64,000 bases of DNA from an uncultured Chloroflexota bacterium. GTDB lineage: Bacteria; Chloroflexota; Chloroflexia; Chloroflexales; Chloroflexaceae. The notes under the pieces are model-generated. The model was not told where the DNA came from and did not search any database. It saw only the letters and a list, made by a program, of their open reading frames with translations. A program made the position numbers and the translations under genes. Positions 1 through 64,000 of this stretch are shown here, in pieces; the stretch's first letter is position 1, and every line of letters begins with the position of its first letter. The stretch covers positions 1 through 64,000 of the forward strand of contig CAKZKA010000058.1 in NCBI GenBank assembly GCA_937120965.1, given 5' to 3'.

Positions 1-4349
<4,349 letters not shown>

Positions 4350-4385
4350 GCGCCACCACGAACTTCGTTCGTGACGGGAAAGGCC

Positions 4386-4412
4386 CGCGGGGAGGGCTTT
4401 GCCCTCCCCGCG
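4386..4412. terminator. GC hairpin after the synthase gene
   Basis: A perfect 12-bp stem (4386-4397 with 4401-4412) closes a TTT triloop. It belongs to the GGGAGGGC/GCCCTCCC hairpin family seen throughout the window. It lies between the synthase stop and the PPTase start and has no U-tract, so it may attenuate transcription or protect RNA ends rather than terminate fully. A TTG that could extend the next frame sits in its loop, which argues against that start. Confidence 0.5.
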
Positions 4413-4458
4413 CCCCGCCCCTGGAACCACCTGTTGGGCCGTAGCAGCGGTACAGCCA

Positions 4459-5163
4459 ATGCTACGGCTCAAACACCAGAGCATGATCACCTGGCTCACG
4501 CAGACCGAACGTGATCTTCCAGCCCTGGCTCCGGCGGCATGGTTAAGCCCGCCGGAGCAGGAGCGTCTGGCCGCCCTGCGGGTGGAGAAGCGCCGCCGCG
4601 AGTGGCTGCTTGGCCGCTGGACCGCCCGGCGCCTCATCCAGAGTCACCTGGCTGAAGCGGGCCTTGCCTGCGACCTGCGCGACCTGCAGATCCTGGCCGC
4701 GCCCAGCGGCGCGCCAACCATCAGCGCCCGCCGGTCGGAGTTGCAGGCGGCCCTGGACGGCTGGCACCTGACCATCAGCCATAGCCGGGGCCGCGCTCTC
4801 TGCGCGCTGGCGCGCACACCGGCCATTGGCGCGGATATTGAGCAGGTGGCGCCGCGCCACCCCGCCTTCGCCGGTGACTACTTCACCCCTGCCGAGCGCG
4901 CGGCGGTGGCGGCCACGCCGCCCGAACAACGCGAGATGCTGATTACGGCAATCTGGAGCGCCAAGGAGGCCGCGCTCAAGGCCCTGCGCCTGGGCCTGAG
5001 CGTTGATACCCGCCGTGTTGAGTGCCGGATGGCGCCCCCCGGCGGGGGCGCATGGGCCACGGTTACACTGTCCTGTGATCCGATCCTGGAGGCCCCGCCG
5101 CTCCGCGGCTGGTGGCGCGTGTCTGAAGGCTATGTGCTCACGCTGGCCGTGGGAGCGGCGTAG
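4459..5163 (+). CDS. 4'-phosphopantetheinyl transferase (Sfp type)
   Basis: Transfers phosphopantetheine from CoA to carrier proteins. From ATG 4459 the product is 234 aa, the usual size for Sfp/Gsp-type enzymes. It shows the two family signatures: G-A-D-I-E (from residue 124), which binds Mg and CoA, and W-S-A-K-E-A (from residue 166), which holds the catalytic Glu/Lys. An internal T-I-S-H-S segment precedes them. ATG 4483 (M-I-T-W-L) is an equally plausible start; the TTG at 4399 lies inside a hairpin and was not used. The gene sits directly downstream of the multi-ACP synthase and 24 bp upstream of the carboxylase genes, so its likely substrates are those ACPs, although their attachment residue is Thr. 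Function is confident; the partner is inferred from position. Confidence 0.9.
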   Translation: MLRLKHQSMITWLTQTERDLPALAPAAWLSPPEQERLAALRVEKRRREWLLGRWTARRLIQSHLAEAGLACDLRDLQILAAPSGAPTISARRSELQAALDGWHLTISHSRGRALCALARTPAIGADIEQVAPRHPAFAGDYFTPAERAAVAATPPEQREMLITAIWSAKEAALKALRLGLSVDTRRVECRMAPPGGGAWATVTLSCDPILEAPPLRGWWRVSEGYVLTLAVGAA

Positions 5164-5187
5164 CGCATTGCGAAGGGGAAAAGCCCG

Positions 5188-6729
5188 ATGGAGATGGAAG
5201 ACTACGTACGGAAACTCCGCGAACGGAAGGCCATCGCTGCTGGGACGCCGAAGGATGCCGAAGCGCAACACCAGAAGGGTCGGCTCACCGCTCGCGAGCG
5301 CATCGCCCTTCTCTTTGACCCCGATAGCTTCAACGAAATTGACACGCTGGTGATGCCGCGCTACGAGCACTATATGGGCGGCAAAGGCTCACGCTATGGC
5401 GATGGCGTCGTCACCGGCTTTGGATTGATCAATGGCCGGCAGGTCTTCGTTGCGGCTCAGGACGCGAGTGTGATGGGCGGCTCGCTCGGCGAGATGCACG
5501 CTAACAAGATCGTCAAGGCTATGCGGATGGCCCTGGCCTACGGCTGCCCCTTCGTCGCCCTCAACGACTCGGGTGGCGCCCGTATTCAGGAAGGGGTGGA
5601 TAGCCTGGCCGGCTACGCGCGGATCTTCGATACCAACTGCGAAGCCTCCGGCGTGATTCCGCAGATCTCGGTCATTCTCGGCCCCTGCGCCGGGGGCGCG
5701 GTCTACTCGCCCGGCCTCACCGATTTCATTTTCATGACCGAGAACAGCTATATGTTCATCACCGGCCCGGAGGTGGTGAAGTCGGTGATGCAGGAGAACG
5801 TCAGCCAGGAGGAGCTTGGCGGCGGACGCGTGCACGCGACCGAGAGCGGCGTGGCTCACTTCCTGGCCACCGACGACCGCGAGTGCCTGCAAAAGGTGCG
5901 CGACCTGTTGAGCTACCTGCCCTCCAACAATGTCAATGACCCGCCCTACGTCCCTCCACGCGATGACCCGGACCGCCGCTGCCCCGAGCTGGAGCATATT
6001 GTTCCGGTGGACCCGCAGAAGCCCTACGATGTGCGTCAGGTGATTGCCAGTATCGTGGACGACGGGCGCTTCCTCGAGGTCCACGAACTCTGGGCGCAGA
6101 ACATGGTCGTGGGCTTCGCGCGCCTCGACGGCTACGTGGTGGGCATTGTGGCCAATCAGCCCCAGGTGCTCGCCGGCACGATTGATATCAAGGCCAGCAT
6201 CAAGGCGGCGCACTTTATCCGCATCTGTGATACCTACAATGTGCCGATCATCACCCTGCAAGACGTGCCGGGCTTTCTGCCGGGCACCAGCCAGGAGTAC
6301 GGCGGGATCATTCGCAACGGCGCGCGGCTGATCTACGCCTACTCCGAGGCGACTGTGCCCAAGCTCATGATCATCCTGCGGAAGAGCTACGGCGGGGCCT
6401 ACTGCGTGATGAGCAGCAAGGGCCTGCGCGGCGATCTGCTTTACGCCTGGCCGAATGCCGAACTGGCAGTGATGGGCGCGGCCGGCGCCGTCAACATCCT
6501 CTTCCGCAACGAGGTCAAGGCGGCTGCCGATCCCGAGGCGCGACGCAAGGAGTTGATCGATGAGTATCAGGAAAAGTTCAACAACCCCTACGTTGCCGCT
6601 GCGCGGGGCCTGATTGACGATGTGATCGAGCCGCGCGACAGTCGCCGCGTGCTTATCCGCGCCCTCCACGTAACGCTCTCCAAGCGCGAGCGGCACGTGC
6701 CGAAGAAACACGGGATCTCGCCAATGTGA
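5188..6729 (+). CDS. Acyl-CoA carboxylase, carboxyltransferase subunit (PccB/AccD type)
   Basis: Moves the carboxyl group from carboxybiotin to an acyl-CoA (acetyl- or propionyl-CoA) to make malonyl- or methylmalonyl-CoA. The 513-aa length is typical of single-chain crotonase-fold carboxyltransferases such as PccB. Two oxyanion-hole regions are visible: S-G-G-A-R-I-Q-E-G with G-P-C-A-G-G-A in the N-terminal half, and D-V-P-G-F-L-P-G with the following S-Y-G-G-A-Y in the C-terminal half. A purine-rich AAGGGGAAAA precedes ATG 5188. It is in an operon with the PPTase upstream and the biotin carboxylase 54 bp downstream, so it probably supplies extender units to the adjacent synthase. Acyl-CoA specificity cannot be read from the sequence. 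Confidence 0.93.
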   Translation: MEMEDYVRKLRERKAIAAGTPKDAEAQHQKGRLTARERIALLFDPDSFNEIDTLVMPRYEHYMGGKGSRYGDGVVTGFGLINGRQVFVAAQDASVMGGSLGEMHANKIVKAMRMALAYGCPFVALNDSGGARIQEGVDSLAGYARIFDTNCEASGVIPQISVILGPCAGGAVYSPGLTDFIFMTENSYMFITGPEVVKSVMQENVSQEELGGGRVHATESGVAHFLATDDRECLQKVRDLLSYLPSNNVNDPPYVPPRDDPDRRCPELEHIVPVDPQKPYDVRQVIASIVDDGRFLEVHELWAQNMVVGFARLDGYVVGIVANQPQVLAGTIDIKASIKAAHFIRICDTYNVPIITLQDVPGFLPGTSQEYGGIIRNGARLIYAYSEATVPKLMIILRKSYGGAYCVMSSKGLRGDLLYAWPNAELAVMGAAGAVNILFRNEVKAAADPEARRKELIDEYQEKFNNPYVAAARGLIDDVIEPRDSRRVLIRALHVTLSKRERHVPKKHGISPM

Positions 6730-6783
6730 GGCGCGACAGCCGACGCTCCGGGCCAGTCGCCCGGCGTCAGAGAAGGTGAACCC

Positions 6784-8268
6784 ATGTTCAAAAAAGTGCT
6801 TATCGCCAACCGTGGCGAGCCTGCTGTTCGCGTCGTGCGCGCCTGCCGCGACCTGGGGATCCCCGCGGTGGCGCTCTACGAGCCGGAAGACCGCGGCGCG
6901 CTCTATGTGCACCTGGCCGACGAGGCCTACCTGGTCGAACCGCCGGCCAGTTACCGCGACCCGGACCTGGTGATCGCCCTGGCCCGGCAGTCTGGCGCCG
7001 ATGCCGTCCATCCGGGCTACGGCTACCTCGCCGAGCATCTTGAGTTTACGCGCACCTGCGAGGGCGAGGGGATCGTGGTCATCGGGCCAGGCAGCGCGTG
7101 CCTCGAACTGACCACCAATAAGATCGCCGCGCTCGAGCGTGTGCGCCAGGCCGGCTTCTCCACCGTCACCACCTCGAGCCGCGCCTTCACGCCCGACGAG
7201 GCCGATGCGCTCCACGCCGAGGCCGAGCGCCTGGGCTACCCGGTGATCGTCAAGCCCTGGTCGGGAGGCCGGGGACGCGGCACCCAGCTCGTGCGAGAGC
7301 CGGCGCGGCTGCTCGAGGTGGTACGTGAGGCCGCCGCCGCCGCCCAGGCCGTCTTTGGCAATCCGCGGGTCTACCTCGAAGTCGCGGTGCTTCCCTCGCG
7401 CTACATCGAGGTGCCGCTCCTGGCCGACAACTACGGCGCCCTGGTCCATATGGGCGAGCGCGATAGCACCATCCAGCGCAACAAGCGCAAGGTGATCGCC
7501 GAGGCTCCCGCGCCGGGTCTCACTCCGGCTCAACGCGCAACCGTGCGCGGCGCGGCGGTGGAGATCGCGCGCCTCTTCGGTTGCCGCGGGGCCTGTACGG
7601 TTGAGTTCGTCGTCGACGCCGATGGCCAGTACTACTTCACCGAAGTGAAGCCGCGCCTCCAGGTCGAACATCCCGCTACCGAGATGGTCACCCGCATTGA
7701 TGCGGTGCGCGAGCAGATCCGCCTGGCCGCCGGGCAGCCCCTGGGCTTCAGCCAGGACGACGTGCGCATCGCCGGCGCCGCCTTCCTCTGCCGCATCAAT
7801 GCCGAGGACCCCTGGCGCGATTACCTGCCCAGTCCCGGGCGCATCGGCATGTTGCGCGTGCCCGGCGGCCCCAATGTGCGGGTGGATACCTACGCCTTCA
7901 GCGGGGCCGAAGTCTCGGTGCGCTACGAGTCGCTCTTCGCCAAGCTCGCCGTCTGGGGGGCCAACCGCGAAGAGGCTCTGCACCGCCTGCGTCGCGCCCT
8001 CGCCGAGTTCGCCGTTACGGGGATCAACACCAATATCAGTATGCTGCGGCAAATGGTGAGTGACCCCGATTTCATCGCGGGCGCCTACGATTCCAGCTTC
8101 AGCCACCGGCGCCTGGAACCCGCGGCACGCCCCGATAGCGAAAGCCTGCGCGACCTGGCCGCCGTCGCCGCGCTGGCCTTCCTGGCCCGCGTCCAGGCTG
8201 CCCGCCCGATCACGCCGCCCGATTTCACCACCGGCTGGCACCGCGATAGCAGGAGGCTCCCGCAATGA
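6784..8268 (+). CDS. Biotin carboxylase subunit of acyl-CoA carboxylase (divergent)
   Basis: An ATP-grasp enzyme that carboxylates biotin on the carrier protein encoded next. The 494-aa product begins with the usual K-V-L-I-A-N-R-G-E motif and has ERD..IQR and PRLQVEHPATEM near the active site, so the fold and most catalytic residues are clear. Two positions differ from the E. coli AccC pattern: the Asn of E-M-N-x-R is Lys here (E-V-K-P-R, near nt 7648-7662), and the His of QRRHQK is Lys (QRNKRK). The glycine-rich ATP loop is also altered (K-P-W-S-G-G-R-G-R-G). The Lys of the bicarbonate site, the Q-V-E triad and the biotin-binding Arg are kept. RBS GAGAAGG lies upstream of ATG 6784. The stop overlaps the next start (ATGA), so the two are translationally coupled. 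Confidence 0.92.
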   Translation: MFKKVLIANRGEPAVRVVRACRDLGIPAVALYEPEDRGALYVHLADEAYLVEPPASYRDPDLVIALARQSGADAVHPGYGYLAEHLEFTRTCEGEGIVVIGPGSACLELTTNKIAALERVRQAGFSTVTTSSRAFTPDEADALHAEAERLGYPVIVKPWSGGRGRGTQLVREPARLLEVVREAAAAAQAVFGNPRVYLEVAVLPSRYIEVPLLADNYGALVHMGERDSTIQRNKRKVIAEAPAPGLTPAQRATVRGAAVEIARLFGCRGACTVEFVVDADGQYYFTEVKPRLQVEHPATEMVTRIDAVREQIRLAAGQPLGFSQDDVRIAGAAFLCRINAEDPWRDYLPSPGRIGMLRVPGGPNVRVDTYAFSGAEVSVRYESLFAKLAVWGANREEALHRLRRALAEFAVTGINTNISMLRQMVSDPDFIAGAYDSSFSHRRLEPAARPDSESLRDLAAVAALAFLARVQAARPITPPDFTTGWHRDSRRLPQ

Positions 8269-8759
8269 GCAAGCTGCACGTAACTGTCGAGGGCCACGAA
8301 TTCGTGGTCGAAGTGGGCGTCCTGCCCAGACACGATGAGCCAGTCACCATCACCATCGACGGCGCGCCGCTGACCATCAGCGTCTCGTCGCTGGCCGGGC
8401 CAGAGGCCATCGAGTGGGCAGTGGTTGGCGTCCACCCCTATGAACTCAGTGTTGATCCAGACCTGCGCTGGATTGATACCCCCCAGGGGCGCTACCAGAT
8501 CCAGGTGCGCGACCTTGAAGCCACGGTGGCCCGCCCCCGCAGCGGCGATGGGCGCGTCAAGGCGCCTATTCCCGGACGCATTGTTCGCGTTCTGGTGGAA
8601 CCCGGCCAACCTGTCCAGGTTGGTCAGCCGGTGGTGGTGCTGGAAGCGATGAAGATGGAGAATGAGATTCAGGCCCCGCGTGCCGGCACCGTCAGCGATC
8701 TGCACGTCAGCGCGGGGCAGGTGGTCAAGCTTCACGAGTTGCTGCTGGAAATCAGTTGA
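8265..8759 (+). CDS. Biotin carboxyl carrier protein of acyl-CoA carboxylase
   Basis: Carries biotin between the biotin carboxylase and carboxyltransferase active sites. The 164-aa product ends in a biotinyl domain with the canonical E-A-M-K-M-E-N motif. The biotinylated Lys is residue 130, about 35 residues from the C-terminus as expected. The N-terminal 85 residues form a separate beta-rich segment resembling those in acyl-CoA carboxylase carriers. The ATG overlaps the preceding stop by 4 bp. With the two genes upstream it completes a three-part carboxylase, and it is the last gene of the operon. Confidence 0.93.
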   Translation: MSKLHVTVEGHEFVVEVGVLPRHDEPVTITIDGAPLTISVSSLAGPEAIEWAVVGVHPYELSVDPDLRWIDTPQGRYQIQVRDLEATVARPRSGDGRVKAPIPGRIVRVLVEPGQPVQVGQPVVVLEAMKMENEIQAPRAGTVSDLHVSAGQVVKLHELLLEIS

Positions 8760-8952
8760 AGGGTGCGCGAGACAACCGCGCGGCTGCGCCGCACTCTGTC
8801 AGCTTGAAGATGGAGGGTTTGGGAGGACTTCGCCCTCCCACCCTCCGGGGAGGAGGGTGGGGAAACCGGGTTTCCCCACCCTCCAACCGCTTCCGGGGTC
8901 GCTTGCCACTTCCACCGGTAGGGGCGCAGGGAAACCCGGTTTCCCCTTTGCC
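8760..8952. repeat. Intergenic palindrome cluster
   Basis: This gap holds a GGAGGAC-TTC-GCCCTCC hairpin near 8820, two copies of the 19-bp palindrome (8859-8877 with central G; 8929-8946, one base short), and a TGCGGC/GCCGCA-like motif near 8780. It separates the carboxylase operon from the convergent CBS gene and may also serve as a bidirectional terminator. Confidence 0.75.
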
Positions 8953-9384
8953 TCATCCCTCCGCCAGGCACCGATCCAGCACCAGCCGGAAGATATCCGT
9001 CTCGGTGATGATCCCCACCAGCCGGTCATTCTCCACCACCGGCAACCCGCTGAGATGATGCTGGAGCATCAGCGCTACCGCGTCGCGCACCGGCGTCGTC
9101 ACGGTCACCGCAATCGGATCGCGCGTCATCACTTCCTCCACCACCGTGCCGGCCAGGGCAAACCGCGCCTCGTGCCAGCCCGCCTCGGTGCGCTGGAACG
9201 AACCCGTGCCCTCAATATCGCTGCGTGTCACGATTCCCACCAGCCGCCCGCCCGCAACCACGGGCAGACGGTGGATCTTACGCTGACGCATCCGCTCATA
9301 CGCCTCGACTGCAGAGGTGTCCGGCCCCACCGTCAGAGGATCTCTGGTCATCCAGTCCTGCACTAGGAGTTGCTGGCGGTCCAT
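8953..9384 (-). CDS. CBS-domain pair protein
   Basis: A stand-alone pair of CBS domains (about residues 8-62 and 78-135), each with the M-T-R-D-P start and the LPVV..G.LVGI(V/I)T..DI end. Such modules usually bind adenine nucleotides and act as energy or redox sensors. Three consecutive ATGs occur; GAGGAG at 9391-9396 gives best spacing to the last (9384), so the 143-aa form was chosen over the longer frame to 9447. No fused effector domain is present and the partner is unknown. The gene converges on the carboxylase operon. Confidence 0.88.
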   Translation of the reverse strand: MDRQQLLVQDWMTRDPLTVGPDTSAVEAYERMRQRKIHRLPVVAGGRLVGIVTRSDIEGTGSFQRTEAGWHEARFALAGTVVEEVMTRDPIAVTVTTPVRDAVALMLQHHLSGLPVVENDRLVGIITETDIFRLVLDRCLAEG

Positions 9385-9608
9385 CATCATCTCCTCATCT
9401 TCGACACAGCTTTCGGAGCAGGCGAAGGGATTGCCACAAGCCCGCACGCCACCACTGGAGCTTCGTAACGATCACGCGGGGTATCATGGGCATTATAGGG
9501 CTTCTTGCCGCTTCGTGCACGAGCAGGGTGCAAAAATTCACCCCGAGGGCGCGAAGATCACAACGATGGAGGGACAGGGGGCTTGCTCATCGAATATCAT
9601 CACCGCGG

Positions 9609-12323
9609 CTACGCCTCCTCCGTGGCATTGTCGCCGGCCAGACGCACTGCGTTCACCGAGGCGTCAACCAGCACCTCGCCGAGGCCCGCGAAGCGCACCC
9701 GCAGGATTTCGCGCCCGTCTTCGACCCGGCTGGATACAACTGTGCCACGACCGTGGGGCACACAGACGATGCTGTCGCCGGGGCGGAAGCGCGGCTCGCC
9801 GCCGGTTGCCGGCTTCGGCGCCGGGGTTGCGGCTCCTCGCTGGCGCTGCATGCGCTGCGCGCGCAGGCGCGCCGCCAGTTCCACGGGGTCAGCCGGTCCC
9901 GACGGGGGCGCGGTCTGGTCGGGGGCGCTCTCCGGCGGAGCAGGCTTGCCCGGTTCTTCGGGCGCAGCCGGTGGGGATGGCGAGGCGAACGCCTCCCGCT
10001 GCGCCGGACGCTCCTCGCGTTTCGGGGCAGGCGGCTCCGGGCGCTGGCGCGCGGAAGGCTGCCGATCCAGTCCCTCGGGCGCCGACCCACGCGGTGCAGT
10101 GCCGCGGGCCGCCTTGCGCCGGGGTGGAGCCTTCTCCGGCGGCGGGGCTGGCGGCTCGCGCCAGGTTGCCGGCGCATCCACTGGCGGCTGCGCGGCGCGA
10201 GGCCCTTCCTGCCGGGGCGCTTCGCGCCGCAGAGGCGCCAGCTCGGGCATCACCAGTTCCCGGTTCCGGTCAACCGGCGCTGCTGCCACCCCGCCGAGCA
10301 GCGCAAGCATCCAGTCCATATCATCGCGGGCCAGCGGCTTCAGCAAGGGATCAGCGCGCCCATCGAGCGCCACAGCGTAGGCTATCGGCAGCACGCTTTC
10401 GAGGGCCTCGAAGAGCCATACGGCAAGACCATTGCCTCCCGGTTGGGCATCCACGAAGTAGATCCGCTGCGCTTCGGCGTCGTAGGCCGGCACCAGATCA
10501 GTCGTGCCGGCCAGAGTCAGCAGGGGAAGCGCGGCCACCAGTGACCAGCCTACCAGTTGCCCTTCGGCATTCAGCGTCATCGGCAGATCGATCCACAGCG
10601 CTGGCGCGCTCCAGCGCGCCGCCAGGGGTTGAGCAAAGCGTTGCTCCTCCATCGCGGCGCCCGGGCTAACCTGCCGAAAGCCATACACCTCCTCATCCAC
10701 CACCACCCGCCCCCAGGCCACGCTCTGCCCCCGAACCAGCCGCTGATCGAGACGGTCGCGCACCTGCACGGCGCAACGGCGCAGCGGGAGCGTGCGCCGC
10801 GCCTCGGGCAGGCTGTGCAGGGTGAGGGTCAGGCGATTGTCATCCCGCTCGCGCACGCGGTAGCCGCCGCGCAGAGGCGGCAGGGCCGCGCCGGGAAAGC
10901 CCCAGCGGTCAAAGACATCCAGGCTCAAGGTCCCCAGGACGGCGCCCCGCTCGTCACAGAGGCTGACCGGTGTGGTCGCTGCCGCCCGCAGATCACAGTC
11001 GGCATAAGGCTCTCGGGCAGCCGGGCCGGGCTGCCAGAGTGGCTCGGCGTCGGGGAGCTGCACCAGCATTGCGTTGCGTTCCAGGCGCTCGACGAGCGAC
11101 TCCACACCCCAGGCGGCCACCTCCGCCGCGCGCACCGGGAGTTCCGAGGCCGCGCAGACCAGGTGCTGCGCCTCGACGTAGACGTTGATCGGGGCGGCAA
11201 CCCAGTGGGGCAGCGTTTCGATGAGCGGAACAGGTTTTGCCTCATCTCCGGCGGCGAGGTATTCGTCGGGCGCGGAGAGGCGGGCCATGGTCCGCTCGGC
11301 CGGCTCATCGCCGAGGAGCAGGACCGTCAGGGCGGCGCTTTCCAGGCACAGCCGCAGACTGGCAGCGGCGCAGTCAATCCCGCAGATGATCTGCACCTCG
11401 GCCGCCTGCGGCGCAACCCCCACCCCGACCTCAGGCAGGTCCGGGCCGATCAGCGCGCGCACCAGCGGAACCTCAAACGGCGCAGTGATCAGATGCACGC
11501 GCGTCTGCGCCTGCGCCAGCCCCAGGGCCAGCGTCGCCGCCTCGCGCATCCGCTCGGCCGGGGCGCGCCAGAGGGCCAGGGCAGACGCAGGTCGGGGCCC
11601 GTCATCAGTGGCAATGACCCGCCAGGGATCGCCACTGATCGCCGCCAGGGCCTCGGCGGCCCCCAGCACCGGCGCGACCGTGGTCACCAGGCGCGGCTGC
11701 GGCTCGCCCGCCAGCCGCCGCGCGCGATTGAGCAACCCGGCCAGATGCGCGGCGGCAACCCCGGCGTAACGCTGGGCATCGGCGAGAGCGATCAGGCTCA
11801 GGCGGGACCAGAAAGGAGCCCAGGCTCGCCCGTGGAAGCGCAGCAGGCGCTCGTGCAACGTTGCGGGCGTGGCAATGACCACCTGAGCGTTCGCAGGCGC
11901 GCGCGCCAGCGCCCCCCAGGCGACTCCAACCCGCAGCGCGGCGTTCACCTCGCGCAGCAGCATCGCCAGGACGGCCCGCTGCTCCTCGCCAGCGGCCTCA
12001 TCAGGCACGAGCACCAGCGCCGTGCCCGGCGCCGCCTCGTGCAGCGACTCGGCCACCAGGAGCGGCAGCGTGCGCCGGGCCGGCGGGCCGCCGAGCAACG
12101 CCACCGGCTCGCCACGACGCAACGCCGACAGCGCCAGGGCCTGGTGTGGACGAAACGGCTCACCGGTGGCCGCCACCCAGGCCTGCGCCAGCCGCTGGTC
12201 AACCGGCAGATGGCTCACCCGCGCGCCCTCGCGGGCAGGAAACCGGCGCACGGCGATCAGCGGGCCAGCCTCACGGCCCCGCTGCCGGGCAAGCGTGTGG
12301 AGAACATCGATCAGGCCGTCCAT
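9609..12323 (-). CDS. Degenerate MrfA/YprA-like DEAD-box helicase-fold protein with C-terminal Tudor-like domain
   Basis: The 904-aa protein follows the layout of MrfA-type helicases: an RPHQALAL Q-motif region, a P-loop region, a motif II region, a second RecA-like half and a DUF1998-like region (PGGNGLAVWLFE). The catalytic motifs are gone. The P-loop reads L-L-G-G-P-P-A-R-R-T, motif II reads A-L-A-D-A-Q-R-Y-A-G-V where relatives have a DEx-H type motif, and no QxxGRxGR-type motif VI or zinc Cys cluster is seen. After a Pro/Arg-rich linker (about residues 700-840) comes a small beta-barrel (P-G-D-S-I-V-C-V-P-H-G-R-G-T-V-V) resembling the Tudor domain of UvrD/PcrA. It is most likely an inactive, DNA- or RNAP-binding scaffold. 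Homology was judged by eye and needs a profile search. Confidence 0.7.
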   Translation of the reverse strand: MDGLIDVLHTLARQRGREAGPLIAVRRFPAREGARVSHLPVDQRLAQAWVAATGEPFRPHQALALSALRRGEPVALLGGPPARRTLPLLVAESLHEAAPGTALVLVPDEAAGEEQRAVLAMLLREVNAALRVGVAWGALARAPANAQVVIATPATLHERLLRFHGRAWAPFWSRLSLIALADAQRYAGVAAAHLAGLLNRARRLAGEPQPRLVTTVAPVLGAAEALAAISGDPWRVIATDDGPRPASALALWRAPAERMREAATLALGLAQAQTRVHLITAPFEVPLVRALIGPDLPEVGVGVAPQAAEVQIICGIDCAAASLRLCLESAALTVLLLGDEPAERTMARLSAPDEYLAAGDEAKPVPLIETLPHWVAAPINVYVEAQHLVCAASELPVRAAEVAAWGVESLVERLERNAMLVQLPDAEPLWQPGPAAREPYADCDLRAAATTPVSLCDERGAVLGTLSLDVFDRWGFPGAALPPLRGGYRVRERDDNRLTLTLHSLPEARRTLPLRRCAVQVRDRLDQRLVRGQSVAWGRVVVDEEVYGFRQVSPGAAMEEQRFAQPLAARWSAPALWIDLPMTLNAEGQLVGWSLVAALPLLTLAGTTDLVPAYDAEAQRIYFVDAQPGGNGLAVWLFEALESVLPIAYAVALDGRADPLLKPLARDDMDWMLALLGGVAAAPVDRNRELVMPELAPLRREAPRQEGPRAAQPPVDAPATWREPPAPPPEKAPPRRKAARGTAPRGSAPEGLDRQPSARQRPEPPAPKREERPAQREAFASPSPPAAPEEPGKPAPPESAPDQTAPPSGPADPVELAARLRAQRMQRQRGAATPAPKPATGGEPRFRPGDSIVCVPHGRGTVVSSRVEDGREILRVRFAGLGEVLVDASVNAVRLAGDNATEEA

Positions 12324-12587
12324 ACCATGGCGCTCACAACCCTGCGCGTGTTATGACAACCATTGTAGCACAGGGGATTCTGAGGTGAACATAGCCTGCG
12401 CACGGGAGGGTTTGGGCGTAGAGGCGCGGCGGCGCCGCGCGCCCCTGCCCTCTCCCAGGAAACAACCCGCCCGCAGGAGGGTTTGGGAGGGCTGCGCCCT
12501 CCCAAGAACAATACTATGTTCATTCCGGCGTTGTGCGCCATGCGAATGGGCGTCTAACGTGAACATAGCCCGCCCGCAGGAGGGTTT

Positions 12588-12624
12588 GGGCGTAGGGGCG
12601 CGGCGGCGCCGCGCCCCTACGCCC
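12588..12624. repeat. Long hairpin module H2, GC variant
   Basis: A perfect 17-bp stem (12588-12604 with 12608-12624) closes a GGC triloop. Compared with copies at 17542, 54583 and 58774, the stem pair in GTAGAGG/CCTCTAC is changed to GTAGGGG/CCCCTAC on both arms, so pairing is kept. Confidence 0.8.
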
Positions 12625-12636
12625 TCCAGGAAAAAA

Positions 12637-12725
12637 CCGGTAGCGCGACAACGTCCTGGCAGCAGGGACCTGCGCCATCGGACGCCTGCGCGGGCGAGCC
12701 CCCCTCGCCCCCCGGTCGCCCCGGG
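12637..12725 (+). repeat. 90-bp direct repeat, copy 1
   Basis: Starts CCGGTAGCGCGACAACG and runs to CCCCGGGC. A near-identical copy begins 207 bp downstream at 12844. It is non-coding and of unknown origin. Confidence 0.8.
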
Positions 12726-12843
12726 CCTTCCGCGCCCTATCCATTCGTTTATTCGTTTCCCATTCGTTGGCGCATTTCCCCCCCTCGCATCCCGCTGCAC
12801 GCCGCAGGAAATCGCCACCTCGACCCATGCGCTGGCGAATCTG

Positions 12844-12932
12844 CCGGTAGCGCGACAACGTCCTGGCAGCAGGGACCTGCGCCATCGGACGCCTGCGCGG
12901 GCGAGCCCCCCTCGCCCCCCGGTCACCCCGGG
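12844..12932 (+). repeat. 90-bp direct repeat, copy 2
   Basis: Matches 12637-12725 almost base for base; one visible difference is GGTCACC for GGTCGCC. The spacer between copies contains an A/T-richer stretch with repeated ATTCGTT. Confidence 0.8.
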
Positions 12933-13184
12933 CTTTTTCGCGCTAACATCTCTTTCCATTCCGGCGCTGTGCGGCGCGGCCGCGTGGACCTCTGGTACAA
13001 TGATCGAAGAAAGCCATGAATTCCAGCCCCGCAGCCAGGAACACGGGGCAACCCGGTTGCCCCTTCCCCCAACCGCGGTTGGCGACGTCGGGCGCCCCGG
13101 CAGGCGGGCGCGCGGGGCAACCCGGTTGCCCCCTATGCTCACATCAGAGACCTGACCCTCCCTGGAAGGGCAACCCCCTCGACC

Positions 13185-14039
13185 ATGCACAGCCACTCTA
13201 TCGCGATTGACGGCTACCGCCTGCACCTGCTCGAAACCGGCCACGGCCCTGCCGTGCTGCTGCTCCACGGCTTTGCCGGCTCAGCCGAGGATTGGCGACC
13301 GACGGGCAAGCTGCTGGCGCGCGCGGGGTACCGCGCCATTGCCGTTGATGGGCTGGGCTTCGGGCGCTCCGACAAACCCGCCGACGCACCCTACTCGCTG
13401 GAGTTCTCGGCCCACCTCTACGCCCGGCTGATCGAGCGCCTTGACGCGGGCGCGGCGCACCTGGTGGCCCACTCGATGGGCGGCAAGTACGCCATTGCCA
13501 CGGCCCTGTTGCACCCCTCCGCCGTGCGCAGCCTCACCCTGGTGGGCAGCGACGGCTTCAGCGAACCTTCGCCGCTGACGCGGCTCGGCGGCTGGCCGCT
13601 GGTCGGCCCGGGCCTGCTGTGGCTCTCGGCCCGCCCCTGGATGGTCCGGGCCTTCCTCAGCGCGGCCTTCTACGCCCCCGAGCGCCATATCACCGCCGAG
13701 ATCCTCGAGCGGGGCCGGGCCGCCCTCATCGGCGCCGACAACCGCCGCGCCCTGACCGCCCTCAGTCGCCGCTACGATGCCACCGACCTGGGGCGTACCG
13801 GCCTCCGCGACCGCCTCGGCGAACTGCGCGTCCCTACCCTGCTGGTCTGGGGCGAAGCCGACCAGGTTTTTCCTCTGGAGACCGGCCAGCGGGCGCTGGC
13901 CATCCCCGGCGCGCGTCTGGTGGTATTTCCGCGCTGCGGCCACTTCCCGCAGATCGAGGCGGCGCGCGCCTTCCACGGCCTGCTGCTTGGCTTCCTCGCC
14001 GGCGTCGAAAGCGCTACCCGCGCCCGAGGCGGGCAATGA
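13185..14039 (+). CDS. Alpha/beta-fold hydrolase
   Basis: A 284-aa alpha/beta hydrolase with a complete triad: nucleophile Ser97 in A-H-S-M-G-G, acid Asp226 in G-E-A-D-Q-V-F, and His253 in C-G-H-F-P-Q-I-E. The oxyanion-hole H-G-F lies near residues 27-30, and a lid segment of about 60 residues follows G-S-D-G-F. This pattern fits esterases, C-C hydrolases and haloperoxidase-like enzymes; the substrate cannot be inferred. There is no signal peptide, so it is cytoplasmic. The 3' end overlaps the convergent P-type ATPase gene by 26 bp, so the two transcripts must be antisense at their ends. Confidence 0.88.
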   Translation: MHSHSIAIDGYRLHLLETGHGPAVLLLHGFAGSAEDWRPTGKLLARAGYRAIAVDGLGFGRSDKPADAPYSLEFSAHLYARLIERLDAGAAHLVAHSMGGKYAIATALLHPSAVRSLTLVGSDGFSEPSPLTRLGGWPLVGPGLLWLSARPWMVRAFLSAAFYAPERHITAEILERGRAALIGADNRRALTALSRRYDATDLGRTGLRDRLGELRVPTLLVWGEADQVFPLETGQRALAIPGARLVVFPRCGHFPQIEAARAFHGLLLGFLAGVESATRARGGQ

Positions 14040-16833
14040 GCTTGCGCCCCTCCACCAGCCAGAGCACGCTGCTGGCAACCACCAGGCACACCAGCCAGTC
14101 GCTCAGGCTCAGCGGCACGGTGCTGAACGCGCGCTGCAACCCGGGCAGGTAGACCACCAGCGCCTGGAGCGCGAATGACAGCGCCAGCGCCCCCCACAAC
14201 CACGGGTTGCTGAACAAACGGTAAAAGGCGCTCCGCTCCTCCGAGCGTGCATTCAGCACATTGAACAACTGGAACAACACCAGGGTGGTGAAGGCCATCG
14301 TCTGGGCGTAGGCCAGATCCCCTGCGCCCACGAGCAGCCCGCCGGGCAAGGCCAGGTCCATCACCCCCAGGGTGCCGACGGCCATGATCAGCCCGACGAA
14401 GAAGATATTGAACCACATCTGGCGACTGATCACCGGGGCGCGCGGATCGCGCGGCGGTCGCTCCATCACCCGCGGGTCGGCCGGCTCGAGCCCCAGGGCC
14501 AGGGCCGGCGCGGCGTCGGTCAGCAGGTTGATCCACAGGATCTGCGTGGCCAGCAAGGGCGTCACCAGCAGGGTTCCCTCGCCGGGTGTCAACCCGATCA
14601 GCGCCGCCAGGGTCACACCGCCGAACATCGTCAGCACCTCGCCGATGTTGGAGGAAAGCAGGTAGCGCAGGAACTTCTGGATGTTGGCGAAGATCGAGCG
14701 GCCCTCTTCCACCGCAGCGACGATCGAGGCAAAGTTGTCGTCGGTGAGGATCATATCTGCGGCGCCCTTGCTCACATCGGTGCCGGTGATGCCCATCGCC
14801 ACGCCGATATCCGCCGCCTTGAGCGCCGGGGCATCGTTGACCCCGTCGCCGGTCATGGCCACGATCGCCCCATCGTCCTTCAACGCCCGCACCAGGCGCA
14901 ACTTGTGTTCCGGAGCCACCCGCGCAAAGACCGAACACTCGCTCAACACGCGCCGTAGCTCGGCGTCGTCCATCTGTTGCAGGGCACTGCCCGTCACCGC
15001 CGATTGGCCGGGCGCGCCGATACCCGCCTCGGCGGCGATCGCTGCGGCAGTGCGCGGATGATCGCCGGTGATCATAATCGGGCGGACACCCGCCCGCTTC
15101 GCCCGGGCCACAGCCCCCCGCGCCTCGGGACGCAGCGGGTCAATCAGGCCCATGACCCCCAGGAAGACCATTGACTGCTCGATCTCCTCGCTCCACTGAC
15201 CGCTGGCCGCATCGCGGGCCAGGGTGCGGTAGGCCACCCCGAGGGTCCGGAGGGCCTGGTCGGCCAGTTCCTCGACGCAGGCCAGGATCTCGCGCCGCCG
15301 CTCGGCGGTCAGTGGGCGCACCTTGCCCTCCAGACCGACACGCTCATAGTCGCAGCGGGCCAGCAGAATATCCGGCGCGCCTTTGGTGAAGACGATCAGC
15401 CGTTCCTTCTCCTGGTCAACGTGGGCGGTGCTCATCAGCTTGCGCTCCGACGTGAACGGCACCTCGCCCACCCGCGGAAAACGCTCGTCCAGCTCTGCGT
15501 CGGTCAGGCCCGCCCGGCGCGCCGCCACCAGCAGGGCGCCCTCGGTCGGATCGCCCCGAATGGCGTACCGCCCATTCTCATGAACCAGACGCGCGTTGTT
15601 GGCCATATGCGCCGCGCGCAGCGCCTTCCGCACCTCCTCGCGCAACACCGGATCGGTGACGGGCCGGCCGTCCATTTCCAGCGTTCCCTCTGGCCGGTAC
15701 CCATCCCCGGAGAGATCCACCCGGCCGCTGGGAGTCACGACTGTGCGCACGATCATCTCGTTGCGCGTCAGCGTGCCGGTCTTGTCCGAGCAGATCACCG
15801 TGGTCGAGCCGAGCGTTTCGACCGACGAAAGCGTGCGGACGATCGCGTTGCGCCGGGCCATACGCTGCATGCCGAGGGAAAGCACGATGGTGGTGATCGC
15901 GGTCAAGCCCTCGGGCACGGCTGCGACTGCCAGGCTGACCCCCAGGATCAGCACATCCACCAGGTCGCTCAAGCTCCGGACGCCGCTCACCAGGATCAGG
16001 GTCACGCTCATCACCACGGCAATGGCAACCACCACACTGCCGAGGAGCCGCCCTACCCGCGCCAGTTCTTTCTGGAGCGGCGTCGGCTCACTCTCAGTTT
16101 GCTGTAGCGTCCCGGCGATCTTGCCGATCTCGGTCCGCGGCCCGGTGGCGGTTACCACGGCGCGACCGCGACCGGCGACCACCGCGGTGCCGCTGAAGAG
16201 CATATTGTGGCGATCAGGAATGGTCACCTCGGCGGCGATGGGGGCGCTGTCCTTGCTGACGCTCGTGCTCTCGCCGGTCAGCACCGCCTCGGCGACCCGC
16301 AGGGCGATCGACTCGATGAGCCGCGCATCGGCGGGCATAGTATCGCCTTCTTCGATCAGCAGAATATCGCCCGGCGCCACCTCCGCGGCGGCAACCGAAC
16401 GCGGGGCGCCATCACGCAGTACCCGGGCCTGGGGCGCGGCCAGGGCGCGCAGGGCCGCTACGGCCTGTTCGGCGCGGCTCTCCTGCACAAAACCAAGCAC
16501 ACCGTTCAGGAGCACGATGGCCAGGATGGTCAGGGACTCGAACGGGAGCGGATCGGCTCGCTCGATCAGCCACACCACGAAGGAGATCACGGTGGCCGCC
16601 AGCAGCAATCCGGTCAGCGGATCGCGAAACTGGTCCAGAAAGCGCACCCAGAGGGGTGGCGGCGGCGTCGCAGGCAACTCATTGCGCCCGTAGCGCTCGA
16701 GACGCGCCCGGGCCTCGGCCGAGTCCAACCCGCGGGCCGGATCAGCCTCCAGCGCCGCGAGCACCTCGGCCACCGGGCGCTGATAGGCCCGCCCCAGATC
16801 ATCGGGAATGATCATTGATGATCCACTCGACAT
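14014..16833 (-). CDS. P-type cation-transporting ATPase (P2/SERCA-like)
   Basis: An ATP-driven cation pump of the inner membrane. It has an N-terminal cation-ATPase domain, the T-G-E-S actuator motif, the phosphorylation site D-K-T-G-T-L-T-R-N-E-M, the hinge G-D-G-V-N-D-A-P-A-L-K, and P-E-G-L in the fourth membrane helix, which is characteristic of Ca2+-type (P2) pumps. A C-terminal domain of about four to six helices follows, so the length (939 aa) and topology are complete. Starts at 16833 (M-S-S-G) and 16815 (M-I-I-P-D-D) are both plausible; the open frame up to 16911 runs toward the repeat region and was not used. It is convergent with the hydrolase. The ion could be Ca2+, Mn2+ or another divalent cation. 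Confidence 0.92.
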   Translation of the reverse strand: MSSGSSMIIPDDLGRAYQRPVAEVLAALEADPARGLDSAEARARLERYGRNELPATPPPPLWVRFLDQFRDPLTGLLLAATVISFVVWLIERADPLPFESLTILAIVLLNGVLGFVQESRAEQAVAALRALAAPQARVLRDGAPRSVAAAEVAPGDILLIEEGDTMPADARLIESIALRVAEAVLTGESTSVSKDSAPIAAEVTIPDRHNMLFSGTAVVAGRGRAVVTATGPRTEIGKIAGTLQQTESEPTPLQKELARVGRLLGSVVVAIAVVMSVTLILVSGVRSLSDLVDVLILGVSLAVAAVPEGLTAITTIVLSLGMQRMARRNAIVRTLSSVETLGSTTVICSDKTGTLTRNEMIVRTVVTPSGRVDLSGDGYRPEGTLEMDGRPVTDPVLREEVRKALRAAHMANNARLVHENGRYAIRGDPTEGALLVAARRAGLTDAELDERFPRVGEVPFTSERKLMSTAHVDQEKERLIVFTKGAPDILLARCDYERVGLEGKVRPLTAERRREILACVEELADQALRTLGVAYRTLARDAASGQWSEEIEQSMVFLGVMGLIDPLRPEARGAVARAKRAGVRPIMITGDHPRTAAAIAAEAGIGAPGQSAVTGSALQQMDDAELRRVLSECSVFARVAPEHKLRLVRALKDDGAIVAMTGDGVNDAPALKAADIGVAMGITGTDVSKGAADMILTDDNFASIVAAVEEGRSIFANIQKFLRYLLSSNIGEVLTMFGGVTLAALIGLTPGEGTLLVTPLLATQILWINLLTDAAPALALGLEPADPRVMERPPRDPRAPVISRQMWFNIFFVGLIMAVGTLGVMDLALPGGLLVGAGDLAYAQTMAFTTLVLFQLFNVLNARSEERSAFYRLFSNPWLWGALALSFALQALVVYLPGLQRAFSTVPLSLSDWLVCLVVASSVLWLVEGRKLIARLGRG

Positions 16834-16913
16834 ATCCACCAAAACCAACGGCTTTCCCTGCCACCCCTCCGCGGAAGGCCCGAACGGGCCACCCCCTCCC
16901 CCACCCACCACCG

Positions 16914-17121
16914 TTTAAGGGCGGACAGAACATCCGGGCCAACATGGCTTGTACCGCATTGGAACGCCCCCGCGCACGGCGCTGGTCTCCCCGCTTCGAC
17001 AGGCTCAGCGCAGGCTCTCCAGCGAAGCTGGAGAGATACCAGGGGCCGGGGGTGAGGACCAACCGGCGCATCCCCACGCCATACCGCCCGTCGGCGTCCA
17101 TAGGTTCTGTTCACCCTTAAA
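16914..17121 (+). mobile_element. 201-bp MITE-like element, copy 1
   Basis: Begins TTTAAGGGCGGACAGAAC and ends with the inverted GTTCTGT(T)C(A)CCCTTAAA. It carries the family core (CCGCATTGGAACGCCCCCG, a CTTCGACAGGCTCAG block and a CTCCAGC-GAA-GCTGGAG hairpin). At 208 bp it is slightly longer than the other copies because of a few extra bases after the internal hairpin. Flanks are only imperfectly duplicated (CCCACC-rich on both sides). It lies upstream of the P-type ATPase gene. Confidence 0.85.
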
Positions 17122-17615
17122 CCCACCCGCCGCCGGGAGGAGCGTGCGGAAGCCCGCGTTCTCCGCCATCGAATGCCGGGGTCGCCTGGCGCCCCTCAGG
17201 GAGGGGCATGGGGAAACCCGGTTTCCCCTCCGTTCACCTCAGCCGTCCATGCGGCTGCGCCGCACAACACCGGAATGAACATGTTTGTTCCTGGGAGGGC
17301 TGCGCCCTCCCAAACCCTCCCCTCAAGGAGGGGGTTGGGGAAACCCGGTTTCCCCATTTCCCAACCGCTGGTGGGAGCGGCTGGCGCCCCCACAGGCAGG
17401 GCTATGGGGAAACCTGGTTTCCCCTATTTTCACCTCAGCCATCCATGCGGCTGCGCCGCACAACGCCAGAATGAAAATATTTGTTCCTGGGAGGGCTTCG
17501 CCCTCCCAAATCCTCCCCGCTGGCGGATTGTTTCCTGGGAGGGCGTAGAGGCGCGGCGGCGCCGCGCCTCTACGCCAAACCCTCCCGCGGGCGGGCTATT
17601 TTCACCTCAGAATGC
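17122..17615. repeat. Composite palindrome array
   Basis: No gene is seen in this 494-bp stretch. It contains two full composite units (TGCGGC-TGC-GCCGCA hairpin, GGAATGAA(C/A)AT spacer, GGGAGGGC/GCCCTCCC hairpin, 19-bp palindrome) at about 17250 and 17450. Palindromes sit at 17210-17228 and 17337-17355 (central C) and at 17406-17424 (central T). The long H2 hairpin at 17542-17576 ends the array. Confidence 0.8.
17542..17576. repeat. Long hairpin module H2
   Basis: A perfect 16-bp stem with a GGC loop, GGCGTAGAGGCGCGGC paired with its complement. It lies 40 bp downstream of the stop of the minus-strand PPOX gene, where it could act in transcript termination. Confidence 0.8.
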
Positions 17616-18008
17616 CTACGCCACGCCCTGGCCGTGTACCCGTCGCACCGTAACGCGCACCGAGGCGCGCGGGGCGTCAGGGCGCCGGGCGAGCCACTCC
17701 TCGACCCGCTCCGGGCCGAGGTAGCGCAGCGCCAGGCGCCGGCGCAACTCGGGGTCCGCCGGCTCAACCGTGGCAACTCCACTCAGCGAGAGGTAGCGCA
17801 CACCATCCTCGATCGTCACGGCGATGATCGGATTACGGCGCAGGTTCCGCGCCTTGACGCTTTCAGCGCCGATGCTGAAGCGGATCTGCTCCCCCTCCAG
17901 CAGATACCAGACGACCGTCTGGTGAATGCTGCCATCGGCGTTGAGCGTGCCGATGACCGCATAGTGCCGCCCCTCCAGAAACTCGCGTTGCCGCTTGGTC
18001 AGAAGCAT
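17616..18008 (-). CDS. PPOX-class (pyridoxamine 5'-phosphate oxidase fold) oxidoreductase
   Basis: A 130-aa split-barrel flavin/F420-binding protein. The N-terminal G-T-L-N-A-D-G-S-I-H-Q-T-V-V-W-Y and the R-F-S-I-G....K-A-R-N-L-R-R-N-P motifs are typical of PPOX-class, often F420-dependent, oxidoreductases. ATG 18008 was chosen because GGAGGTGG lies a few bases upstream; the longer frame to 18023 would start inside that site. It is a single gene with no evident operon partner. Cofactor (FMN or F420) and substrate cannot be decided from the sequence. Confidence 0.8.
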   Translation of the reverse strand: MLLTKRQREFLEGRHYAVIGTLNADGSIHQTVVWYLLEGEQIRFSIGAESVKARNLRRNPIIAVTIEDGVRYLSLSGVATVEPADPELRRRLALRYLGPERVEEWLARRPDAPRASVRVTVRRVHGQGVA

Positions 18009-18620
18009 CACCGCCACCTCCACCCGCTCTTCAGCATTTGGACGCGCTTATTGTACTCCGAAACGGTGACGCAGCGTGGAGAACACGGAGTTCGCTTCGG
18101 CTCTCAGGGGTAGGGTTTTTGGGAGCTGCGCCCCAGGACCCCGCATACCCCATCCCCCTACCCCCCTCCCCTGGCAGGTGGGAGAGCCAGAATCTAGCGT
18201 TGCGGTACGTCAAATGTTGCGGAACGCGTCCCAATGCGGTAACCAGCCCTGGCCCTCGGCAAGCCCCTCACCTTGGGGGCAACACAGCGTCTGCGTTGTA
18301 CCGCATGAGGAAGCCATAGGCAACGTTGTGGGCAATGCATAAGCTGGACGGAGAGGGAAAGGACCTCCCTCCCTGCCCCCGCTCTGGCCGAGCTGGAGCA
18401 GGGGGATCAGGCTGCTCCCGCCCCCCTCTCCACCTACGGTGGAGAGGGGGGATGGGGGGGTGAGGACCTGCCCACCCCCGACCGCCAGCAAGCCTACGGA
18501 CCCATGGAGCGGTTGAGGGCAACTCAGGCGGCGTTGTCCTCGAGCGCGCGGCCCGAATTGTGAACAAAAGTACTACCGCGCCACAGTGCGGAAGTTCAGA
18601 CTTTCTTCACCCAGAAGGGG
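18009..18620. other. 612-bp gene-free stretch
   Basis: GC-rich, with many runs of C and G (CCCCCTACCCCCCTCCCC near 18150; GGAGAGGGGGGATGGGGGG near 18440). No ORF with convincing coding character, tRNA or rRNA is seen. It lacks the 19-bp palindrome, unlike most other gaps. The right end leads into the promoter of the sigma factor gene. Confidence 0.5.
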
Positions 18621-18650
18621 TTGACTTTAACCGTTGCATAATGCTATAGT
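18621..18650 (+). promoter_or_regulatory. Sigma-70-type promoter upstream of the primary sigma gene
   Basis: TTGACT (18621-18626), an 18-bp spacer and TATAGT (18645-18650). It lies in a locally A/T-rich stretch and is the best -35/-10 pair seen in the window. It predicts a start near 18657 and a leader of about 370 nt before the sigma factor gene, unless it serves a separate small RNA. Confidence 0.6.
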
Positions 18651-18656
18651 AACAGC

Positions 18657-19029
18657 GGCAAAGTGAATGGGGTGCCATGTTCGCGTCCCTCCAGGGTGTG
18701 AAGGGAATTGGGGTTTGAGTTCTCAGGCTCGGCCCCTTCTTCTTGCCAGCAATGCCACACCGGGTCGGCGCGAAGGGCCTGAGCGGACCAGATACCCGCT
18801 CCGGCCCTATTACGTTCCCGTGATTCGCTACGCAGGGAGGCCGTACCCCTGAGGACAGAGTAGCGAGTTTTCGAAACAGCAGGCCATTGTATTCAATGGA
18901 AAAGGCAGGAAACGCTTGACAGTGGGTGTATTATGTTAATTGCACCGGGGCGCGGCGCAGGGCCGTCAGGCGTGCCTGAGGACGAGGATGGTACCGCAGA
19001 TTTATGCATCCACACAGGAGTCGGGGCCG
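18657..19029 (+). other. Long structured leader or small RNA region upstream of sigA
   Basis: Transcribed region inferred from the upstream promoter. It contains an interrupted stem pairing GCTCGGCCCCTTC (about 18731) with GAAGGGCCTGAGC (about 18771). A separate TTGACA (18916-18921) precedes an A/T-rich segment, but no well-spaced -10 is seen. It could be a 5' leader of the sigma gene or a small RNA such as 6S RNA; the sequence alone does not decide. Confidence 0.3.
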
Positions 19030-20166
19030 ATGAGTGAGCAGTTGCTTGAGCTAGCGCGGCAGCGTGGCTTTGTGACCTACGGCGATATCCTGGAGTTCTA
19101 TCCGCAACCGGAACTCCACGTCGCTGAGGTCGATCAACTCTATGCCCGTCTGCAGGCAGAGGGTATTAAGGTGGTTGAGACGGCCGCCGATTTTGAGCAG
19201 AACGCTGGCCAGGGCGAAGAGGAAGCGCTGAGCGAATTGCCTGATCTCGCCGAGATCGCCTTCGACGACCCGGTGCGGATGTACCTCCAGGAGATCGGCC
19301 AGGTGCCCCTGCTGACCGCGGAGCAGGAGGTCGAACTGGCCCAGGCGATGGAGGCGGGCGATCTGGCCCGCCAGCGCCTTGAACGCGAAGAGTACGAGCA
19401 CGGTCACGAGAAGGCCATGCTCGAACGGGCATTTGCCAAGGGCCAGGAGGCGCGCCAGCATCTGATCCAGGCCAATCTGCGCCTGGTGGTGTCAATCGCC
19501 AAAAAGTATACCTCCTATGGCCTTACGATGATGGATCTGGTCCAGGAGGGGAACATTGGTCTGATGCGCGCCGTTGAGAAGTTCGATTACAAGAAGGGCC
19601 ATAAGTTCAGCACCTACGCTACCTGGTGGATCCGCCAGGCCATTACCCGCGCCATCGCCGACCAGAGCCGCACCATCCGCCTCCCCGTGCATATGGGCGA
19701 GGCGATCAGTCAGGTGAAGCGCACCAGCCACAAGCTCCAGCAGTCTATGCAGCGCGAGCCGACGCCCGAAGAGATCGCCGAGGCTATGGGTATCAGCGCC
19801 GGGAAGGTGCGACGGACCCTCGAGGCCAGTATGCATCCCCTCTCGCTCGAGATGCCGGTGGGCCAGGAGGGCGAGGGCCGCATGGGCGATTTTATCGAGG
19901 ACGAGCGGATCTCGACCCCTGCCGAGGCCGCCGCTGCCGCGATGCTCCGCGAGCAGATCGAAGAAGTGCTGCAAAAGCTCCCCGAACGCGAGCGCAAGAT
20001 TATTCAGTTGCGCTATGGCCTCAAAGATGGGCGCTACCGCACCCTCGAAGAGGTGGGCGTCGAGTTTGGCATTACCCGCGAGCGCATCCGCCAGATCGAG
20101 GCCGTCGCTCTCCGCAAGCTGCGCCATCCCCACCTGGGCAAGAAGTTGCGCGGCTATCTCGATTGA
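19030..20166 (+). CDS. sigA: RNA polymerase primary sigma factor (SigA/RpoD family)
   Basis: Directs RNA polymerase to housekeeping promoters. The 378-aa product has region 1.2 ([11 protein letters not shown]), region 2 with the -10-recognising sequence ([14 protein letters not shown]), region 3, and region 4 with the -35 helix-turn-helix (T-L-E-E-V-G...[10 protein letters not shown]). The [14 protein letters not shown] ending is typical of primary rather than alternative sigmas. Start 19030 is supported by AGGAG at 19016-19020; frames starting at 18940 or 18988 are possible but less supported. Other sigA copies elsewhere cannot be excluded. Confidence 0.92.
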
Positions 20167-20183
20167 GTCCTCGCAGATGCTTC

Positions 20184-20206
20184 CTGGGAGGGCGTAGCCC
20201 TCCCAG
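20184..20206 (+). terminator. Hairpin terminator after sigA
   Basis: A perfect 10-bp stem, CTGGGAGGGC, paired around a GTA loop, 17 bp after the stop. It belongs to the GGGAGGGC/GCCCTCCC family. Only a short pyrimidine stretch (CCCCTTCT) follows, so it is a weak classical terminator. Confidence 0.5.
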
Positions 20207-20286
20207 CCCCTTCTATACTCCGAGCCAACCTGCCCGAGCGCATCCCGCCCTCCCTGCGCCTTGCCCAACGGCGCCTCAGAGGATCC

Positions 20287-20389
20287 TACCAACTTCTGCT
20301 TGATGGCATTGCCTGAGCTAGCTCCACACCTCCACAAACAGGCCTGTGTGGCGCTGGAGCGCTGTGGAGATGCGCCGGACAATGCGGTG
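20287..20389 (+). repeat. About 105-bp repeat flanking the GT39 gene, left copy
   Basis: Starts TACCAACTTCTGCTTGATGG, contains CTCCACA and TGTGGAG arms that can pair, and ends GACAATGCGGTG. A related copy lies immediately downstream of the GT39 gene at 22994-23102, and a partial relative of its first 35 bp occurs at about 58609. Confidence 0.65.
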
Positions 20390-20406
20390 TCGCCAGTTCC
20401 ATTTGG

Positions 20407-20412
20407 TATAAT
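20407..20412 (+). promoter_or_regulatory. Extended -10 (TGGTATAAT) directly upstream of a start codon
   Basis: TATAAT is preceded by TGG, an extended -10. The ATG of the next gene begins 10 bp downstream (20422), so transcription would start at or within a base or two of the start codon, giving a leaderless mRNA. No clear -35 is visible, and an extended -10 does not need one. Confidence 0.6.
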
Positions 20413-20421
20413 GGCCCGGCT

Positions 20422-22986
20422 ATGCCAACCACCGACCCTGGACCACGTGTGAGGTTGCCCGCCCTGGGGCGGGCTGCGCTGCGCCCTGCCGCTGCGGATC
20501 GCCCGCGCCCGGGGTCGCTCGCTGCGCCGGCGCTGCTCCTCCTGCTGACACTGGGCCTGCTTGTGGCGGGGGCGCTGATTGGCAGCCCTGGTGTTGACCT
20601 GGTTGCCGATGATCCGGCGGCGAGCCGGGTGCTCACCCGCTTTCACGGCCCTGAGCGCAACCCTACTGATGTCTACCGCTGGAGCGAACCGCTCGCCGCG
20701 GTGGTGCTCTCTGGCTTCGATGGGCGCCCGGCCATCCTGAGCCTGCGCCTCGCAGCGCCCCGCCCCCCCGGAAACGCCCCGGTTGAGGTGCACCTGCGGC
20801 GCGATGGCCAGCCATTCGGCGCCTTCGTAGCCAGCGGCGACTGGCGGCGGTATCACCTCCTCACCCCGACCAATCCGGTCGGCGAGAGCGCCCTGGTGCT
20901 CCAAACCGCTCCCTTCACTCCCCCTGGCGACCCGCGCGAGCTTGGCCTGGCCCTGAGCAGGGTGCGCGCCACGCCGACGACCAGCGGGCCGTTGCTGCCG
21001 CCAGCGCGGACGCTGTACCTCCTGGCCCTGCCGCTGATCGGCTGGTTGCTGCTCACACGCCTGAAGGCGCCAGCGGCGCTGGCGCCGTGCTGCGGCGTGC
21101 TGCTGGCCCTCGCAGGCGGCTGGGCCATGGCTTTCCCCACTGCGGCGGGCTACTGGCTGCCGACCCTCGGCTGGCCCTGGTGGCCTGCGCTACCGCTGGG
21201 CCTCCTGGCGGCCTGGCCCTGGCTCGGAGCCGGCCTCGCTGCTACCCGTGCCCGGCTGGCGCAACACCCCGCCATCGCCTGGGCCGGCCTGGCCGCGGCC
21301 CTGGTGGCCCTCGGCTCGCTGCGCCTCGGCCTGCCGCCGCTCCTGGGGATGGCCCTGCTGGTCAGTGGAACCTGGATGGCCCTCGCGCCGCTGGCCGGAC
21401 GCGCCGGGACACTCGTTGAGGAGCGGCTCACGGCCCGCTGGCCGCTGGCCGTGGCGCTCATTGTGCTGGCCCTCGGCTTGCGCTTTGTGAACCTCGACGG
21501 GCAACCCGCGGGCCTGTGGCGCGATGAGTCGCGCCACGGCCTACAGGCGCTGCGTATCTGGAACGATCCGGGCTATCGCCCGGTCTACGTGGTCGTTGGC
21601 GCCGACCTGCCGGCGCTGCTCTTCTACCTGATGGCGCCCGTGGTGGGCCTCTTCGGCCCGCATGCCTGGAGCGCGCGCCTGGTGAGCGCCCTGGCCGGCG
21701 CCCTCACTCCGCTGGCGCTCTTCTGGGCCGCCAGCCCGCTCATTGGCCGGCGCGCGGCGCTCTTCGCCGCGGCGCTGGTCGCCTGGGCCTCCTGGAGCCT
21801 GAGTATGAGCCGCTGGGCCTTCCCCGCCACCCTCGATCATCTGCTAGTCCTGGCGGCGGTGGGATTCCTCTGGCGCGGCCTCGCGCCCCCGCAGGAGCGC
21901 GCTGGCGCCGCGCGCAAGGTGGCGTTCCTGGCGCTGGCAGGCGTGCTCGGTGGCCTGGCAGTCTACACCTACCACACCGGGCGCGTCGCGCCCCTGGCCC
22001 TGGCAGTCGTGGCGGCGATCCGCCTGGGGCCGACAACGACGGCGTGGCGGCGGGCGCTGCCCGGCCTGGCCGTCGCCGCCCTCGCCGGCGCATTGACCGT
22101 CGCGCCGCTGGCGCTCTATATTCTGAATGACCAGGAAGGCTACAACCGGCGCGTGGGCCGGGTCTCGGTTCTTGATAGCGGCAATCTGACCACGCGCACT
22201 CCCGCCGGGCTGATCCTGGGCAATCTGGGGCGCTACCTGCTGATGTTCCACGTGCGCGGCGATTTCAACGGGCGCCACCATATGCCCGACGCGCCGATGC
22301 TCGATCCGGTGGCAGGTGTGCTGCTGGCCCTGGGTGTCGGTCTGGCCCTGCCACTGGCGCGGCAACACGCAGGTGTAGCCGCGGTGCTGGCCCTGGGAGC
22401 GATCTACCTGATCCCCGGCGTGTTCAGTGGCAACGCACCCCACGCGATGCGCTCCCTGGGCACGCTGGCCCCCGCCGCTATGCTGGCCGGCCTGGGGCTT
22501 GCGGCTCTGGCCCCGCCGGGACGCGCCGCCGTCTGGGCCGTGGCCCTGCTGGCCAGTCTGAGTTTCAATGCCTGGCTGTACTTCGGCGTCATGCGGCTGG
22601 AGCCGCGGGTCTACAACGAGTTTGATATGGTCGAGACGGCGATGGGACGCATCGCGGCAGCCCCCGCCGCGAGTAGCGACGTTGAGCTGCGGGCCGTGCG
22701 CGTCTGGCTTCCCGAGACGCTGCTAAGCGCCGATACGGTGCGCTTCCTGACCTGGGGCGCGCCACCAGAGGCGTACACCGGCGCGCCCATCCCCGGCGAC
22801 GCGCCCGCCCTGGTGCTGCTGCCAGGCGATGCCAGCCCCGCTATGCAGTCCGCCGCCCTGGCCGCCCTCGGCCCCGACGCCACACCCCTTGGCCCGCTCG
22901 CCACCTACCCCGACGGGGTACGGCCTCTGGTCCTGGCCTTCGCCCGCGGCGAGGCCGCAGCCAGACTGGCGCGAGCCGGGCCATGA
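20422..22986 (+). CDS. GT39/ArnT-like membrane glycosyltransferase
   Basis: An 854-aa polytopic membrane protein. After a cytoplasmic basic N-terminus and a first helix (about residues 33-55) comes a roughly 130-residue beta-rich extracytoplasmic segment, then about a dozen helices. The segment G-L-W-R-D-E-S-R-H-G-L-Q-A has the Asp-Glu catalytic loop expected of GT-C enzymes (PMT/ArnT), which transfer sugars from polyprenyl-phosphate donors at the outer membrane face. The C-terminal soluble part follows the last helix. The N-terminal extra domain is unusual for ArnT relatives. The mRNA looks leaderless. Related roughly 105-bp repeats flank the gene on both sides. Confidence 0.8.
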   Translation: MPTTDPGPRVRLPALGRAALRPAAADRPRPGSLAAPALLLLLTLGLLVAGALIGSPGVDLVADDPAASRVLTRFHGPERNPTDVYRWSEPLAAVVLSGFDGRPAILSLRLAAPRPPGNAPVEVHLRRDGQPFGAFVASGDWRRYHLLTPTNPVGESALVLQTAPFTPPGDPRELGLALSRVRATPTTSGPLLPPARTLYLLALPLIGWLLLTRLKAPAALAPCCGVLLALAGGWAMAFPTAAGYWLPTLGWPWWPALPLGLLAAWPWLGAGLAATRARLAQHPAIAWAGLAAALVALGSLRLGLPPLLGMALLVSGTWMALAPLAGRAGTLVEERLTARWPLAVALIVLALGLRFVNLDGQPAGLWRDESRHGLQALRIWNDPGYRPVYVVVGADLPALLFYLMAPVVGLFGPHAWSARLVSALAGALTPLALFWAASPLIGRRAALFAAALVAWASWSLSMSRWAFPATLDHLLVLAAVGFLWRGLAPPQERAGAARKVAFLALAGVLGGLAVYTYHTGRVAPLALAVVAAIRLGPTTTAWRRALPGLAVAALAGALTVAPLALYILNDQEGYNRRVGRVSVLDSGNLTTRTPAGLILGNLGRYLLMFHVRGDFNGRHHMPDAPMLDPVAGVLLALGVGLALPLARQHAGVAAVLALGAIYLIPGVFSGNAPHAMRSLGTLAPAAMLAGLGLAALAPPGRAAVWAVALLASLSFNAWLYFGVMRLEPRVYNEFDMVETAMGRIAAAPAASSDVELRAVRVWLPETLLSADTVRFLTWGAPPEAYTGAPIPGDAPALVLLPGDASPAMQSAALAALGPDATPLGPLATYPDGVRPLVLAFARGEAAARLARAGP

Positions 22987-22993
22987 CAGGCTA

Positions 22994-23102
22994 TACCAGT
23001 TCTGCTCGATGGCGTCGCAGTCGATCAGCTCCACACCTCCACACCTCTACAGCTCCACAAATCCCTCTGTGGAACGGTGGAGATGAACCAGACAATGCGG
23101 TG
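22994..23102 (+). repeat. About 105-bp repeat flanking the GT39 gene, right copy
   Basis: Related to 20287-20389: it starts TACCAGTTCTGCTCGATGG and ends GACAATGCGGTGG, with a repeated CTCCACA block and a TGTGGA/GGTGGAG arm. It starts 8 bp after the GT39 stop. Confidence 0.65.
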
Positions 23103-23303
23103 GCGGTGGGGAAACCGGGTTTCCCCACCCCCCGCCCTGCGGGGAGGAGCCCGGTTCCCTCCCCCAGCGGGGGAGGGCCAGGGAGGGGGCGGCCCTCCCA
23201 AGAACAAATATGTTCATTCCGGCGTTGTGCGGCGCAGCCGCATAGATGACTGGTATGACCTTGCACAGATGAATCGCCTCCTGAGACTCACAGGAACCGA
23301 CCA
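23103..23303. repeat. Composite palindrome unit before the lipoate ligase gene
   Basis: Holds the 19-bp palindrome (23108-23126, central G), a GC-rich linker, the TATGTTCATTCCGGCGTTG spacer and a TGCGGC-GCA-GCCGCA hairpin near 23229. The unit runs in reverse orientation relative to that at 17250. No ORF is supported. Confidence 0.75.
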
Positions 23304-24143
23304 ATGATCCGCTCGCCTCCGAGTCGCTGGCGTCTGCTGCCCTACAGCGCGCACCCGCCGGAGGCCGAACTGGCTGCCGCCGAGGCGCTGCTGGCCGGTC
23401 TCGCCCATACGCCGCGCCCGGCGCTGCGCTGGTATGGCGCGCGCCGCCCGGCTCTGGTGATCGGCTCAGGCCAGCGCCTCACCGATGTGGATACAGCGGC
23501 GCTCGCCACAGCAGGCATCACCCTGCACAAGCGGGCCTCCGGCGGCGCGGCGGTGCTGTTTGTGCCGGGCTTCCTGATGCAGGACATTGCCCTGCCCGCC
23601 GGTCACCCTCTGCACCAGCCAGATGTCAGCGAGTCCTACCGCTGGCTCGGCAAGGTGTGGGCCGCCGCCCTGGGCGAGCTTGGCATTGCCGCGCGGCTGG
23701 TGAGCATCCCCGAGGCCCGCGCCGATGCGCAGGCCCTCGATCCCCTGGCGCGCCTGGCCTGCTTCGGCGGACGATCGCCCTACGAGGTGCTGGTCAACGA
23801 GCGCAAACTGGTGGGCTTTTCGCAGATCCGTCGCCGCCCCGGCGCTCTGCTGCAGGTGGGTCTCTACACCCACTGGCCGGGCCACGCGCTGGCCGCCCTG
23901 CTGCGCCTGCCCCCCGCCGGGCGCGAAAGCCTGGCGGCGCTCCTGGACAGGCGCGTCGCGGGCCTGGCCGATCTGCTGCCCGAGCCACCCCCACCCGAGC
24001 GGATCATCGCCGCCTTCGCCCATGCGCTGGCCGACCGGCACGGCGTGATCCTCACCCCTGAGGACTGGCGCGAGGACGAACTGGCGGCGGCGGCGGCCGC
24101 CCGGGCGCGCTACGCGCCCATCAGGCCCCCCGAAGAGGGATGA
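23304..24143 (+). CDS. Lipoate-protein ligase A-like protein (BPL/LplA/LipB fold)
   Basis: Attaches lipoate or octanoate to lipoyl domains. The 279-aa product has H-K-R-A-S-G-G-A-A-V, matching the RRxSGGGAV substrate-binding loop with Ala replacing one Gly, and N-E-R-K-L-V-G-F-S-Q, carrying the invariant catalytic Lys. L-L-Q-V-G-L-Y follows, where LplA and LipM proteins have LQHGS. The size fits single-domain LipM/LplA enzymes without a C-terminal accessory domain. Whether it uses free lipoate or transfers octanoate from ACP or GcvH is undecided. It is a single gene. Confidence 0.82.
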   Translation: MIRSPPSRWRLLPYSAHPPEAELAAAEALLAGLAHTPRPALRWYGARRPALVIGSGQRLTDVDTAALATAGITLHKRASGGAAVLFVPGFLMQDIALPAGHPLHQPDVSESYRWLGKVWAAALGELGIAARLVSIPEARADAQALDPLARLACFGGRSPYEVLVNERKLVGFSQIRRRPGALLQVGLYTHWPGHALAALLRLPPAGRESLAALLDRRVAGLADLLPEPPPPERIIAAFAHALADRHGVILTPEDWREDELAAAAAARARYAPIRPPEEG

Positions 24144-24261
24144 ACGCGCCGCAACCTTCCCGCCTCCCCGGTCGTCATAGCAGGCGAAGTGGCAGACGGG
24201 GCCAGGCGGAATGCGAGGGAGGGCGCCCCCCCGGCGCACCTTACGCCCCTGTCGCAGGGTA

Positions 24262-24350
24262 TGGTCTGGAAGGAACGTGGCGGGAGGGGCGTGGGAGGGC
24301 GAAACCCTCCCCGCAAAAAACTTCACAACGCAGGTTGATAAGCCAGCAGG
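24262..24350 (-). mobile_element. Decayed copy of the 109-bp CTAGTGGT element
   Basis: Reverse-orientation relative of 61594-61702: it shares TGGTCTG, GAACGTGGCGGGAGGGG, CGTGGGAGGGCGA, CCCTCCCCGCAAAAAAC and AGGTTGA, in the same order. The outer ends are degraded, and it immediately precedes the YccF gene. Confidence 0.65.
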
Positions 24351-24373
24351 TGCGAGAGAGAATAGGAAGACAA

Positions 24374-24787
24374 ATGACAACCATCGTTCGTCAGGAGCGC
24401 GGGGTGAACCTGATCCTCCGCGCGGTTTATTTTCTGGTCTTCGGGTTGTGGTTCAGCGCGATCTGGGCCGCAGTGGCCTGGGTGCTCTGCATTACGATCA
24501 TCGGGTTGCCGCTCGGGCTGTGGATGCTCAACCGTCTGCCGCAGGTCACCACGTTGCGCCCGCAGCGGGGCGATCTGCTGGTGAGCGCCACGGGCGAGAT
24601 CTACCGCAAGAACATTCCTCAGCGACCGTTCCTGATCCGGGCGCTGTGGTTCCTGCTGGTGGGGTGGTGGCTCAGCGCCGTATGGCTCTCGATCGCCTGG
24701 GCGCTCTCGGCAGTGATTATCGGGTTGCCGATTAGCTTCTGGATGTTCGACCAGGTGCCGGCGATTATCACCCTGGCACGGACATAA
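24374..24787 (+). CDS. yccF: YccF domain-containing inner-membrane protein
   Basis: A 137-aa membrane protein made of two related halves. Each has a strongly hydrophobic pair of helices and an I-I-G-L-P segment followed by an aromatic-rich turn (L-G-L-W-M-L-N-R-L-P and I-S-F-W-M-F-D-Q-V-P). This internal duplication is diagnostic of the YccF (DUF307) family, whose function is unknown. ATG 24374 with AGGAAGA upstream was preferred; the longer frame from 24140 crosses a repeat and overlaps the ligase stop. Confidence 0.85.
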   Translation: MTTIVRQERGVNLILRAVYFLVFGLWFSAIWAAVAWVLCITIIGLPLGLWMLNRLPQVTTLRPQRGDLLVSATGEIYRKNIPQRPFLIRALWFLLVGWWLSAVWLSIAWALSAVIIGLPISFWMFDQVPAIITLART

Positions 24788-24790
24788 CCC

Positions 24791-24800
24791 CCCGCAACGC
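24791..24800 (+). repeat. 10-bp target-site duplication, left (MITE copy 2)
   Basis: CCCGCAACGC directly abuts the element at 24801 and is repeated exactly at 25002-25011. Confidence 0.85.
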
Positions 24801-25001
24801 TTTAGGGGCGGACAGAACATCCGGGCTAACGTGGCTTATACCGCATTGGAACGCCCCCGCGCATGGCTCTGGTCTCCTCGCTTCGACAGGCTCAGCGCAG
24901 GCGCTCCAGCTTCGCTGGAGAGGGGGAGGGGGCGGGAGCCAAGCAGCGCATCCCAACGCCATAACGCCCGTCTGCGCTCATACGTTCTGTCCGCGCCTGA
25001 A
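24801..25001 (+). mobile_element. 201-bp MITE-like element, copy 2
   Basis: Exactly 201 bp, from TTTAGGGGCGGACAGAAC to GTTCTGTCCGCGCCTGAA, giving 18-bp imperfect terminal inverted repeats. It is flanked by the 10-bp direct repeat CCCGCAACGC (24791-24800 and 25002-25011), as expected after transposition. It holds no ORF of its own. Confidence 0.9.
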
Positions 25002-25150
25002 CCCGCAACGCCGGGGGTTCCGGGGAGGCCACACCCTCCCGGAACCCCCTTCCGTCCACATCCGCCCCTTGCAATGTATGACTTTACATTCCCCGTAGAG
25101 TCATGGCTCCCCCGTCGTGCAACGTTCGATAATAGTGTATAATCCTAACA

Positions 25151-25450
25151 GCCGTCCATGCGGCTGCGCCGCATAACCCGGAATGAACATATGTGTTTTT
25201 GGGAGGGCTGCGCCCTCCCAGGCCCTCCCGGTGGGGAGGGCCTGCCGCCCCCACGGGCAGGGGGATGGGGAAACCTGGTTTCCCCATATGTTCACATCAG
25301 TCATTCCATGCGGCTGCGCCGCATAACCCGGAATGAACATATGTGTTTTTGGGAGGACTACGCCCTCCCAGGCCCTCCCGGTGGGGAGGGCCTGCCGCCC
25401 CCACGGGCAGGGGGATGGGGAAACCTGGTTTCCCCGTATGTTCACATCAG
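25151..25450 (+). repeat. Tandem pair of 150-bp composite units
   Basis: Two nearly identical 150-bp units (25151-25300 and 25301-25450). Each has a TGCGGC-TGC-GCCGCA hairpin, a GGAATGAACATATG spacer, a GGGAGGGC-type hairpin, CCCTCCCGGTGGGGAGGG and the 19-bp palindrome with central T (25267-25285, 25417-25435), ending TATGTTCACATCAG. The second copy has GGAGGAC-TAC-GCCCTCC, which weakens its hairpin. The array ends about 34 bp before the next gene. Confidence 0.85.
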
Positions 25451-25483
25451 ACCTTCGCGGCCCTGTTCGCCTCGGGAGGAGCC

Positions 25484-26728
25484 ATGCGTCACCGCCCCCG
25501 CCTGATCGGGCTTGCCGCCTGTCTGCTGGTGTTGCTCGCCACGTGTAGTCTTCCATTTACCAGCAGACACCCGTTGCGTGTGGCCGCCTTTATCGCTGCG
25601 CCAACCACCATTCTCGGCCCCACGGTTCTGCCCACTGTTACCCCCGTGGCAGCACCGGCTGCGACCCCGGCCCTCGAGCCGCCTGCCGCGCCGCCCCTGG
25701 CAGCCGTACTGGCCCCGGCCCGCACCGGCGATGGCGCGCCCCTGGCGCCCGAGCTGCTCGCCCGCGCCGCGCAGATGGACACCTACCTGACTGCGCTGGC
25801 CCGGCAGGGCGCCTTCAGCGGCTCGGTGCTGGTAGCGGCCCGGGGTCGCGTCCTGCTGAGTCGAGGCTACGGTATGGCCAATCGCGAAGAGGGCATCACC
25901 GCCACAGCAACTACACGCTACCGCCTGGCCTCGGTCACCAAGCCGCTGACCGCCCTGGGCGTGCTGCGTCTGGCGGCGGCGGGAAAGCTGGACCTCGATG
26001 CGTCGGTCTGCGCGTACTTCGATAACTGCCCGCCGGCCTGGGCGCCGATTACGCTGGCGCATCTCCTCAGCCACTCCTCGGGCCTGGCAAACTACACCGA
26101 TTTTGCCGAATTTGCCACTGTGGAGCTATCCCCCTCCACGCCCGATCAAACCATCGCCCGCTTCCGTAACCTGCCGCTTGGCTTCGTTCCCGGCACTATG
26201 TACCACTACACCAACTCGAACTACGTGGTCCTGGGCCGGCTGATCGAACGGGTTGCAGGGACGAGCTACGAAGAGTTTCTGCGTCGCGAGTTGTTTCAGC
26301 CGCTGGGCATGCAGGATACCGGCCTGGACCCTGGCGACTTCGGCCCGCTCAACGGCACCCGCGGCTACGCCGGGGGGCAACTCGATATTCCCCTCGATGT
26401 GAGCAACCTCTTTGCCGCCGGCGATCTCTACTCCAGCGTCGAAGATCTCTACAAACTGGCTCAGGCCCTCGACGCTGGCAGGGTGCTGCCGCCCGAGCTG
26501 GTGGCGCGTATGACCACCCCCGGGCATGGCAGCTACGGCCTGGGGTGGAAGATCGAGCAGCGCGGGGCGCATCGCCTGATCTACCACCCCGGCTCCATGA
26601 GCGGCGCCGCCACATGGTTCGGGCGCTACCCCGACCAGGGCGTGACGATCATCGTGCTCAGCAATGACTATTACGCCAATGTCTACGCCATCGCCGATTA
26701 TCTGGCAGGGCAGGTGTTGGGATCGTGA
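25484..26728 (+). CDS. Secreted lipoprotein, class C beta-lactamase/serine-hydrolase family
   Basis: A 414-aa exported hydrolase. It starts with a lipoprotein signal peptide (charged M-R-H-R-P-R, hydrophobic core, lipobox L-A-T-C with Cys21), then an Ala/Pro/Thr-rich linker of about 85 residues that spaces it from the membrane. The catalytic domain has S-V-T-K (Ser150, Lys153), Y-T-N and H-P-G, the three motifs of the class C/penicillin-binding fold. Members include D-aminopeptidases, esterases and cell-wall enzymes; true beta-lactamase activity is not implied. CGGGAGGA directly upstream supports ATG 25484. Confidence 0.88.
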   Translation: MRHRPRLIGLAACLLVLLATCSLPFTSRHPLRVAAFIAAPTTILGPTVLPTVTPVAAPAATPALEPPAAPPLAAVLAPARTGDGAPLAPELLARAAQMDTYLTALARQGAFSGSVLVAARGRVLLSRGYGMANREEGITATATTRYRLASVTKPLTALGVLRLAAAGKLDLDASVCAYFDNCPPAWAPITLAHLLSHSSGLANYTDFAEFATVELSPSTPDQTIARFRNLPLGFVPGTMYHYTNSNYVVLGRLIERVAGTSYEEFLRRELFQPLGMQDTGLDPGDFGPLNGTRGYAGGQLDIPLDVSNLFAAGDLYSSVEDLYKLAQALDAGRVLPPELVARMTTPGHGSYGLGWKIEQRGAHRLIYHPGSMSGAATWFGRYPDQGVTIIVLSNDYYANVYAIADYLAGQVLGS

Positions 26729-26791
26729 GCGGTTGCCTGCCACCCCGGCAGACGGGGGGCTTGGGAAACCCGGGTTCCCCGTATGTTCACG
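26729..26791. repeat. Degenerate 19-bp palindrome between convergent genes
   Basis: Contains TTGGGAAACCCGGGTTCCCC (26761-26780), a relative of the 19-bp palindrome with a shifted centre, followed by GTATGTTCACGTCAG, the usual end of a composite unit. Confidence 0.6.
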
Positions 26792-28357
26792 TCAGAGCTT
26801 CTCGGCAATCGCCTTCGGCTGCGTAAAGAGATGCAGGTAATCCGGCCCGCCGGCCTTGCTGTCAGTGCCCGACATGTTGAAACCGCCGAAGGGATGGACA
26901 CCCACCAGCGCGCCGGTGCATTTGCGGTTGAGGTAGAGATTGCCCACATGGAACTCCTCGCGGGCGCGCTCCAGGCGTTCGAGCGAGCGCGAGTAGAGTG
27001 AGCCGGTCAGGCCGTACTCGGTGCCATTGGCAAAGGCCAGAGCCTCATCGAAATCGCGCGCGCGGGTAACGGCCAGCACCGGGCCGAAGATCTCCTCCTG
27101 GCTGATGCGCGCCTCGTGGGGCACGTCGGCAAACACCGTGGGGTTGATGAAATACCCCCCGTCCTTGAGCAGGTCGTGGTCCACCACCTCGCCACCTGCT
27201 ACCAGCCGACCTTCCTCCTGACCAATGGCGATGTATTCGCTGATCGTATGAAAGGCCCGCTGGTCAATCACCGCACCCACGTCCGTTTCGGGCTGCGCCG
27301 GGTTGCCCAGCCGCAGGGCGCGAGTACGCTCGACCACGCGCTGCAACACCTGGTCGTACACCTCCTCGACGACAATTGCCCGCGAGCAGGCGCTGCACTT
27401 CTGGCCCTGAAAACCAAAGGCCCCGGCGACGATCCCGGCAGCGGCGGCGTCCAGATCTGCGGTTTCGTCCACCACCGTGGCATCCTTGCCGCCCATCTCG
27501 AGAATGGTGCGCTTGAGCCAGTTCTGGCCCGGCTGGCGTACCGCCGCCCGACCCAGGATCCGCAAGCCTACCTGCTTCGAGCCGGTAAAGCCAATGAAGC
27601 GCACCTTTGGATGATCCACCAGGTAATCACCCAGCACGGCGTCATCACCGGGCACGTAGTTGACCACCCCCGGCGGCAGGCCCGCGGCCTCCAGCACCTC
27701 CACCAGCTTCGCTGCCATCACCGGGGCGCGCGGTGAGGGCTTGAGCACGACGGTGTTGCCGGTGACAATCGGCGCGACGACCAGGGTCGTGACAATCGCC
27801 AGTGGAAAGTTCCACGGCGGGATGGCCAGTCCCGGCCCCAGGGGAAGATAGCGCAGCTCGTTGTACTCGCCGGGGTAGGGAGTGAGTGACTGCCGTTCGC
27901 CCTGGAGGCGCAGCGCCTGGCGCGCGTAGTACTCGCAAAAGTCAATCGCCTCGGCCACGTCGGCGTCGGCCTCGACCCAGGTCTTGCTGACTTCATAGAC
28001 GATCCAGGCGGCCAGGTCCTCTTTGTTGCGGCGCATTATCGCTGCGGCGCGCAGCAGCACCTGCGCGCGCGCCTCCACTGGAACGCGGCGCCAGGAGTGG
28101 AACGCGGCCTCGGCTGCCTCCAGCGCCTGGTTGGCCAGGGCCTGATCGGCCTTCGCCACATAGCCAACCACTTTCTTCGGCTCGGCGGGGTTGATCGAGG
28201 CCAGCTTCTCCTCGCGGAGGATGCGCTCACCGTGGATCACCACCGGGTACGTAGCGCCGAACTGGCCGGCCACGTGGCGCAGGGCGCGCTGCATCGCCGC
28301 GCGCCGCTCCGAGGAGGAAAAATCGCCGAACGGTTCGTTGCGAAACTCTGGCAGCAT
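26792..28357 (-). CDS. pruA: L-glutamate gamma-semialdehyde (1-pyrroline-5-carboxylate) dehydrogenase
   Basis: Oxidises glutamate semialdehyde to glutamate with NAD+, the second step of proline catabolism. The 521-aa product has the aldehyde dehydrogenase features: P-W-N-F-P-L-A-I, F-T-G-S-K-Q-V-G in the cofactor site, the general base Glu in L-E-M-G-G-K-D, and the catalytic Cys in Q-K-C-S-A-C-S. The N-terminus (N-E-P, then W-R-R-V-P-V-E-A-R) and C-terminus (G-G-F-N-M-S-G-T-D-S-K-A-G-G-P) match the single-function PruA/RocA branch. ATG 28357 with AGGAGCG upstream was chosen; the open frame continuing to 28891 runs through intergenic repeats. No proline dehydrogenase gene is adjacent. Confidence 0.93.
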   Translation of the reverse strand: MLPEFRNEPFGDFSSSERRAAMQRALRHVAGQFGATYPVVIHGERILREEKLASINPAEPKKVVGYVAKADQALANQALEAAEAAFHSWRRVPVEARAQVLLRAAAIMRRNKEDLAAWIVYEVSKTWVEADADVAEAIDFCEYYARQALRLQGERQSLTPYPGEYNELRYLPLGPGLAIPPWNFPLAIVTTLVVAPIVTGNTVVLKPSPRAPVMAAKLVEVLEAAGLPPGVVNYVPGDDAVLGDYLVDHPKVRFIGFTGSKQVGLRILGRAAVRQPGQNWLKRTILEMGGKDATVVDETADLDAAAAGIVAGAFGFQGQKCSACSRAIVVEEVYDQVLQRVVERTRALRLGNPAQPETDVGAVIDQRAFHTISEYIAIGQEEGRLVAGGEVVDHDLLKDGGYFINPTVFADVPHEARISQEEIFGPVLAVTRARDFDEALAFANGTEYGLTGSLYSRSLERLERAREEFHVGNLYLNRKCTGALVGVHPFGGFNMSGTDSKAGGPDYLHLFTQPKAIAEKL

Positions 28358-28805
28358 GTTCGCGCTCCTTCGCATAGCATCCTTCACACCTGGTATCTTG
28401 CAAGCAACCCGCCCGCGGGAGGGTTTGGGAGGGCTTCGCCCTCCCAGGAAATACCCCGCCAGCGGGGAGGGTTTGGGAGGGCTTCGCCCTCCCAGGAAAT
28501 ACCCCGCCCGCGGGAGGGTTTGGGAGGGCTTCGCCCTCCCAAGAACAATAATATTTTCATTCTGGCGTTGTGCGGCGCAGCCGCATGGATGACTGAGGTG
28601 AACATACGGGGAAACCGGGTTTCCCCACCTGCGGTGAGCCTGTCGAACCGCACCCCTGCCTGTAGGGGGGCGCCAGCCGCTCCCACCCGCGGTTGGGAAA
28701 TGGGGAAACCGGGTTTCCCCATCCCCCTCCCTGATGTGCGGCGCAGCCACGTGGGCGGCTGATACGGCCAGGGGAAACCAGGTTTCCCACCCCTGACGGC
28801 TGGGC
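28358..28805. repeat. Repeat array between pruA and the M61 peptidase gene
   Basis: No gene is seen. Three tandem units of 47-48 bp each carry the GGGAGGGC-TTC-GCCCTCCC hairpin (28427-28445, 28475-28493, 28522-28540). A reversed composite unit follows, with TGCGGC-GCA-GCCGCA near 28571 and 19-bp palindromes at 28608-28626 and 28702-28720 (central G). A shortened palindrome with central A lies near 28771. The block sits in the promoter-side region of pruA. Confidence 0.8.
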
Positions 28806-30554
28806 CTACGCAGAAGCCTGCCACAGCGCCATGCCGAGCCACGAGTGATAGGCCCGTCGCTGCGCATCGTCTGGCGCCTCGACCGGGGCAATGACCGCGC
28901 GGTCGGGCGGCGCCTCGGCCAGCGTCACCGTCGCCTCGATCAGCGCATCGCCCCGGAACAGCGTCAGACGCACCGTATCGCCAGGCTGCCGCTCCTCCAG
29001 CCGCTCGTTGAGCCGTTCGTCGTTCACGCGCCACCCGTCAAGCGCCAGCAACTCGTCGCCCGCATAGACGCCCGTTGCCCAGGCCGGACTGTCGGAGCGC
29101 ACGCTCTCGATGATCGTTCGCTCACCCTGTCGTTTGAGAGCACACCCCAGCCACGCCCGCGGCCCCTTCCGCTCCCAGCGCAGCTCCAGACCTGCCACTG
29201 CCAGGGCGCGGGCATAATCCAGCTCCGCGACACCAGACACGTAACGCGCAAAGAACTCGCTGAACACGCCCTGCCGGTCACCCGTCAGTTCTTCCACCGC
29301 TGCCAGCAGGGCCCCCTCCTCGGGGATTCCCGGTCTGCTCAACGGGTAGGCAGCGTAGAGCTGCCGCAGCAGATCGTCGAGCGAACACCTGCCACCGGTA
29401 AACGCGCGGATCTCCATATCCAGCAGGAAGCAGACCAGACCGCCCTTCAGGTAGTATGAAACGCTGGAATTGGCGCTGTTCTCATCGGGGCGATAAAACT
29501 TGATCCAGGCATCGAAGCTACTCTGCTCCAGGCTCTGGAGCAGACGCCCCGGCTGACTCTGAAGGTGCGCGATCGCCTCAGCCAGCCGCTCCAGAAACCG
29601 CTCAGGCGTCATCAGGCCCGCCCGAACCAGCAACAGGTTGTCGTAGTAACTGGTGGCACCCTCCACCAGCCAGAGCAGCCGGGTGTAGTTCTCGCGGCGA
29701 TAGTCGAAGGGGCCGAGAGGCGCCGGGCGCAGGCGTTTGGCGTTCCAGACGTGGAACAGCTCGTGCGAGGTGAGCGACAGATACCGCTCGTAATTCCGCT
29801 CCGGACGGAACGTCCAGCGATCAACCTGGTTGGTCACACTGTTGCGGTGCTCCAACCCGCCGCCGCGGCCATCGAGCAAGTGCAGAATGAAGGTGTAGTG
29901 ACGGTAGGGCAGACCGCCAAAAAAGTCCCGCTGCACCTCGACAATCCGACGCGTATCGCGGATCAGGCGCGCCTCGTCCTCATTGCCGCGCCCCCAGATC
30001 GCGATGCGATGGGGAATACCGTCCACCTCAAAGGTAAGCAGACGGTGAGTGCCGCACTCAACGGGACAATCTACCAGTTCATCATAATCGGCGGCGAGGA
30101 ACTCGTTGGGCCGATCCGCCGGTTCAAGACCGGTCGTCACCTGCCAGGCGGGCGGCGCGTCGACCCGCAGGCGCAACGGCTCGGCCTCACGGCCAGACAC
30201 AGCCATGAACACACAGGCGCCGTTGAAATAGCCGTGCGTGCCGTCCAGGTGGCTGGTTCGCACCGTCAGGTCATTGGCATAGACCTGGTAGCGCACCTGG
30301 ATCCGTTCTGCCCCTCCAGTTTCGACGCGCCAGGCATCCTTGGCGATTTTGCGCCAGGGCAAGGCGGTACCCGCGGCAGCCGCCCACGCGCCAAACCCCT
30401 GGACGTGCCGGGCGTACTCGCGGATCATGTACGACCCGGGCGTCCACGATGGTAAAATCAGATCGACAAACGCCCCTGCTAGCCCGTCCACCTCGATCGT
30501 GACGTGAAAGAGGTGAGTATGCGGTTGGGGCATGGCGATGGTATAGGTGATCAT
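28806..30554 (-). CDS. M61-family aminopeptidase with PDZ domain
   Basis: A zinc metallopeptidase related to glycyl aminopeptidases. In the 582-aa product the zinc site H-E-L-F-H is at residues 264-268, followed by a W-L-V-E-G-A third-ligand Glu region. The N-terminal beta-sandwich typical of M61 comes first, and a C-terminal PDZ-like domain (G-V-Y-A-G-D-E-L-L-A-L-D-G-W-R-V) follows. There is no signal peptide, so it is probably cytoplasmic. It is a monocistronic gene with a repeat block on each side. Confidence 0.9.
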   Translation of the reverse strand: MITYTIAMPQPHTHLFHVTIEVDGLAGAFVDLILPSWTPGSYMIREYARHVQGFGAWAAAAGTALPWRKIAKDAWRVETGGAERIQVRYQVYANDLTVRTSHLDGTHGYFNGACVFMAVSGREAEPLRLRVDAPPAWQVTTGLEPADRPNEFLAADYDELVDCPVECGTHRLLTFEVDGIPHRIAIWGRGNEDEARLIRDTRRIVEVQRDFFGGLPYRHYTFILHLLDGRGGGLEHRNSVTNQVDRWTFRPERNYERYLSLTSHELFHVWNAKRLRPAPLGPFDYRRENYTRLLWLVEGATSYYDNLLLVRAGLMTPERFLERLAEAIAHLQSQPGRLLQSLEQSSFDAWIKFYRPDENSANSSVSYYLKGGLVCFLLDMEIRAFTGGRCSLDDLLRQLYAAYPLSRPGIPEEGALLAAVEELTGDRQGVFSEFFARYVSGVAELDYARALAVAGLELRWERKGPRAWLGCALKRQGERTIIESVRSDSPAWATGVYAGDELLALDGWRVNDERLNERLEERQPGDTVRLTLFRGDALIEATVTLAEAPPDRAVIAPVEAPDDAQRRAYHSWLGMALWQASA

Positions 30555-30855
30555 TGTTCAGACGAGAGGAGATTCGCGACTGGCGAGGGAGCGACCTTCG
30601 CACACGCTCTCCGCGAGCAGGGGCGTGGAGAAGCGCAGGTTCCCCGTGGTCATTGTCAGAGATTCTCCGGGGAGAGCTGCCTCCTCCCCGGCCCTCCCCT
30701 GCTGGGGCGGGAACCGGTCTCCTCCTCCCGACGGGGGAGGCTGGAAGAGGGGCAGAACGCTGCAAACTCCCCCCGTGGGCAGGGGCCTGGGGAAACCCGG
30801 TTTCCCCAACCCTCCCCTCAGGAAGGGGCATGGGGAAACCCGGTTTCCCCAGCTA
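30555..30855. repeat. Palindrome-containing intergenic gap
   Basis: No gene is seen. Two copies of the 19-bp palindrome with central C occur at 30789-30807 and 30832-30850, the second ending 5 bp before the stop codon of the next minus-strand gene. The left half (30555-30760) is ordinary GC-rich sequence that should contain the M61 gene's promoter; no clear -10 is visible. Confidence 0.65.
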
Positions 30856-32676
30856 TCAGTCCGTATACGGTCGGAACAGACGCTCGAAGAGCAGATCGAA
30901 ATTCGGCGACTCAGAAGAAATACGCTCATAGATCTCCACCACGCGGGCGGCCTGGTCGCGGCGGCGCCACACCGCCTCGGCGAAGCGGCCGTCATTGACC
31001 ACGCCGCGCTGCTGGAGAAAGGCGTAGAACTGCTTGATCGCCGTGCAGATCTCACGCACCTGGCGTGCCGACGTGTTCCCCACCCGGTGCGGATAGTAGT
31101 AGAACAGGCACTCATCGAGGGTGGCGTAGTCGCCCTCGGCGAGGTTTCGCCCGTAGTACGACTCGAGAAAATCGGCGTAGATCGAGAGGGCGCGCACCCG
31201 GGCGCGGGCCGTTGCGGCGCTCTTCCCCATTTCCAGCAGATAATCCTGGAACTGCCCGAGCAAATCATCATTGGCGCCGCAGACATCGTCCGGTTCTGCT
31301 ACATCGAGATCATCATCGAAGTCGTCATCGAAACCTTCGTCGAGATCATCGAGTTCAGCCTCTTCCCAGGCCTCCTGCCAATCGCCAGCGCTCAGCACAT
31401 CGAACACCAGGTCATCATCGGCCTGCTCTTCGGGGGCAACCAGCTCGAGACGGGGAAACAGATCCGGGGCGCGCGCCAGCAGGTCGTTCAGATGGGAGGC
31501 GATGATCAGCTCAACCTCCTCGGGGCGCGCCGACTGTAGCCGCTCAACCGTTTCCGGCGGCAGGAGGGAGAACATCCGATCGCGCGCAGCGAGGATGACC
31601 ATCGGATCGTCCGGGTCAATCGCATCATCATCGCCGGGGACGTCCGTATCCCAGAACTCATCATTCGACCAGTCATCATCATCGTGGTTCAGGCGACTGA
31701 AGAACGGCTGGCGGCCAGGGTCGGCATGAGCCGCGCCAAAGGCCGAGGCCCGCTGCACCTGACCGCTCCAGAGGCCGGCCTCGGCATCGCGCTGCCGGGC
31801 CTGGCGCAAATCGCGCTGCAAGGCGTCAATCTCGGCCAGCAGGGCATCATCGCTGGCCTGGCGACTGTGCCCCTCGGCCGGCGGTTCAAACACCTCGTCG
31901 GCGCCAAAGATATGCAGCGCGCCGATGCGCTGGGTGGTGAGAAACGTGTCGTCCACCAGATGCACGCGGCCATCGCGGAGCACGAGGTGCTGCCAGGGAC
32001 TACCGGGGTAATCGGCGCGCCAGGGAGCGGCAGCAAAAATCGGCAACACCACCTCGCTGCACGGCACCAGGGCCGCCTGCGCGCGACGCACCCGCTCGAC
32101 AATCGCCTCGAGCAGTTCCGCGTCCTGCGCGGCGACAGCGGCGGCACGGAAGGCTTCGCGGGCCTCGCGCTCGATCTCCAGCACCAGCGGCTCGGCGCAC
32201 ACCACCCGCATCACGATGCTATCGCCGGCAACGAACCCGCTCTGCGCGTACCAGGCCCGCAAATTGAACGCCGGGAGCGTGGCGAGGTCCGCCTCGACCC
32301 CGGCAGGGAGCGCGGCCAGGAGCGCGCCGTTGGGGCTTTGCAAAGCGCAGGTTCCGGGGCGCTGGTTCACAAACGGTTGCAGATGGGCCAGGGGCAGCAG
32401 ACCGGCTTCGATGTCCTGCGGGCGTGGCAGGCAACGAAAGCGTAGACCCTCAAGCGCCACACGCAGCGGCACCAGGTGTGTGCGACTCAACCGCAGCCAC
32501 CCCAGCTTCAAGCCATCCCAGCGCAGGCGCTCACGGATAGTTGCGTAGGGGTTCTTGGCGCTGCTTGGACGCCGTTCAAGCACCCGGTCGAGGATGCGAC
32601 GCTCCTCCACCGGGCCATCATATTCGTGGGCCAGGTGCCGTAAAATGCTGGCGATTGTGGGCTCGTGCTGTGTCAT
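30856..32676 (-). CDS. Unknown protein with acidic linker and recombinase-like core-binding domain
   Basis: No family was recognised for the whole 606-aa protein. The N-terminal 60 residues (I-A-S-I-L-R-H-L...) look like a small winged-helix segment. The middle is mixed alpha/beta, with a D-D-D-D-W-S run and then a very acidic stretch (E-L-D-D-L-D-E-G-F-D-D-D-F-D-D-D, about residues 450-480). The C-terminal 130 residues are all-helical and resemble the SAM-like N-terminal core-binding domain of tyrosine recombinases (F-Q-D-Y-L-L-E-M-G-K-S-A-A-T-A-R), without the catalytic domain. A DNA- or RNA-associated role is a guess. ATG 32676 is preceded by GGAG and GGGGG; ATG 32691 is possible. Confidence 0.55.
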   Translation of the reverse strand: MTQHEPTIASILRHLAHEYDGPVEERRILDRVLERRPSSAKNPYATIRERLRWDGLKLGWLRLSRTHLVPLRVALEGLRFRCLPRPQDIEAGLLPLAHLQPFVNQRPGTCALQSPNGALLAALPAGVEADLATLPAFNLRAWYAQSGFVAGDSIVMRVVCAEPLVLEIEREAREAFRAAAVAAQDAELLEAIVERVRRAQAALVPCSEVVLPIFAAAPWRADYPGSPWQHLVLRDGRVHLVDDTFLTTQRIGALHIFGADEVFEPPAEGHSRQASDDALLAEIDALQRDLRQARQRDAEAGLWSGQVQRASAFGAAHADPGRQPFFSRLNHDDDDWSNDEFWDTDVPGDDDAIDPDDPMVILAARDRMFSLLPPETVERLQSARPEEVELIIASHLNDLLARAPDLFPRLELVAPEEQADDDLVFDVLSAGDWQEAWEEAELDDLDEGFDDDFDDDLDVAEPDDVCGANDDLLGQFQDYLLEMGKSAATARARVRALSIYADFLESYYGRNLAEGDYATLDECLFYYYPHRVGNTSARQVREICTAIKQFYAFLQQRGVVNDGRFAEAVWRRRDQAARVVEIYERISSESPNFDLLFERLFRPYTD

Positions 32677-32800
32677 GGCCCCCTGCTCCATCAGATACGA
32701 ATGCTACCGCCCCGGGGCGTGTCTCGCGGGCTAGAGCACTGACTGGAATAATCGACTAAGGCCAGTACTTTTCAAATAAGCCAACCGTCCCCTCCCCAGT

Positions 32801-33001
32801 CATAAGGGCGGACAGGACATCCGAGCCAACGTGGCTTATACCGCATTGGAACGCCCCCGCGCATGGCTCTGGTCTCCCCGCTTCGACAGGCTCAGCGCAG
32901 GCTCTCCAGCGAAGCTGGAGCGGGGCCGGGGGTGAGCACCAACCAGCGCATCCCAACCCCATAACGCCTGTCGGCGCTCATACGTTCTGTCCGCCCCTGA
33001 A
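32801..33001 (+). mobile_element. 201-bp MITE-like element, copy 3
   Basis: Same orientation and length as the other copies, with ends CATAAGGGCGGACAGGAC and GTTCTGTCCGCCCCTGAA. The outer left bases and one TIR base are mutated, and no matching flanking duplication is seen. This suggests an older insertion. Confidence 0.85.
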
Positions 33002-33067
33002 CTAGCGGGGGGGAGGCTGGGAGGAAGGCGAAACGCCCCACACCCTCCCGCGCGGGCCAGGCTCGCC

Positions 33068-33985
33068 TCAATGCAGAGGCCGCGCCGCCCCGAGCGGCCC
33101 CCAGCCAGCAAACAGATCGGGATGCACCAGACGCGCCAGCAATTCCAGACTATCAACAACCCGGGGACCAGGGCGGCTGAAGTAGCTGTTGGCATCAACG
33201 GCAAAGACTCGCCCGCTACGCACGGCGGGGAGCGTCTCCCAGCCGGGGCGTTGCGGTAGCACTGCCAGCGCCTCACTAACTGTTCGCTCGAGATCAAAAC
33301 CGCACGGGGCCAGTACCATCACTTCGGAGGCAAAGGCAACCACCTCACTCCACGCCACCCGCCGGGAGGGCTCACCCGGCGCACCGAAACCCGTCGAGCC
33401 GCCAGCCAGTTCAATCAATTCAGGGAGCCAGTGGCCAGGACCAAAGGGTGGATCGAGCCACTCCAGGTATGCCACGCGAGGCCGGGAAGTTACACGGGCC
33501 GCTCGTTCACGAACCCGCTCGACACGGGCGCGCAACTGAGCGACCAGTTCCGCAGCGCGCGCGCGCCGTCCAGTGGCGTGGCCCACGGCGAGGATGCTAC
33601 CGAAGACACCCTCCAGGTCCGTCGGCTCGAGCGAGAGGATGCGCGGCGCAGCGCTCACCTCGGCCACGGCGCGCTCCACGACACCGAACGACACCGCGCA
33701 GACATCACAGAGAGCCTGCGTAAGCACAAGATCGGGTTGCAGCTCTTCAAGCAGCGCCGTGTTCAGATCATAGATCGAGATACCATCGCGAAGTTGGCCA
33801 CGCACCGCGGCGTCAATCTCCGCAGAGGTCGCATTGTGGTGATCGAGCGCGCTGGAGGTAATGACGGGACGCTGACGCGCCTCGGGCGGATAATCACATT
33901 CGTGCGTTACCGCAACGACGTGATCGCCCAACCCCAGGGCGAAAGCTATTTCCGTAGTGCTCGGCAGGAGCGAGACAATGCGCAT
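33068..33985 (-). CDS. Cobalamin/iron-siderophore-type ABC substrate-binding protein, no signal peptide
   Basis: A 305-aa protein of the BtuF/FepB-like fold. It shows the characteristic R-I-V-S-L-L-P-S-T-T-E-I start, G-D-H-V-V-A-V-T-H-E-C-D-Y-P-P, and the W-L-D-P-P-F-G-P-G-H-W-L-P-E-L segment found in cobalamin-binding members. No signal peptide or lipobox precedes the fold, as in a subgroup annotated as cobalamin-binding proteins of unclear location. ATG 33985 was preferred because GGGATGGGGGG precedes it; the frame allows 33997. No ABC permease or ATPase gene is adjacent, so it is an orphan. Confidence 0.8.
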   Translation of the reverse strand: MRIVSLLPSTTEIAFALGLGDHVVAVTHECDYPPEARQRPVITSSALDHHNATSAEIDAAVRGQLRDGISIYDLNTALLEELQPDLVLTQALCDVCAVSFGVVERAVAEVSAAPRILSLEPTDLEGVFGSILAVGHATGRRARAAELVAQLRARVERVRERAARVTSRPRVAYLEWLDPPFGPGHWLPELIELAGGSTGFGAPGEPSRRVAWSEVVAFASEVMVLAPCGFDLERTVSEALAVLPQRPGWETLPAVRSGRVFAVDANSYFSRPGPRVVDSLELLARLVHPDLFAGWGPLGAARPLH

Positions 33986-34086
33986 GCCACCCCCCATCCC
34001 GGTTGTCTATGGCTTACAGGGTAGCATCCGCGCGATGGTGTGTCAAGGCGAGTGATGGCGGTACAACGTAGGGGCAACCGCGCAAG

Positions 34087-34148
34087 CCCGGGAGCAAGGA
34101 CGTCCCGCCCTCGTCAGCGTGCGAGGGCAGGCTGCCTTCGCTCCCGGG
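34087..34148 (-). terminator. Nested hairpin downstream of pyruvate kinase
   Basis: Outer arms CCCGGGAGCAAGG (34087-34099) and CCTTCGCTCCCGGG (34135-34148) pair with one mismatch. An inner perfect 7-bp stem GCCCTCG/CGAGGGC lies at 34107-34113 and 34122-34128. It sits about 75 bp after the pyk stop on the minus strand and has no U-tract. Confidence 0.5.
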
Positions 34149-34221
34149 GGAGTGCGACGTAATGTGTTGCAGCCACCGGCCGGTTGGCGGAGCGCAGCGC
34201 AACCCGATTCCCCCGCTCGCG

Positions 34222-35649
34222 CTACTCCACGACGATCAGCTTCAAAAAGTTGGTCGGCCCGTAGCGATAGACCGGATGGCCGCCGGTGAGCACAATCGTA
34301 TCCCCGCGCTGCACGATGCCCTGTTCGCGGAGCATCCTCTGGATCTGCTGCTCAAGGTCGTCGAGGCGCTCGGCTTCACTCACCACGAGCGGCGTGACGC
34401 CCCAGTACAGAGCCGCGCGGCGGGCTGTCTCAGCGCTCGGGCTAAAGGCCAGAACCGGCACCCGTGGCCGGTAGTGGGAGATCAGCCGCGCGCTCGCGCC
34501 GCTGCGGGTCAGGGTGGCAATGACCCGCACCGGTACCATCGTGGCGATGGAAGCCGCCGCCGCCGCAATCGCCCGCGGGTTGCTCTGCACTTCGGGAATG
34601 GCCCAGCGCGGCACAGCAATGTCGTTCCCGTGGTACGTCTCGGCGCCTTCGATGGCATCGGCGATCATTGCCATCATCTGGACCGCTTCAGTCGGGTAGG
34701 CGCCAATGGCCGTTTCGCCGCTGAGCATCACCGCGTCGGAGCCGTCGAGGATGGCGTTGGCGACATCGCTCGATTCGGCCCGCGTGGGCCGGGGGTTCTG
34801 GATCATCGATTCGAGCATCTGTGTGGCGGTGATCACCGGGATCAGGGCGCGGTTGGCGGCATCAATGATCTGTTTCTGGATCAGTGGCACGCGCTCCGGC
34901 GGCATCTCCACCCCCAGATCGCCGCGGGCAACCATGATGCCGTCGGCAACGGCCAGGATCTCGGGCAACACCTCCAGGGCCTCGGGGCGTTCGATCTTGG
35001 CGATCACCGGCGTGGTCTGGCCCGCCTGGCCGATCAACGCTTTCACCTGGGTAATGTCGCTGGCCTTGCGCACAAACGAGAGCGCAACGTAATCTACGCC
35101 CTGCGCCAGGCCGAAGTGCAAGTCTTCGATGTCCTTGGACGTGACCGCCGGGGCGCTCACCCGCACGCCGGGCAGGTTGATGCCCTGGTTGGGCTTGAGG
35201 CGCCCGCCATGGAGCACCTGCGTCTCCACCTCGGTGTCGGTGGAGGACAACACCTGTAGCTCGATCAGGCCGTCCGAGACCAGAATGCGGTCACGCGGGC
35301 GCACGTCCCGGGGTAACTCGGCGTAGGTGGTGCTCACCCGTTCGGCGGTGCCGGTGATCGGCTCGGTGGTGATGGTGAAGCGCTGACCTGCCACCAGTTC
35401 CACGGGCCGGCCATCCACCAGCGGGCCGGTGCGGATCTTGGGACCCTGGAGATCTTGTAGAACGGCGACGTGCCGGCCAAGCGCAGCCGCGGCGCTGCGT
35501 ACCAGAGCAATGTTGGCGGCGTGATCGGCGTGGGTGCCGTGAGAGAAGTTCAGCCGCGCAACGTTCATCCCCGCCCTGATCAGATCGGTGATCCGTTCGA
35601 GAGTGCTGGTGGCAGGCCCGAGGGTCGCCACAATCTTAGTCCGGCGCAT
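34222..35649 (-). CDS. pyk: Pyruvate kinase
   Basis: Converts phosphoenolpyruvate and ADP to pyruvate and ATP in glycolysis. The 475-aa protein has the standard barrel start (R-T-K-I-V-A-T-L-G-P-A-T), N-F-S-H-G, D-L-Q-G-P-K-I-R-T-G, the catalytic region A-K-I-E-R-P-E-A, M-V-A-R-G-D-L-G-V-E, and a C-terminal allosteric domain. It ends at about residue 475 without the extra PEP-utiliser domain found in some bacterial enzymes. ComEA lies 43 bp upstream in the same orientation, so the two may be cotranscribed. Confidence 0.96.
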   Translation of the reverse strand: MRRTKIVATLGPATSTLERITDLIRAGMNVARLNFSHGTHADHAANIALVRSAAAALGRHVAVLQDLQGPKIRTGPLVDGRPVELVAGQRFTITTEPITGTAERVSTTYAELPRDVRPRDRILVSDGLIELQVLSSTDTEVETQVLHGGRLKPNQGINLPGVRVSAPAVTSKDIEDLHFGLAQGVDYVALSFVRKASDITQVKALIGQAGQTTPVIAKIERPEALEVLPEILAVADGIMVARGDLGVEMPPERVPLIQKQIIDAANRALIPVITATQMLESMIQNPRPTRAESSDVANAILDGSDAVMLSGETAIGAYPTEAVQMMAMIADAIEGAETYHGNDIAVPRWAIPEVQSNPRAIAAAAASIATMVPVRVIATLTRSGASARLISHYRPRVPVLAFSPSAETARRAALYWGVTPLVVSEAERLDDLEQQIQRMLREQGIVQRGDTIVLTGGHPVYRYGPTNFLKLIVVE

Positions 35650-35691
35650 TGGTTCTCCTGCTCCCCTTCCTGCCCCCGCTCCGTGCCAGAC

Positions 35692-36330
35692 TCATGGACC
35701 GACCGTGACCAGGGGCGCAATCTGCGCGAAGAGTTTCTCGCCAATCCCCGTCACTTCGCGCAGCTCCTCAACTGCGCGAAATGGCCCCTGTTCTGTGCGC
35801 CGCGCTACGATGCGTTCGGCCAGGGTTGGACCGATTCCAGGCAGTTCCTCCAACTCCGCCGCGCTGGCGCGGTTCAAATCGAGCAGCCCGCCAGCGCCGG
35901 TTGTCGGCGCGCCGGCTGCTGCGGGCGCCTCGACAGCGGCTTCGGTGACAGTCATGATATGCACGTGTTGAGCATCGCGGAGCGGCTCGGCCAGATTCAC
36001 CCGTTCGCGCGCAGCGTCAGGACGCAGCCCGCCCGCCGCTTCGACCGCGTCGTTGACACGCGCTCCGGCGGGCAGCCGGTAGACATCAGGGTACCAGACC
36101 GCCCCGCTGATGTAAACCACCAGATCGGCAGGTGGCTCATGTGCGGTATCGAGCGGCGCCGGAATGTCAAGAGGCTCCAGTCCCTCCAATGGATCGGCGC
36201 CTGTGGTCGCGGGAGTAGCCTGGGGGAGCAGCCGGGGCGCGAAGCCGGCCACCAGGATGACCGCTCCCAGGACGAAACACAGCGTTGCTGCCAGCAGTCG
36301 CGGCGAACGCCAGAGCGTTGCAAGGTCCAT
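35692..36330 (-). CDS. comEA: ComEA-like DNA-binding protein (TM - SLBB - helix-hairpin-helix)
   Basis: Binds incoming double-stranded DNA at the outer face of the membrane during natural transformation. The protein has a single N-terminal membrane helix (about residues 13-32), a Pro/Ala linker, an SLBB domain (V-V-Y-I-S-G-A-V...P-A-G-A-R-V-N-D-A-V-E-A-A-G-G), a second linker, and a tandem helix-hairpin-helix (L-D-L-N-R-A-S-A-A-E-L-E-E-L-P-G-I-G). This is the full ComEA architecture. Two ATGs occur; GGAGG fits the second (36330) better than 36333. No other competence gene is in the window. Confidence 0.9.
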   Translation of the reverse strand: MDLATLWRSPRLLAATLCFVLGAVILVAGFAPRLLPQATPATTGADPLEGLEPLDIPAPLDTAHEPPADLVVYISGAVWYPDVYRLPAGARVNDAVEAAGGLRPDAARERVNLAEPLRDAQHVHIMTVTEAAVEAPAAAGAPTTGAGGLLDLNRASAAELEELPGIGPTLAERIVARRTEQGPFRAVEELREVTGIGEKLFAQIAPLVTVGP

Positions 36331-36807
36331 CATCGCCTCCTCGCCTGCGGTAACCAGAGAGTTCGTTGTATGTACCGCTGCGGAAGGCCAGAGGTTCCCA
36401 CCCCCGGTGCACAGCCCTTCCCGGGACGCTCAGCTCTCAGGGAGAGAGTTTTTTTTCAGAGCGCGTCAGGATGCCATCCTCCAGAAACTCTCCACCCAAA
36501 AGCAACGGAGGAAGGCCAGGGAGAGGGCAGCCCTCCCCCCCTTTCATGCCGGCGTTGTGCGGCGCAGCCGCATGGACGACTGAGGTGAAAATATGGGGAA
36601 ACCGGGTTTCCCCATCCCCCTGCCTGTGGGGGCGGCAAGCCCTCCCCACCGGGAGGGTTTGGGAGGGCTGCGCCCTCCCAAGAAAAACCCATGGTCATCT
36701 CGTCGTTGTGCGGCGCAGCCGCAAGGAGGACTGACCGGTCAACACCCGCTTCCCGCAGGGTCGCGTACAATACCGCCACGCATCGGAGAACTGCATATGA
36801 GGAAAGC
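36331..36807. repeat. 477-bp intergenic region with palindromes and a candidate promoter
   Basis: No gene is seen. Contents include a TTTTTTTT tract near 36449, a TGCGGC-GCA-GCCGCA hairpin near 36559, the 19-bp palindrome at 36595-36613 (central G), a GGGAGGGC-TGC-GCCCTCCC hairpin near 36663 and a second TGCGGC hairpin near 36708. A TACAAT motif (36766-36771) lies about 40 bp upstream of the kinase start and may be its -10; no -35 is evident. Confidence 0.65.
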
Positions 36808-38745
36808 ATGCGCATCTGTGAAGATCAGCGAAACGGCGAAGGCTGCGGCGCGATCAACCCTAACAACGCAACCGTCTGCGCCCGCTGCGGACGCTCGCTG
36901 CAATTCGCCGTGCAACTGCGCGACCCGGGTGACCGGATCGGCGCTTATGAAGTTGTGCGCGACCTGGGCCACGGCAGTTTCGGGGCCGTGTACGAGGCAG
37001 TGGATACCCGCAACCCGGAACGCCGGGTCGCCATCAAGGAAACATTCGAGGCGCCATCGGTGCGCGGTTTCCAGCGCGAGTTCGAGGCCCTCGCCAACCT
37101 GCGCCATCCCAACCTGCCCCGCTACTTCGAGATGTTTGAGGCTGATGGCTGCGGGTACCTGGTGATGGAGTTCGTGCCCGGCCAGAGCCTCGATGAGATC
37201 CTCGCCCGCCAGAAGGGTCCCCTCTCTGAACAACTGGTGGTGGCCTATGCAGAACAGCTCTGCGACTTGCTCAGCTACCTGCACAGCCAGCATCCGCCGA
37301 TCATCCATCGCGACATCAAGCCCCACAATGTCCGCGTGACGCCCGAGGGCCAGGTGAAACTGGTAGACTTCGGGCTGTTCAAACAGGGCGTGCAACGCAC
37401 CCGCAAAACGCTCCACGGCCTGGGCACACTGGAGTATATGCCACTGGAGCAGTTCGACTGGTCCGGCGGAACTGACCAGCGTAGCGACATCTACAGCCTG
37501 GGCGCGACACTGTACCATCTGCTGACCAACCGCTACCCCCTCAGCGCCCCGCGGCGCATGAGCAGTGTGCGCGACCCGCTGAAGCCGCCCCATAAGCTGA
37601 ACCGCCGCGTCTCGCCGCAGGTCTCACAGGCAATTATGCGGGCCATGGCGCGCTTCCCCCAGGAGCGGTACCCGAGCGCCGAGGCGTTTTGCCGCGATCT
37701 GCAGGGCCGGGCGCAGCGTTACATCAGTGGCGCGCGCATTGGCCGCGCGCTGCGCGGGCATGGCAGTTTCGTCCACGGGGTCGCCTGGAGCCCCGATGGA
37801 CGCACCGTGGTGAGTTGCAGCGCCGACCGCACCGTGCGCGTCTGGCGAGTGGCCGATGGGGCGCCACTCGCCTGCCTGGAGGGCCATGCCGACCGGGTGT
37901 TGAGCGTGGCCTGGAGTCCCGACGGTGAACTGATCGCCAGCGCCAGCGCCGACCGCACCGTGCGCCTGTGGCGCGTCCGCGAGTGGCAGGTCCTGCGTAT
38001 CCTCGATGCCCACGCCGAGGCCGTCCACGGGGTGGCCTGGAGCCCCGACGGCGACCTGATCGCCAGCGCCAGCGCCGACGGCGCGCTCCGCCTCTGGCAA
38101 ACCAGCGACGATGGGCCAGCGAACGAACTGCGCCCTGAGGCGCATGCCCGGCTCTACAGCGTTGGCTGGCGCCCCGATGGGCAGAGCCTGGCCGCGGGCT
38201 ATGGCGATGGGGTTGTGCGCCTCTGGCACCTCGGCGAACCGCCGACCCTCGACAACCTTCCCGGGCACACTGGCTACATCTACGCGGTGGCCTGGAGCCC
38301 CGACGGGCAGATCCTGGCCAGCGCCAGCGCCGACAATACGGTGCGCCTCTGGCGCCTGGCCAAGGGTCGCCTGGTCAACGAACTCCGCAAGCATCGCAAC
38401 TGGGCCGCCGACCTGGCCTGGAGCCCGATCGGCAAGGTGGCCGGCTTCGGCGAGGCCACTCGCCGCGAGCCGCTCTGGCTCTGGCGCGTGAGTGACGGTA
38501 GCCTCTGCACCACGCTCACCGGTCACCAGAATTATGTCTACACAGTGGCCTGGAGCCCCGATGGGCAGGCCCTGGCCAGCGCTGGCGCCGACTCGACCAT
38601 CCGCCTATGGCGCCACGACGGAATGCCCATCACGACCCTCACCGGCCACAGCGACTGGGTGCAGTGCGTGGCCTGGAGCCCCGATGGCCAGAACCTGGCC
38701 AGCGCCAGTCTCGATGGCACGGTGCTGCTCTGGAACCTGGAGTGA
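36808..38745 (+). CDS. Zinc-ribbon Ser/Thr protein kinase with eight WD40 repeats
   Basis: A 645-aa cytoplasmic signalling protein. The N-terminal four-Cys zinc ribbon (C-E-D...C-G-A-I-N-P...C-A-R-C-G) is followed by a Hanks-type kinase domain (about residues 46-310) with G-H-G-S-F-G-A-V, V-A-I-K, H-R-D-I-K-P-H-N and D-F-G, so it should be active. There is no membrane helix after the kinase; instead eight WD40 repeats follow, most reading V-A-W-S-P-D-G and ending in L-W. Repeat 6 is divergent. Repeats are close at DNA level, suggesting recent expansion. GAGGAAAGC precedes ATG 36808; the longer frame to 36691 runs through repeats. The substrate is unknown. Confidence 0.92.
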   Translation: MRICEDQRNGEGCGAINPNNATVCARCGRSLQFAVQLRDPGDRIGAYEVVRDLGHGSFGAVYEAVDTRNPERRVAIKETFEAPSVRGFQREFEALANLRHPNLPRYFEMFEADGCGYLVMEFVPGQSLDEILARQKGPLSEQLVVAYAEQLCDLLSYLHSQHPPIIHRDIKPHNVRVTPEGQVKLVDFGLFKQGVQRTRKTLHGLGTLEYMPLEQFDWSGGTDQRSDIYSLGATLYHLLTNRYPLSAPRRMSSVRDPLKPPHKLNRRVSPQVSQAIMRAMARFPQERYPSAEAFCRDLQGRAQRYISGARIGRALRGHGSFVHGVAWSPDGRTVVSCSADRTVRVWRVADGAPLACLEGHADRVLSVAWSPDGELIASASADRTVRLWRVREWQVLRILDAHAEAVHGVAWSPDGDLIASASADGALRLWQTSDDGPANELRPEAHARLYSVGWRPDGQSLAAGYGDGVVRLWHLGEPPTLDNLPGHTGYIYAVAWSPDGQILASASADNTVRLWRLAKGRLVNELRKHRNWAADLAWSPIGKVAGFGEATRREPLWLWRVSDGSLCTTLTGHQNYVYTVAWSPDGQALASAGADSTIRLWRHDGMPITTLTGHSDWVQCVAWSPDGQNLASASLDGTVLLWNLE

Positions 38746-38774
38746 TCGCATTCGCGGTCCCACCGTGAAGCCAG

Positions 38775-39076
38775 TTTAAGGGCGGACAGAACATTCGAGC
38801 CGAGGTGAAAATAGCCCGCCCGCGGGAGGGTTTGGGAGGGCTGCGCCCTCCCAAGAACAATAATATTTTCATTCTGGCGTTGTGCGCCCCGCGCATGGGG
38901 CCTAACGTGGCTTGTACCGCATTGGAACGCCCCCGCGCACGGCTCTGGTCTCCCGCTTCGACAGGCTCAGCGCAGGCTCTCCAGCTTCGCTGGAGAGGGG
39001 GAGGGGGTGAGGACCAACCAGCGCATCCCAACGCCATAACGCCCGTCGGCGCCCATACGTTCTGTCCGCCCCTCCC
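38775..39076 (+). mobile_element. 201-bp MITE-like element, copy 4, interrupted by another repeat
   Basis: Starts TTTAAGGGCGGACAGAAC and ends GTTCTGTCCGCCCCT. Between the left end and the TAACGTGGCTTGTACCGCA core lies an extra segment of about 101 bp (38802-38902) that is a composite palindrome unit. Subtracting it leaves about 200 bp, the usual element length. Confidence 0.85.
38802..38902. mobile_element. Composite palindrome unit nested inside a MITE
   Basis: Runs from GAGGTGAAAATAG through a GGGAGGGC-TGC-GCCCTCCC hairpin and ATATTTTCATTCTGGCGTTG to a GCGCCCCGCGCATGGGG end. The TGAAAATA and TATTTTCA boxes near the ends are inverted. Its clean presence inside an otherwise conserved element shows that this unit inserted as a discrete piece. 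Confidence 0.75.
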
Positions 39077-39902
39077 TTCGCGGGGCTGGAGGGAAAGCCG
39101 GTTTCTCCACCGACTCCCACCTCCGCTCTCCCCACTTCTGCGCCTCTCCTCTCCCCACGCGCGCGACCTGACGTAACCGCATGCCCTGCATTCTCCGGGT
39201 TTTTGCCAGCAAATTGCCAGAAAGAAATCTTGCAAGTATTTACTTCCATACTTAGCATGGTATCCAACCACCCCGTATGATGCTTCATCAGAGTCGTTCA
39301 ATCACTTGTCTGCATCAGTGGAAGCACCCCAGGATACGGGTCATGCTTCGCTGTAGCAATGATCATGGCAATCTTTATAGTTTTCTGATCAATTATTCTT
39401 GTCCTGAACTTTCGTCCAGCGGCTGAAGTGAACATCGGGGAAGCCGGGTTTCCCCACCTGTGGTGAGCTTGTCGAACCGCACCCCTGCCTGCTGGAGCGC
39501 CAGCCGCTCCCAACGGCGGTTGGGAAATGGGGAAACCGGGTTTCCCCAACCCCCTCCCTGGTGGGAGGGTTGGGGCAAACCCATGGTCATCATGTCGTTG
39601 TGCAGCGCAGCCGCATGGACGGCTGAAGTGAACATCGGGGAAACCGGGTTTCCCCACCTGTGGTGAGCTTGTCGAACCGCACCCCTGCCCGGGGGAAGGC
39701 TCCGGGGCGTTCTGCCCCCTCCCGGCCCCCCCGCCGGGGGAAGCGCCCGGTTCCCTTCCCCAGCAGGGGAAGGCCAGGCGGAGTGTAACAATCGTGACGA
39801 TGGATCAATGAGAAGGGTTTGTGCGCCCACTGTGCCCCTGGCAATGGTCGTGACCCTGGTGGGCGGCGCCTCCCTTCCCAGAACGGCAAGAAGGGGTCGT
39901 GG
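39077..39902. repeat. 826-bp intergenic region: A/T-rich island plus palindromes
   Basis: No gene is supported. Roughly 39190-39420 is much more A/T-rich than its surroundings (for example GATCAATTATTCTTG) and may be a remnant of foreign DNA. The rest holds 19-bp palindromes at 39437-39455 (one mismatch), 39529-39547 and 39637-39655 (central G), and a nearly duplicated segment around TGAAGTGAACATCGGGGAA and TGAGCTTGTCGAACCGCACC at about 39424 and 39624. Confidence 0.6.
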
Positions 39903-42257
39903 ATGACTGACTCAGACCAGATGAGCCAAGCCTTCCCATCGGAATCCGAGGACGACCCGCTCCCCTCCCCCGAGACGAGCACGCCTGACGCCGACCAGAG
40001 GAGCCAGGCCATTCCACCGGTGTCCGACGACGACCCGCGCGTGCAGCGGCTGCTGGCAGCCTATGCCCCGGGGCTGATCGAGCACCTGCGGGCGCATCTT
40101 GATGATCTCTGGTCAGGCGACCTGGCTGTACAGGTGGCTCCGGCGATCCGCGCTGAAGCAGACGCCAATCGTTCCCTCGATGTCGTTACCCCCGAGCCGC
40201 CTCTGGCGCTCCGCCGATCCGTCTCCGAGCGAGCGACGATCTTCTGCTTGCAGACTGGCCTGACGCGCCCCGCGCTGGTGCTGCTGCTCGAGTATGCGCC
40301 GCGTATCAAGTCGGCGCTCAAACGGAGCAAGTATGGGCCCTACCTGAGCGCGGAAGACCTGGAGGATCTGGCCCAGGATACCATCGTGCGCGCGGTGGAA
40401 CGCGGCGCGCAGTACCGCCCCGAACTCAGCGGTCTCGGTAGCTGGCTCAATATGCTGGCCGGTTTCGCTATGCTCGACCTGATCCGTGAGCGCAGTGCCT
40501 TGAGCCAGGCCGGGCGCGAGCGGCTCGCCGCAGAACAGTTGCGGGAACTCGGCGAGGGCACGCCGGAGTTCGATGAGCAGATGCGCGCGCGCCTCCAGCA
40601 GGCTGTGCGTGCGTTGTCCCCCGGTCTGGCATTGTACATCCAGCGCCACTTTTTCGAGGGTTGGAGCGACGCCGAGATTCAGCACAGGATGAACGTCAAG
40701 GCTGGAACTCTGCGGGTCTGGAAAAAGCGCGCCCTGGATAAGCTGCGGGCTATTCTTGACAGTTCACTGGGGCTTGTGCTGGTGCTACTGATCGCTACAG
40801 TCGGGCCGGTAGTCGCACACCCGTCGTTCGAGGCGCCGGGTGTTGGTGCCGTTGCACAGGCTCCCGGTCTCACCCCCAGCACAACACCCGCGCCAGTGCT
40901 TGCGGAAGCACCCCCGCCACCGATCGCTACGGCTACGGCTGCACCGCTTCCGGCCACTCCCACGCCTCCCCCGCTCGCAGCGGAGCCAGACAGTCCGACC
41001 TCCAGCCCTGTACCCACAGAGGCCCTGGCTACGCCGTCCGCAACGGCAACGCCTGCCGCGAGTCTGACTCCGCTGGCAACCGCGACGCTGCCAACACTCC
41101 CCTCACCGACGATAGCGCCGCCACGCAGCGAACGTCCTCTGCCACCTACTGCAACGGCTCGTCCGGAGTTACAACTGTCAATCACCCCGATCCGCGCGCC
41201 CGCGCCGGTGCTGGAAGAAATCCCGGCTGCGCCGACAGCAGCGGCCGAGCCGACGGCTGCGCCCGAACCCGAAATGACCGCCACGGCCAGCGCCACCCCC
41301 TCCCCTACCGCCACCGCCACGGCCAGCGCCACGCCCCTCCCCACCGCCACCGCCACGGCCAGCGTCACGCCGACACCGGAGGTGTGCCAGGAGGAAGCGG
41401 CGGCGATCAGCGGCGCCGAGATGGGCTATCGCGCCGAGCAGACCATCGTCATTCCCGAGTCGCGCTGGTCAACGGTGCAGGTCGTGGGGCGCTTCGCCGA
41501 CAGGGCGTGCACAGTGCCGGAACTGGTCCGTTTCCGCTTTGCCGATGGGACGGAGGTAGTGCGACACACACCGGCCCGGGTGAACGACTCTGGCTATGTC
41601 TTTGAGGCGCCGGGTCGTCCGGGCCTGGTCAGCGTTTATGTGCGCGAGGCGCGGGGCGCCGCTACCGCGCGCGCCATCGTGATCACTACGGGCAGCGTGG
41701 CGAATGAAGGAGTTTGTGGCGTTCTCAGCACCCCCCTCGCGGAGGTGTATAATGGAGCAGTGGCAATAGATGTACCCCTGCCCACCGCACTGGCACAACC
41801 CGGCGCCCTGCGGGTGCGCGGCGCCTTCTTTGCCACCACGCAGGACAGGCCGGCGCTCATCTTTGGCGCTGAGGCAGGCGGCGTGGTGATCCATACACAA
41901 ACGGGGCCAGACGCCGGCCCGACCCTGTTCATTGAGGAGGTGACGCTCGCCAATGTGCCGGCCGGCACGGATCGCGTTCGGATCTGGTTCGCGTCGCCGC
42001 ATTCCGACAACAACACCGGCATCTTCGTGAGCGCATCCGTAGCCTACCCCTGTCCACCGGCCAGTCCGCTCGCTCCTGCCTCCCCCACCGGGGCGGAGGG
42101 CGCGACCCTGGCCGGACCGATACGTTTGTTCTACGTCATGCGGAGGAGGAGGGCCAGCCACAACACCTGTATGCGCTGCCCACGCCCAGTCGCCAGTGAA
42201 GCCGGGAACTCCCCCTTCCCACCCGGCCAGGCGCATTCTATGCCGCGGGGAGCATAG
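39903..42257 (+). CDS. Membrane-tethered ECF-like sigma factor fused to an extracytoplasmic beta domain
   Basis: A 784-aa fusion. An acidic N-terminal tail leads to sigma region 2 (L-S-A-E-D-L-E-D-L-A-Q-D-T..., about residues 146-200) and region 4 with a helix-turn-helix (W-S-D-A-E-I-Q-H-R-M-N-V-K-A-G-T-L, about 228-285). A single membrane helix follows at once (L-G-L-V-L-V-L-L-I-A-T-V-G-P-V-V-A, about 287-305), then some 210 residues rich in Pro/Thr/Ala, then a beta-rich domain of about 250 residues containing three Cys. The sigma domain would lie inside and the beta domain outside. This suggests a sigma factor held at the membrane and released or switched by an outside signal. No separate anti-sigma gene is seen. 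ATG 39903 has AAGGGG upstream. Confidence 0.8.
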   Translation: MTDSDQMSQAFPSESEDDPLPSPETSTPDADQRSQAIPPVSDDDPRVQRLLAAYAPGLIEHLRAHLDDLWSGDLAVQVAPAIRAEADANRSLDVVTPEPPLALRRSVSERATIFCLQTGLTRPALVLLLEYAPRIKSALKRSKYGPYLSAEDLEDLAQDTIVRAVERGAQYRPELSGLGSWLNMLAGFAMLDLIRERSALSQAGRERLAAEQLRELGEGTPEFDEQMRARLQQAVRALSPGLALYIQRHFFEGWSDAEIQHRMNVKAGTLRVWKKRALDKLRAILDSSLGLVLVLLIATVGPVVAHPSFEAPGVGAVAQAPGLTPSTTPAPVLAEAPPPPIATATAAPLPATPTPPPLAAEPDSPTSSPVPTEALATPSATATPAASLTPLATATLPTLPSPTIAPPRSERPLPPTATARPELQLSITPIRAPAPVLEEIPAAPTAAAEPTAAPEPEMTATASATPSPTATATASATPLPTATATASVTPTPEVCQEEAAAISGAEMGYRAEQTIVIPESRWSTVQVVGRFADRACTVPELVRFRFADGTEVVRHTPARVNDSGYVFEAPGRPGLVSVYVREARGAATARAIVITTGSVANEGVCGVLSTPLAEVYNGAVAIDVPLPTALAQPGALRVRGAFFATTQDRPALIFGAEAGGVVIHTQTGPDAGPTLFIEEVTLANVPAGTDRVRIWFASPHSDNNTGIFVSASVAYPCPPASPLAPASPTGAEGATLAGPIRLFYVMRRRRASHNTCMRCPRPVASEAGNSPFPPGQAHSMPRGA

Positions 42258-42310
42258 GGATCGGCGGCAGCCGTTTCCGACACCCGCCCGGCATACGAGG
42301 ACCATGACCT

Positions 42311-42559
42311 ATGGAGCAGACTTCCTGGGAGCGAAGCGCAGAAGCGCTCTTGCTTCTGTACTTCACCAGAGAGGAGATCGAACGCTGCACCCCCAACGAG
42401 CGCCGGCTGCTTGCTGTGATGCAGTTCATCGATCTCCCCGATGACGAGACTCCGGACGACCCTGAGCTTGAGCGGCGGCGGCGGCGGCTGGTTGCACGGC
42501 TTGCCGCGCTGCCGCCAGCCCATTGGTCCGACACCCCGGACGAGGCTTCATCCCTTTAA
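42311..42559 (+). CDS. Small protein of unknown function (82 aa)
   Basis: A short frame 53 bp after the membrane sigma factor gene and in the same direction. The sequence is mostly helical and charged, with an R-E-E-I-E-R-C-T motif and an E-L-E-R-R-R-R-R-L-V-A-R-L segment. It has no membrane helix or signal. GAGGA lies 10 bp upstream, and codon third positions are GC-rich as in neighbouring genes. If cotranscribed it could be a regulator or partner of the sigma protein, but no homology was recognised. Confidence 0.5.
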   Translation: MEQTSWERSAEALLLLYFTREEIERCTPNERRLLAVMQFIDLPDDETPDDPELERRRRRLVARLAALPPAHWSDTPDEASSL

Positions 42560-42667
42560 CCCCCCCGCCCCGGCATCTCGTCAGTCACCTCCTGGTCCTC
42601 GCACCTCCTACCCCCGGTCGTTTACCCCTCAGGGCCACCGCATGGTCACGCTGCTCATATTGACCAT

Positions 42668-42686
42668 GGGGAAACCGGGTTTCCCC
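42668..42686. repeat. 19-bp palindrome, central G
   Basis: A perfect GGGGAAACC-G-GGTTTCCCC, lying 13 bp before MITE copy 5. Confidence 0.85.
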
Positions 42687-42689
42687 GTG

Positions 42690-42699
42690 CCTCTCCCTG
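42690..42699 (+). repeat. 10-bp target-site duplication, left (MITE copy 5)
   Basis: CCTCTCCCTG abuts the element and recurs exactly at 42901-42910. Confidence 0.85.
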
Positions 42700-42900
42700 T
42701 TTAAGGGCGGACAGAACATCCGGGCTAACGTGGCGTATACCGCATTGGAACGCCCCCGCGCATGGCTCTGATCTCCCCGCTTCGACAGGCTCAGCGCAGG
42801 CGCTCCAGCGAAGCTGGAGCGGGGGAGGGGGCGGGAGCCAACCAGCGCATCCCAACGCCATACCGCCCGTCGGCGCTCATACGTTCTGTCCGCTCTTAAA
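42700..42900 (+). mobile_element. 201-bp MITE-like element, copy 5
   Basis: Exactly 201 bp, TTTAAGGGCGGACAGAAC to GTTCTGTCCGCTCTTAAA, with well-kept terminal inverted repeats. It is flanked by the exact 10-bp direct repeat CCTCTCCCTG. With copies 2 and 6 it defines the element ends. Confidence 0.92.
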
Positions 42901-43014
42901 CCTCTCCCTGAGGGGAGGACGGAGCCTTCCCTGGAACAAGTATGTTCGTTCTGGAGTTGTGCGGGGCAGCCGCAAAGGTGACTGTCGGGCAAAGCAGAGT
43001 CGCCGTTCCCCGGG

Positions 43015-44022
43015 TCAGTCTCCATACGAGTGGGGAAAGGCCTCTTCAACGTAGATAATCTTGCTTCCCTGAGGTTCAAAGAGGATCGGCACCTGCCGGA
43101 GGCCCGGCAATGCAGCGCGAATGGCTGCGTGGCGCTCCTCCGGAGCGTAGAGCAGCAGAAAGCCGCCGCCGCCGGCCCCGAGGATCTTGCCGCCGATCGC
43201 CCCCGCCTCGCGCGCCCGCTCGTACCAGACGTCGATCTGCTGGTTGCTGATCGCGGAGGCCAGAGTGCGCTTGCGCATCCAGCCCTCGTGCAAAATCTCG
43301 CCGAATGCCGTGAGATCATCCGCCACCAGGGCGGCGCGCAGATCGTGGGCCAGGGCCACCATCTCGCGCAGGGCCAGACGTCGTGAATGATCACGCTCGG
43401 TGTTGGCGCGCTGCTCGTGGAGCACCCCCGCAGTCTTCCGCGTTACCCCGGTGTACATCATCATCAAACGCGCCTCGAGTTGCCGCCTGGTTTCGGGCTT
43501 GCAGATCACCGGATCGACAAACACACTCTCGTCGGGGTTAAACTGAATGAACTGCAAACCGCCGTAGGCGGCGATGTACTGGTCCTGTTTGCCAATTGGT
43601 TCGCCACAACGCTCGATCTCGATCCAGCAGGCCTCGCGAGCCAAACGCTCAGCCCCGGCGTGCCGTCCGTAGTACGCGTGCAGCGCGTTGAGCAAACCAA
43701 CCGTGTAGGTGCTGGAGGAACCCAGTCCGGTGCCCTGCGAGGGGATATCGGAGATCGAGGTGATCTCGATGCCGCGCTTGCAACCGACCAGTTTGAGCGA
43801 CTCACGGATGAGCTGGTGTTTCAGCTCGTCTACATGATCAACAATCTCCGTGACCGAATAGCTCGCGCGGATCTGATGATCGAACTTGGCATTCACCGTG
43901 ATATAAATGTATTTATTGATCGCCACGCTCACCACGGCCCCCGGTTCGTGCCGATAGAACGCGGCAAGATCACTTCCGCCCCCGACAAAACTGATCCGCA
44001 ATGGGGTACGAGAAATAATCAT
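43015..44022 (-). CDS. hddA: D-glycero-alpha-D-manno-heptose-7-phosphate kinase (GHMP family)
   Basis: Phosphorylates heptose 7-phosphate at C1 on the route to GDP-heptose used in surface glycans. The 335-aa GHMP kinase starts M-I-I-S-R-T-P-L-R-I-S-F-V-G-G-G-S-D-L, a hallmark of HddA-type sugar kinases. It has the ATP loop G-T-G-L-G-S-S-S-T-Y-T-V and the C-terminal G-G-K-I-L-G-A-G-G-G-G-F. ATG 44022 is preceded by AAGGAAAGACA. A TATAAT box on the minus strand (44127-44122) lies about 100 bp upstream. GmhB, the next enzyme in the pathway, is encoded 1.9 kb away on the other strand. Related fucose or other sugar 1-kinases are the main alternative. Confidence 0.88.
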   Translation of the reverse strand: MIISRTPLRISFVGGGSDLAAFYRHEPGAVVSVAINKYIYITVNAKFDHQIRASYSVTEIVDHVDELKHQLIRESLKLVGCKRGIEITSISDIPSQGTGLGSSSTYTVGLLNALHAYYGRHAGAERLAREACWIEIERCGEPIGKQDQYIAAYGGLQFIQFNPDESVFVDPVICKPETRRQLEARLMMMYTGVTRKTAGVLHEQRANTERDHSRRLALREMVALAHDLRAALVADDLTAFGEILHEGWMRKRTLASAISNQQIDVWYERAREAGAIGGKILGAGGGGFLLLYAPEERHAAIRAALPGLRQVPILFEPQGSKIIYVEEAFPHSYGD

Positions 44023-44121
44023 TGTCTTTCCTTTTCCTCCACGGTCCGATATGATTCCTTGATGGTTCGATGTGGCGCCACGGACCGATTCGCGTCCAAC
44101 CGGTAGACTCCCGGCGTTCGC

Positions 44122-44127
44122 ATTATA
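44122..44127 (-). promoter_or_regulatory. Candidate -10 box for hddA
   Basis: TATAAT on the minus strand (plus-strand ATTATA) in an A/T-richer patch. It would give a leader of about 90 nt. No good -35 is seen at 16-18 bp. Confidence 0.45.
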
Positions 44128-44390
44128 ATCCTTCCTGGCGCAATTGGAAGCCCCGAAATGACATTGTAAGAATACTGTCAACCACGTGCATTCCGAGGTT
44201 ACAACTGGTTTAAGTACCTCCTGGCCGCCTCTCTACACGCATACGACATCGTAACAGATGCGTTCGCGCCGCATAACGCTAGACTCCCATGCGGCTGCGC
44301 CGCACAACACCGGAATGAAAAGAGATTCTCCCGGGCGCGCGCCGCCCTCCTGGACCCTCTCCGCCAGCGGGGAGGGCTTGCCGCCCCCAC

Positions 44391-44400
44391 AGGCAGGGGG
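44391..44400 (+). repeat. 10-bp target-site duplication, left (MITE copy 6)
   Basis: AGGCAGGGGG abuts the element and recurs exactly at 44602-44611. The interrupted sequence is the AGGCAGGGGGATGGGGAAACC junction of a composite palindrome unit. Confidence 0.88.
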
Positions 44401-44601
44401 GTTAAGGGCGGACAGAACATCCGGGCTAACGTGGCGTATACCGCATTGGAACGCCCCCGCGCATGGCTCTGGTCTCCCCGCTTCGACAGGCTCAGCGCAG
44501 GCTCTCCAGCTTCGCTGGAGAGGGGGAGGGGGTGAGGACCACCCAGCGCATCCCAACGCCATACCGCCCGTCGGCGCTCATACGTTCTGTCCGCCCCTGA
44601 A
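44401..44601 (+). mobile_element. 201-bp MITE-like element, copy 6, inserted in a composite repeat
   Basis: 201 bp, GTTAAGGGCGGACAGAAC to GTTCTGTCCGCCCCTGAA, flanked by exact 10-bp repeats. Removing the element and one repeat restores the sequence seen uninterrupted at 25245-25285 (GGGCAGGGGGATGGGGAAACC), so the pre-insertion site is known. The right flank continues into a 19-bp palindrome at 44614-44632 (central A). Confidence 0.92.
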
Positions 44602-44749
44602 AGGCAGGGGGATGGGGAAACCAGGTTTCCCCATTTACAATCGCTGTGTCGGCAGCGCTTGACCCTCCATCGGCAGGGGATGGGGAAATCGGGGTTTCTC
44701 TGATTTCACCTCTTTGCTGCATGCGGTGAAGCTCCAGGGGGTTCTGAGG

Positions 44750-44755
44750 TATAAT
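44750..44755 (+). promoter_or_regulatory. Candidate -10 box (TATAAT)
   Basis: TATAAT in GAGGTATAATCTGCG, 39 bp upstream of ATG 44794, giving a leader of about 30 nt. The -35 region is not clear. Confidence 0.5.
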
Positions 44756-44793
44756 CTGCGTAGGGTAACTCTCTTCAGGCGGGCTAGAGAGCA

Positions 44794-45693
44794 ATGCGGA
44801 TTCACATCTCCTGGAAAGCGTTGCTGGCCGTCGTCATCTTTTTGACGGCTGTGGCGTTGCTGCTCCGCTCCGCCTCACGGCTCTGGACATCGGAGGCGCA
44901 GACTGGCGTGACTATCAGCCCGGCCCCTACGCAGAGCACGGCTCTCACTCCTGTTGCTGCCACCCTGGCGCCGACGAACTGGCCCACTGTGGCGGCCCCG
45001 GCTACACCGTCCTCTTCCAATACACTGACCCCGGCCTTCAGTATTACCGACACGCCCGTTCCTTCTCCACAGCCAACCCTGCGGCTGCCTACTCCTACGC
45101 CCCTTCAACCGCCTACCCGCGAACCGACACCGGCGCCCAATCCGCTGATGATCGTTGCCCAGGGGTTCGGGCAGCGCGCTGGTACCGCCAGTTACGCCTT
45201 CGTGGTCAGCAATCCCAATCCTAAGCTTCTTGCCCAGAACGTGCGCTACCAGGTCGCCGCCTACAACGCCGAGGGCATCGTGCTGCTGACGGACACTGAT
45301 ACGATCCCTCAGATTGGCCCGGGACAGCGTATGGGCGCGGCCAAACAGGTAACTCTACCATCGAGTCTTACCATTACGCGCATTGAGGTCCTGATCCGGC
45401 CCGGTCAGTTTGTGCAGGCGCCACCGCTCCAGGAACTGCCTGTATCCAACGCCGCTTTTATTCAGGGCGATCCGCCGAATATCACTGCCATTCTCTCCAA
45501 TCCGTTGAACCGTGATCTCGCCAACCTGAAAGTGGTCGGGATTGCCTACGATGATGTCGGGATCATCGGCGGCGGGACAGTTGATCTGCCCTTCGCGCCG
45601 GCCAGGGGCCAGGCGCCGATCAGCATTCCCGTAAGCACCAGCCAGGTGGCTACCCGGGTCGAGTTTTTCGCCCAGGTGAGCACGTCGCCCTAA
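44794..45693 (+). CDS. Membrane-anchored protein with Pro/Thr stalk, unknown function
   Basis: The 299-aa product has an N-terminal membrane helix (about residues 8-26), roughly 85 residues of Thr/Pro-rich stalk (T-P-T-P-L-Q-P-P-T-R-E-P-T), and an exported beta domain of two similar halves (N-P-N-P-K-L-L-A-Q-N-V-R-Y-Q-V and N-P-L-N-R-D-L-A-N-L-K-V-V-G). Each half resembles an FxLYD-like immunoglobulin-type fold with an N-P....N/L-V pattern. No enzymatic motif is seen. It lies at the start of the plus-strand polysaccharide block and may be a surface or envelope protein. Confidence 0.7.
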   Translation: MRIHISWKALLAVVIFLTAVALLLRSASRLWTSEAQTGVTISPAPTQSTALTPVAATLAPTNWPTVAAPATPSSSNTLTPAFSITDTPVPSPQPTLRLPTPTPLQPPTREPTPAPNPLMIVAQGFGQRAGTASYAFVVSNPNPKLLAQNVRYQVAAYNAEGIVLLTDTDTIPQIGPGQRMGAAKQVTLPSSLTITRIEVLIRPGQFVQAPPLQELPVSNAAFIQGDPPNITAILSNPLNRDLANLKVVGIAYDDVGIIGGGTVDLPFAPARGQAPISIPVSTSQVATRVEFFAQVSTSP

Positions 45694-45894
45694 CCAGGCC
45701 GACTTCTACGACGACAGGCTGTAACATTTCTGTAAAATCTGTACAGGTCATGTTTAGACAATATTTAGGAACTCCCGCTACCCTGGATTATGCGCGCTAC
45801 GGTAGCACGGTCTATTCGCATCGAGAGCATCCGCAGCCCATGTAGCCAGGTCGGGTGCCTGCGGCTGCGCCCGCGCCTGAATGATCGATACGAC
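45694..45894 (+). promoter_or_regulatory. A/T-rich upstream region of gmhB
   Basis: The segment 45715-45775 is notably A/T-rich (AACATTTCTGTAAAATC, TTTAGACAATATTTAGG) and includes the inverted repeat CTGTAAAATCTGTACAG (45730-45746), a possible operator. This is the probable promoter region of the gmhB-wzz-propeller transcript; no standard -35/-10 pair can be fixed with confidence. Confidence 0.4.
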
Positions 45895-46536
45895 ATGAAT
45901 CACCAATCCTCGACGCGATGGCGGAACGTGTTTCTGGATCGAGACGGTGTCATCAATGAGAATCGCGTTGACCACGTCAAGACGTGGGCAGAGTTCCACT
46001 GGTTGCCAGGAGCGCTGGAAGGGCTGCGCTTGCTGACCGAGCACGGCTTTCGTATCTTTATTGTCACCAATCAGGCTGCTGTTAATCGCGGCCTGATCAC
46101 ACGTTCTGATCTGACGGAGATCCATCGGCGTATGATCACCGTTGCCGCAGCTCATGGCGCCACGATCGCCGGGTTACGCTTCTGCCCGCACCGCCCAGAC
46201 GAAGCGTGCGGCTGCCGAAAGCCTCAGCCCGGTATGTTGTTGGACCTGGCCAGGGAGCACCAGGTGGATCTTGCTGCGGCGTACATGATCGGCGATGCGC
46301 CATCCGACATCGCAGCCGGTCAGGCTGCAGGCTGCCGGACAATCCTCGTGCTGAGTGGGCGCACGCCACTCGACCATCCCGGCGTTCAGGAACACCCGCC
46401 GACGCACATTGCTGCGAACTTGCTCGATGCGGCGCGCTGGTTATGCGCCCGAGCGGCATGTGTCCCCTTCCCGGCTGAGCAACAGAAACGCGATTCGTAC
46501 ACGCTGGATCATCCAGCACCTGTATATAGCAAATAA
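45895..46536 (+). CDS. gmhB: D-glycero-D-manno-heptose 1,7-bisphosphate 7-phosphatase (HAD family)
   Basis: Removes the 7-phosphate from heptose bisphosphate, the step after HddA. The 213-aa HAD phosphatase has nucleophile Asp15 and acid Asp17 in F-L-D-R-D-G-V, T-N-Q-A-A-V-N-R-G, the zinc-binding C-P-H-R-P-D-E-A-C-G-C-R-K-P loop specific to GmhB and histidinol-phosphatase relatives, and the G-D-A-P-S-D-I motif. ATG 45895 gives a normal GmhB length; the frame is open back to 45790. With hddA it points to GDP-heptose (or ADP-heptose) synthesis. Isomerase and nucleotidyltransferase genes are not in the window. Confidence 0.9.
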   Translation: MNHQSSTRWRNVFLDRDGVINENRVDHVKTWAEFHWLPGALEGLRLLTEHGFRIFIVTNQAAVNRGLITRSDLTEIHRRMITVAAAHGATIAGLRFCPHRPDEACGCRKPQPGMLLDLAREHQVDLAAAYMIGDAPSDIAAGQAAGCRTILVLSGRTPLDHPGVQEHPPTHIAANLLDAARWLCARAACVPFPAEQQKRDSYTLDHPAPVYSK

Positions 46537-46554
46537 CCTGACAGGAGCTGGCCC

Positions 46555-48597
46555 ATGCTTACCTGGCAAGATGTTTTAACATATGTGCGAATCTTTTTGC
46601 GCTGGTGGTTTGTGCTCGCCCTGGCAGTGGCACTTGCTGTCGGCACGGCCTGGTACATGTTGCGCCAGCAACCGGATGTCTACTTTTCGCAGGCCACGCT
46701 GATGGTGGGCAATAATTTCGAGGTCTCCGCGCCCAGCCAGGCACAGGTCGCTCTGAGTAATGTGCTGGCCGATTACTACGCTGCCCTGGCCAAGCGCGAG
46801 GTTATTCTCGCTCCTGTGGTTGAGCGCCTGCAACTCACCTTTCCATGGCAGATCATTCGCGACCGCATGCTGGCTACCCGCGTCGATCGGGGCGCCAATC
46901 TGCTTGAAATCAAGATCACCGACACCAATTCGGAGCGCGCCGCTGCCATTGCTAACGCTATCGCCGAGGAGTTGATTGCCTACACTCCCAATGCTCCCGA
47001 GAAGATTGCGGCCCAGCAGGCCGAGATCAGTCGCCGACTGGAGGAAGCCCAGGCCGGTATGCAGGCGGTGGATGCAAAGATCGCCGAGCTTGAAGAACGT
47101 CTCAAGAACCTCACCTCGGCCATCGATATCTCGGACGTTCAACAGCAACTCCAGGCGCTCCAGATGACCCGCCAGCGCTACCTCGATGAGTACACAAACC
47201 TGATCAACCTCAGTAACCAGACTTCGGCCAACAGCCTCGCCCTCTTCGAGGCCGCTCGCCCCGCCCTGGGGCCGCTGCCCCAGAAGCGCCTTCAGACCCT
47301 GGCGACCGCCGGGATCGGCGGGTTGCTGATGGCAATTGTGGCTGCTCTGGTCCTCGATCGGCTCGATGAACGCTGGCGCACCAGCAGCGAACTGCAGAGT
47401 CGCACTGGCATTAGAAGTCTCGGCGAACTTTCGGAACTCCCACCGCACGCGACCGAGAACTGGCAGGCCGAGAGCAAACGCCACGAGTCCGTGAACAAAC
47501 TCTACTCGAACATAGTTCACGCGGCGCGCAGCAAACTGCCGCGAACACTCCTGGTCAGTAGTCCTCAGGCCAATACGGCGCGCAGCTCGGTCGCCATCGA
47601 TATCGCCAGAATGTACGTCCGCACAGGTCATCGCGTCTTGCTGGTCGACACTGAGGGTGATACGACCCATATACCGCGGCTATTTGATCAGCGCGCCAAC
47701 CGACGCAACGCCAACGATGCCAACGGCAGACCGGTTGACGTGCCTGGTAGCCTGTGGGCCTATGTTCATCGAACCCGTACGCCCAACCTGCTGGTGCTCT
47801 CAGGCCGTGAAGCCGGCTATTCGCGCTTCTCCGAACTGGTTCCGCTGGTCTTCTGGCCAGAAATGCTCAACCACTTGCGCCAGGCAACCGATGTGGTGAT
47901 CTTCGACGGTCCGGCAGCACTTGCAGGGCCCGAGGCAGGGTTGCTCGCTCCCCTGGTGGACGGGGTTTTGCTCGTGCTCAACGGCCGTTCCGATAGCCGC
48001 TCGGTAGTGATTGACGCCCGCAAACAGTTGACCAGTGAGCCCGATACGCGCTTTCTCGGCGCCGTGGTCGCCACGCCAGCACCTCGTGCCCTTCAGAGTC
48101 CCTCCGCCGCCAGCACGAAGAGTGGCGGCTTCCGGATCTCTGTTACCCGTAACGGTATTACGATTTTGCTCGGCGATCAGGAAACCACACCGGCTTCGCC
48201 CTACGACCAGACGCACCTCTCAACCCCAAGGCTGCTGACTACAACTGAAACACCGGCGAGCGTCAGCCAGGCCCACGGCAATGCGGCCGCTTCAACCAAC
48301 CCTGCGTCGGAAAGCATTACCCTGGAGGACCTGCTCGAATGTGAGCGCGGCGCCGCGGACGTGCCGCCAGATTTCTCGAGCGCCTGGGAACCGAGACCAC
48401 AGGTCATCATTACCCCACCGCCTGATGAGACGCCCCCGGAGCAGATCGTCGATAATGGCAGCTATCGCAGCACCACGCCACCCTCTCGCCAGCGCCGCGT
48501 GCGGATTGCTAGCAGTCGCTACGCGGCCCGTCAGGACGAGCGCACGTATCGGACCACCAGTACCGATGGGAACCAGGGTCTTTCAACCGACGTATGA
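46555..48597 (+). CDS. Wzz-like polysaccharide co-polymerase with degenerate tyrosine-kinase (BY-kinase) domain
   Basis: Probably controls chain length and export of a surface polysaccharide. The N-terminal half is a Wzz domain: helix at about residues 13-33, periplasmic coiled coil around 140-215, second helix at about 252-272. The C-terminal half follows the CpsD/Wzc kinase fold, but its P-loop reads S-S-P-Q-A-N-T-A-R-S-S, aligning with S-x-P-x-P-G-E-G-K-S-T; both Gly and the catalytic Lys (now Arg343) are lost. Walker A' (V-L-L-V-D-T-E-G-D) and Walker B (D-V-V-I-F-D-G-P) shapes remain. There is no Tyr-rich tail; the C-terminus is Pro/Thr-rich. It starts 18 bp after gmhB and overlaps the next gene by ATGA. 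Confidence 0.85.
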   Translation: MLTWQDVLTYVRIFLRWWFVLALAVALAVGTAWYMLRQQPDVYFSQATLMVGNNFEVSAPSQAQVALSNVLADYYAALAKREVILAPVVERLQLTFPWQIIRDRMLATRVDRGANLLEIKITDTNSERAAAIANAIAEELIAYTPNAPEKIAAQQAEISRRLEEAQAGMQAVDAKIAELEERLKNLTSAIDISDVQQQLQALQMTRQRYLDEYTNLINLSNQTSANSLALFEAARPALGPLPQKRLQTLATAGIGGLLMAIVAALVLDRLDERWRTSSELQSRTGIRSLGELSELPPHATENWQAESKRHESVNKLYSNIVHAARSKLPRTLLVSSPQANTARSSVAIDIARMYVRTGHRVLLVDTEGDTTHIPRLFDQRANRRNANDANGRPVDVPGSLWAYVHRTRTPNLLVLSGREAGYSRFSELVPLVFWPEMLNHLRQATDVVIFDGPAALAGPEAGLLAPLVDGVLLVLNGRSDSRSVVIDARKQLTSEPDTRFLGAVVATPAPRALQSPSAASTKSGGFRISVTRNGITILLGDQETTPASPYDQTHLSTPRLLTTTETPASVSQAHGNAAASTNPASESITLEDLLECERGAADVPPDFSSAWEPRPQVIITPPPDETPPEQIVDNGSYRSTTPPSRQRRVRIASSRYAARQDERTYRTTSTDGNQGLSTDV

Positions 48598-50321
48598 GCA
48601 CTCTGCCGCACCTGGCGCCCGATGGCCAGCCAACAGCTCACTCAGCGCCCCGAAAACCCTGCGTAGCGCGCCACAGCCTCCAGGCGACGTGGGAGCGAAA
48701 AGGTTCCGTGCTCGGACATCTCCGAGCACGGGATGTCTCGCCCGCCGGGCTGCGTCACGCCACCAGACCCTTGCGCTTGTTACCGCCACTCCTGCCGATG
48801 CTGCTGATTGGCATCCTTCTGCTTGGAATACACGGGACGGAACGGCCCGCCCTCGCGTCCGGGGGCTGGAGCGCGCCATTCGACATCTCCGATGACCAGT
48901 TCGGCTGGTTTCCCGATGTCGCCGCTGATGTGCAGGGCGCGGTCCACGTCATCTGGGGCAGCGGCATGCTCAGCGCCAATCCAGACCCGAACGATCCCAA
49001 CCTTTCCTCGCGCGACCTGCTACGCTACCGCGTGCTGCGCGAAGGTCGCTGGTCGCCGATGAACGATATCGCCTTCACCTGTGTGGGTGGCTTTACAGTG
49101 CGAAACAGCATCACGGCTGTCCCTGACGGTCATCTACATGTGCTTTTCCGTAGCTGCACCGACGTAAGCGCGGTCCGTGCTCGGGCACAAGAGGCCTGGT
49201 CGGCCGGAGCATGGACCGAGCCGCGGCGCCTGGGCGGTAGTTATTACAATGCTATCGCTGCTGACAGTAAGGGCGTTCTCCACGCTTTTTACAACGAAGG
49301 GCTCTTCGGCACCGAAGAAGGCAATCGGCTGCTTAGCGAGATCTTTTACCGCCGCTCAACCGATGGCGGCCAGACCTGGACGGTGCGGGCCAATCTCGCC
49401 CAGTTGCCCGACGGCGATGAGCGCATGCAGGTAAAAGTGGATGGACGCGACCGGGTGCATCTGGTCTGGGATAATGGGAGTGACTGGTATCTGGGTACGG
49501 GTCAGCCCGGGTATGGCGTCTACCGACGCTCCGATGATGGCGGCGAAACGTGGCGCGAGCCGGTGTTCTTCAGAACTGCTGATGGCCCGGTCGCGCAGAC
49601 CACCCTGGGACTGATCGGCGATAATCCTATTGTGGTCTATCGCAGCGGTTTTGGCACCGACATTTACTATCAGGTTTCACGTGACGGCGGGGATACCTGG
49701 AGCGAACCCCGGCGGATTTCCGGAATACGTACCCGTGATGGCGGCAGAAGTACCAGTCTCGACACTTACGCGATGGCAACTGACAGCGCTGGCCGCGTTC
49801 ACCTGCTGGTCTCCGGTTTTCTCGAAGACAGCATCGCGGCGATTCCGATGCTGCTCCATCTCACCTGGAACGGCGAAACCTGGTCGGCGCCAGAGGTTGT
49901 GGCAGCAACGATGAATTGGCCTATGTGGCCACGTCTGGCTGTCGCCGGGGGAAACCAGCTCCACGCCGTCTGGTTCAGTTACACAGACGCGAGCGGTTGG
50001 GGGGAACGCCGAGTCTGGCACAGCAGCAAGACCGTTGATGCGCCCCCCATAGCACCGTTGCCATTCAACGAGTTCCCCTCGACATCCGAGGTAGCCAGCG
50101 CATCCCCTCCGGTTACGCCGGCAGGCCAATCGACCCTGCCCACGGGCCAGATGCCCACGACTCCACCTGCGCTGCCCGATGAGATTCGCGCGACGCCACC
50201 ACCCGACGTTATGGCGAGCGCCAATTCGCTGCTCATTCACGGACTCGCCCTTGCGCCAGTCGTTGGTCTGATCATCGTGGTTCTTGCACTCACGCTGTCG
50301 CGCCGTAACCATAACCGCTAA
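48594..50321 (+). CDS. Membrane-anchored Asp-box (BNR) beta-propeller protein 1
   Basis: The 575-aa product has an N-terminal hydrophobic segment (L-R-L-L-P-P-L-L-P-M-L-L-I-G-I-L-L-L-G, near residue 60) after a basic leader, a sialidase-like propeller with Asp-box motifs (R-S-T-D-G-G-Q-T-W, R-S-D-D-G-G-E-T-W, S-R-D-G-G-D-T-W), a Pro/Thr linker and a C-terminal helix ending R-R-N-H-N-R. The propeller should face outward. Sialidase catalytic residues (Arg triad, Tyr) could not be identified, so it may be a binding or scaffold propeller. The start overlaps the Wzz stop (ATGA), implying coupled expression. Confidence 0.8.
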   Translation: MSTLPHLAPDGQPTAHSAPRKPCVARHSLQATWERKGSVLGHLRARDVSPAGLRHATRPLRLLPPLLPMLLIGILLLGIHGTERPALASGGWSAPFDISDDQFGWFPDVAADVQGAVHVIWGSGMLSANPDPNDPNLSSRDLLRYRVLREGRWSPMNDIAFTCVGGFTVRNSITAVPDGHLHVLFRSCTDVSAVRARAQEAWSAGAWTEPRRLGGSYYNAIAADSKGVLHAFYNEGLFGTEEGNRLLSEIFYRRSTDGGQTWTVRANLAQLPDGDERMQVKVDGRDRVHLVWDNGSDWYLGTGQPGYGVYRRSDDGGETWREPVFFRTADGPVAQTTLGLIGDNPIVVYRSGFGTDIYYQVSRDGGDTWSEPRRISGIRTRDGGRSTSLDTYAMATDSAGRVHLLVSGFLEDSIAAIPMLLHLTWNGETWSAPEVVAATMNWPMWPRLAVAGGNQLHAVWFSYTDASGWGERRVWHSSKTVDAPPIAPLPFNEFPSTSEVASASPPVTPAGQSTLPTGQMPTTPPALPDEIRATPPPDVMASANSLLIHGLALAPVVGLIIVVLALTLSRRNHNR

Positions 50322-50425
50322 CGTGAACAGATGGGGAAACCGGGTTTCCCCATGCCCCTGCCCATGGGGTGGAAAGCCCTCCCCACCGGGAGGGATTGGG
50401 AGGGCTTCGCCCTCCCAAGAACAAT
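50322..50425. repeat. Repeat unit forming the leader of the second propeller gene
   Basis: Holds GTGAACAG, the 19-bp palindrome (50333-50351, central G), CCCTCCCCACCGGGAGGG, and a GGGAGGGC-TTC-GCCCTCCC hairpin (50399-50417) whose end lies 8 bp from ATG 50426. Confidence 0.8.
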
Positions 50426-51994
50426 ATGGCTCACCTCCGCATCCAACTGTTCTGCTGCTTGCTCGGCCTCGTGGCCCTCGTTCCGCTCTCAGCAGCCCGG
50501 GCGCGTCCATTGTTTACCTGGGAGCCTCCGTTACGTCTTTCTGACCCGGCTACAAGCACCATAGCCTTCGCCCCTGACCTTACCGTGGATGGCGATGGCC
50601 GGATCCACGTGATCTGGTCCGGTGTCCTCAACCGCACGAACGAACGGACGAGGCTCGCCGACACCCTGATGTACCGCATGCGCGTTGATGGGGTCTGGTC
50701 TACACTCGAGCCAATCGTGCTGCGTGAACGGCGGTCTAGTGGTGACACCTCTTCTCCCCTGGTTAGCGATGCGGCGATGGATAATCCACGCTTTGCCGTG
50801 CTTGGAAGACTTGTGAGCGCGCCTGACGCCAGACTGCACATTGTCACCACCACTGATGGTAGGCAGCAGTACTTGCAGGCACCCTGGAACGAGGTGGTAC
50901 GCATGGCCCTCCTGCTGCCCCCGGTCGAACTTGGCACGGGGAGCGCCACAGCGATTGCCAGCGATCCGAACGGAACGCTGCACGTTGTGTTTGCCGCTCC
51001 TGCGCAACGTTCCGGGCCCGGCGCCCAACCCTGCGCCGCGTGCCAGAACGTGCGCTACCGCCGCTCAACCGATGGCGGCCTTACCTGGACGCGCGCCGAG
51101 AACCTTTCGTTGCTGGATGGGACAAACCTGGCTCCTCAGATCGGCGCCGATGACCTGGGCCAGATTCACCTGCTCTGGGAATATCAAGGCTCCGGACAAC
51201 CTGGCGAAGCAGCCTTGCCGATCTACCGTCGTTCCGCCGATGGCGGACAACGCTGGGAGGCGCCTATCCCGCTGGGCGTTCCGGACGACTGGCTCTCTCA
51301 AGTCACCCTTGGCATAGGACGTGGCGGCCAGTTGCTTGCGCTCTACGCCAGCGCAACTTCCGGCACTCTGTTCTTCCAGAGTTCCAACGACGGCGGGCAA
51401 ACCTGGTCGCAGCCAGGGCTGGTGCCTGAAGTGATCAGTTCCGCTCTAACCCCCACATCCGGGCGACGCTTCAGCCTCGCGGTTGATGGCGCCGGGCGCT
51501 TCCATCTGCTTGTGGTGGGAGTAGCGCCTATCACAGGGGTCACCGAGCAGCAGTTGTGGCACCTCACCTGGGATGGCCGGAACTGGTCGTTACCCGAGCC
51601 GCTGCCAGTCGAAGGGACAGCGCCCCGCGATCCACGCCTCGCGGTGGAACGCGGCAACCGGCTCCACGCCGTCTGGACGACTACCGAAGTTGACGATGAG
51701 AAGGGCGCATACCAGACGATCTGGTACTCCAGCGTCTCAGTAGACGCCCCTGAAGTGGCACCTCTGCCGACGTTTACCCCCATTCCTAAGATCCTCCCTA
51801 CACCCACCCCCATACCAACACCCAGGCCCACGCCAACCCCTCTGCCGGATGAAAGCCGGAACCGGCCCGTCATTGAGGGACCACCCCGCTGGGAAGGCGA
51901 AAGCCTTGAGATCCTGTTCATCGCCTTCCTACCGGTGCTACTGATCATCGCTGTTGTGGCCTGGTGGTTCAGGCGCAATAGCCGGTCGGGCTGA
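50426..51994 (+). CDS. Membrane-anchored Asp-box (BNR) beta-propeller protein 2
   Basis: A 522-aa paralogue of the preceding gene product. It has a signal peptide (F-C-C-L-L-G-L-V-A-L-V-P-L-S-A-A-R-A), a propeller with Asp boxes (R-S-T-D-G-G-L-T-W, R-S-A-D-G-G-Q-R-W, S-S-N-D-G-G-Q-T-W), a T-P-T-P-rich linker and a C-terminal helix (F-L-P-V-L-L-I-I-A-V-V-A-W-W) ending R-R-N-S-R-S-G. Shared features with protein 1, including S-V-D-A-P and N-R-L-H-A-V-W segments, indicate tandem duplication. ATG 50426 follows a repeat hairpin directly, and no Shine-Dalgarno sequence is visible. Confidence 0.8.
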   Translation: MAHLRIQLFCCLLGLVALVPLSAARARPLFTWEPPLRLSDPATSTIAFAPDLTVDGDGRIHVIWSGVLNRTNERTRLADTLMYRMRVDGVWSTLEPIVLRERRSSGDTSSPLVSDAAMDNPRFAVLGRLVSAPDARLHIVTTTDGRQQYLQAPWNEVVRMALLLPPVELGTGSATAIASDPNGTLHVVFAAPAQRSGPGAQPCAACQNVRYRRSTDGGLTWTRAENLSLLDGTNLAPQIGADDLGQIHLLWEYQGSGQPGEAALPIYRRSADGGQRWEAPIPLGVPDDWLSQVTLGIGRGGQLLALYASATSGTLFFQSSNDGGQTWSQPGLVPEVISSALTPTSGRRFSLAVDGAGRFHLLVVGVAPITGVTEQQLWHLTWDGRNWSLPEPLPVEGTAPRDPRLAVERGNRLHAVWTTTEVDDEKGAYQTIWYSSVSVDAPEVAPLPTFTPIPKILPTPTPIPTPRPTPTPLPDESRNRPVIEGPPRWEGESLEILFIAFLPVLLIIAVVAWWFRRNSRSG

Positions 51995-52513
51995 AGTGTA
52001 TAGTGCGCTTCTACGGGAGGGATCAGAAGGGCTGCGTCCTCCCGGGAGTCTCTCGTTTCACCACGGCGTTTTGCGCCCCGCGTATGGTGCCTGAGGTGAA
52101 CATACGGGGAAACCGGGTTTCCCCATCCCCCTGCCTGTGGGGTGCCAGCCGCTCCCACCAGCGGTTGGGACATGGGGAAACCGGCTTTCCCCAACCCCCT
52201 CCCCGGCGGAAGCGTTTGGGAGGGCTGCGCCTTCCCAGAAACAAACCCGGTGGTACCAGGCGCCCTCCACAGCAGTTGGGGTATGGGGAAACCGGCTTTC
52301 CCCAACCCCCTCCCCGGCGGGAGCGTTTGGGAGGGCTGCGCCCTCTCAGAACAAAGCCTATTCTTATCCTGGCGGGGTGCGGCGCAGCCGCATGGACGTC
52401 GGACAAAAATAACAAACGTGTCAGTCAGGAGAGATTGCAAGTTTACCTACTACTTAGACGTTTCTGATATCCTCTCCTGCGAGACGTCAGAGTGCTGCCC
52501 GCAGGGACATCGC
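51995..52513. repeat. 519-bp intergenic repeat region
   Basis: No gene is seen. A GCGCCCCGCGTATGGTGCC end and TGAGGTGAACATACGGGG lead into a 19-bp palindrome (52106-52124), followed by two slightly imperfect palindromes with CCGGCTTT (52174-52192, 52285-52303) in a near-duplicate pair of segments. GGGAGGGC-TGC hairpins with one mismatch lie near 52217 and 52329. The last 110 bp (from about 52400) are A/T-rich, with inverted AGGAGAG/CTCTCCT boxes, and probably contain the promoter of the next gene. Confidence 0.7.
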
Positions 52514-54532
52514 ATGACACAGCCGCTCGCCACTCGCCGCCTGACCCGTCGCCAGTTCCTTGGCGCCGCTGCTGCTGCCGCTACCAGCGCCACACTCGGT
52601 GGCGCCACGCTCGCCTACGGGTTGGAGGAGCGTCGGCTTGACGCCCCTCTCGCCAGGGCAAGCGGCCTGGCAGCCCCCCTGCCGTCGAGCGTTCCTGCCC
52701 CCGACACGCCACTGCTGGTGCTCAACAACCCGGCTGCTGATCCCGACTTCAGTTCCTACCTGGTTGAGATCCTGCGTACTGAGGGTTTTGTGCCTGTGCG
52801 CAGCGCGCCTCTCCAGCAGGTCGGAGCAGCAGAGCTGGCCAGGTTCTCCATTGTGGTTCTCGCGCCGGGGCCGGTACGGGACGATCAGATGGCCCTGCTG
52901 CGCGCCTACGTCGCGCAGGGCGGCTCGCTGCTCGGCATCCGGCCCGATGCGAAGCTCGCCAGCCTGTTCGGTGTGCGCCCATTGGGAGCGGCTGCACCCG
53001 GCGATTATCTCCACATCGTCACTGGCCTGGCGGAACTCGACGGCCTGGATGCGACCCGTTTGCAACTCCACGGCCCCTACGACCGTCTGGCCCTCGACGG
53101 CGCGTGCGCCGTCGCACGCAGCGCCAATGGCGACCCGCTGGTGACTCTCCACCGCTTCGGCGCGGGGATGACCGCCTTGTGGGCCTTCGACCTGGCCCGC
53201 TGTGTGGCGCTCATTCGGCAGGGCAACCCGGCGGCCGCCGGGCAGGAACGTGATGACCTGGAAGGTTTCCGCGCCACCGACCTGTTCGTAGACTGGATCG
53301 ACCTCGAGCGCATTGGCATCCCCCAGGCCGATGAGCACCAGCGTCTGCTCGCCCGCCTGATCGAAGAACTGGCATCAAGTGGGCCGCCACTTCCGCGTCT
53401 CTGGTACTTCCCCGGCAACGCGCCGGCGCTGGTCGTCGCTACGGGCGATGCGCACGGCAGCCGCGTCGGGCACATCGAGCAATTGATCGGCCCCGTCGAG
53501 CAACGTGGGGGCACGGTTTCGATCTACTACACGCCACCACGTACCAGCACCGCCCGCCGGCTGGCCCGCAAAGCTCGCTGGCAGGTCGAGGAGATCCCCG
53601 TCCTGAAGGGTCTTTTCAATGACAGTGACCCCATTCCCTCGCCGGCGACCCTGGCGGGCTGGCGCGAGCGCGGGCACGAGTTCGGAATGCATCCCTATGT
53701 GGAGGACGGTCTCGAAAGCGGCTACAACCTCTACTGGAGCGAGTTTATCAAGTACGGCTATGGGCCGCTGCCGCCTACGGTGCGCACCCACCGCATTCTC
53801 TGGCACGGGTGGGTGGACAATGCCTTCGTTCAGGCACGCTACGGCATACGCATGAATCTCGATCACTACCATGCTGGCGGGGTCGTACGCCATGCCGACG
53901 GGACCTGGGCCGCCGGCTACCTCAGCGGCACCGGCCTGCCAATGCGTTTCGTTGACCAGAGCGGGGCGCTGCTGAGCGTCTACCAGCAACCCACGCACCT
54001 GGTTGACGAACACCTGATGCGCGTCTTTGACACCGGCCACGAAGCCGGCTTTGATGGTGCAACCGCAGCGACCGTTACCATCGCTCAGATCGCCGAGAGC
54101 GTGCGTCGCTACCCGGCAGCGTTAGGGTTGCAGTGCCACGTAGATCCGTTCCTCTTCGGCGGCGAGAAGGCCCGGAATGTGGGGCACTGGCTCAGTGAAA
54201 GCCTGGACTACGCCGCCGCCAACGGCATGCCGATCCTCTCGGCAGAACGCTGGCTGGCCTTCACCGAGGCCAGGGTTGGCGCGGATGTTCAGCGCCTGGC
54301 CTGGGAGGCGAACACCCGCCGGCTCGGCTTTGAACTGAGCTTCCCGGCCAACCCTGGGGGCGCGGCAGCCGTACTCCTGCCGCTGCGCCACGGCGCGTCC
54401 ACGCTGCGCGAAGTGCGCGTCAACGGCAGTGTCGCGCAGCGAACGGAGCGGCGCCTGGCCGGGCGACGCTACGCCTTGATAGCGACACCGGCAGGCCGTT
54501 CTCAGATTGAAGCCGATTATGGCGCCCTGTGA
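52514..54532 (+). CDS. Tat-exported polysaccharide-deacetylase-like protein with N-terminal GATase-like domain
   Basis: The 672-aa product starts with a twin-arginine signal (T-R-R-L-T-R-R-Q-F-L-G-A-A-A-A), so it is exported folded. Residues about 65-240 resemble a ThuA/class I glutamine-amidotransferase-like fold (L-L-V-L-N-N...I-V-V-L-A-P-G-P). From about residue 300 a NodB-like barrel appears: V-V-A-T-G-D-A-H-G-S-R, then G-H-E-F-G-M-H-P-Y, which could supply Asp and His metal ligands. The C-terminal 80 residues are beta-rich. Catalysis is inferred from these partial motifs only. In a polysaccharide cluster, trimming or deacetylation of an exported glycan is plausible. Confidence 0.7.
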   Translation: MTQPLATRRLTRRQFLGAAAAAATSATLGGATLAYGLEERRLDAPLARASGLAAPLPSSVPAPDTPLLVLNNPAADPDFSSYLVEILRTEGFVPVRSAPLQQVGAAELARFSIVVLAPGPVRDDQMALLRAYVAQGGSLLGIRPDAKLASLFGVRPLGAAAPGDYLHIVTGLAELDGLDATRLQLHGPYDRLALDGACAVARSANGDPLVTLHRFGAGMTALWAFDLARCVALIRQGNPAAAGQERDDLEGFRATDLFVDWIDLERIGIPQADEHQRLLARLIEELASSGPPLPRLWYFPGNAPALVVATGDAHGSRVGHIEQLIGPVEQRGGTVSIYYTPPRTSTARRLARKARWQVEEIPVLKGLFNDSDPIPSPATLAGWRERGHEFGMHPYVEDGLESGYNLYWSEFIKYGYGPLPPTVRTHRILWHGWVDNAFVQARYGIRMNLDHYHAGGVVRHADGTWAAGYLSGTGLPMRFVDQSGALLSVYQQPTHLVDEHLMRVFDTGHEAGFDGATAATVTIAQIAESVRRYPAALGLQCHVDPFLFGGEKARNVGHWLSESLDYAAANGMPILSAERWLAFTEARVGADVQRLAWEANTRRLGFELSFPANPGGAAAVLLPLRHGASTLREVRVNGSVAQRTERRLAGRRYALIATPAGRSQIEADYGAL

Positions 54533-54748
54533 AGCGAGGCTTCACACCTGATGTGAACATAGCCCGCCGGCGGGGAGGGTTTGGGCGTAGAGGCGCGGCG
54601 CCGCCGCGCCTCTACGCCCTCCCGAGAATAGATATGCTCATTCCGGCGTTGTGCGGCGCAGTCGCACAGGTCTGGTGTAACCAGGGGAGGATTGGGGAGG
54701 GACGTGCCCTCCCGCAACGAACCGATGTCTCACTGAAAGGAAGTCTCC
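54533..54748. repeat. Intergenic palindromes before the SpeE-like gene
   Basis: Holds the long hairpin H2 (54583-54619, perfect 17-bp stem, loop GCC) and a GCGGCGCAGTCGCAC relative of the TGCGGC hairpin near 54655. There is no 19-bp palindrome. AAAGGAAG near 54738 is the RBS of the next gene. Confidence 0.75.
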
Positions 54749-57223
54749 ATGAACGGACCGCTTGCCGCTGGGGGGAAGTACCTCGGTCTCGCGCTCGTCT
54801 CGGGCGGGGTGCTGGCGCTCCAGATCACCTTCACCCGCATCTTCTCACTCATGATCTGGCACCACTTTACCTACCTGGTGATTGGCGTGGCCCTCCTGGG
54901 CGGCGGCGCCGCTGGCGCCTTCCTGGCCGCGCATCAGTGGGACGGGCCCACCCTCAAGCGACGCCTCGGCCTGCTGGCGTTGAGCTTCAGCCTCGCCGGC
55001 CTGATCAACCTGGTGGCGATTCGCTTCGTTGCTATTGACCCGCTGCGCGCGGCGCAGCTTGCGTGGACGGTAGTGGGGCTGGCGATCTACTTTGCCTGCC
55101 TCTTCACAACGTTCTTCACCGGCGGTTTGACCATTGCCGCAGCCTTTAGCCGCTGGTCCATCAGCGCTCACAAACTGTACTTTGCTGACATGCTCGGCGC
55201 AGGACTTGCCACCATCGGCATTCTGGCGCTGATTGAACGGCTCGGCGGTCCGGCCTCGATCGTTCTCATCGCTGTCCTCGGCGTTGTAGCCGCGGTCTTG
55301 TTCGGCATCGAACTGCCTCGCCGCCGACGCTGGGTGCTCCCGGTGACAATGCTCGGACAACTCACCCTGCTGATCGCGTTGCTGTTGCATCCTCTGGCGC
55401 TGCCCGTTCCCGGTTCCAAGGAACTCGGCTGGGCCATGCGCGCCCAGGGAACCGGCCCTGAGTACACGCGCTGGGACCCTGTGGGTCGGGTTGACGTGAT
55501 GCCGGAAATCGTGATTACCGAGCCAATGATCGTAGGCGCGGTCAGTTCGGCGTATGCTCTCGAAGGACGCCCTGAATTGCCCCTGCGCCTGGTCACCATC
55601 GACGGCACCTCGATGACGGGCATGTACCGATTCGATGGCAGCGACGAGGATCTGCAGCGCTTCCGCTTTCTCAACCACGCGGTAATCAGCGCGGTCTACC
55701 AGCTAGGCATCGAGAACCCGAAGACCCTGAAGATCGGCGTTGGTGGCGGGCTCGACATCCTGCTGGCCCGGCTCTACGGCGCCAGCGCTATCACGGCGAT
55801 CGAGCTGAACCCGAGCATTGTGGAGTTGCTCACCGGACCGTATGCGGACTATACAGGCCGCCTGGCCGAACACCCCGGCACCCGGCTGATCGTCGCCGAG
55901 GGACGCAGTTTCCTCAGCCGCACCGAGGAGCAGTACGACATTATCCAGGGCATCGGCCTCGACAATCTGGCCGCCCTCTCTGGAGGGGCCTACGTGCTGG
56001 CCGAGTCGTACATCTATACTGTCGAGTCGCTCGAACAGTCGTTCAAGGCCCTGAGCCCGCGCGGTGTCTTCTCGTGGACGCGCGATGTCAACACACCGCC
56101 CCGTGAGATGCTGCGGCTTACGGGCCTGGCTGCCGAGGCGTTGCGACGGATGGGTGTCGAACGCCCCGGCGACCATATCGCCATCGTGGCCAACGAGAGC
56201 GGCCAGAACGCCACGCTCCTGGTTTCGCGCGCGCCGTTCACTGCCGCGCAGATGGATCGGCTGCGTGCCTGGGCAGCCGCGAATCGCTTCAGCATGCTCC
56301 AGGATCCGCTGGTGCTCCTTGACAACGCCTTTACACGCTACCTCTACGCCGATGATCCCCGCGCCTTCGAGCGGGCCTACATGTTCAACATTTTCCCGGT
56401 TACTGACGACAACCCGTTCTTCTACAACTACTTCAAGTGGAGCAATCTGCACTTTAACGCCACCTACGAAGGCCGGCTGAACCGCTTCCCGATTGGCAAC
56501 CTCATCTTGCTCACCCTGTTCACTCTGTCCGTGGCGACCGCAATCCTGTTCATTGTCACCCCCCTGGTACGCTACAAACGCGACGGGTTACGAACTTCGG
56601 GCGCTATGCCGGTACTGGTCTACTTCAGTCTGCTCGGCGCCGGTTACATTTTTGTGCAAATCGTGCTAGTCCAGCGCTTCACGCTGTTCATTGGGTATCC
56701 CGTCCACGCCGTCACCACTACCATCGCGAGCATGCTGGCCTTCTCGGCCCTGGGCAGCCTGCTTGGAAGGCGCATCCTGCACGGGGCGCGCCACCTGCAA
56801 GTGGTGCTTGTACTGGTCGCGGGCCTGATCCTGGCCTACATATTCGCACTACCGCCGATTTTTGGCGCGCTGCTGCGGCTCTCAGATCTGGAGCGGATTG
56901 TGGCAAGTGTGCTCTTGATGGCGCCCCTGGGAACCGTGATGGGGATGCCCTTTCCGACCGGATTACGGCAACTGGGCGCCCGGGCGCCGCAACTGGTGCC
57001 ATGGGCCTGGGGTATGAACGGTGTCTTCTCGGTTGTCGGCTCGGTAGTGGTGATCCTGGTGAGCATGGTCAGCGGCTTCACCGTTGCGCTGGCGTGCGGC
57101 GCCGTGTGTTACACGCTTGCCGCAGCAGTCTGCGCGCCCCTCTGGCAAACGAGCGTGGTCTACACCCGCGCTCCGGCAGGCGAGACGCTGCTCAGTGAGA
57201 GCCGGAGGGTGACCGATCAGTAG
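54749..57223 (+). CDS. Polytopic membrane protein with spermidine-synthase-like (SAM-dependent) domain
   Basis: In this 824-aa protein, six to seven N-terminal helices (about residues 8-215) precede a soluble domain of the spermidine synthase/methyltransferase fold (about 290-480: I-G-V-G-G-G-L-D-I-L-L-A-R, then A-I-E-L-N-P). About six C-terminal helices follow (580-800), with M-G-M-P-F-P-T-G-L as in other fused SpeE-like membrane proteins. True aminopropyltransferase activity is uncertain; this fused family is poorly characterised. GAAAGGAAG precedes ATG 54749. It lies among exopolysaccharide genes, so it may modify an exported polymer or lipid. Confidence 0.78.
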   Translation: MNGPLAAGGKYLGLALVSGGVLALQITFTRIFSLMIWHHFTYLVIGVALLGGGAAGAFLAAHQWDGPTLKRRLGLLALSFSLAGLINLVAIRFVAIDPLRAAQLAWTVVGLAIYFACLFTTFFTGGLTIAAAFSRWSISAHKLYFADMLGAGLATIGILALIERLGGPASIVLIAVLGVVAAVLFGIELPRRRRWVLPVTMLGQLTLLIALLLHPLALPVPGSKELGWAMRAQGTGPEYTRWDPVGRVDVMPEIVITEPMIVGAVSSAYALEGRPELPLRLVTIDGTSMTGMYRFDGSDEDLQRFRFLNHAVISAVYQLGIENPKTLKIGVGGGLDILLARLYGASAITAIELNPSIVELLTGPYADYTGRLAEHPGTRLIVAEGRSFLSRTEEQYDIIQGIGLDNLAALSGGAYVLAESYIYTVESLEQSFKALSPRGVFSWTRDVNTPPREMLRLTGLAAEALRRMGVERPGDHIAIVANESGQNATLLVSRAPFTAAQMDRLRAWAAANRFSMLQDPLVLLDNAFTRYLYADDPRAFERAYMFNIFPVTDDNPFFYNYFKWSNLHFNATYEGRLNRFPIGNLILLTLFTLSVATAILFIVTPLVRYKRDGLRTSGAMPVLVYFSLLGAGYIFVQIVLVQRFTLFIGYPVHAVTTTIASMLAFSALGSLLGRRILHGARHLQVVLVLVAGLILAYIFALPPIFGALLRLSDLERIVASVLLMAPLGTVMGMPFPTGLRQLGARAPQLVPWAWGMNGVFSVVGSVVVILVSMVSGFTVALACGAVCYTLAAAVCAPLWQTSVVYTRAPAGETLLSESRRVTDQ

Positions 57224-57437
57224 CGTTTCCAGCAAGTTCGGGAGGCCCGGGAGGGCTTCGCCCTCCCAAACCTTCCCCCCGCGAGGGGCGTGGGGAAACC
57301 CGGTTTCCCCATTTCCCAACCGCTGTTGGGAGCGGCTGGCGCCCCCGCAGGCAGGGGTGCGGTTCGACAGGCTCACCGCAGGTGGGGAAACCCGATTTCC
57401 CCATATGTTTACCTCAGAAGCAAAAAGGATCAGAGCT
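57224..57437. repeat. Composite palindrome unit before the DUF1624 gene
   Basis: A GGGAGGGC-TTC-GCCCTCCC hairpin near 57250, 19-bp palindromes at 57292-57310 (central C) and 57384-57402 (one mismatch), and GGTTCGACAGGCTCACCGCAGG between them. The block ends TATGTTTACCTCAG, 20 bp before ATG 57438, and so forms the leader of that gene. Confidence 0.8.
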
Positions 57438-58604
57438 ATGGCATCAGGTGCCAGCGTAGCTCATGAAAGCCTTGCCCTCCCGCGCGAGCGCGCGGTCTCC
57501 ACCGGGCGCATTGTCGCTATCGATGCGCTGCGCGGCGTGGCCCTGCTGCTGATGGCTCTTGACCACGCCAGTTTCTTCATGGGCGCGGGGCTCCAGGCCG
57601 AATCGTATGGCGGGCAGCCGGTGGCGCTGCAAAGCGCCCCCTACTGGCTGAGCGGGCTGCTCACCAACCTGGCCTCGCCGATCTTCTTCTTGCTCGGAGG
57701 CTACAGCCTGGCACTCTACGCCGCGGCGCAGCGACGCAAAGGCAACCCTGAATGGGTCACGACGCGCTACATGCTGGTGCGGGCGGGCGTTATTCTGGCC
57801 CTCGACCTGACGATTTGCAGCTACTTCTGGCGTGGCGATGCGCCCTACGCCCACGTCTTGACGGCCCTGGCAGCCTCGATGATGATCCTGAGCCTGGCGC
57901 GCCTCCTGCCCGCGGTAGCCCTGGCCGGCCTTGCCCTGACGACCCTGCTGATCCACCAGGCGCTGATCGGGACCATGGCCGGAGCGCTGGCGGCTGGCGC
58001 GCCGCAGCCGTTCTGGCAAGCCTTCTGGCTAACCTACAGCTATACGACGAACCCGGCAGCGCACTTCGCCGTGCTGGGCTGGGGACCACTGCTGTGGCTG
58101 GGATACGCTCTCGGTCACCTGCAACATCGCCCGGCAATGCGGCGACCCCGCACGTGGGTCATGGCCGGGATCGGCCTGCTGGGCCTCTGGCTGGGCTTGC
58201 GCCTGGCAGGCGGCTTCGGTGACCTGGGGCCGTTTGGCGCGGTTGGCAGCAGTCCGGCACACATTCTGGTGATGAGCAAGGCGCCGCCGAGCCTCACCTA
58301 CTTCGCGTTTAACCTCGGTCTGGCCGCGCTCATACTGGCCGGGCTCTACGCCTGGCCGCGTTTGACGAGCGAAGGACCGTTGCGCTGGATGGTCCTGGTG
58401 GGCCAGGTGTCGCTCTTCTTCTACGTCATGCACCTGATCGTCTATAACCTGCTGGCCCAGGTACTGGGGCTGGTGAGCTTGCCTGGACCACGGATCGTCT
58501 GGGGTTACGCCGCCTGGTTGATCGGCCTGGCGATTCTCGTGCCGCTGGGACGGTGGTACCGCGAGATCAGGAAGCGTTATCCGCGGGTGCTGGGGTACTT
58601 GTAA
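57438..58604 (+). CDS. DUF1624/heparan-acetyltransferase-like membrane protein
   Basis: A 388-aa membrane protein with about ten helices. The N-terminal R-I-V-A-I-D-A-L-R-G-V-A-L-L-L-M-A-L-D-H motif is the signature of the DUF1624/acyltransferase-like superfamily, whose conserved D-H pair may transfer acyl groups across the membrane. The C-terminal F-Y-V-M-H-L segment is also typical. ATG 57438 was chosen over the frame from 57357, which runs through a repeat. In this cluster it could acetylate a surface glycan. Confidence 0.82.
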   Translation: MASGASVAHESLALPRERAVSTGRIVAIDALRGVALLLMALDHASFFMGAGLQAESYGGQPVALQSAPYWLSGLLTNLASPIFFLLGGYSLALYAAAQRRKGNPEWVTTRYMLVRAGVILALDLTICSYFWRGDAPYAHVLTALAASMMILSLARLLPAVALAGLALTTLLIHQALIGTMAGALAAGAPQPFWQAFWLTYSYTTNPAAHFAVLGWGPLLWLGYALGHLQHRPAMRRPRTWVMAGIGLLGLWLGLRLAGGFGDLGPFGAVGSSPAHILVMSKAPPSLTYFAFNLGLAALILAGLYAWPRLTSEGPLRWMVLVGQVSLFFYVMHLIVYNLLAQVLGLVSLPGPRIVWGYAAWLIGLAILVPLGRWYREIRKRYPRVLGYL

Positions 58605-59597
58605 TACCAATTACCGTTGATGATGCCGCATTGCCTGAAGCGATTTCAGGCGTTGTGCTGCCCAGCGTGGCAATCCACAATCCAAAATCTAAAATCCAAA
58701 ATGGTATAATACTTCGTCAGACACTCACGCGTCTGCGCCGCGCACGCCAGAATGAAAATAAGCGTTCCTGGGAGGGCGTAGAGGCGCGGCGACGCCGCGC
58801 CTCTACGCCCAAACCCTCCCGCGCAACGTTAGCTGCCGAAACCACGGCTTATGGTGAAATAGGCACCCCCACTCGAGCCAGCTCACCCCCGAGGCTCGAC
58901 CCCTACGGCCAGGCGCAAGCAGGACCATAGTACCATGCCCGCTCCGATAAGCAGCCGAGGGGGCATAGTATACTACTGCTGCCACATTTCCTCGTATCTC
59001 TCAGGTGGCACTTCTACGGACCCGGCGCCTGGCAAAGAACACGTTCGGCTAAGCATCGAGAACCTCTGCGGCTCCGCCGCGCACCACGGGAATGAAAGAG
59101 GGTTCTCTTGAGAGGGCTGCGCCTTCCCCACCTTCCCCCCCGGGCAGGGGCACAGTAAACCCTGCGCTCTCCTATTTTCACCTCGGGTCCAACAGGGCTT
59201 CGCTCCGCAACCACGCCGTACAACGAGGTTGTCCGGGATGGCTGCGCCCTTGCGAACCCTCTCCGCCGGGAGTGGCGTGGGGCAGCCTGGATTCGCCACG
59301 ACTCCTTCGGGAGAGATCGGGGCGGGCCGCATCCTCCCCGATCCTCATCTTGCACGAGCTTTTGTCGCTTCAGCCGTCCATGCGGCTGCGCCGCACAACG
59401 CCAGCATGAACATACGTGTTCCCGGGAGGGCTACGCCCTCCCAGACCCTCCCCTCAGGGAGGGGGTTGGGGAAACCCGGTTTCGCCATGTCCCAACCGCG
59501 GTTGGTAGCGGCTGGCCCCCCACAGGCAGGGGTGCGGTTCGACAGGCTCACCGCAGGTGGGGAAACCCGGTTTCCCCGTATTTTCACCTCAGTGTGG
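58605..59597. repeat. 993-bp intergenic region with an orphan promoter motif and palindromes
   Basis: No gene is supported. An A/T-rich patch with AATCCAAAATCTAAAATCC leads to TGGTATAAT (58702-58710), an extended -10 with no ORF directly after it. The H2 hairpin lies at 58774-58810 (perfect 17-bp stem). Further right are a TGCGGC-TGC-GCCGCA hairpin near 59381, a GGGAGGGC-TAC-GCCCTCCC hairpin near 59426, a damaged palindrome (59468-59486), GGTTCGACAGGCTCACCGCAGG, and a perfect palindrome (59559-59577, central C). The array ends a few bases before the glycosyltransferase start. Confidence 0.7.
58774..58810. repeat. Long hairpin module H2
   Basis: A perfect 17-bp stem with a GAC loop, the same stem as at 54583-54619 with a different loop. 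Confidence 0.8.
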
Positions 59598-60602
59598 ATG
59601 ATGTCTATGCAATCGCTGCCCAGCGTAAGTGTCGTGATCGGTGTCTATAATGGCGCCGAGATGATCGGGAAATGTCTGGAGAGCCTTCTAGACCAGAATT
59701 ACCCGTCTCATTTGTTTGATATTATTGTAGTAGAAAATGGATCTACCGATGACACCGTAGAGGTTGTTCGGCGGTACCCGGTGCGCCTCTACCAGAACCC
59801 GACGCGCGGGTTGGCGGCAGCGCGAAACTATGGCCTCAAGCGCAGCGAGGCCGAGATCATCGCCACGACCGATGCGGATTGTGTCGCCCATCCCGATTGG
59901 CTGTGTGAACTGGTCAGCCCATACGCCGACCCGGAAGTGGGGGGGGTTGGCGGCTACATCGGCGCCTATGCGCACGACGAGCGATCCACGGTCGAGCTAT
60001 TTCTCGAAGAATGCGCTCCGCTGGTCAATTACATTAGCGGCGATCACGAGTTCCTGCCGCACCTGCTGGGCGCCAACGCCTCCTACCGCCGGCGCCTGCT
60101 GTTACAGATCGGAGGCTATAATGAGCGGCTGATTACGGCCGAAGACGTTGACCTATCCTGGCGGATCCAGCTCGAGACCCGGACGCGGCTGGCGTATGCC
60201 GAACAGGCAATCATCTATCACCATCATCGGACGACCGAGCAGGGGCTGGGACGCCTCTATCAGCACTACGGGTTCGGTGAGATCCTGCTGGATACGCTGT
60301 ACCGCGAATACGATGGCTACCCACGCGATCTCAACTTTCAATGCTGGCGCATCCTGGGCCAGATGGCCGCACTCCCGCGCTACATGCTCTCTGCGCTGGT
60401 GCGCCGGTTGCGCCTGATGCGGGGGCGTATCAGCCCCTATGAGGCGGAAGTGCCGCGCCTCTGGCTTTTGATCGAATGGAGCAACATTCGAGGCAAACTG
60501 CGCGCCCTCAAGGCCACGCGCCTGATGCGCTCCGCTGAACCGATCCTCGCAATGGATCGTGAGAGCCTGATCCATCTGCTCTACGGAACAACCCATGGCT
60601 AG
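59598..60602 (+). CDS. Family 2 glycosyltransferase
   Basis: Transfers a sugar from a nucleotide sugar, probably to a lipid-linked glycan on the cytoplasmic face. The 334-aa protein has the GT-A start V-S-V-V-I-G-V-Y-N-G-A, V-V-E-N-G-S-T-D-D-T, the metal-binding T-D-A-D-C (DxD), A-N-A-S-Y-R-R, and the catalytic-base region E-D-V-D-L-S-W-R. A hydrophobic or amphipathic segment follows, but there are no obvious membrane helices. Starts at 59598, 59601 and 59607 are equivalent. The leader is supplied by a repeat unit. Sugar specificity is unknown. Confidence 0.9.
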   Translation: MMSMQSLPSVSVVIGVYNGAEMIGKCLESLLDQNYPSHLFDIIVVENGSTDDTVEVVRRYPVRLYQNPTRGLAAARNYGLKRSEAEIIATTDADCVAHPDWLCELVSPYADPEVGGVGGYIGAYAHDERSTVELFLEECAPLVNYISGDHEFLPHLLGANASYRRRLLLQIGGYNERLITAEDVDLSWRIQLETRTRLAYAEQAIIYHHHRTTEQGLGRLYQHYGFGEILLDTLYREYDGYPRDLNFQCWRILGQMAALPRYMLSALVRRLRLMRGRISPYEAEVPRLWLLIEWSNIRGKLRALKATRLMRSAEPILAMDRESLIHLLYGTTHG

Positions 60603-60814
60603 AGCACTTGCGGATAGCAGATTTCGGATTGTAGACTGTAGCATGCTGCCCTAGCCTTACAGCGCGCCCTGGCTGGAGCGAGCGAGCGACTATTTCAGTG
60701 CCGCGATCATAGACGGCGCTTCGTCTGCCAGGCCAGGGGGAGGAGAGCTTCCGAGTTGCGCCCTTTCGGACCCGCGTCTTGACGCAGAGGCCATATGATA
60801 CAGGTTCATCGTGT
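60603..60814. other. 212-bp gap before the ABC permease gene
   Basis: No gene and none of the known palindromes are seen. A frame starting with TTG at 60779 extends the permease but was not favoured. The promoter, if any, is not evident. Confidence 0.4.
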
Positions 60815-61597
60815 ATGCTGACCCATCTGCGTGAACTTGCCGATGCCCACGAACTGCTCTATAGCTGGACGCTCCGTGATTTCAAGGTCCGCTACAGCCA
60901 GTCGCTGCTTGGCGCAGCCTGGGCCATTCTGCAACCTCTGTCGCTGATGATCGTCTTCAGTCTGATCTTTACCCTGTTTATTCGTGTCCCGACTGATGGG
61001 GTGCCCTACCCGGTGTTCGCCTATACCGCCCTGCTGGTCTGGACGTTTTTCGCCAATTCTCTCAGCATGGCAATGCCCAGTCTGGTGAACAACATCAATC
61101 TGGTCAGTAAAATCTATTTTCCGCGCGAGATCCTGCCGATTGCCGCCAATCTGGTCTCAATGATCGATTTTGTGATCGCCGCCCTTACTCTTGCCCTGCT
61201 GATGATGATATACAAGATTGCGGTTGGCTGGACGATAGTCTTTCTGCCCATACTCCTCATCATCCAGGTGGTGTTTACATTGGGTGTAAGTCTGGCGATT
61301 TCGGCGATCAATGTGTTTTATCGTGATGTGCGATTTGTTATCCCCCTGGCGCTACAGATCTGGATGTATCTCTCGCCTGTTATCTATCCGGCAAGCCTCG
61401 TCCCGGAACGTTTCCAACCTCTCTATTTCTTGAATCCAATGGCAACGTTGATTGAAAGTTATCGTCGGGTTATCTTCTTCAATCAGCCGCCTGACTGGTT
61501 GTACCTGGGCATTACCACGGTTATGACCATCGCGGTTACCATCGTATCGTATCATTATTTCAAGCGCGCTGAGCGCCTGTTTGCCGATCTGATCTAG
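60815..61597 (+). CDS. Polysaccharide ABC exporter, permease subunit (Wzm/TagG type)
   Basis: Membrane half of an ABC exporter that moves a lipid-linked polysaccharide across the membrane. The 260-aa ABC2-type permease has six helices and the family start L-R-D-F-K-V-R-Y-S-Q-S-L-L-G-A-A-W-A-I-L-Q-P. L-S-P-V-I-Y-P and the L-N-P-M-A-T-L-I-E-S-Y-R segment are also typical. ATG 60815 was chosen over TTG 60779. The TAG stop lies within the left terminal repeat (CTAGTGGT) of a 109-bp inserted element, so the natural C-terminus may have been altered. The ATPase follows 118 bp on. Confidence 0.9.
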   Translation: MLTHLRELADAHELLYSWTLRDFKVRYSQSLLGAAWAILQPLSLMIVFSLIFTLFIRVPTDGVPYPVFAYTALLVWTFFANSLSMAMPSLVNNINLVSKIYFPREILPIAANLVSMIDFVIAALTLALLMMIYKIAVGWTIVFLPILLIIQVVFTLGVSLAISAINVFYRDVRFVIPLALQIWMYLSPVIYPASLVPERFQPLYFLNPMATLIESYRRVIFFNQPPDWLYLGITTVMTIAVTIVSYHYFKRAERLFADLI

Positions 61598-61702
61598 TGG
61601 TTTGTCAACCAGGTTGTGATGGATAGTTTTTTGCGGGGAGGGCTTCGCCCTCCCACGCCCCCTCCCGCCACGTTCATCACAATTATCGTGGCAGACCACT
61701 AG
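61594..61702 (+). mobile_element. 109-bp MITE-like element with CTAGTGGT ends
   Basis: Imperfect terminal inverted repeats CTAGTGGTTTG and CAGACCACTAG bracket inner GTTGTGAT/ATCACAAT arms and a GGGAGGGC-TTC-GCCCTCCC hairpin with a T-rich run. The whole can fold into a long hairpin. A decayed, inverted relative lies at 24262-24350. It fills the wzm-wzt gap almost completely. Confidence 0.75.
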
Positions 61703-61714
61703 CTCCCGCCGCCT

Positions 61715-62983
61715 ATGCGCATGATCGAGTTTGACCGGGTTTCAAAAGCTTACCACCTCGGGGCAGGCCAAACCAGCTTGCGCGAGGCGCTTGCCCGACA
61801 GGCGCAGCGCCTGATCGGCAGGCGCACTGCAGCGCACGAGCGGCAGTTGTTCTGGGCCTTGAACGAGGTCAGTTTTCAGGTCGAACAGGGCGAAATCCTG
61901 GGCATCATCGGTCACAATGGCGCTGGCAAAAGCACCATCCTGAAACTGCTCTCGCGCGTCACCTTTCCCACCAGTGGCCGCATCGTGACCCGCGGACGCA
62001 TGGCAGCCCTGATCGAACTGGGGGCGGGTTTTCATCCCGATCTCTCCGGTCGCGAAAATATCTATCTCAATGGCTCGATTATGGGCCTGAAAAAGCGCGA
62101 AATTGACGCCCAGTTTGCCAACATTGTCGAGTTTGCCGGACTGGAGCAGTTCATTGACACGCCGGTGAAACGTTACTCCTCGGGGATGTATGTGCGCCTG
62201 GCATTTGCCGTGGCGGCCCACGTGCGCGCAGATCTTATCCTCGTTGATGAGGTGCTGTCGGTCGGCGATGCGGCGTTTCAACAACGCTGCCTGACCAAAA
62301 TGCACGAATTGCACCGCGACGGCGCTACTATCGTCTTTATCTCGCATAATCTGTGGAGCGTCAGCACGTTCTGTAGCCGGGCTCTGTTGCTGCGCGCAGG
62401 GCAGATTCAGGCCGAAGGACATCCGACTGAGGTGATACAGATCTACCGCCAACAGGATCGGGAAGCGGCACTGTCGCGTCTGCGAGACCAGGTCGCCGAG
62501 GGTGAGCCATTCGAGCCTGCGCACGATCAGGAAGGCGTCACGCCCGTTGTCAAGAGTGAGCTGCTGAATGCCGAGGGCAGGCCAGAACAGGCCTTTGGCC
62601 CTGATGAGGCTTTGATCCTGCGCATCACCTACGTTGCCCCTCAGCCCATTGAAGCGCCGGCGTTCGTCGTGCAGATCCAACGCGCCGATGGGGTCATCTG
62701 TTGTTTTATCAAAAGTTCAGCCAATGACATTCGTCACGGGGTGTACGGTGAAGGTAATGTTGTACTGCGCATCGATCCGTTGCAACTTGTGCCGGATATG
62801 TATTCCATCGAAGTGCGTCTTGAAGACCGGCGACGGGCGCTGATCTATGCTGCCGATAGCGGCAACATCTTCCACGTGAAGGGCTACCTTCAAGGCGCCG
62901 AGGCCGGTGGCGTGTTCCAGCCTCGCGTTATGTGGTCGCATCAATCTCACCAGGTCGATTCCGCCTGGCACACCCCGGCATGA
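61715..62983 (+). CDS. Polysaccharide ABC exporter, ATPase with C-terminal carbohydrate-binding domain (Wzt type)
   Basis: Powers export with the Wzm-like permease. The 422-aa product has an ABC domain with Walker A G-H-N-G-A-G-K-S-T, signature Y-S-S-G-M, Walker B L-I-L-V-D-E and a switch His in F-I-S-H-N. The insertion between beta strands before Walker A and the G-R-E-N-I-Y-L-N-G segment are typical of the TagH/Wzt group. Residues about 275-422 form an immunoglobulin-like Wzt C-terminal domain that, in known systems, recognises the modified end of the finished glycan. No strong RBS precedes ATG 61715 or 61721. Confidence 0.92.
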   Translation: MRMIEFDRVSKAYHLGAGQTSLREALARQAQRLIGRRTAAHERQLFWALNEVSFQVEQGEILGIIGHNGAGKSTILKLLSRVTFPTSGRIVTRGRMAALIELGAGFHPDLSGRENIYLNGSIMGLKKREIDAQFANIVEFAGLEQFIDTPVKRYSSGMYVRLAFAVAAHVRADLILVDEVLSVGDAAFQQRCLTKMHELHRDGATIVFISHNLWSVSTFCSRALLLRAGQIQAEGHPTEVIQIYRQQDREAALSRLRDQVAEGEPFEPAHDQEGVTPVVKSELLNAEGRPEQAFGPDEALILRITYVAPQPIEAPAFVVQIQRADGVICCFIKSSANDIRHGVYGEGNVVLRIDPLQLVPDMYSIEVRLEDRRRALIYAADSGNIFHVKGYLQGAEAGGVFQPRVMWSHQSHQVDSAWHTPA

Positions 62984-62992
62984 TGCGGAGAG

Positions 62993-63193
62993 TTTAAGGG
63001 CGGACAGAACATCCGAGCCAACGTGGCTTATGCCGCATTGGAACGCCCCTGCGCACGGCTCTGGTCTCCCCGCTTCGACAGGCTCAGCGCAGGCTCTCCA
63101 GCTTCGCTGGAGCGGGGCCGGGGGTGAGGACCAACCAGCGCATCCCAACGCCATAACGCCCGTCGGCGCCCACACGTTCTGTCCGCCCCTAAA
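62993..63193 (+). mobile_element. 201-bp MITE-like element, copy 7
   Basis: 201 bp, TTTAAGGGCGGACAGAAC to GTTCTGTCCGCCCCTAAA, inserted 10 bp after the wzt stop and 21 bp before the next gene. Flanks GATGCGGAGA and GACGCAGAGA match at 8 of 10 bases, consistent with a decayed duplication. Confidence 0.9.
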
Positions 63194-63214
63194 GACGCAG
63201 AGAGGAGAGGAGCG

Positions 63215-64000
63215 ATGGCCCCTGTCTCGCCTCTGGTATCGGTGATTATTCCCACCTATAATCGCGCCGATCTCCTGCCTCAAACCGTCGAGAGTTGCCT
63301 GGCGCAGACCTATCCGCACCTCGAGATCATTGTGGTGGACGATGGCTCAACCGACGCCACGGCTGAAGTGATGGCGCGCTACGGCGCAAAAGTCGTCTAT
63401 GTGCGCCAGGAGCGCCAGGGTGTGCCCCGGGCTCGCCAGCACGGGTTGCAACGGGCCTCGGGCGAGTACGTCACCTTTCTCGATAGCGATGACCTGATGC
63501 TGCCGCTGAAGATCGAACGGCAGGTGCAGGTGCTCACCGCGCGCCCGGAGGTGGGTCTGTGTCACGGCTGGTACTACACCGTTGATGAGCACGGCCGGAA
63601 ACTGGACATGATGACCGACATGCCAGAACACGACGTGCTCAGCGAATTGATCTGCCGGTGCTTCATCTGGTCAGGAGCGCCATTGATGCGCCGCGTGTGG
63701 CTCGACGCCGTGGGGCTCTACAGCACTGCCTGGGAGCGGTGGAGCTTCGACTGGGACCTGTGGCTGCGCCTGGCCCTGGCAGGGTGTCCGTTTGCCTGCG
63801 TTCGTGAGCCGATCGGCGCCTACCGGCTCCACACTAATGCTCTGTCGTCAAGCGTTGCGGTGGTTGACCGGCGCATTTTCACCATCCTGGACACGGTGTA
63901 CGCCGACCCCGGCGCGCCTGCGTCGGTGCGCCTGGTGAAGCGCCGCGCCTACGCGACCTGGCACACCTGGTTCGCCTTGCAGTACTACACCGTTGGCCAG
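63215..64000 (+). CDS. Family 2 glycosyltransferase, truncated at the window end
   Basis: The first 262 codons of a GT-A glycosyltransferase; the gene runs off the right edge. Visible motifs are V-S-V-I-I-P-T-Y-N-R-A, V-V-D-D-G-S-T-D-A-T, the DxD region F-L-D-S-D-D, and W-S-F-D-W-D-L-W-L-R as the acceptor/base segment. GAGAGGAG lies just upstream of ATG 63215. It follows the Wzm/Wzt exporter, separated only by a MITE, and probably builds the same exported glycan. Donor and acceptor are unknown. Confidence 0.9.
   Translation, partial: MAPVSPLVSVIIPTYNRADLLPQTVESCLAQTYPHLEIIVVDDGSTDATAEVMARYGAKVVYVRQERQGVPRARQHGLQRASGEYVTFLDSDDLMLPLKIERQVQVLTARPEVGLCHGWYYTVDEHGRKLDMMTDMPEHDVLSELICRCFIWSGAPLMRRVWLDAVGLYSTAWERWSFDWDLWLRLALAGCPFACVREPIGAYRLHTNALSSSVAVVDRRIFTILDTVYADPGAPASVRLVKRRAYATWHTWFALQYYTVGQ

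Follow-up and report, generated by a model that had tools for sequence, protein, structure and literature searches.

ECF signalling mostly requires two or more proteins, among them a sigma factor and an anti-sigma factor in the membrane. The ECF52 protein SCO4117 of Streptomyces coelicolor instead combines the sigma factor, a zinc finger, a transmembrane (TM) segment, a proline-rich region and a carbohydrate-binding domain (PMC8999054, PMC5826349). Proteolytic release has been proposed for ECF52, and the group is described as exclusive to Actinobacteria (PMC5826349, PMC8999054). IutY of Pseudomonas putida (ECF243) was shown experimentally to be released by Prc and then RseP (reviewed in PMC8999054), and truncated IutY is active (PMC8999054, PMC5826349). 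In ECF48 and ECF53, the sigma factor has a C-terminal extension that bears one or two TM helices (PMC8999054). Signal peptidases also cut the anti-sigma factors RsiV and RsiP at site 1, after which the S2P RasP acts, and the RsiP variant S84A is cut constitutively (PMC8844934).

By computation alone, we analysed a window of 64,000 nucleotides (the whole stretch of DNA under study) from an uncultured bacterium of the Chloroflexales. One of its genes encodes an ECF sigma factor that continues into a membrane helix and an exported part. The protein resembles ECF52 in that the sigma factor, the TM helix, a proline-rich extracytoplasmic region directly after this helix and a beta-type exported domain occur in one chain. 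However, a zinc-finger anti-sigma-like domain separates the sigma4 and TM segments of ECF52, whereas in the window protein sigma4 is joined directly to the TM helix, and we found no Pfam match to a zinc-finger domain at E up to 1. Two further differences are that we found no catalogued binding module in the ectodomain of the window protein, where ECF52 has a carbohydrate-binding module, and that the window protein occurs in Chloroflexales, with a small downstream partner gene that is conserved.

The likeness to IutY lies in an ECF sigma factor that is joined via a TM segment to an exported part. By contrast, the membrane anti-sigma factor that IutY carries is of the FecR type, and IutY is part of an iron cell-surface signalling system; the window protein has no Pfam match to a FecR-like anti-sigma domain at E up to 1. 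A TM segment in a C-terminal extension is shared with ECF48 and ECF53 (the window protein has one), but the ZAS-type zinc-finger domain in these fusions is missing here. There is also a possible likeness to the RsiV/sigmaV and RsiP/sigmaP systems of Bacillus, in which signal peptidase cuts site 1 and S2P follows (PMC8844934). In these systems, however, the anti-sigma factor is tethered and cleaved, whereas in the window system this would happen to the sigma factor itself.

As neither the zinc-finger nor the FecR domain was found in it, the window protein is placed outside ECF52 and ECF243. It is best filed as a membrane-fused ECF type that is set apart by its domain content, its phylum and its partner gene. 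The general design of a sigma-membrane fusion is already known in other phyla and, given IutY and ECF52, it is less novel than a sequence-only reading of this locus had implied. The version in the window and its partner nevertheless appear to be new.

Domain structure of the fused protein

The sequence-only reading had proposed that sigma regions 2 and 4, a membrane helix, a stalk and an exported beta domain are encoded in one chain. This is borne out by the open frame, Pfam and NCBIfam matches, hydropathy and AlphaFold modelling (Table 1). The frame runs from ATG 39903 to TAG 42255-42257 and comprises 784 codons with zero internal stops in the ORF translation.

Table 1. Positions of the sigma gene, its parts and its flanking elements in the window
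Feature	Position	Strand	Evidence
Conserved non-coding block GTGTAACAATCGTGACGATGG, inverted repeat ATCGT-G-ACGAT	39783..39803	+	Congener alignment
Membrane-tethered ECF sigma factor, whole gene, 784 aa	39903..42257	+	Open frame, Pfam, NCBIfam, homologues
N-terminal extension, ~122 aa, ahead of sigma2	39903..40268	+	Comparison with G027 homologue
Sigma-70 region 2, aa 129-198	40287..40496	+	Pfam PF04542 2.6e-7, above cut-off; also in genome scan
Sigma-70 region 4, aa 229-283	40587..40751	+	Pfam PF08281/PF04545 slightly below cut-off; TIGR02937
Single membrane helix, aa 287-305, ends GPVVA/HP (slash, putative cleavage site)	40761..40817	+	Hydropathy; A305 invariance
Pro/Ala/Thr-rich exported stalk, aa 306-494, 36-bp tandem repeats at end	40818..41384	+	Composition; repeat analysis
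Exported all-beta domain, aa 495-719, two tandem beta-sandwiches predicted	41385..42059	+	AlphaFold, Foldseek, alignment A5
C-terminal tail, aa 720-784, and stop codon	42060..42257	+	Ka/Ks, weak constraint
Conserved partner gene, 82 aa, candidate cytoplasmic regulator or anti-sigma factor	42311..42559	+	Co-occurrence, Ka/Ks

The Pfam match of sigma70_r4_2 to region 4 spans aa 229-281; it is slightly below the cut-off in the window protein but above it in the homologue L004. The NCBIfam model sigma70-ECF (TIGR02937) covers aa 130-283 at 1.3e-15, above its cut-off, and spans both regions. In addition, a family profile compared with solved structures matched ECF SigE chains over sigma2-sigma4 at ~1e-14. 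Given these two kinds of match, the sigma annotation is solid. Neither Pfam nor NCBIfam gave a match to sigma regions 1.1 and 3 in the window protein. The predicted domain content, with regions 2 and 4 present and regions 1.1 and 3 absent, is that of an ECF sigma factor (sigma-70 group 4). The cytoplasmic part contains a single Cys in total.

The N-terminal extension of the homologue in genome G027 (L005/L036) gives a hint about the origin of this part. Its first 144 residues contain a degenerate extra sigma2 before the genuine sigma2 (profile E 1.3e-6), which scores 25 bits versus 10 bits for the best of 2000 shuffles, and perhaps also a third sigma2 copy. The extension of the window protein, taken alone, has a sigma2 score that is not above those of shuffles, and the match of a combined extension profile is not independent, since the G027 sequence is included in it. 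A derivation of the window extension from a duplicated sigma2 is only suggested.

The membrane helix predicted earlier withstood closer inspection. Residues 287-305 form one strong hydrophobic segment (Kyte-Doolittle 2.28) that starts ~4 residues past sigma4, and the segment is kept at the identical position in all homologues, with values of 2.13-2.38. The calls of the helix and of its topology are based on hydropathy, not on a dedicated predictor. Since the basic sequence KKRALDKLR precedes the helix and Lys/Arg are nearly absent from the region that follows, we predict an N-in/C-out topology. The stalk was confirmed to be proline-rich (Pro 25%, Ala 24% and Thr 18% over aa 307-492), but it measures ~190 residues and not the ~210 first claimed. 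We also considered an internal start at ATG 40689, from which the exported part alone would be made with a plausible signal peptide. It was rejected, as the codon is CTG and TTC in congeners and thus not conserved.

The AlphaFold model of the ectodomain has 17 strands and no helix (pLDDT 88.1, pTM 0.86), and Cys residues are located near both ends of the domain. Foldseek matches include CBM22 tandems, CUB pairs and PNGases, but these are generic two-sandwich matches with a global TM of ~0.3. No Pfam family matches the ectodomain in the window protein, and no relatives by sequence were found in the PDB. In alignment A5 (ten members), the domain also appears in several large proteins that are secreted or located at the surface and come from the same bacterial family; one of them is RHS-like. 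Judging by its presence in such unrelated proteins, the ectodomain is a surface module that is reused in different proteins and not a dedicated sensor, and it could be adhesin-like. Binding of a sugar, a peptide or a protein is plausible. The sequence-only reading had described sigma factor, anchor and receptor as merged in one protein. The fusion is conserved, but the sensor role does not follow for a domain that is also found in unrelated surface proteins.

We compared the window with congeners by a simple counting method applied to three sequences. The sigma part had Ka/Ks values of 0.22-0.29, the ectodomain had 0.32-0.35 and the C-terminal tail had 0.65-0.72. The tail is therefore the sole weakly constrained part. 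The values indicate that the sigma part and the ectodomain are each under purifying selection.

The downstream partner gene and the upstream region

The window had been read as having no anti-sigma gene adjacent to the sigma gene. This holds for the known anti-sigma families, but a conserved gene of 82 codons begins 53 bases past the sigma stop codon and adjoins the tethered sigma gene in 5/5 homologues. The sole other convincing match among 158 genomes of the class is in G069, where the gene directly follows a soluble sister sigma factor that has no TM segment anywhere. Weak partner-like matches in G105 and G009 were judged by their gene context to be unrelated. The partner has a Ka/Ks of 0.13-0.21, a stronger constraint than that on the sigma part or the ectodomain, and its first 40 residues are nearly invariant (AEALLLLYFTxEEhxxxTPxExRLLA).

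None of the five members has a Pfam anti-sigma match at E up to 5, and searches with NCBIfam and with Pfam families in general gave no match either. An AlphaFold model suggests four helices, but its pTM of 0.38 is too poor for fold comparison. Since the partner pairs with tethered and soluble sigma factors alike, its likely target is the sigma domains, which points to an action on these domains and not on the membrane part. That it is an anti-sigma factor is the most economical guess, and the partner, although outside the known families, is the most promising candidate for a regulatory protein or an anti-sigma factor.

This raises the question of whether the 82-aa protein could itself be the control, a cytoplasmic anti-sigma factor of a new type in direct contact with the sigma domains, while the membrane part would do no more than localise the sigma factor. 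We regard this as a real but tentative alternative. It would fit the adjacency to the tethered sigma gene in every homologue, the occurrence beside the G069 sister sigma, which has no membrane part, the low Ka/Ks and the four predicted helices. However, the protein resembles no known anti-sigma family, the structure model is unreliable, and the role is a candidate one for which activator or chaperone would be equally possible.

A separate observation concerns the arrangement in G069 (L116:826-2937). There, the genes of the soluble sister sigma and the partner adjoin another gene, for a secreted protein with a Pro/Thr stalk. It looks as though the components joined in the window protein were encoded individually in G069.

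Upstream, the block GTGTAACAATCGTGACGATGG lies ~100 bases ahead of the sigma start codon and is invariant in three congeners. Its exact match occurs once per genome and always at the sigma gene; within the window, there is one match versus 0.01 expected. Congeners G001 and G002, which do not have the sigma gene, do not have an exact match either. The block is a candidate for the sigma gene's own promoter or operator, as which it may function. We also considered whether it might define a regulon. As the exact match is unique in the genome and found at the sigma gene only, no regulon can be read from this motif.

Other elements of the neighbourhood are as follows. A second non-coding block at 39202-39340 (TTTGCCAGCAAATTGCCAG and onward), ~600 bases upstream of the sigma gene, is kept in three congeners and contains the inverted repeat TTTGC-CA-GCAAA and a repeated TTGCCAG. 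Repeated sequence with GGGGAAACCGGGTTTCCCC-like palindromes and many spurious ORFs is found at 39420-39780, 42660-42700 and other intergenic sites. A gene for a Ser/Thr kinase with WD40 repeats (36691-38745) is located directly upstream on the same strand as the sigma gene; its synteny is retained in congeners G003 and G004, and the G016 contig has no match. It is possible that the kinase feeds into the sigma factor, or that its position is mere coincidence. Elsewhere in the window, positions 93-4349 encode a large protein in which five near-identical acyl-carrier-like segments stand in tandem before ketoreductase/dehydratase-like sequence; this protein resembles a PUFA/polyketide synthase subunit.

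Control of the tethered sigma factor

The explanation towards which we lean is that the tethered ECF sigma factor is its own signal transducer, inactive while anchored and released by a cut at site 1 and then by S2P, with the partner possibly helping. The sigma2-sigma4 unit would be cytoplasmic, one helix would span the membrane, and a stiff stalk would present the double beta-sandwich outside. The anchored sigma factor would most likely be inactive, possibly aided by the 82-aa partner, because sigma4 is within ~4 residues of the bilayer, and this proximity should hinder binding to the polymerase flap and to -35 DNA. A signal at the ectodomain or the stalk would expose a signal-peptidase-like site at the outer helix end (A305). 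Cleavage at this site would be followed by a cut of the site-2 protease within the helix, and the freed sigma factor would then bind RNA polymerase. The partner would provide a cytoplasmic control on the sigma factor.

The proposed first cut relates to the end of the helix, whose final residue, A305, is invariant in 5/5 homologues. Signal-peptidase sites obey a -3/-1 rule, which ends resembling VxA or AxA satisfy. The five homologues have signal-peptidase-I-like -3/-1 sites at this position (VVA/H, VVA/Q, AIA/Q, VIA/K and SVA/L), and Pro or Gly often sits directly before the site. The site could be partly compositional, because small residues are common at the ends of TM segments. As for the second cut, homologues of S2P-family proteases are encoded in the genome and also in all 14 control genomes, and they are not linked to the sigma gene; nearly all prokaryotes have such homologues. 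With its single TM helix, the conserved A305 site and the S2P homologues in the genome, the window protein is a candidate substrate for regulated intramembrane proteolysis, in which a cut at site 1 outside is followed by an S2P cut at site 2.

A good site at the helix end may also be cut constitutively, as in RsiP S84A, and then there would be no regulated first step. The cut at A305 would shed the ectodomain and leave a tail-anchored sigma factor that is controlled mainly by the partner, and the fusion would serve to co-produce two products. We consider this unlikely, even though several observations are in line with it: the -3/-1-compatible helix ends of 5/5 homologues, often with Pro or Gly before them, the occurrence of this type of ectodomain in unrelated secreted proteins, a tail-anchored sigma factor without an ectodomain in a relative (G035), and a partner that is better conserved than the sigma part or the ectodomain. 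Constitutive shedding would give little reason for the fusion of sigma factor and ectodomain to persist across genera, and the internal start for a secreted part is not conserved.

It is also rather improbable that the sigma factor works while anchored, in a CadC/ToxR-like manner, such that polymerase is recruited to a membrane-located promoter and the ectodomain signals by conformation. With only ~4 residues between sigma4 and the bilayer, the polymerase beta-flap and -35 DNA would have scant room, and for the membrane-tethered ECF factors known so far, release has been either proposed or demonstrated (PMC8999054). On the other side, the chain is without an anti-sigma domain, the tethered sigma family has no conserved protease neighbour, and the sister sigma of G069, a soluble protein, presumably needs no release to be active. 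By inference and precedent, we favour release of the sigma factor over its activity at the membrane.

Conservation and sigma tethering in the phylum

A search for the same architecture yielded a full-length homologue from a different genus (Chloroflexi bacterium OHK40, G016:C289). It is encoded in one open frame with 40% identity and keeps the order of sigma, TM helix, stalk and ectodomain, so the fusion is conserved. Congeners G003 and G004 have both halves, each divided across contigs at the repetitive stalk. The G027 homologue has the sigma part, the TM helix and the stalk, plus the beginning of the ectodomain. The open frame passes the junction between sigma part and TM helix without a stop in five genomes; the genomes compared are MAGs, and the homologues are few (n=5).

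These observations bear on whether the fused gene is real. A frameshift or assembly artefact is ruled out by the open frame, the full-length homologue in G016 and purifying selection. Although sigma4 is under the Pfam cut-off in the window copy and congeners G001 and G002 are without the gene, a non-functional fusion, whether by frameshift, by assembly error or by joining of a decayed sigma gene to a surface protein, is extremely improbable given that the part order is identical in an independent genus, that two congeners have both halves, that Ka/Ks is far below 1 on either side of the junction and that the junction is read through in five genomes.

In a profile search, the tethered sigma family was detected in only 5 of 158 genomes of the class (400-458 bits). 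The next match is the soluble sister sigma in G069 (147 bits), followed by generic sigma factors (~77 bits or less), and a wider sample of 400 genomes of the phylum contained no further members. Of the 14 sigma-70 ORFs that a census of the retrieved pieces of the window's own genome revealed, the window gene alone has a TM segment after sigma4.

Two other kinds of tethered sigma factor were encountered. In G005 (L045:6228-7565) and G011 (L072:349-2109), an ECF sigma factor is followed by a TM segment, DUF5667 (PF18915) and a Pro/Thr-rich exported region. These proteins are like the window protein in that the TM segment comes a few residues after sigma4 and is followed by a Pro/Thr-rich exported region. 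However, their first exported domain is DUF5667 and their sigma part is only distantly related, so that they represent a separate architecture. The other kind, in G035:C295 (L010), is a 240-aa ECF-like sigma factor with one C-terminal TM segment (RALLTSYLGVIAILLGLLCGVKALAG), which is tail-anchored and without an exported domain. The loci examined contain 63 distinct sigma ORFs, and 8 of these have a TM segment within 60 residues past sigma4, including the five family members; this sample is non-random, because the loci were chosen by similarity to the tethered sigma family.

The members of the tethered family combine sigma factor, anchor and exported domain in one chain without a fused anti-sigma domain. 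The ECF papers cited here do not name their host phylum as a source of fusions of this sort (PMC8999054, PMC5826349). A broader reading, which we put forward as a conjecture, is that they constitute a Chloroflexales module in which the sigma factor is its own sensor, sigma4 is silenced because it is pinned to the bilayer, signal peptidase and S2P bring about release, a so far undescribed family of tiny cytoplasmic partners from the adjacent gene sets the activity, and tethering is recurrent in the phylum. If this is true, then the family, together with the sigma-TM-DUF5667 proteins and the tail-anchored sigma factors, would make sigma tethering a recurrent strategy of the phylum. A signal from outside could reach gene expression through a single protein, and the testable idea is raised that membrane tethering of sigma4 acts as an off-switch. 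The locus also offers a compact one-chain signalling part and, with it, a new family of small proteins, which may regulate sigma factors in a way of their own.

Follow-up and report, generated by a model that had tools for sequence, protein, structure and literature searches.

A MITE within a repetitive palindrome of a Chloroflexaceae genome: probable target choice by an IS4-family element

The window analysed here is a stretch of 64,000 nucleotides included in contig 58 of a 5.18-Mb Chloroflexaceae draft genome of 307 contigs (the host genome). Two divergent ORFs, one on the minus strand (43015-44181) that is of the GHMP-kinase type and matches PF00288 and PF08544, and one on the plus strand (44794-45693) for which a Pfam search gave no match, flank a composite palindrome unit that is split by a MITE, here termed copy 6. 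The features of this site are as follows:

44287..44400, plus strand: left portion of the interrupted composite palindrome unit; 44287-44372 belongs to repeat family D5 and the remainder aligns to uninterrupted units
44384..44400, plus strand: target hairpin CCCCC-ACAGGCA-GGGGG, running from a C-rich to a G-rich arm and overlapping the duplicated bases (direct read)
44391..44400, plus strand: left copy of the duplication (TSD), AGGCAGGGGG, 10/10 with the right copy (direct read)
44401..44601, plus strand: MITE copy 6, 201 bp, with termini GTTAAGGGCGGACAGAAC and GTTCTGTCCGCCCCTGAA and without a transposase (direct read; terminus counts)
44602..44611, plus strand: right TSD copy, AGGCAGGGGG (direct read)
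44612..44634, plus strand: right portion of the interrupted unit, ATGGGGAAACCAGGTTTCCCCAT (repeat family D3; flanks joined)

The inserted element reads GTTAAGGGCGGACAGAACAT...ACGTTCTGTCCGCCCCTGAA, and ATGGGGAAACCAGGTTTCCCCAT follows after the right TSD copy; its ends are inverted, reading inward as GTTAAGGGCGGACAGAAC on the left and TTCAGGGGCGGACAGAAC on the right. The left edge could be off by one base, because the first base is G here and T in most copies. As placed, the TSD matches at 10/10 positions; when left and right flanks from the same MITE family are mismatched, 0.16% of the pairs agree this well by chance. Re-reading thus bore out an earlier note on this DNA, according to which the MITE lies within a pre-existing palindrome unit and is bounded by a clean 10-bp duplication (10/10 at 44391-44400 and 44602-44611). 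Removal of the element and one duplicate joins the flanks as CGCCCCCACAGGCAGGGGGATGGGGAAACCAGGTTTCCCC, and this junction matches other units in the window:

36593..36647, minus strand: uninterrupted junction, the best in the window, matching the joined flanks of copy 6 over 98.2% of 55 bp
25233..25287, plus strand: uninterrupted junction, matching over 94.5% of 55 bp
25383..25435, plus strand: another uninterrupted junction, matching over 94.3% of 53 bp

The second of these contains the uninterrupted version that had been reported at 25245-25285. At the copy 6 site the palindrome is older than the MITE. The same junction was also hit in other units of the sample, at L082:14149 (CAGGCAGGGG) and L093:308 (CCGGCAGGGG), with a TSD of 10/10 in both cases.

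The target palindromes combine high copy number with a palindromic build and may be of the REP kind. The junction CAGGCAGGGGGATGGGGAAACC occurs 718 times in the host genome with at most two mismatches (371 + 347; reversed-pattern control 0 + 0). Palindrome units were also seen in short tandem arrays at a spacing of 69-70 bp (G000:C25:6122-6283 and C64:8056-8146, both in the host genome). The window holds repeats of other kinds. At 37750-38740, units of about 126 bp look coding, carry a W-SPDG-like motif and resemble WD40 repeats; at 76-1719, a direct repeat of about 300 nt, apparently Ala/Pro-rich, occurs five times and overlaps the ORF at 93-4349.

The 18-bp MITE terminus TTYARGGGCGGACAGAAC was found 402 times in the host genome with at most one mismatch (196 + 206; reversed-pattern control 0), so the family should comprise about 200 copies. 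Copy 6 has the build of a MITE, being 201 bp long and non-coding, with 15-18 bp ends and a 10-bp TSD in common with the IS4-type element described below. Two other copies in the window also have perfect duplications:

42700..42900, plus strand: MITE copy in CCTCTCCCTGAGGGGAGG, TSD CCTCTCCCTG, 10/10
24801..25001, plus strand: MITE copy, TSD CCCGCAACGC, 10/10

The eight copies found on the contig all lie in the same, plus orientation (window positions 16914, 24801, 32801, 38775, 42700, 44401 and 62993, and C58:66428). Lengths mostly lie near 146, 178, 201 and 251 bp (L050:162, L052:1342, window 44401 and L053:1750), and these length classes differ by central hairpin modules, as if the interior had been enlarged by hairpin addition. 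The MITE probably fragments the assembly, because host contigs C7, C19, C33, C54, C145 and C166 start inside copies (first 120 bases). Contig starts were inspected for the parent element as well, and these six yielded MITE copies and no parent.

The sample of insertions drew on the window, on stretches totalling 600,273 bases and on 32 search loci, and gave 123 end pairs; a terminus filter kept 100 of these and dropped 23. Among the 100 accepted elements, 45 came from stretches chosen for an end and 28 from a similarity search, and rates in the sample are not genome-wide, because many stretches were picked for holding an end. A TSD of 9-11 bp with at most two mismatches was read at 65 of the 100 elements, the other 35 being left unscored. 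Ten base pairs was the best reading in 42 of the 65, and perfect 10-bp TSDs numbered 22 among the 123 end pairs.

When these 65 sites were restored, they proved to be C-rich on the left and G-rich on the right over about 10 positions per side, with the central few positions weakly constrained. By polarity, 49 were C|G, 15 had the expected composition on one side, one had it on neither, and none was reversed (G|C), as compared with 782 C|G and 884 G|C among 20,000 random positions. Perfect hairpins (stem at least 7, loop 3-9) in 574,875 sampled bases comprised 121 C-left, 245 G-left and 694 others. A binomial calculation on the 49 polar sites, with sites treated as independent, gave 8e-17 and 3e-24. 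Composite units hold both polarities adjacent to one another (e.g. GGGAGGGCTGCGCCCTCCC and CCCTCCCCTCAGGGAGGGG), and therefore an intergenic preference alone does not explain the polarity bias. A stem of at least 6 centred within 4 bases of the TSD centre was present at 28/65 sites, versus 5.7% of 2,000 random window positions; 22 of the 65 sites had no central stem of at least 5, and 16 were not clearly C|G. Uninterrupted look-alikes were found for 38/65 restored sites, versus 37/130 displaced and 35/500 random stretches, the controls omitting exact self matches and being handled in a manner nearly equal, though not identical, to the sites. This count is stricter than an initial 43/65, which could include a site's own flank.

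In relatives, single ends that belong to longer elements pointed the way to a DDE transposase. Elements found complete in Herpetosiphon aurantiacus DSM 785, H. geysericola and an uncultured Kouleothrix measure 1307-1352 bp, have the first 15 bp of the MITE ends and are flanked by TSDs of 10-11 bp; ends in Chloroflexaceae relatives are identical to the MITE ends at all 18 bp. Six loci in relatives (L154, L156 and L159-L162) had single ends and no recognised transposase among their ORFs. H. aurantiacus carries 16 copies (16 + 16 ends with at most one mismatch, control 0), thirteen of 1311 bp and three of 1307 bp, and in this complete genome 10/16 copies have perfect 10-bp TSDs. Its target palindrome CCCCTCTCCCACTGCGGCGGGAGAGGGG gave 145 + 147 matches at up to three mismatches (control 0); distinct sites may be fewer, since one site can match on both strands.

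The insertion sequence loci comprised 21 entries (L185-L205), of which 18 had both ends and 12 could be scored. Left out were L185, L202 and L205 (one end missing), L186, L193, L197, L201 and L203 (without a TSD) and L200, whose 30-base left flank duplicates an earlier entry; L168 and L189 are the same H. geysericola element and were counted once. All 12 scorable copies (11 Herpetosiphon, 1 Kouleothrix) sit in C-to-G palindromes, with stems of at least 5 in 12/12 and at least 7 in 10/12, as against 9.4% and 0.9%, respectively, of 1,800 Herpetosiphon flank positions. Their TSDs of 10-11 bp, about one helix turn, agree with the IS4 family.

All three transposases analysed match PF01609 above the cut-off. 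Catalytic spacings of D-64-D-101-E (L164) and D-64-D-100-E (L168) fall within the IS4 range of D(60-110)D(100-150)E, and the Y(2)R(3)E(6)K motif is present in two of the three (YRQRAVIEALFRDWK and YGRRSAIEALFRDWK). In the third (L165) an A replaces the catalytic E and the Y(2)R(3)E(6)K motif was not found; the element concerned is 1378 bp long, has no TSD and lies in a relative's genome of 5,801,598 bases in a single contig. Scores against the NCBIfam IS4 models stayed below the curated cut-offs (best transpos_IS4_2, 97.8-115.5 bits vs 152), and the terminal sequence TTTAAGGGCGGACAG / TTTAAGGGC fits none of the seven IS4 subgroup signatures set out in Table 1 of PMC2266710. The sequences themselves show the termini, TSD length and target polarity of the MITE, and show that complete IS4-type elements of relatives have these termini and this target in common with it. 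The mobiliser of the MITE is likely to be an insertion sequence of the IS4 family that shares its terminal 15-18 bp and has a TSD of 10-11 bp.

In the host genome itself, Pfam, C-terminal and profile searches found no intact copy of this transposase, although a draft of 307 contigs may lack one; the C-terminal query returned nothing at E 1e-5. A profile of the three transposases detected one N-terminal piece of 71 residues (C253:5033-5245), located about 120 bases past a left end with three mismatches, beside C|G sequence. Similarity stops thereafter and a palindrome unit lies downstream. From this decayed N-terminal piece and its left end we infer that an autonomous element was formerly present in the host genome. 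Three PF01609 loci in the host genome were considered as partners and rejected: two are without MITE ends within the stretch read, and the other (L033) matches the DDE domain in part and lies next to a degenerate MITE.

Under the mechanism that we propose, an IS4-type transposase would have moved the MITE. It would select a polar palindrome in which a C-rich half-site (CCCTCCC-like, about 10 bases) is separated by several free bases from a G-rich half-site (GGGAGGG-like), would read both half-sites as DNA sequence, and would cut with a 10-bp stagger spanning the symmetry centre. Repetitive GC-rich palindromes would offer hundreds of such targets, and for that reason the element would accumulate within them; copy 6 would be one insertion of this targeted kind. 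Judging from sequence, we consider it highly probable that the MITE is a non-autonomous IS4-family derivative served by a palindrome-selecting transposase with C-rich and G-rich half-sites and a 10-bp stagger. The palindrome location of copy 6 most likely reflects the preferred landing sites of the mobilising enzyme.

That the duplications are coincidences or artefacts of repeat assembly might be suspected from the contigs of this draft that start within MITE copies, but perfect 10-bp TSDs occur in 22 of the 123 end pairs, as compared with 0.16% of mismatched ones, and in 10/16 copies of the complete H. aurantiacus genome, which makes the probability of such an origin negligible; the TSD and polarity counts rule it out for practical purposes. 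Another objection is that there is no target choice, the element inserting anywhere between genes, palindromes making up much of the intergenic DNA and insertions into genes being lost by selection. Palindromes are indeed dense nearby, a stem of at least 6 occurring at 24, 13, 12, 13, 4.6 and 3.8% of positions displaced by 20, 30, 40, 50, 60 and 80 bases, that is, at 12-24% of positions 20-50 bases away, and stretches displaced within these flanks have look-alikes too (37/130). Against this, such stems drop from 28/65 at the centre to 6/130 at 60 bases, and all 10 scorable H. aurantiacus copies lie within one palindrome family. Strong counter-evidence comes from the complete lack of G-left/C-right insertions (0/65), given that such hairpins are twice as common in the sample and occur in the same composite units, and we regard insertion without target choice as very improbable. 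Target choice might instead operate through structure, the transposase recognising an extruded hairpin or cruciform and not the base sequence. The sites are palindromic, with stems of up to 10 in Herpetosiphon, and native halves pair slightly better with each other than with shuffled halves (mean pairing 5.29 vs 4.98), a borderline difference (permutation p 0.05). However, no insertion occurred in the G-left arrangement, A-T pairs in the stems are not significantly more numerous than with shuffled halves (63 vs 61.3, p 0.395), and the polar C-run/G-run consensus by itself accounts for most of the pairing. Because the gain in pairing is slight, the A-T excess absent and the consensus sufficient for most of it, we favour two half-sites read as sequence; with its matched-halves test borderline and the A-T version negative, recognition of structure was not adopted and seems to us quite unlikely. 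We hold the same opinion of its broader form, in which the transposase would read DNA shape, C-to-G palindromes would be captured as extruded hairpins or cruciforms with arm polarity deciding the attack, and palindromes would serve one element family throughout the order as safe, ever-present landing pads.

Target choice bears on what copy 6 can say about time. The earlier note had taken copy 6, together with its copy 4, as a sign that two separate families were active over overlapping periods. Nesting in both directions stands: a palindrome unit interrupts a MITE at the site listed here,

38775..39076, plus strand: MITE copy split by a palindrome unit (copy 4; read by eye)

and, again by eye, at a second locus (L068:18944). 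The use of copy 6 as evidence on activity periods does not stand. Because C-to-G palindromes are the usual site of the element (49/65 insertions with a TSD), a MITE in a palindrome is expected at any time after palindromes existed, and copy 6, as a likely product of target choice, dates only "palindrome first" at its own site. Timing information would come only from the reverse nesting, and neither of the two reverse cases showed a clean TSD when inspected by eye. Overlapping activity of the MITE and the palindrome units is therefore possible but weakly evidenced: nestings in both directions speak for it, yet the target preference strips one direction of its timing value, and that copy 6 mainly records two independent families with overlapping activity periods appears to us somewhat unlikely. 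Other nestings were noted by eye. Apparent MITEs within MITEs occur at L014:1158-1452, L097:166-507 and L081:14068-14446. Another small repeat with TACCAA...TGGTA-type ends and apparent TA flanks lies inside three MITEs (L084:241-499, L122:481-803 and L134:487-842) and also adjoins the decayed insertion sequence (L207, host genome); it appears to be a MITE family of its own.

With target choice preferred as the explanation, an apparent record of two families becomes a case of how one element selects its sites, and nested pairs of the MITE-in-palindrome kind are, because of that choice, unfit as a naive clock. The 16 copies in cultured H. aurantiacus and the approximately 200 MITEs in a relative form a natural system for studying the choice of a polar palindrome by an IS4-family transposase. 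The case also suggests that a non-coding element can multiply by inserting into sequence that exists in many copies anyway and can probably be interrupted without harm.

The target of IS231A is GGG-N5-CCC, a polarity opposite to that of the C|G target described here. The presumed parent resembles the IS4 family in its DDE spacing, YREK motif and TSD of about 10 bp, which are hallmarks of that family (De Palmenaer et al. 2008, PMC2266710). The MITE shares its build with Correia, ERIC, Chunjie and QMITE2, which are short and non-coding, have inverted ends and reach tens to hundreds of copies (PMC10969869); in the part of that source drawn on here, no MITE is described with repetitive palindromes as its regular target, and in Coxiella the relation is reversed, IS1111 inserting into QMITE2. 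A literature search on MITEs and insertion sequences, which covered titles and abstract openings and lay mostly outside subscription papers, returned no description of this element. IS1397, IS621, ISPpu9, ISPpu10 and ISPsy8 are alike in targeting REP sequences; they belong to families other than IS4 and differ in TSD length. Their insertion into REP sequences is specific, and ISPsy8 is assigned to IS3 and ISPpu9/10 to IS110 (PMC1525189).

The closest likeness is to ISRm22 of Sinorhizobium meliloti, also an IS4-family element that targets a repetitive palindrome: all of its copies (10/10, Table 2) lie in a REP palindrome, and the insertion point is the symmetry axis (Tobes and Pareja 2006, PMC1525189). 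Repetitive palindromes thus have a precedent as targets within the IS4 family. The two systems differ in TSD length (6 bp in ISRm22, 10 bp here), in host phylum and in the palindrome itself, and whereas the part of PMC1525189 used here mentions no MITE derivative of ISRm22, the present genome has about 200 copies of a MITE offshoot. The present case departs from ISRm22 in its 10-bp stagger, in the C|G polarity of its target, in termini that fit none of the listed subgroups, and in a MITE, present in about 200 copies, that has retained the preference.
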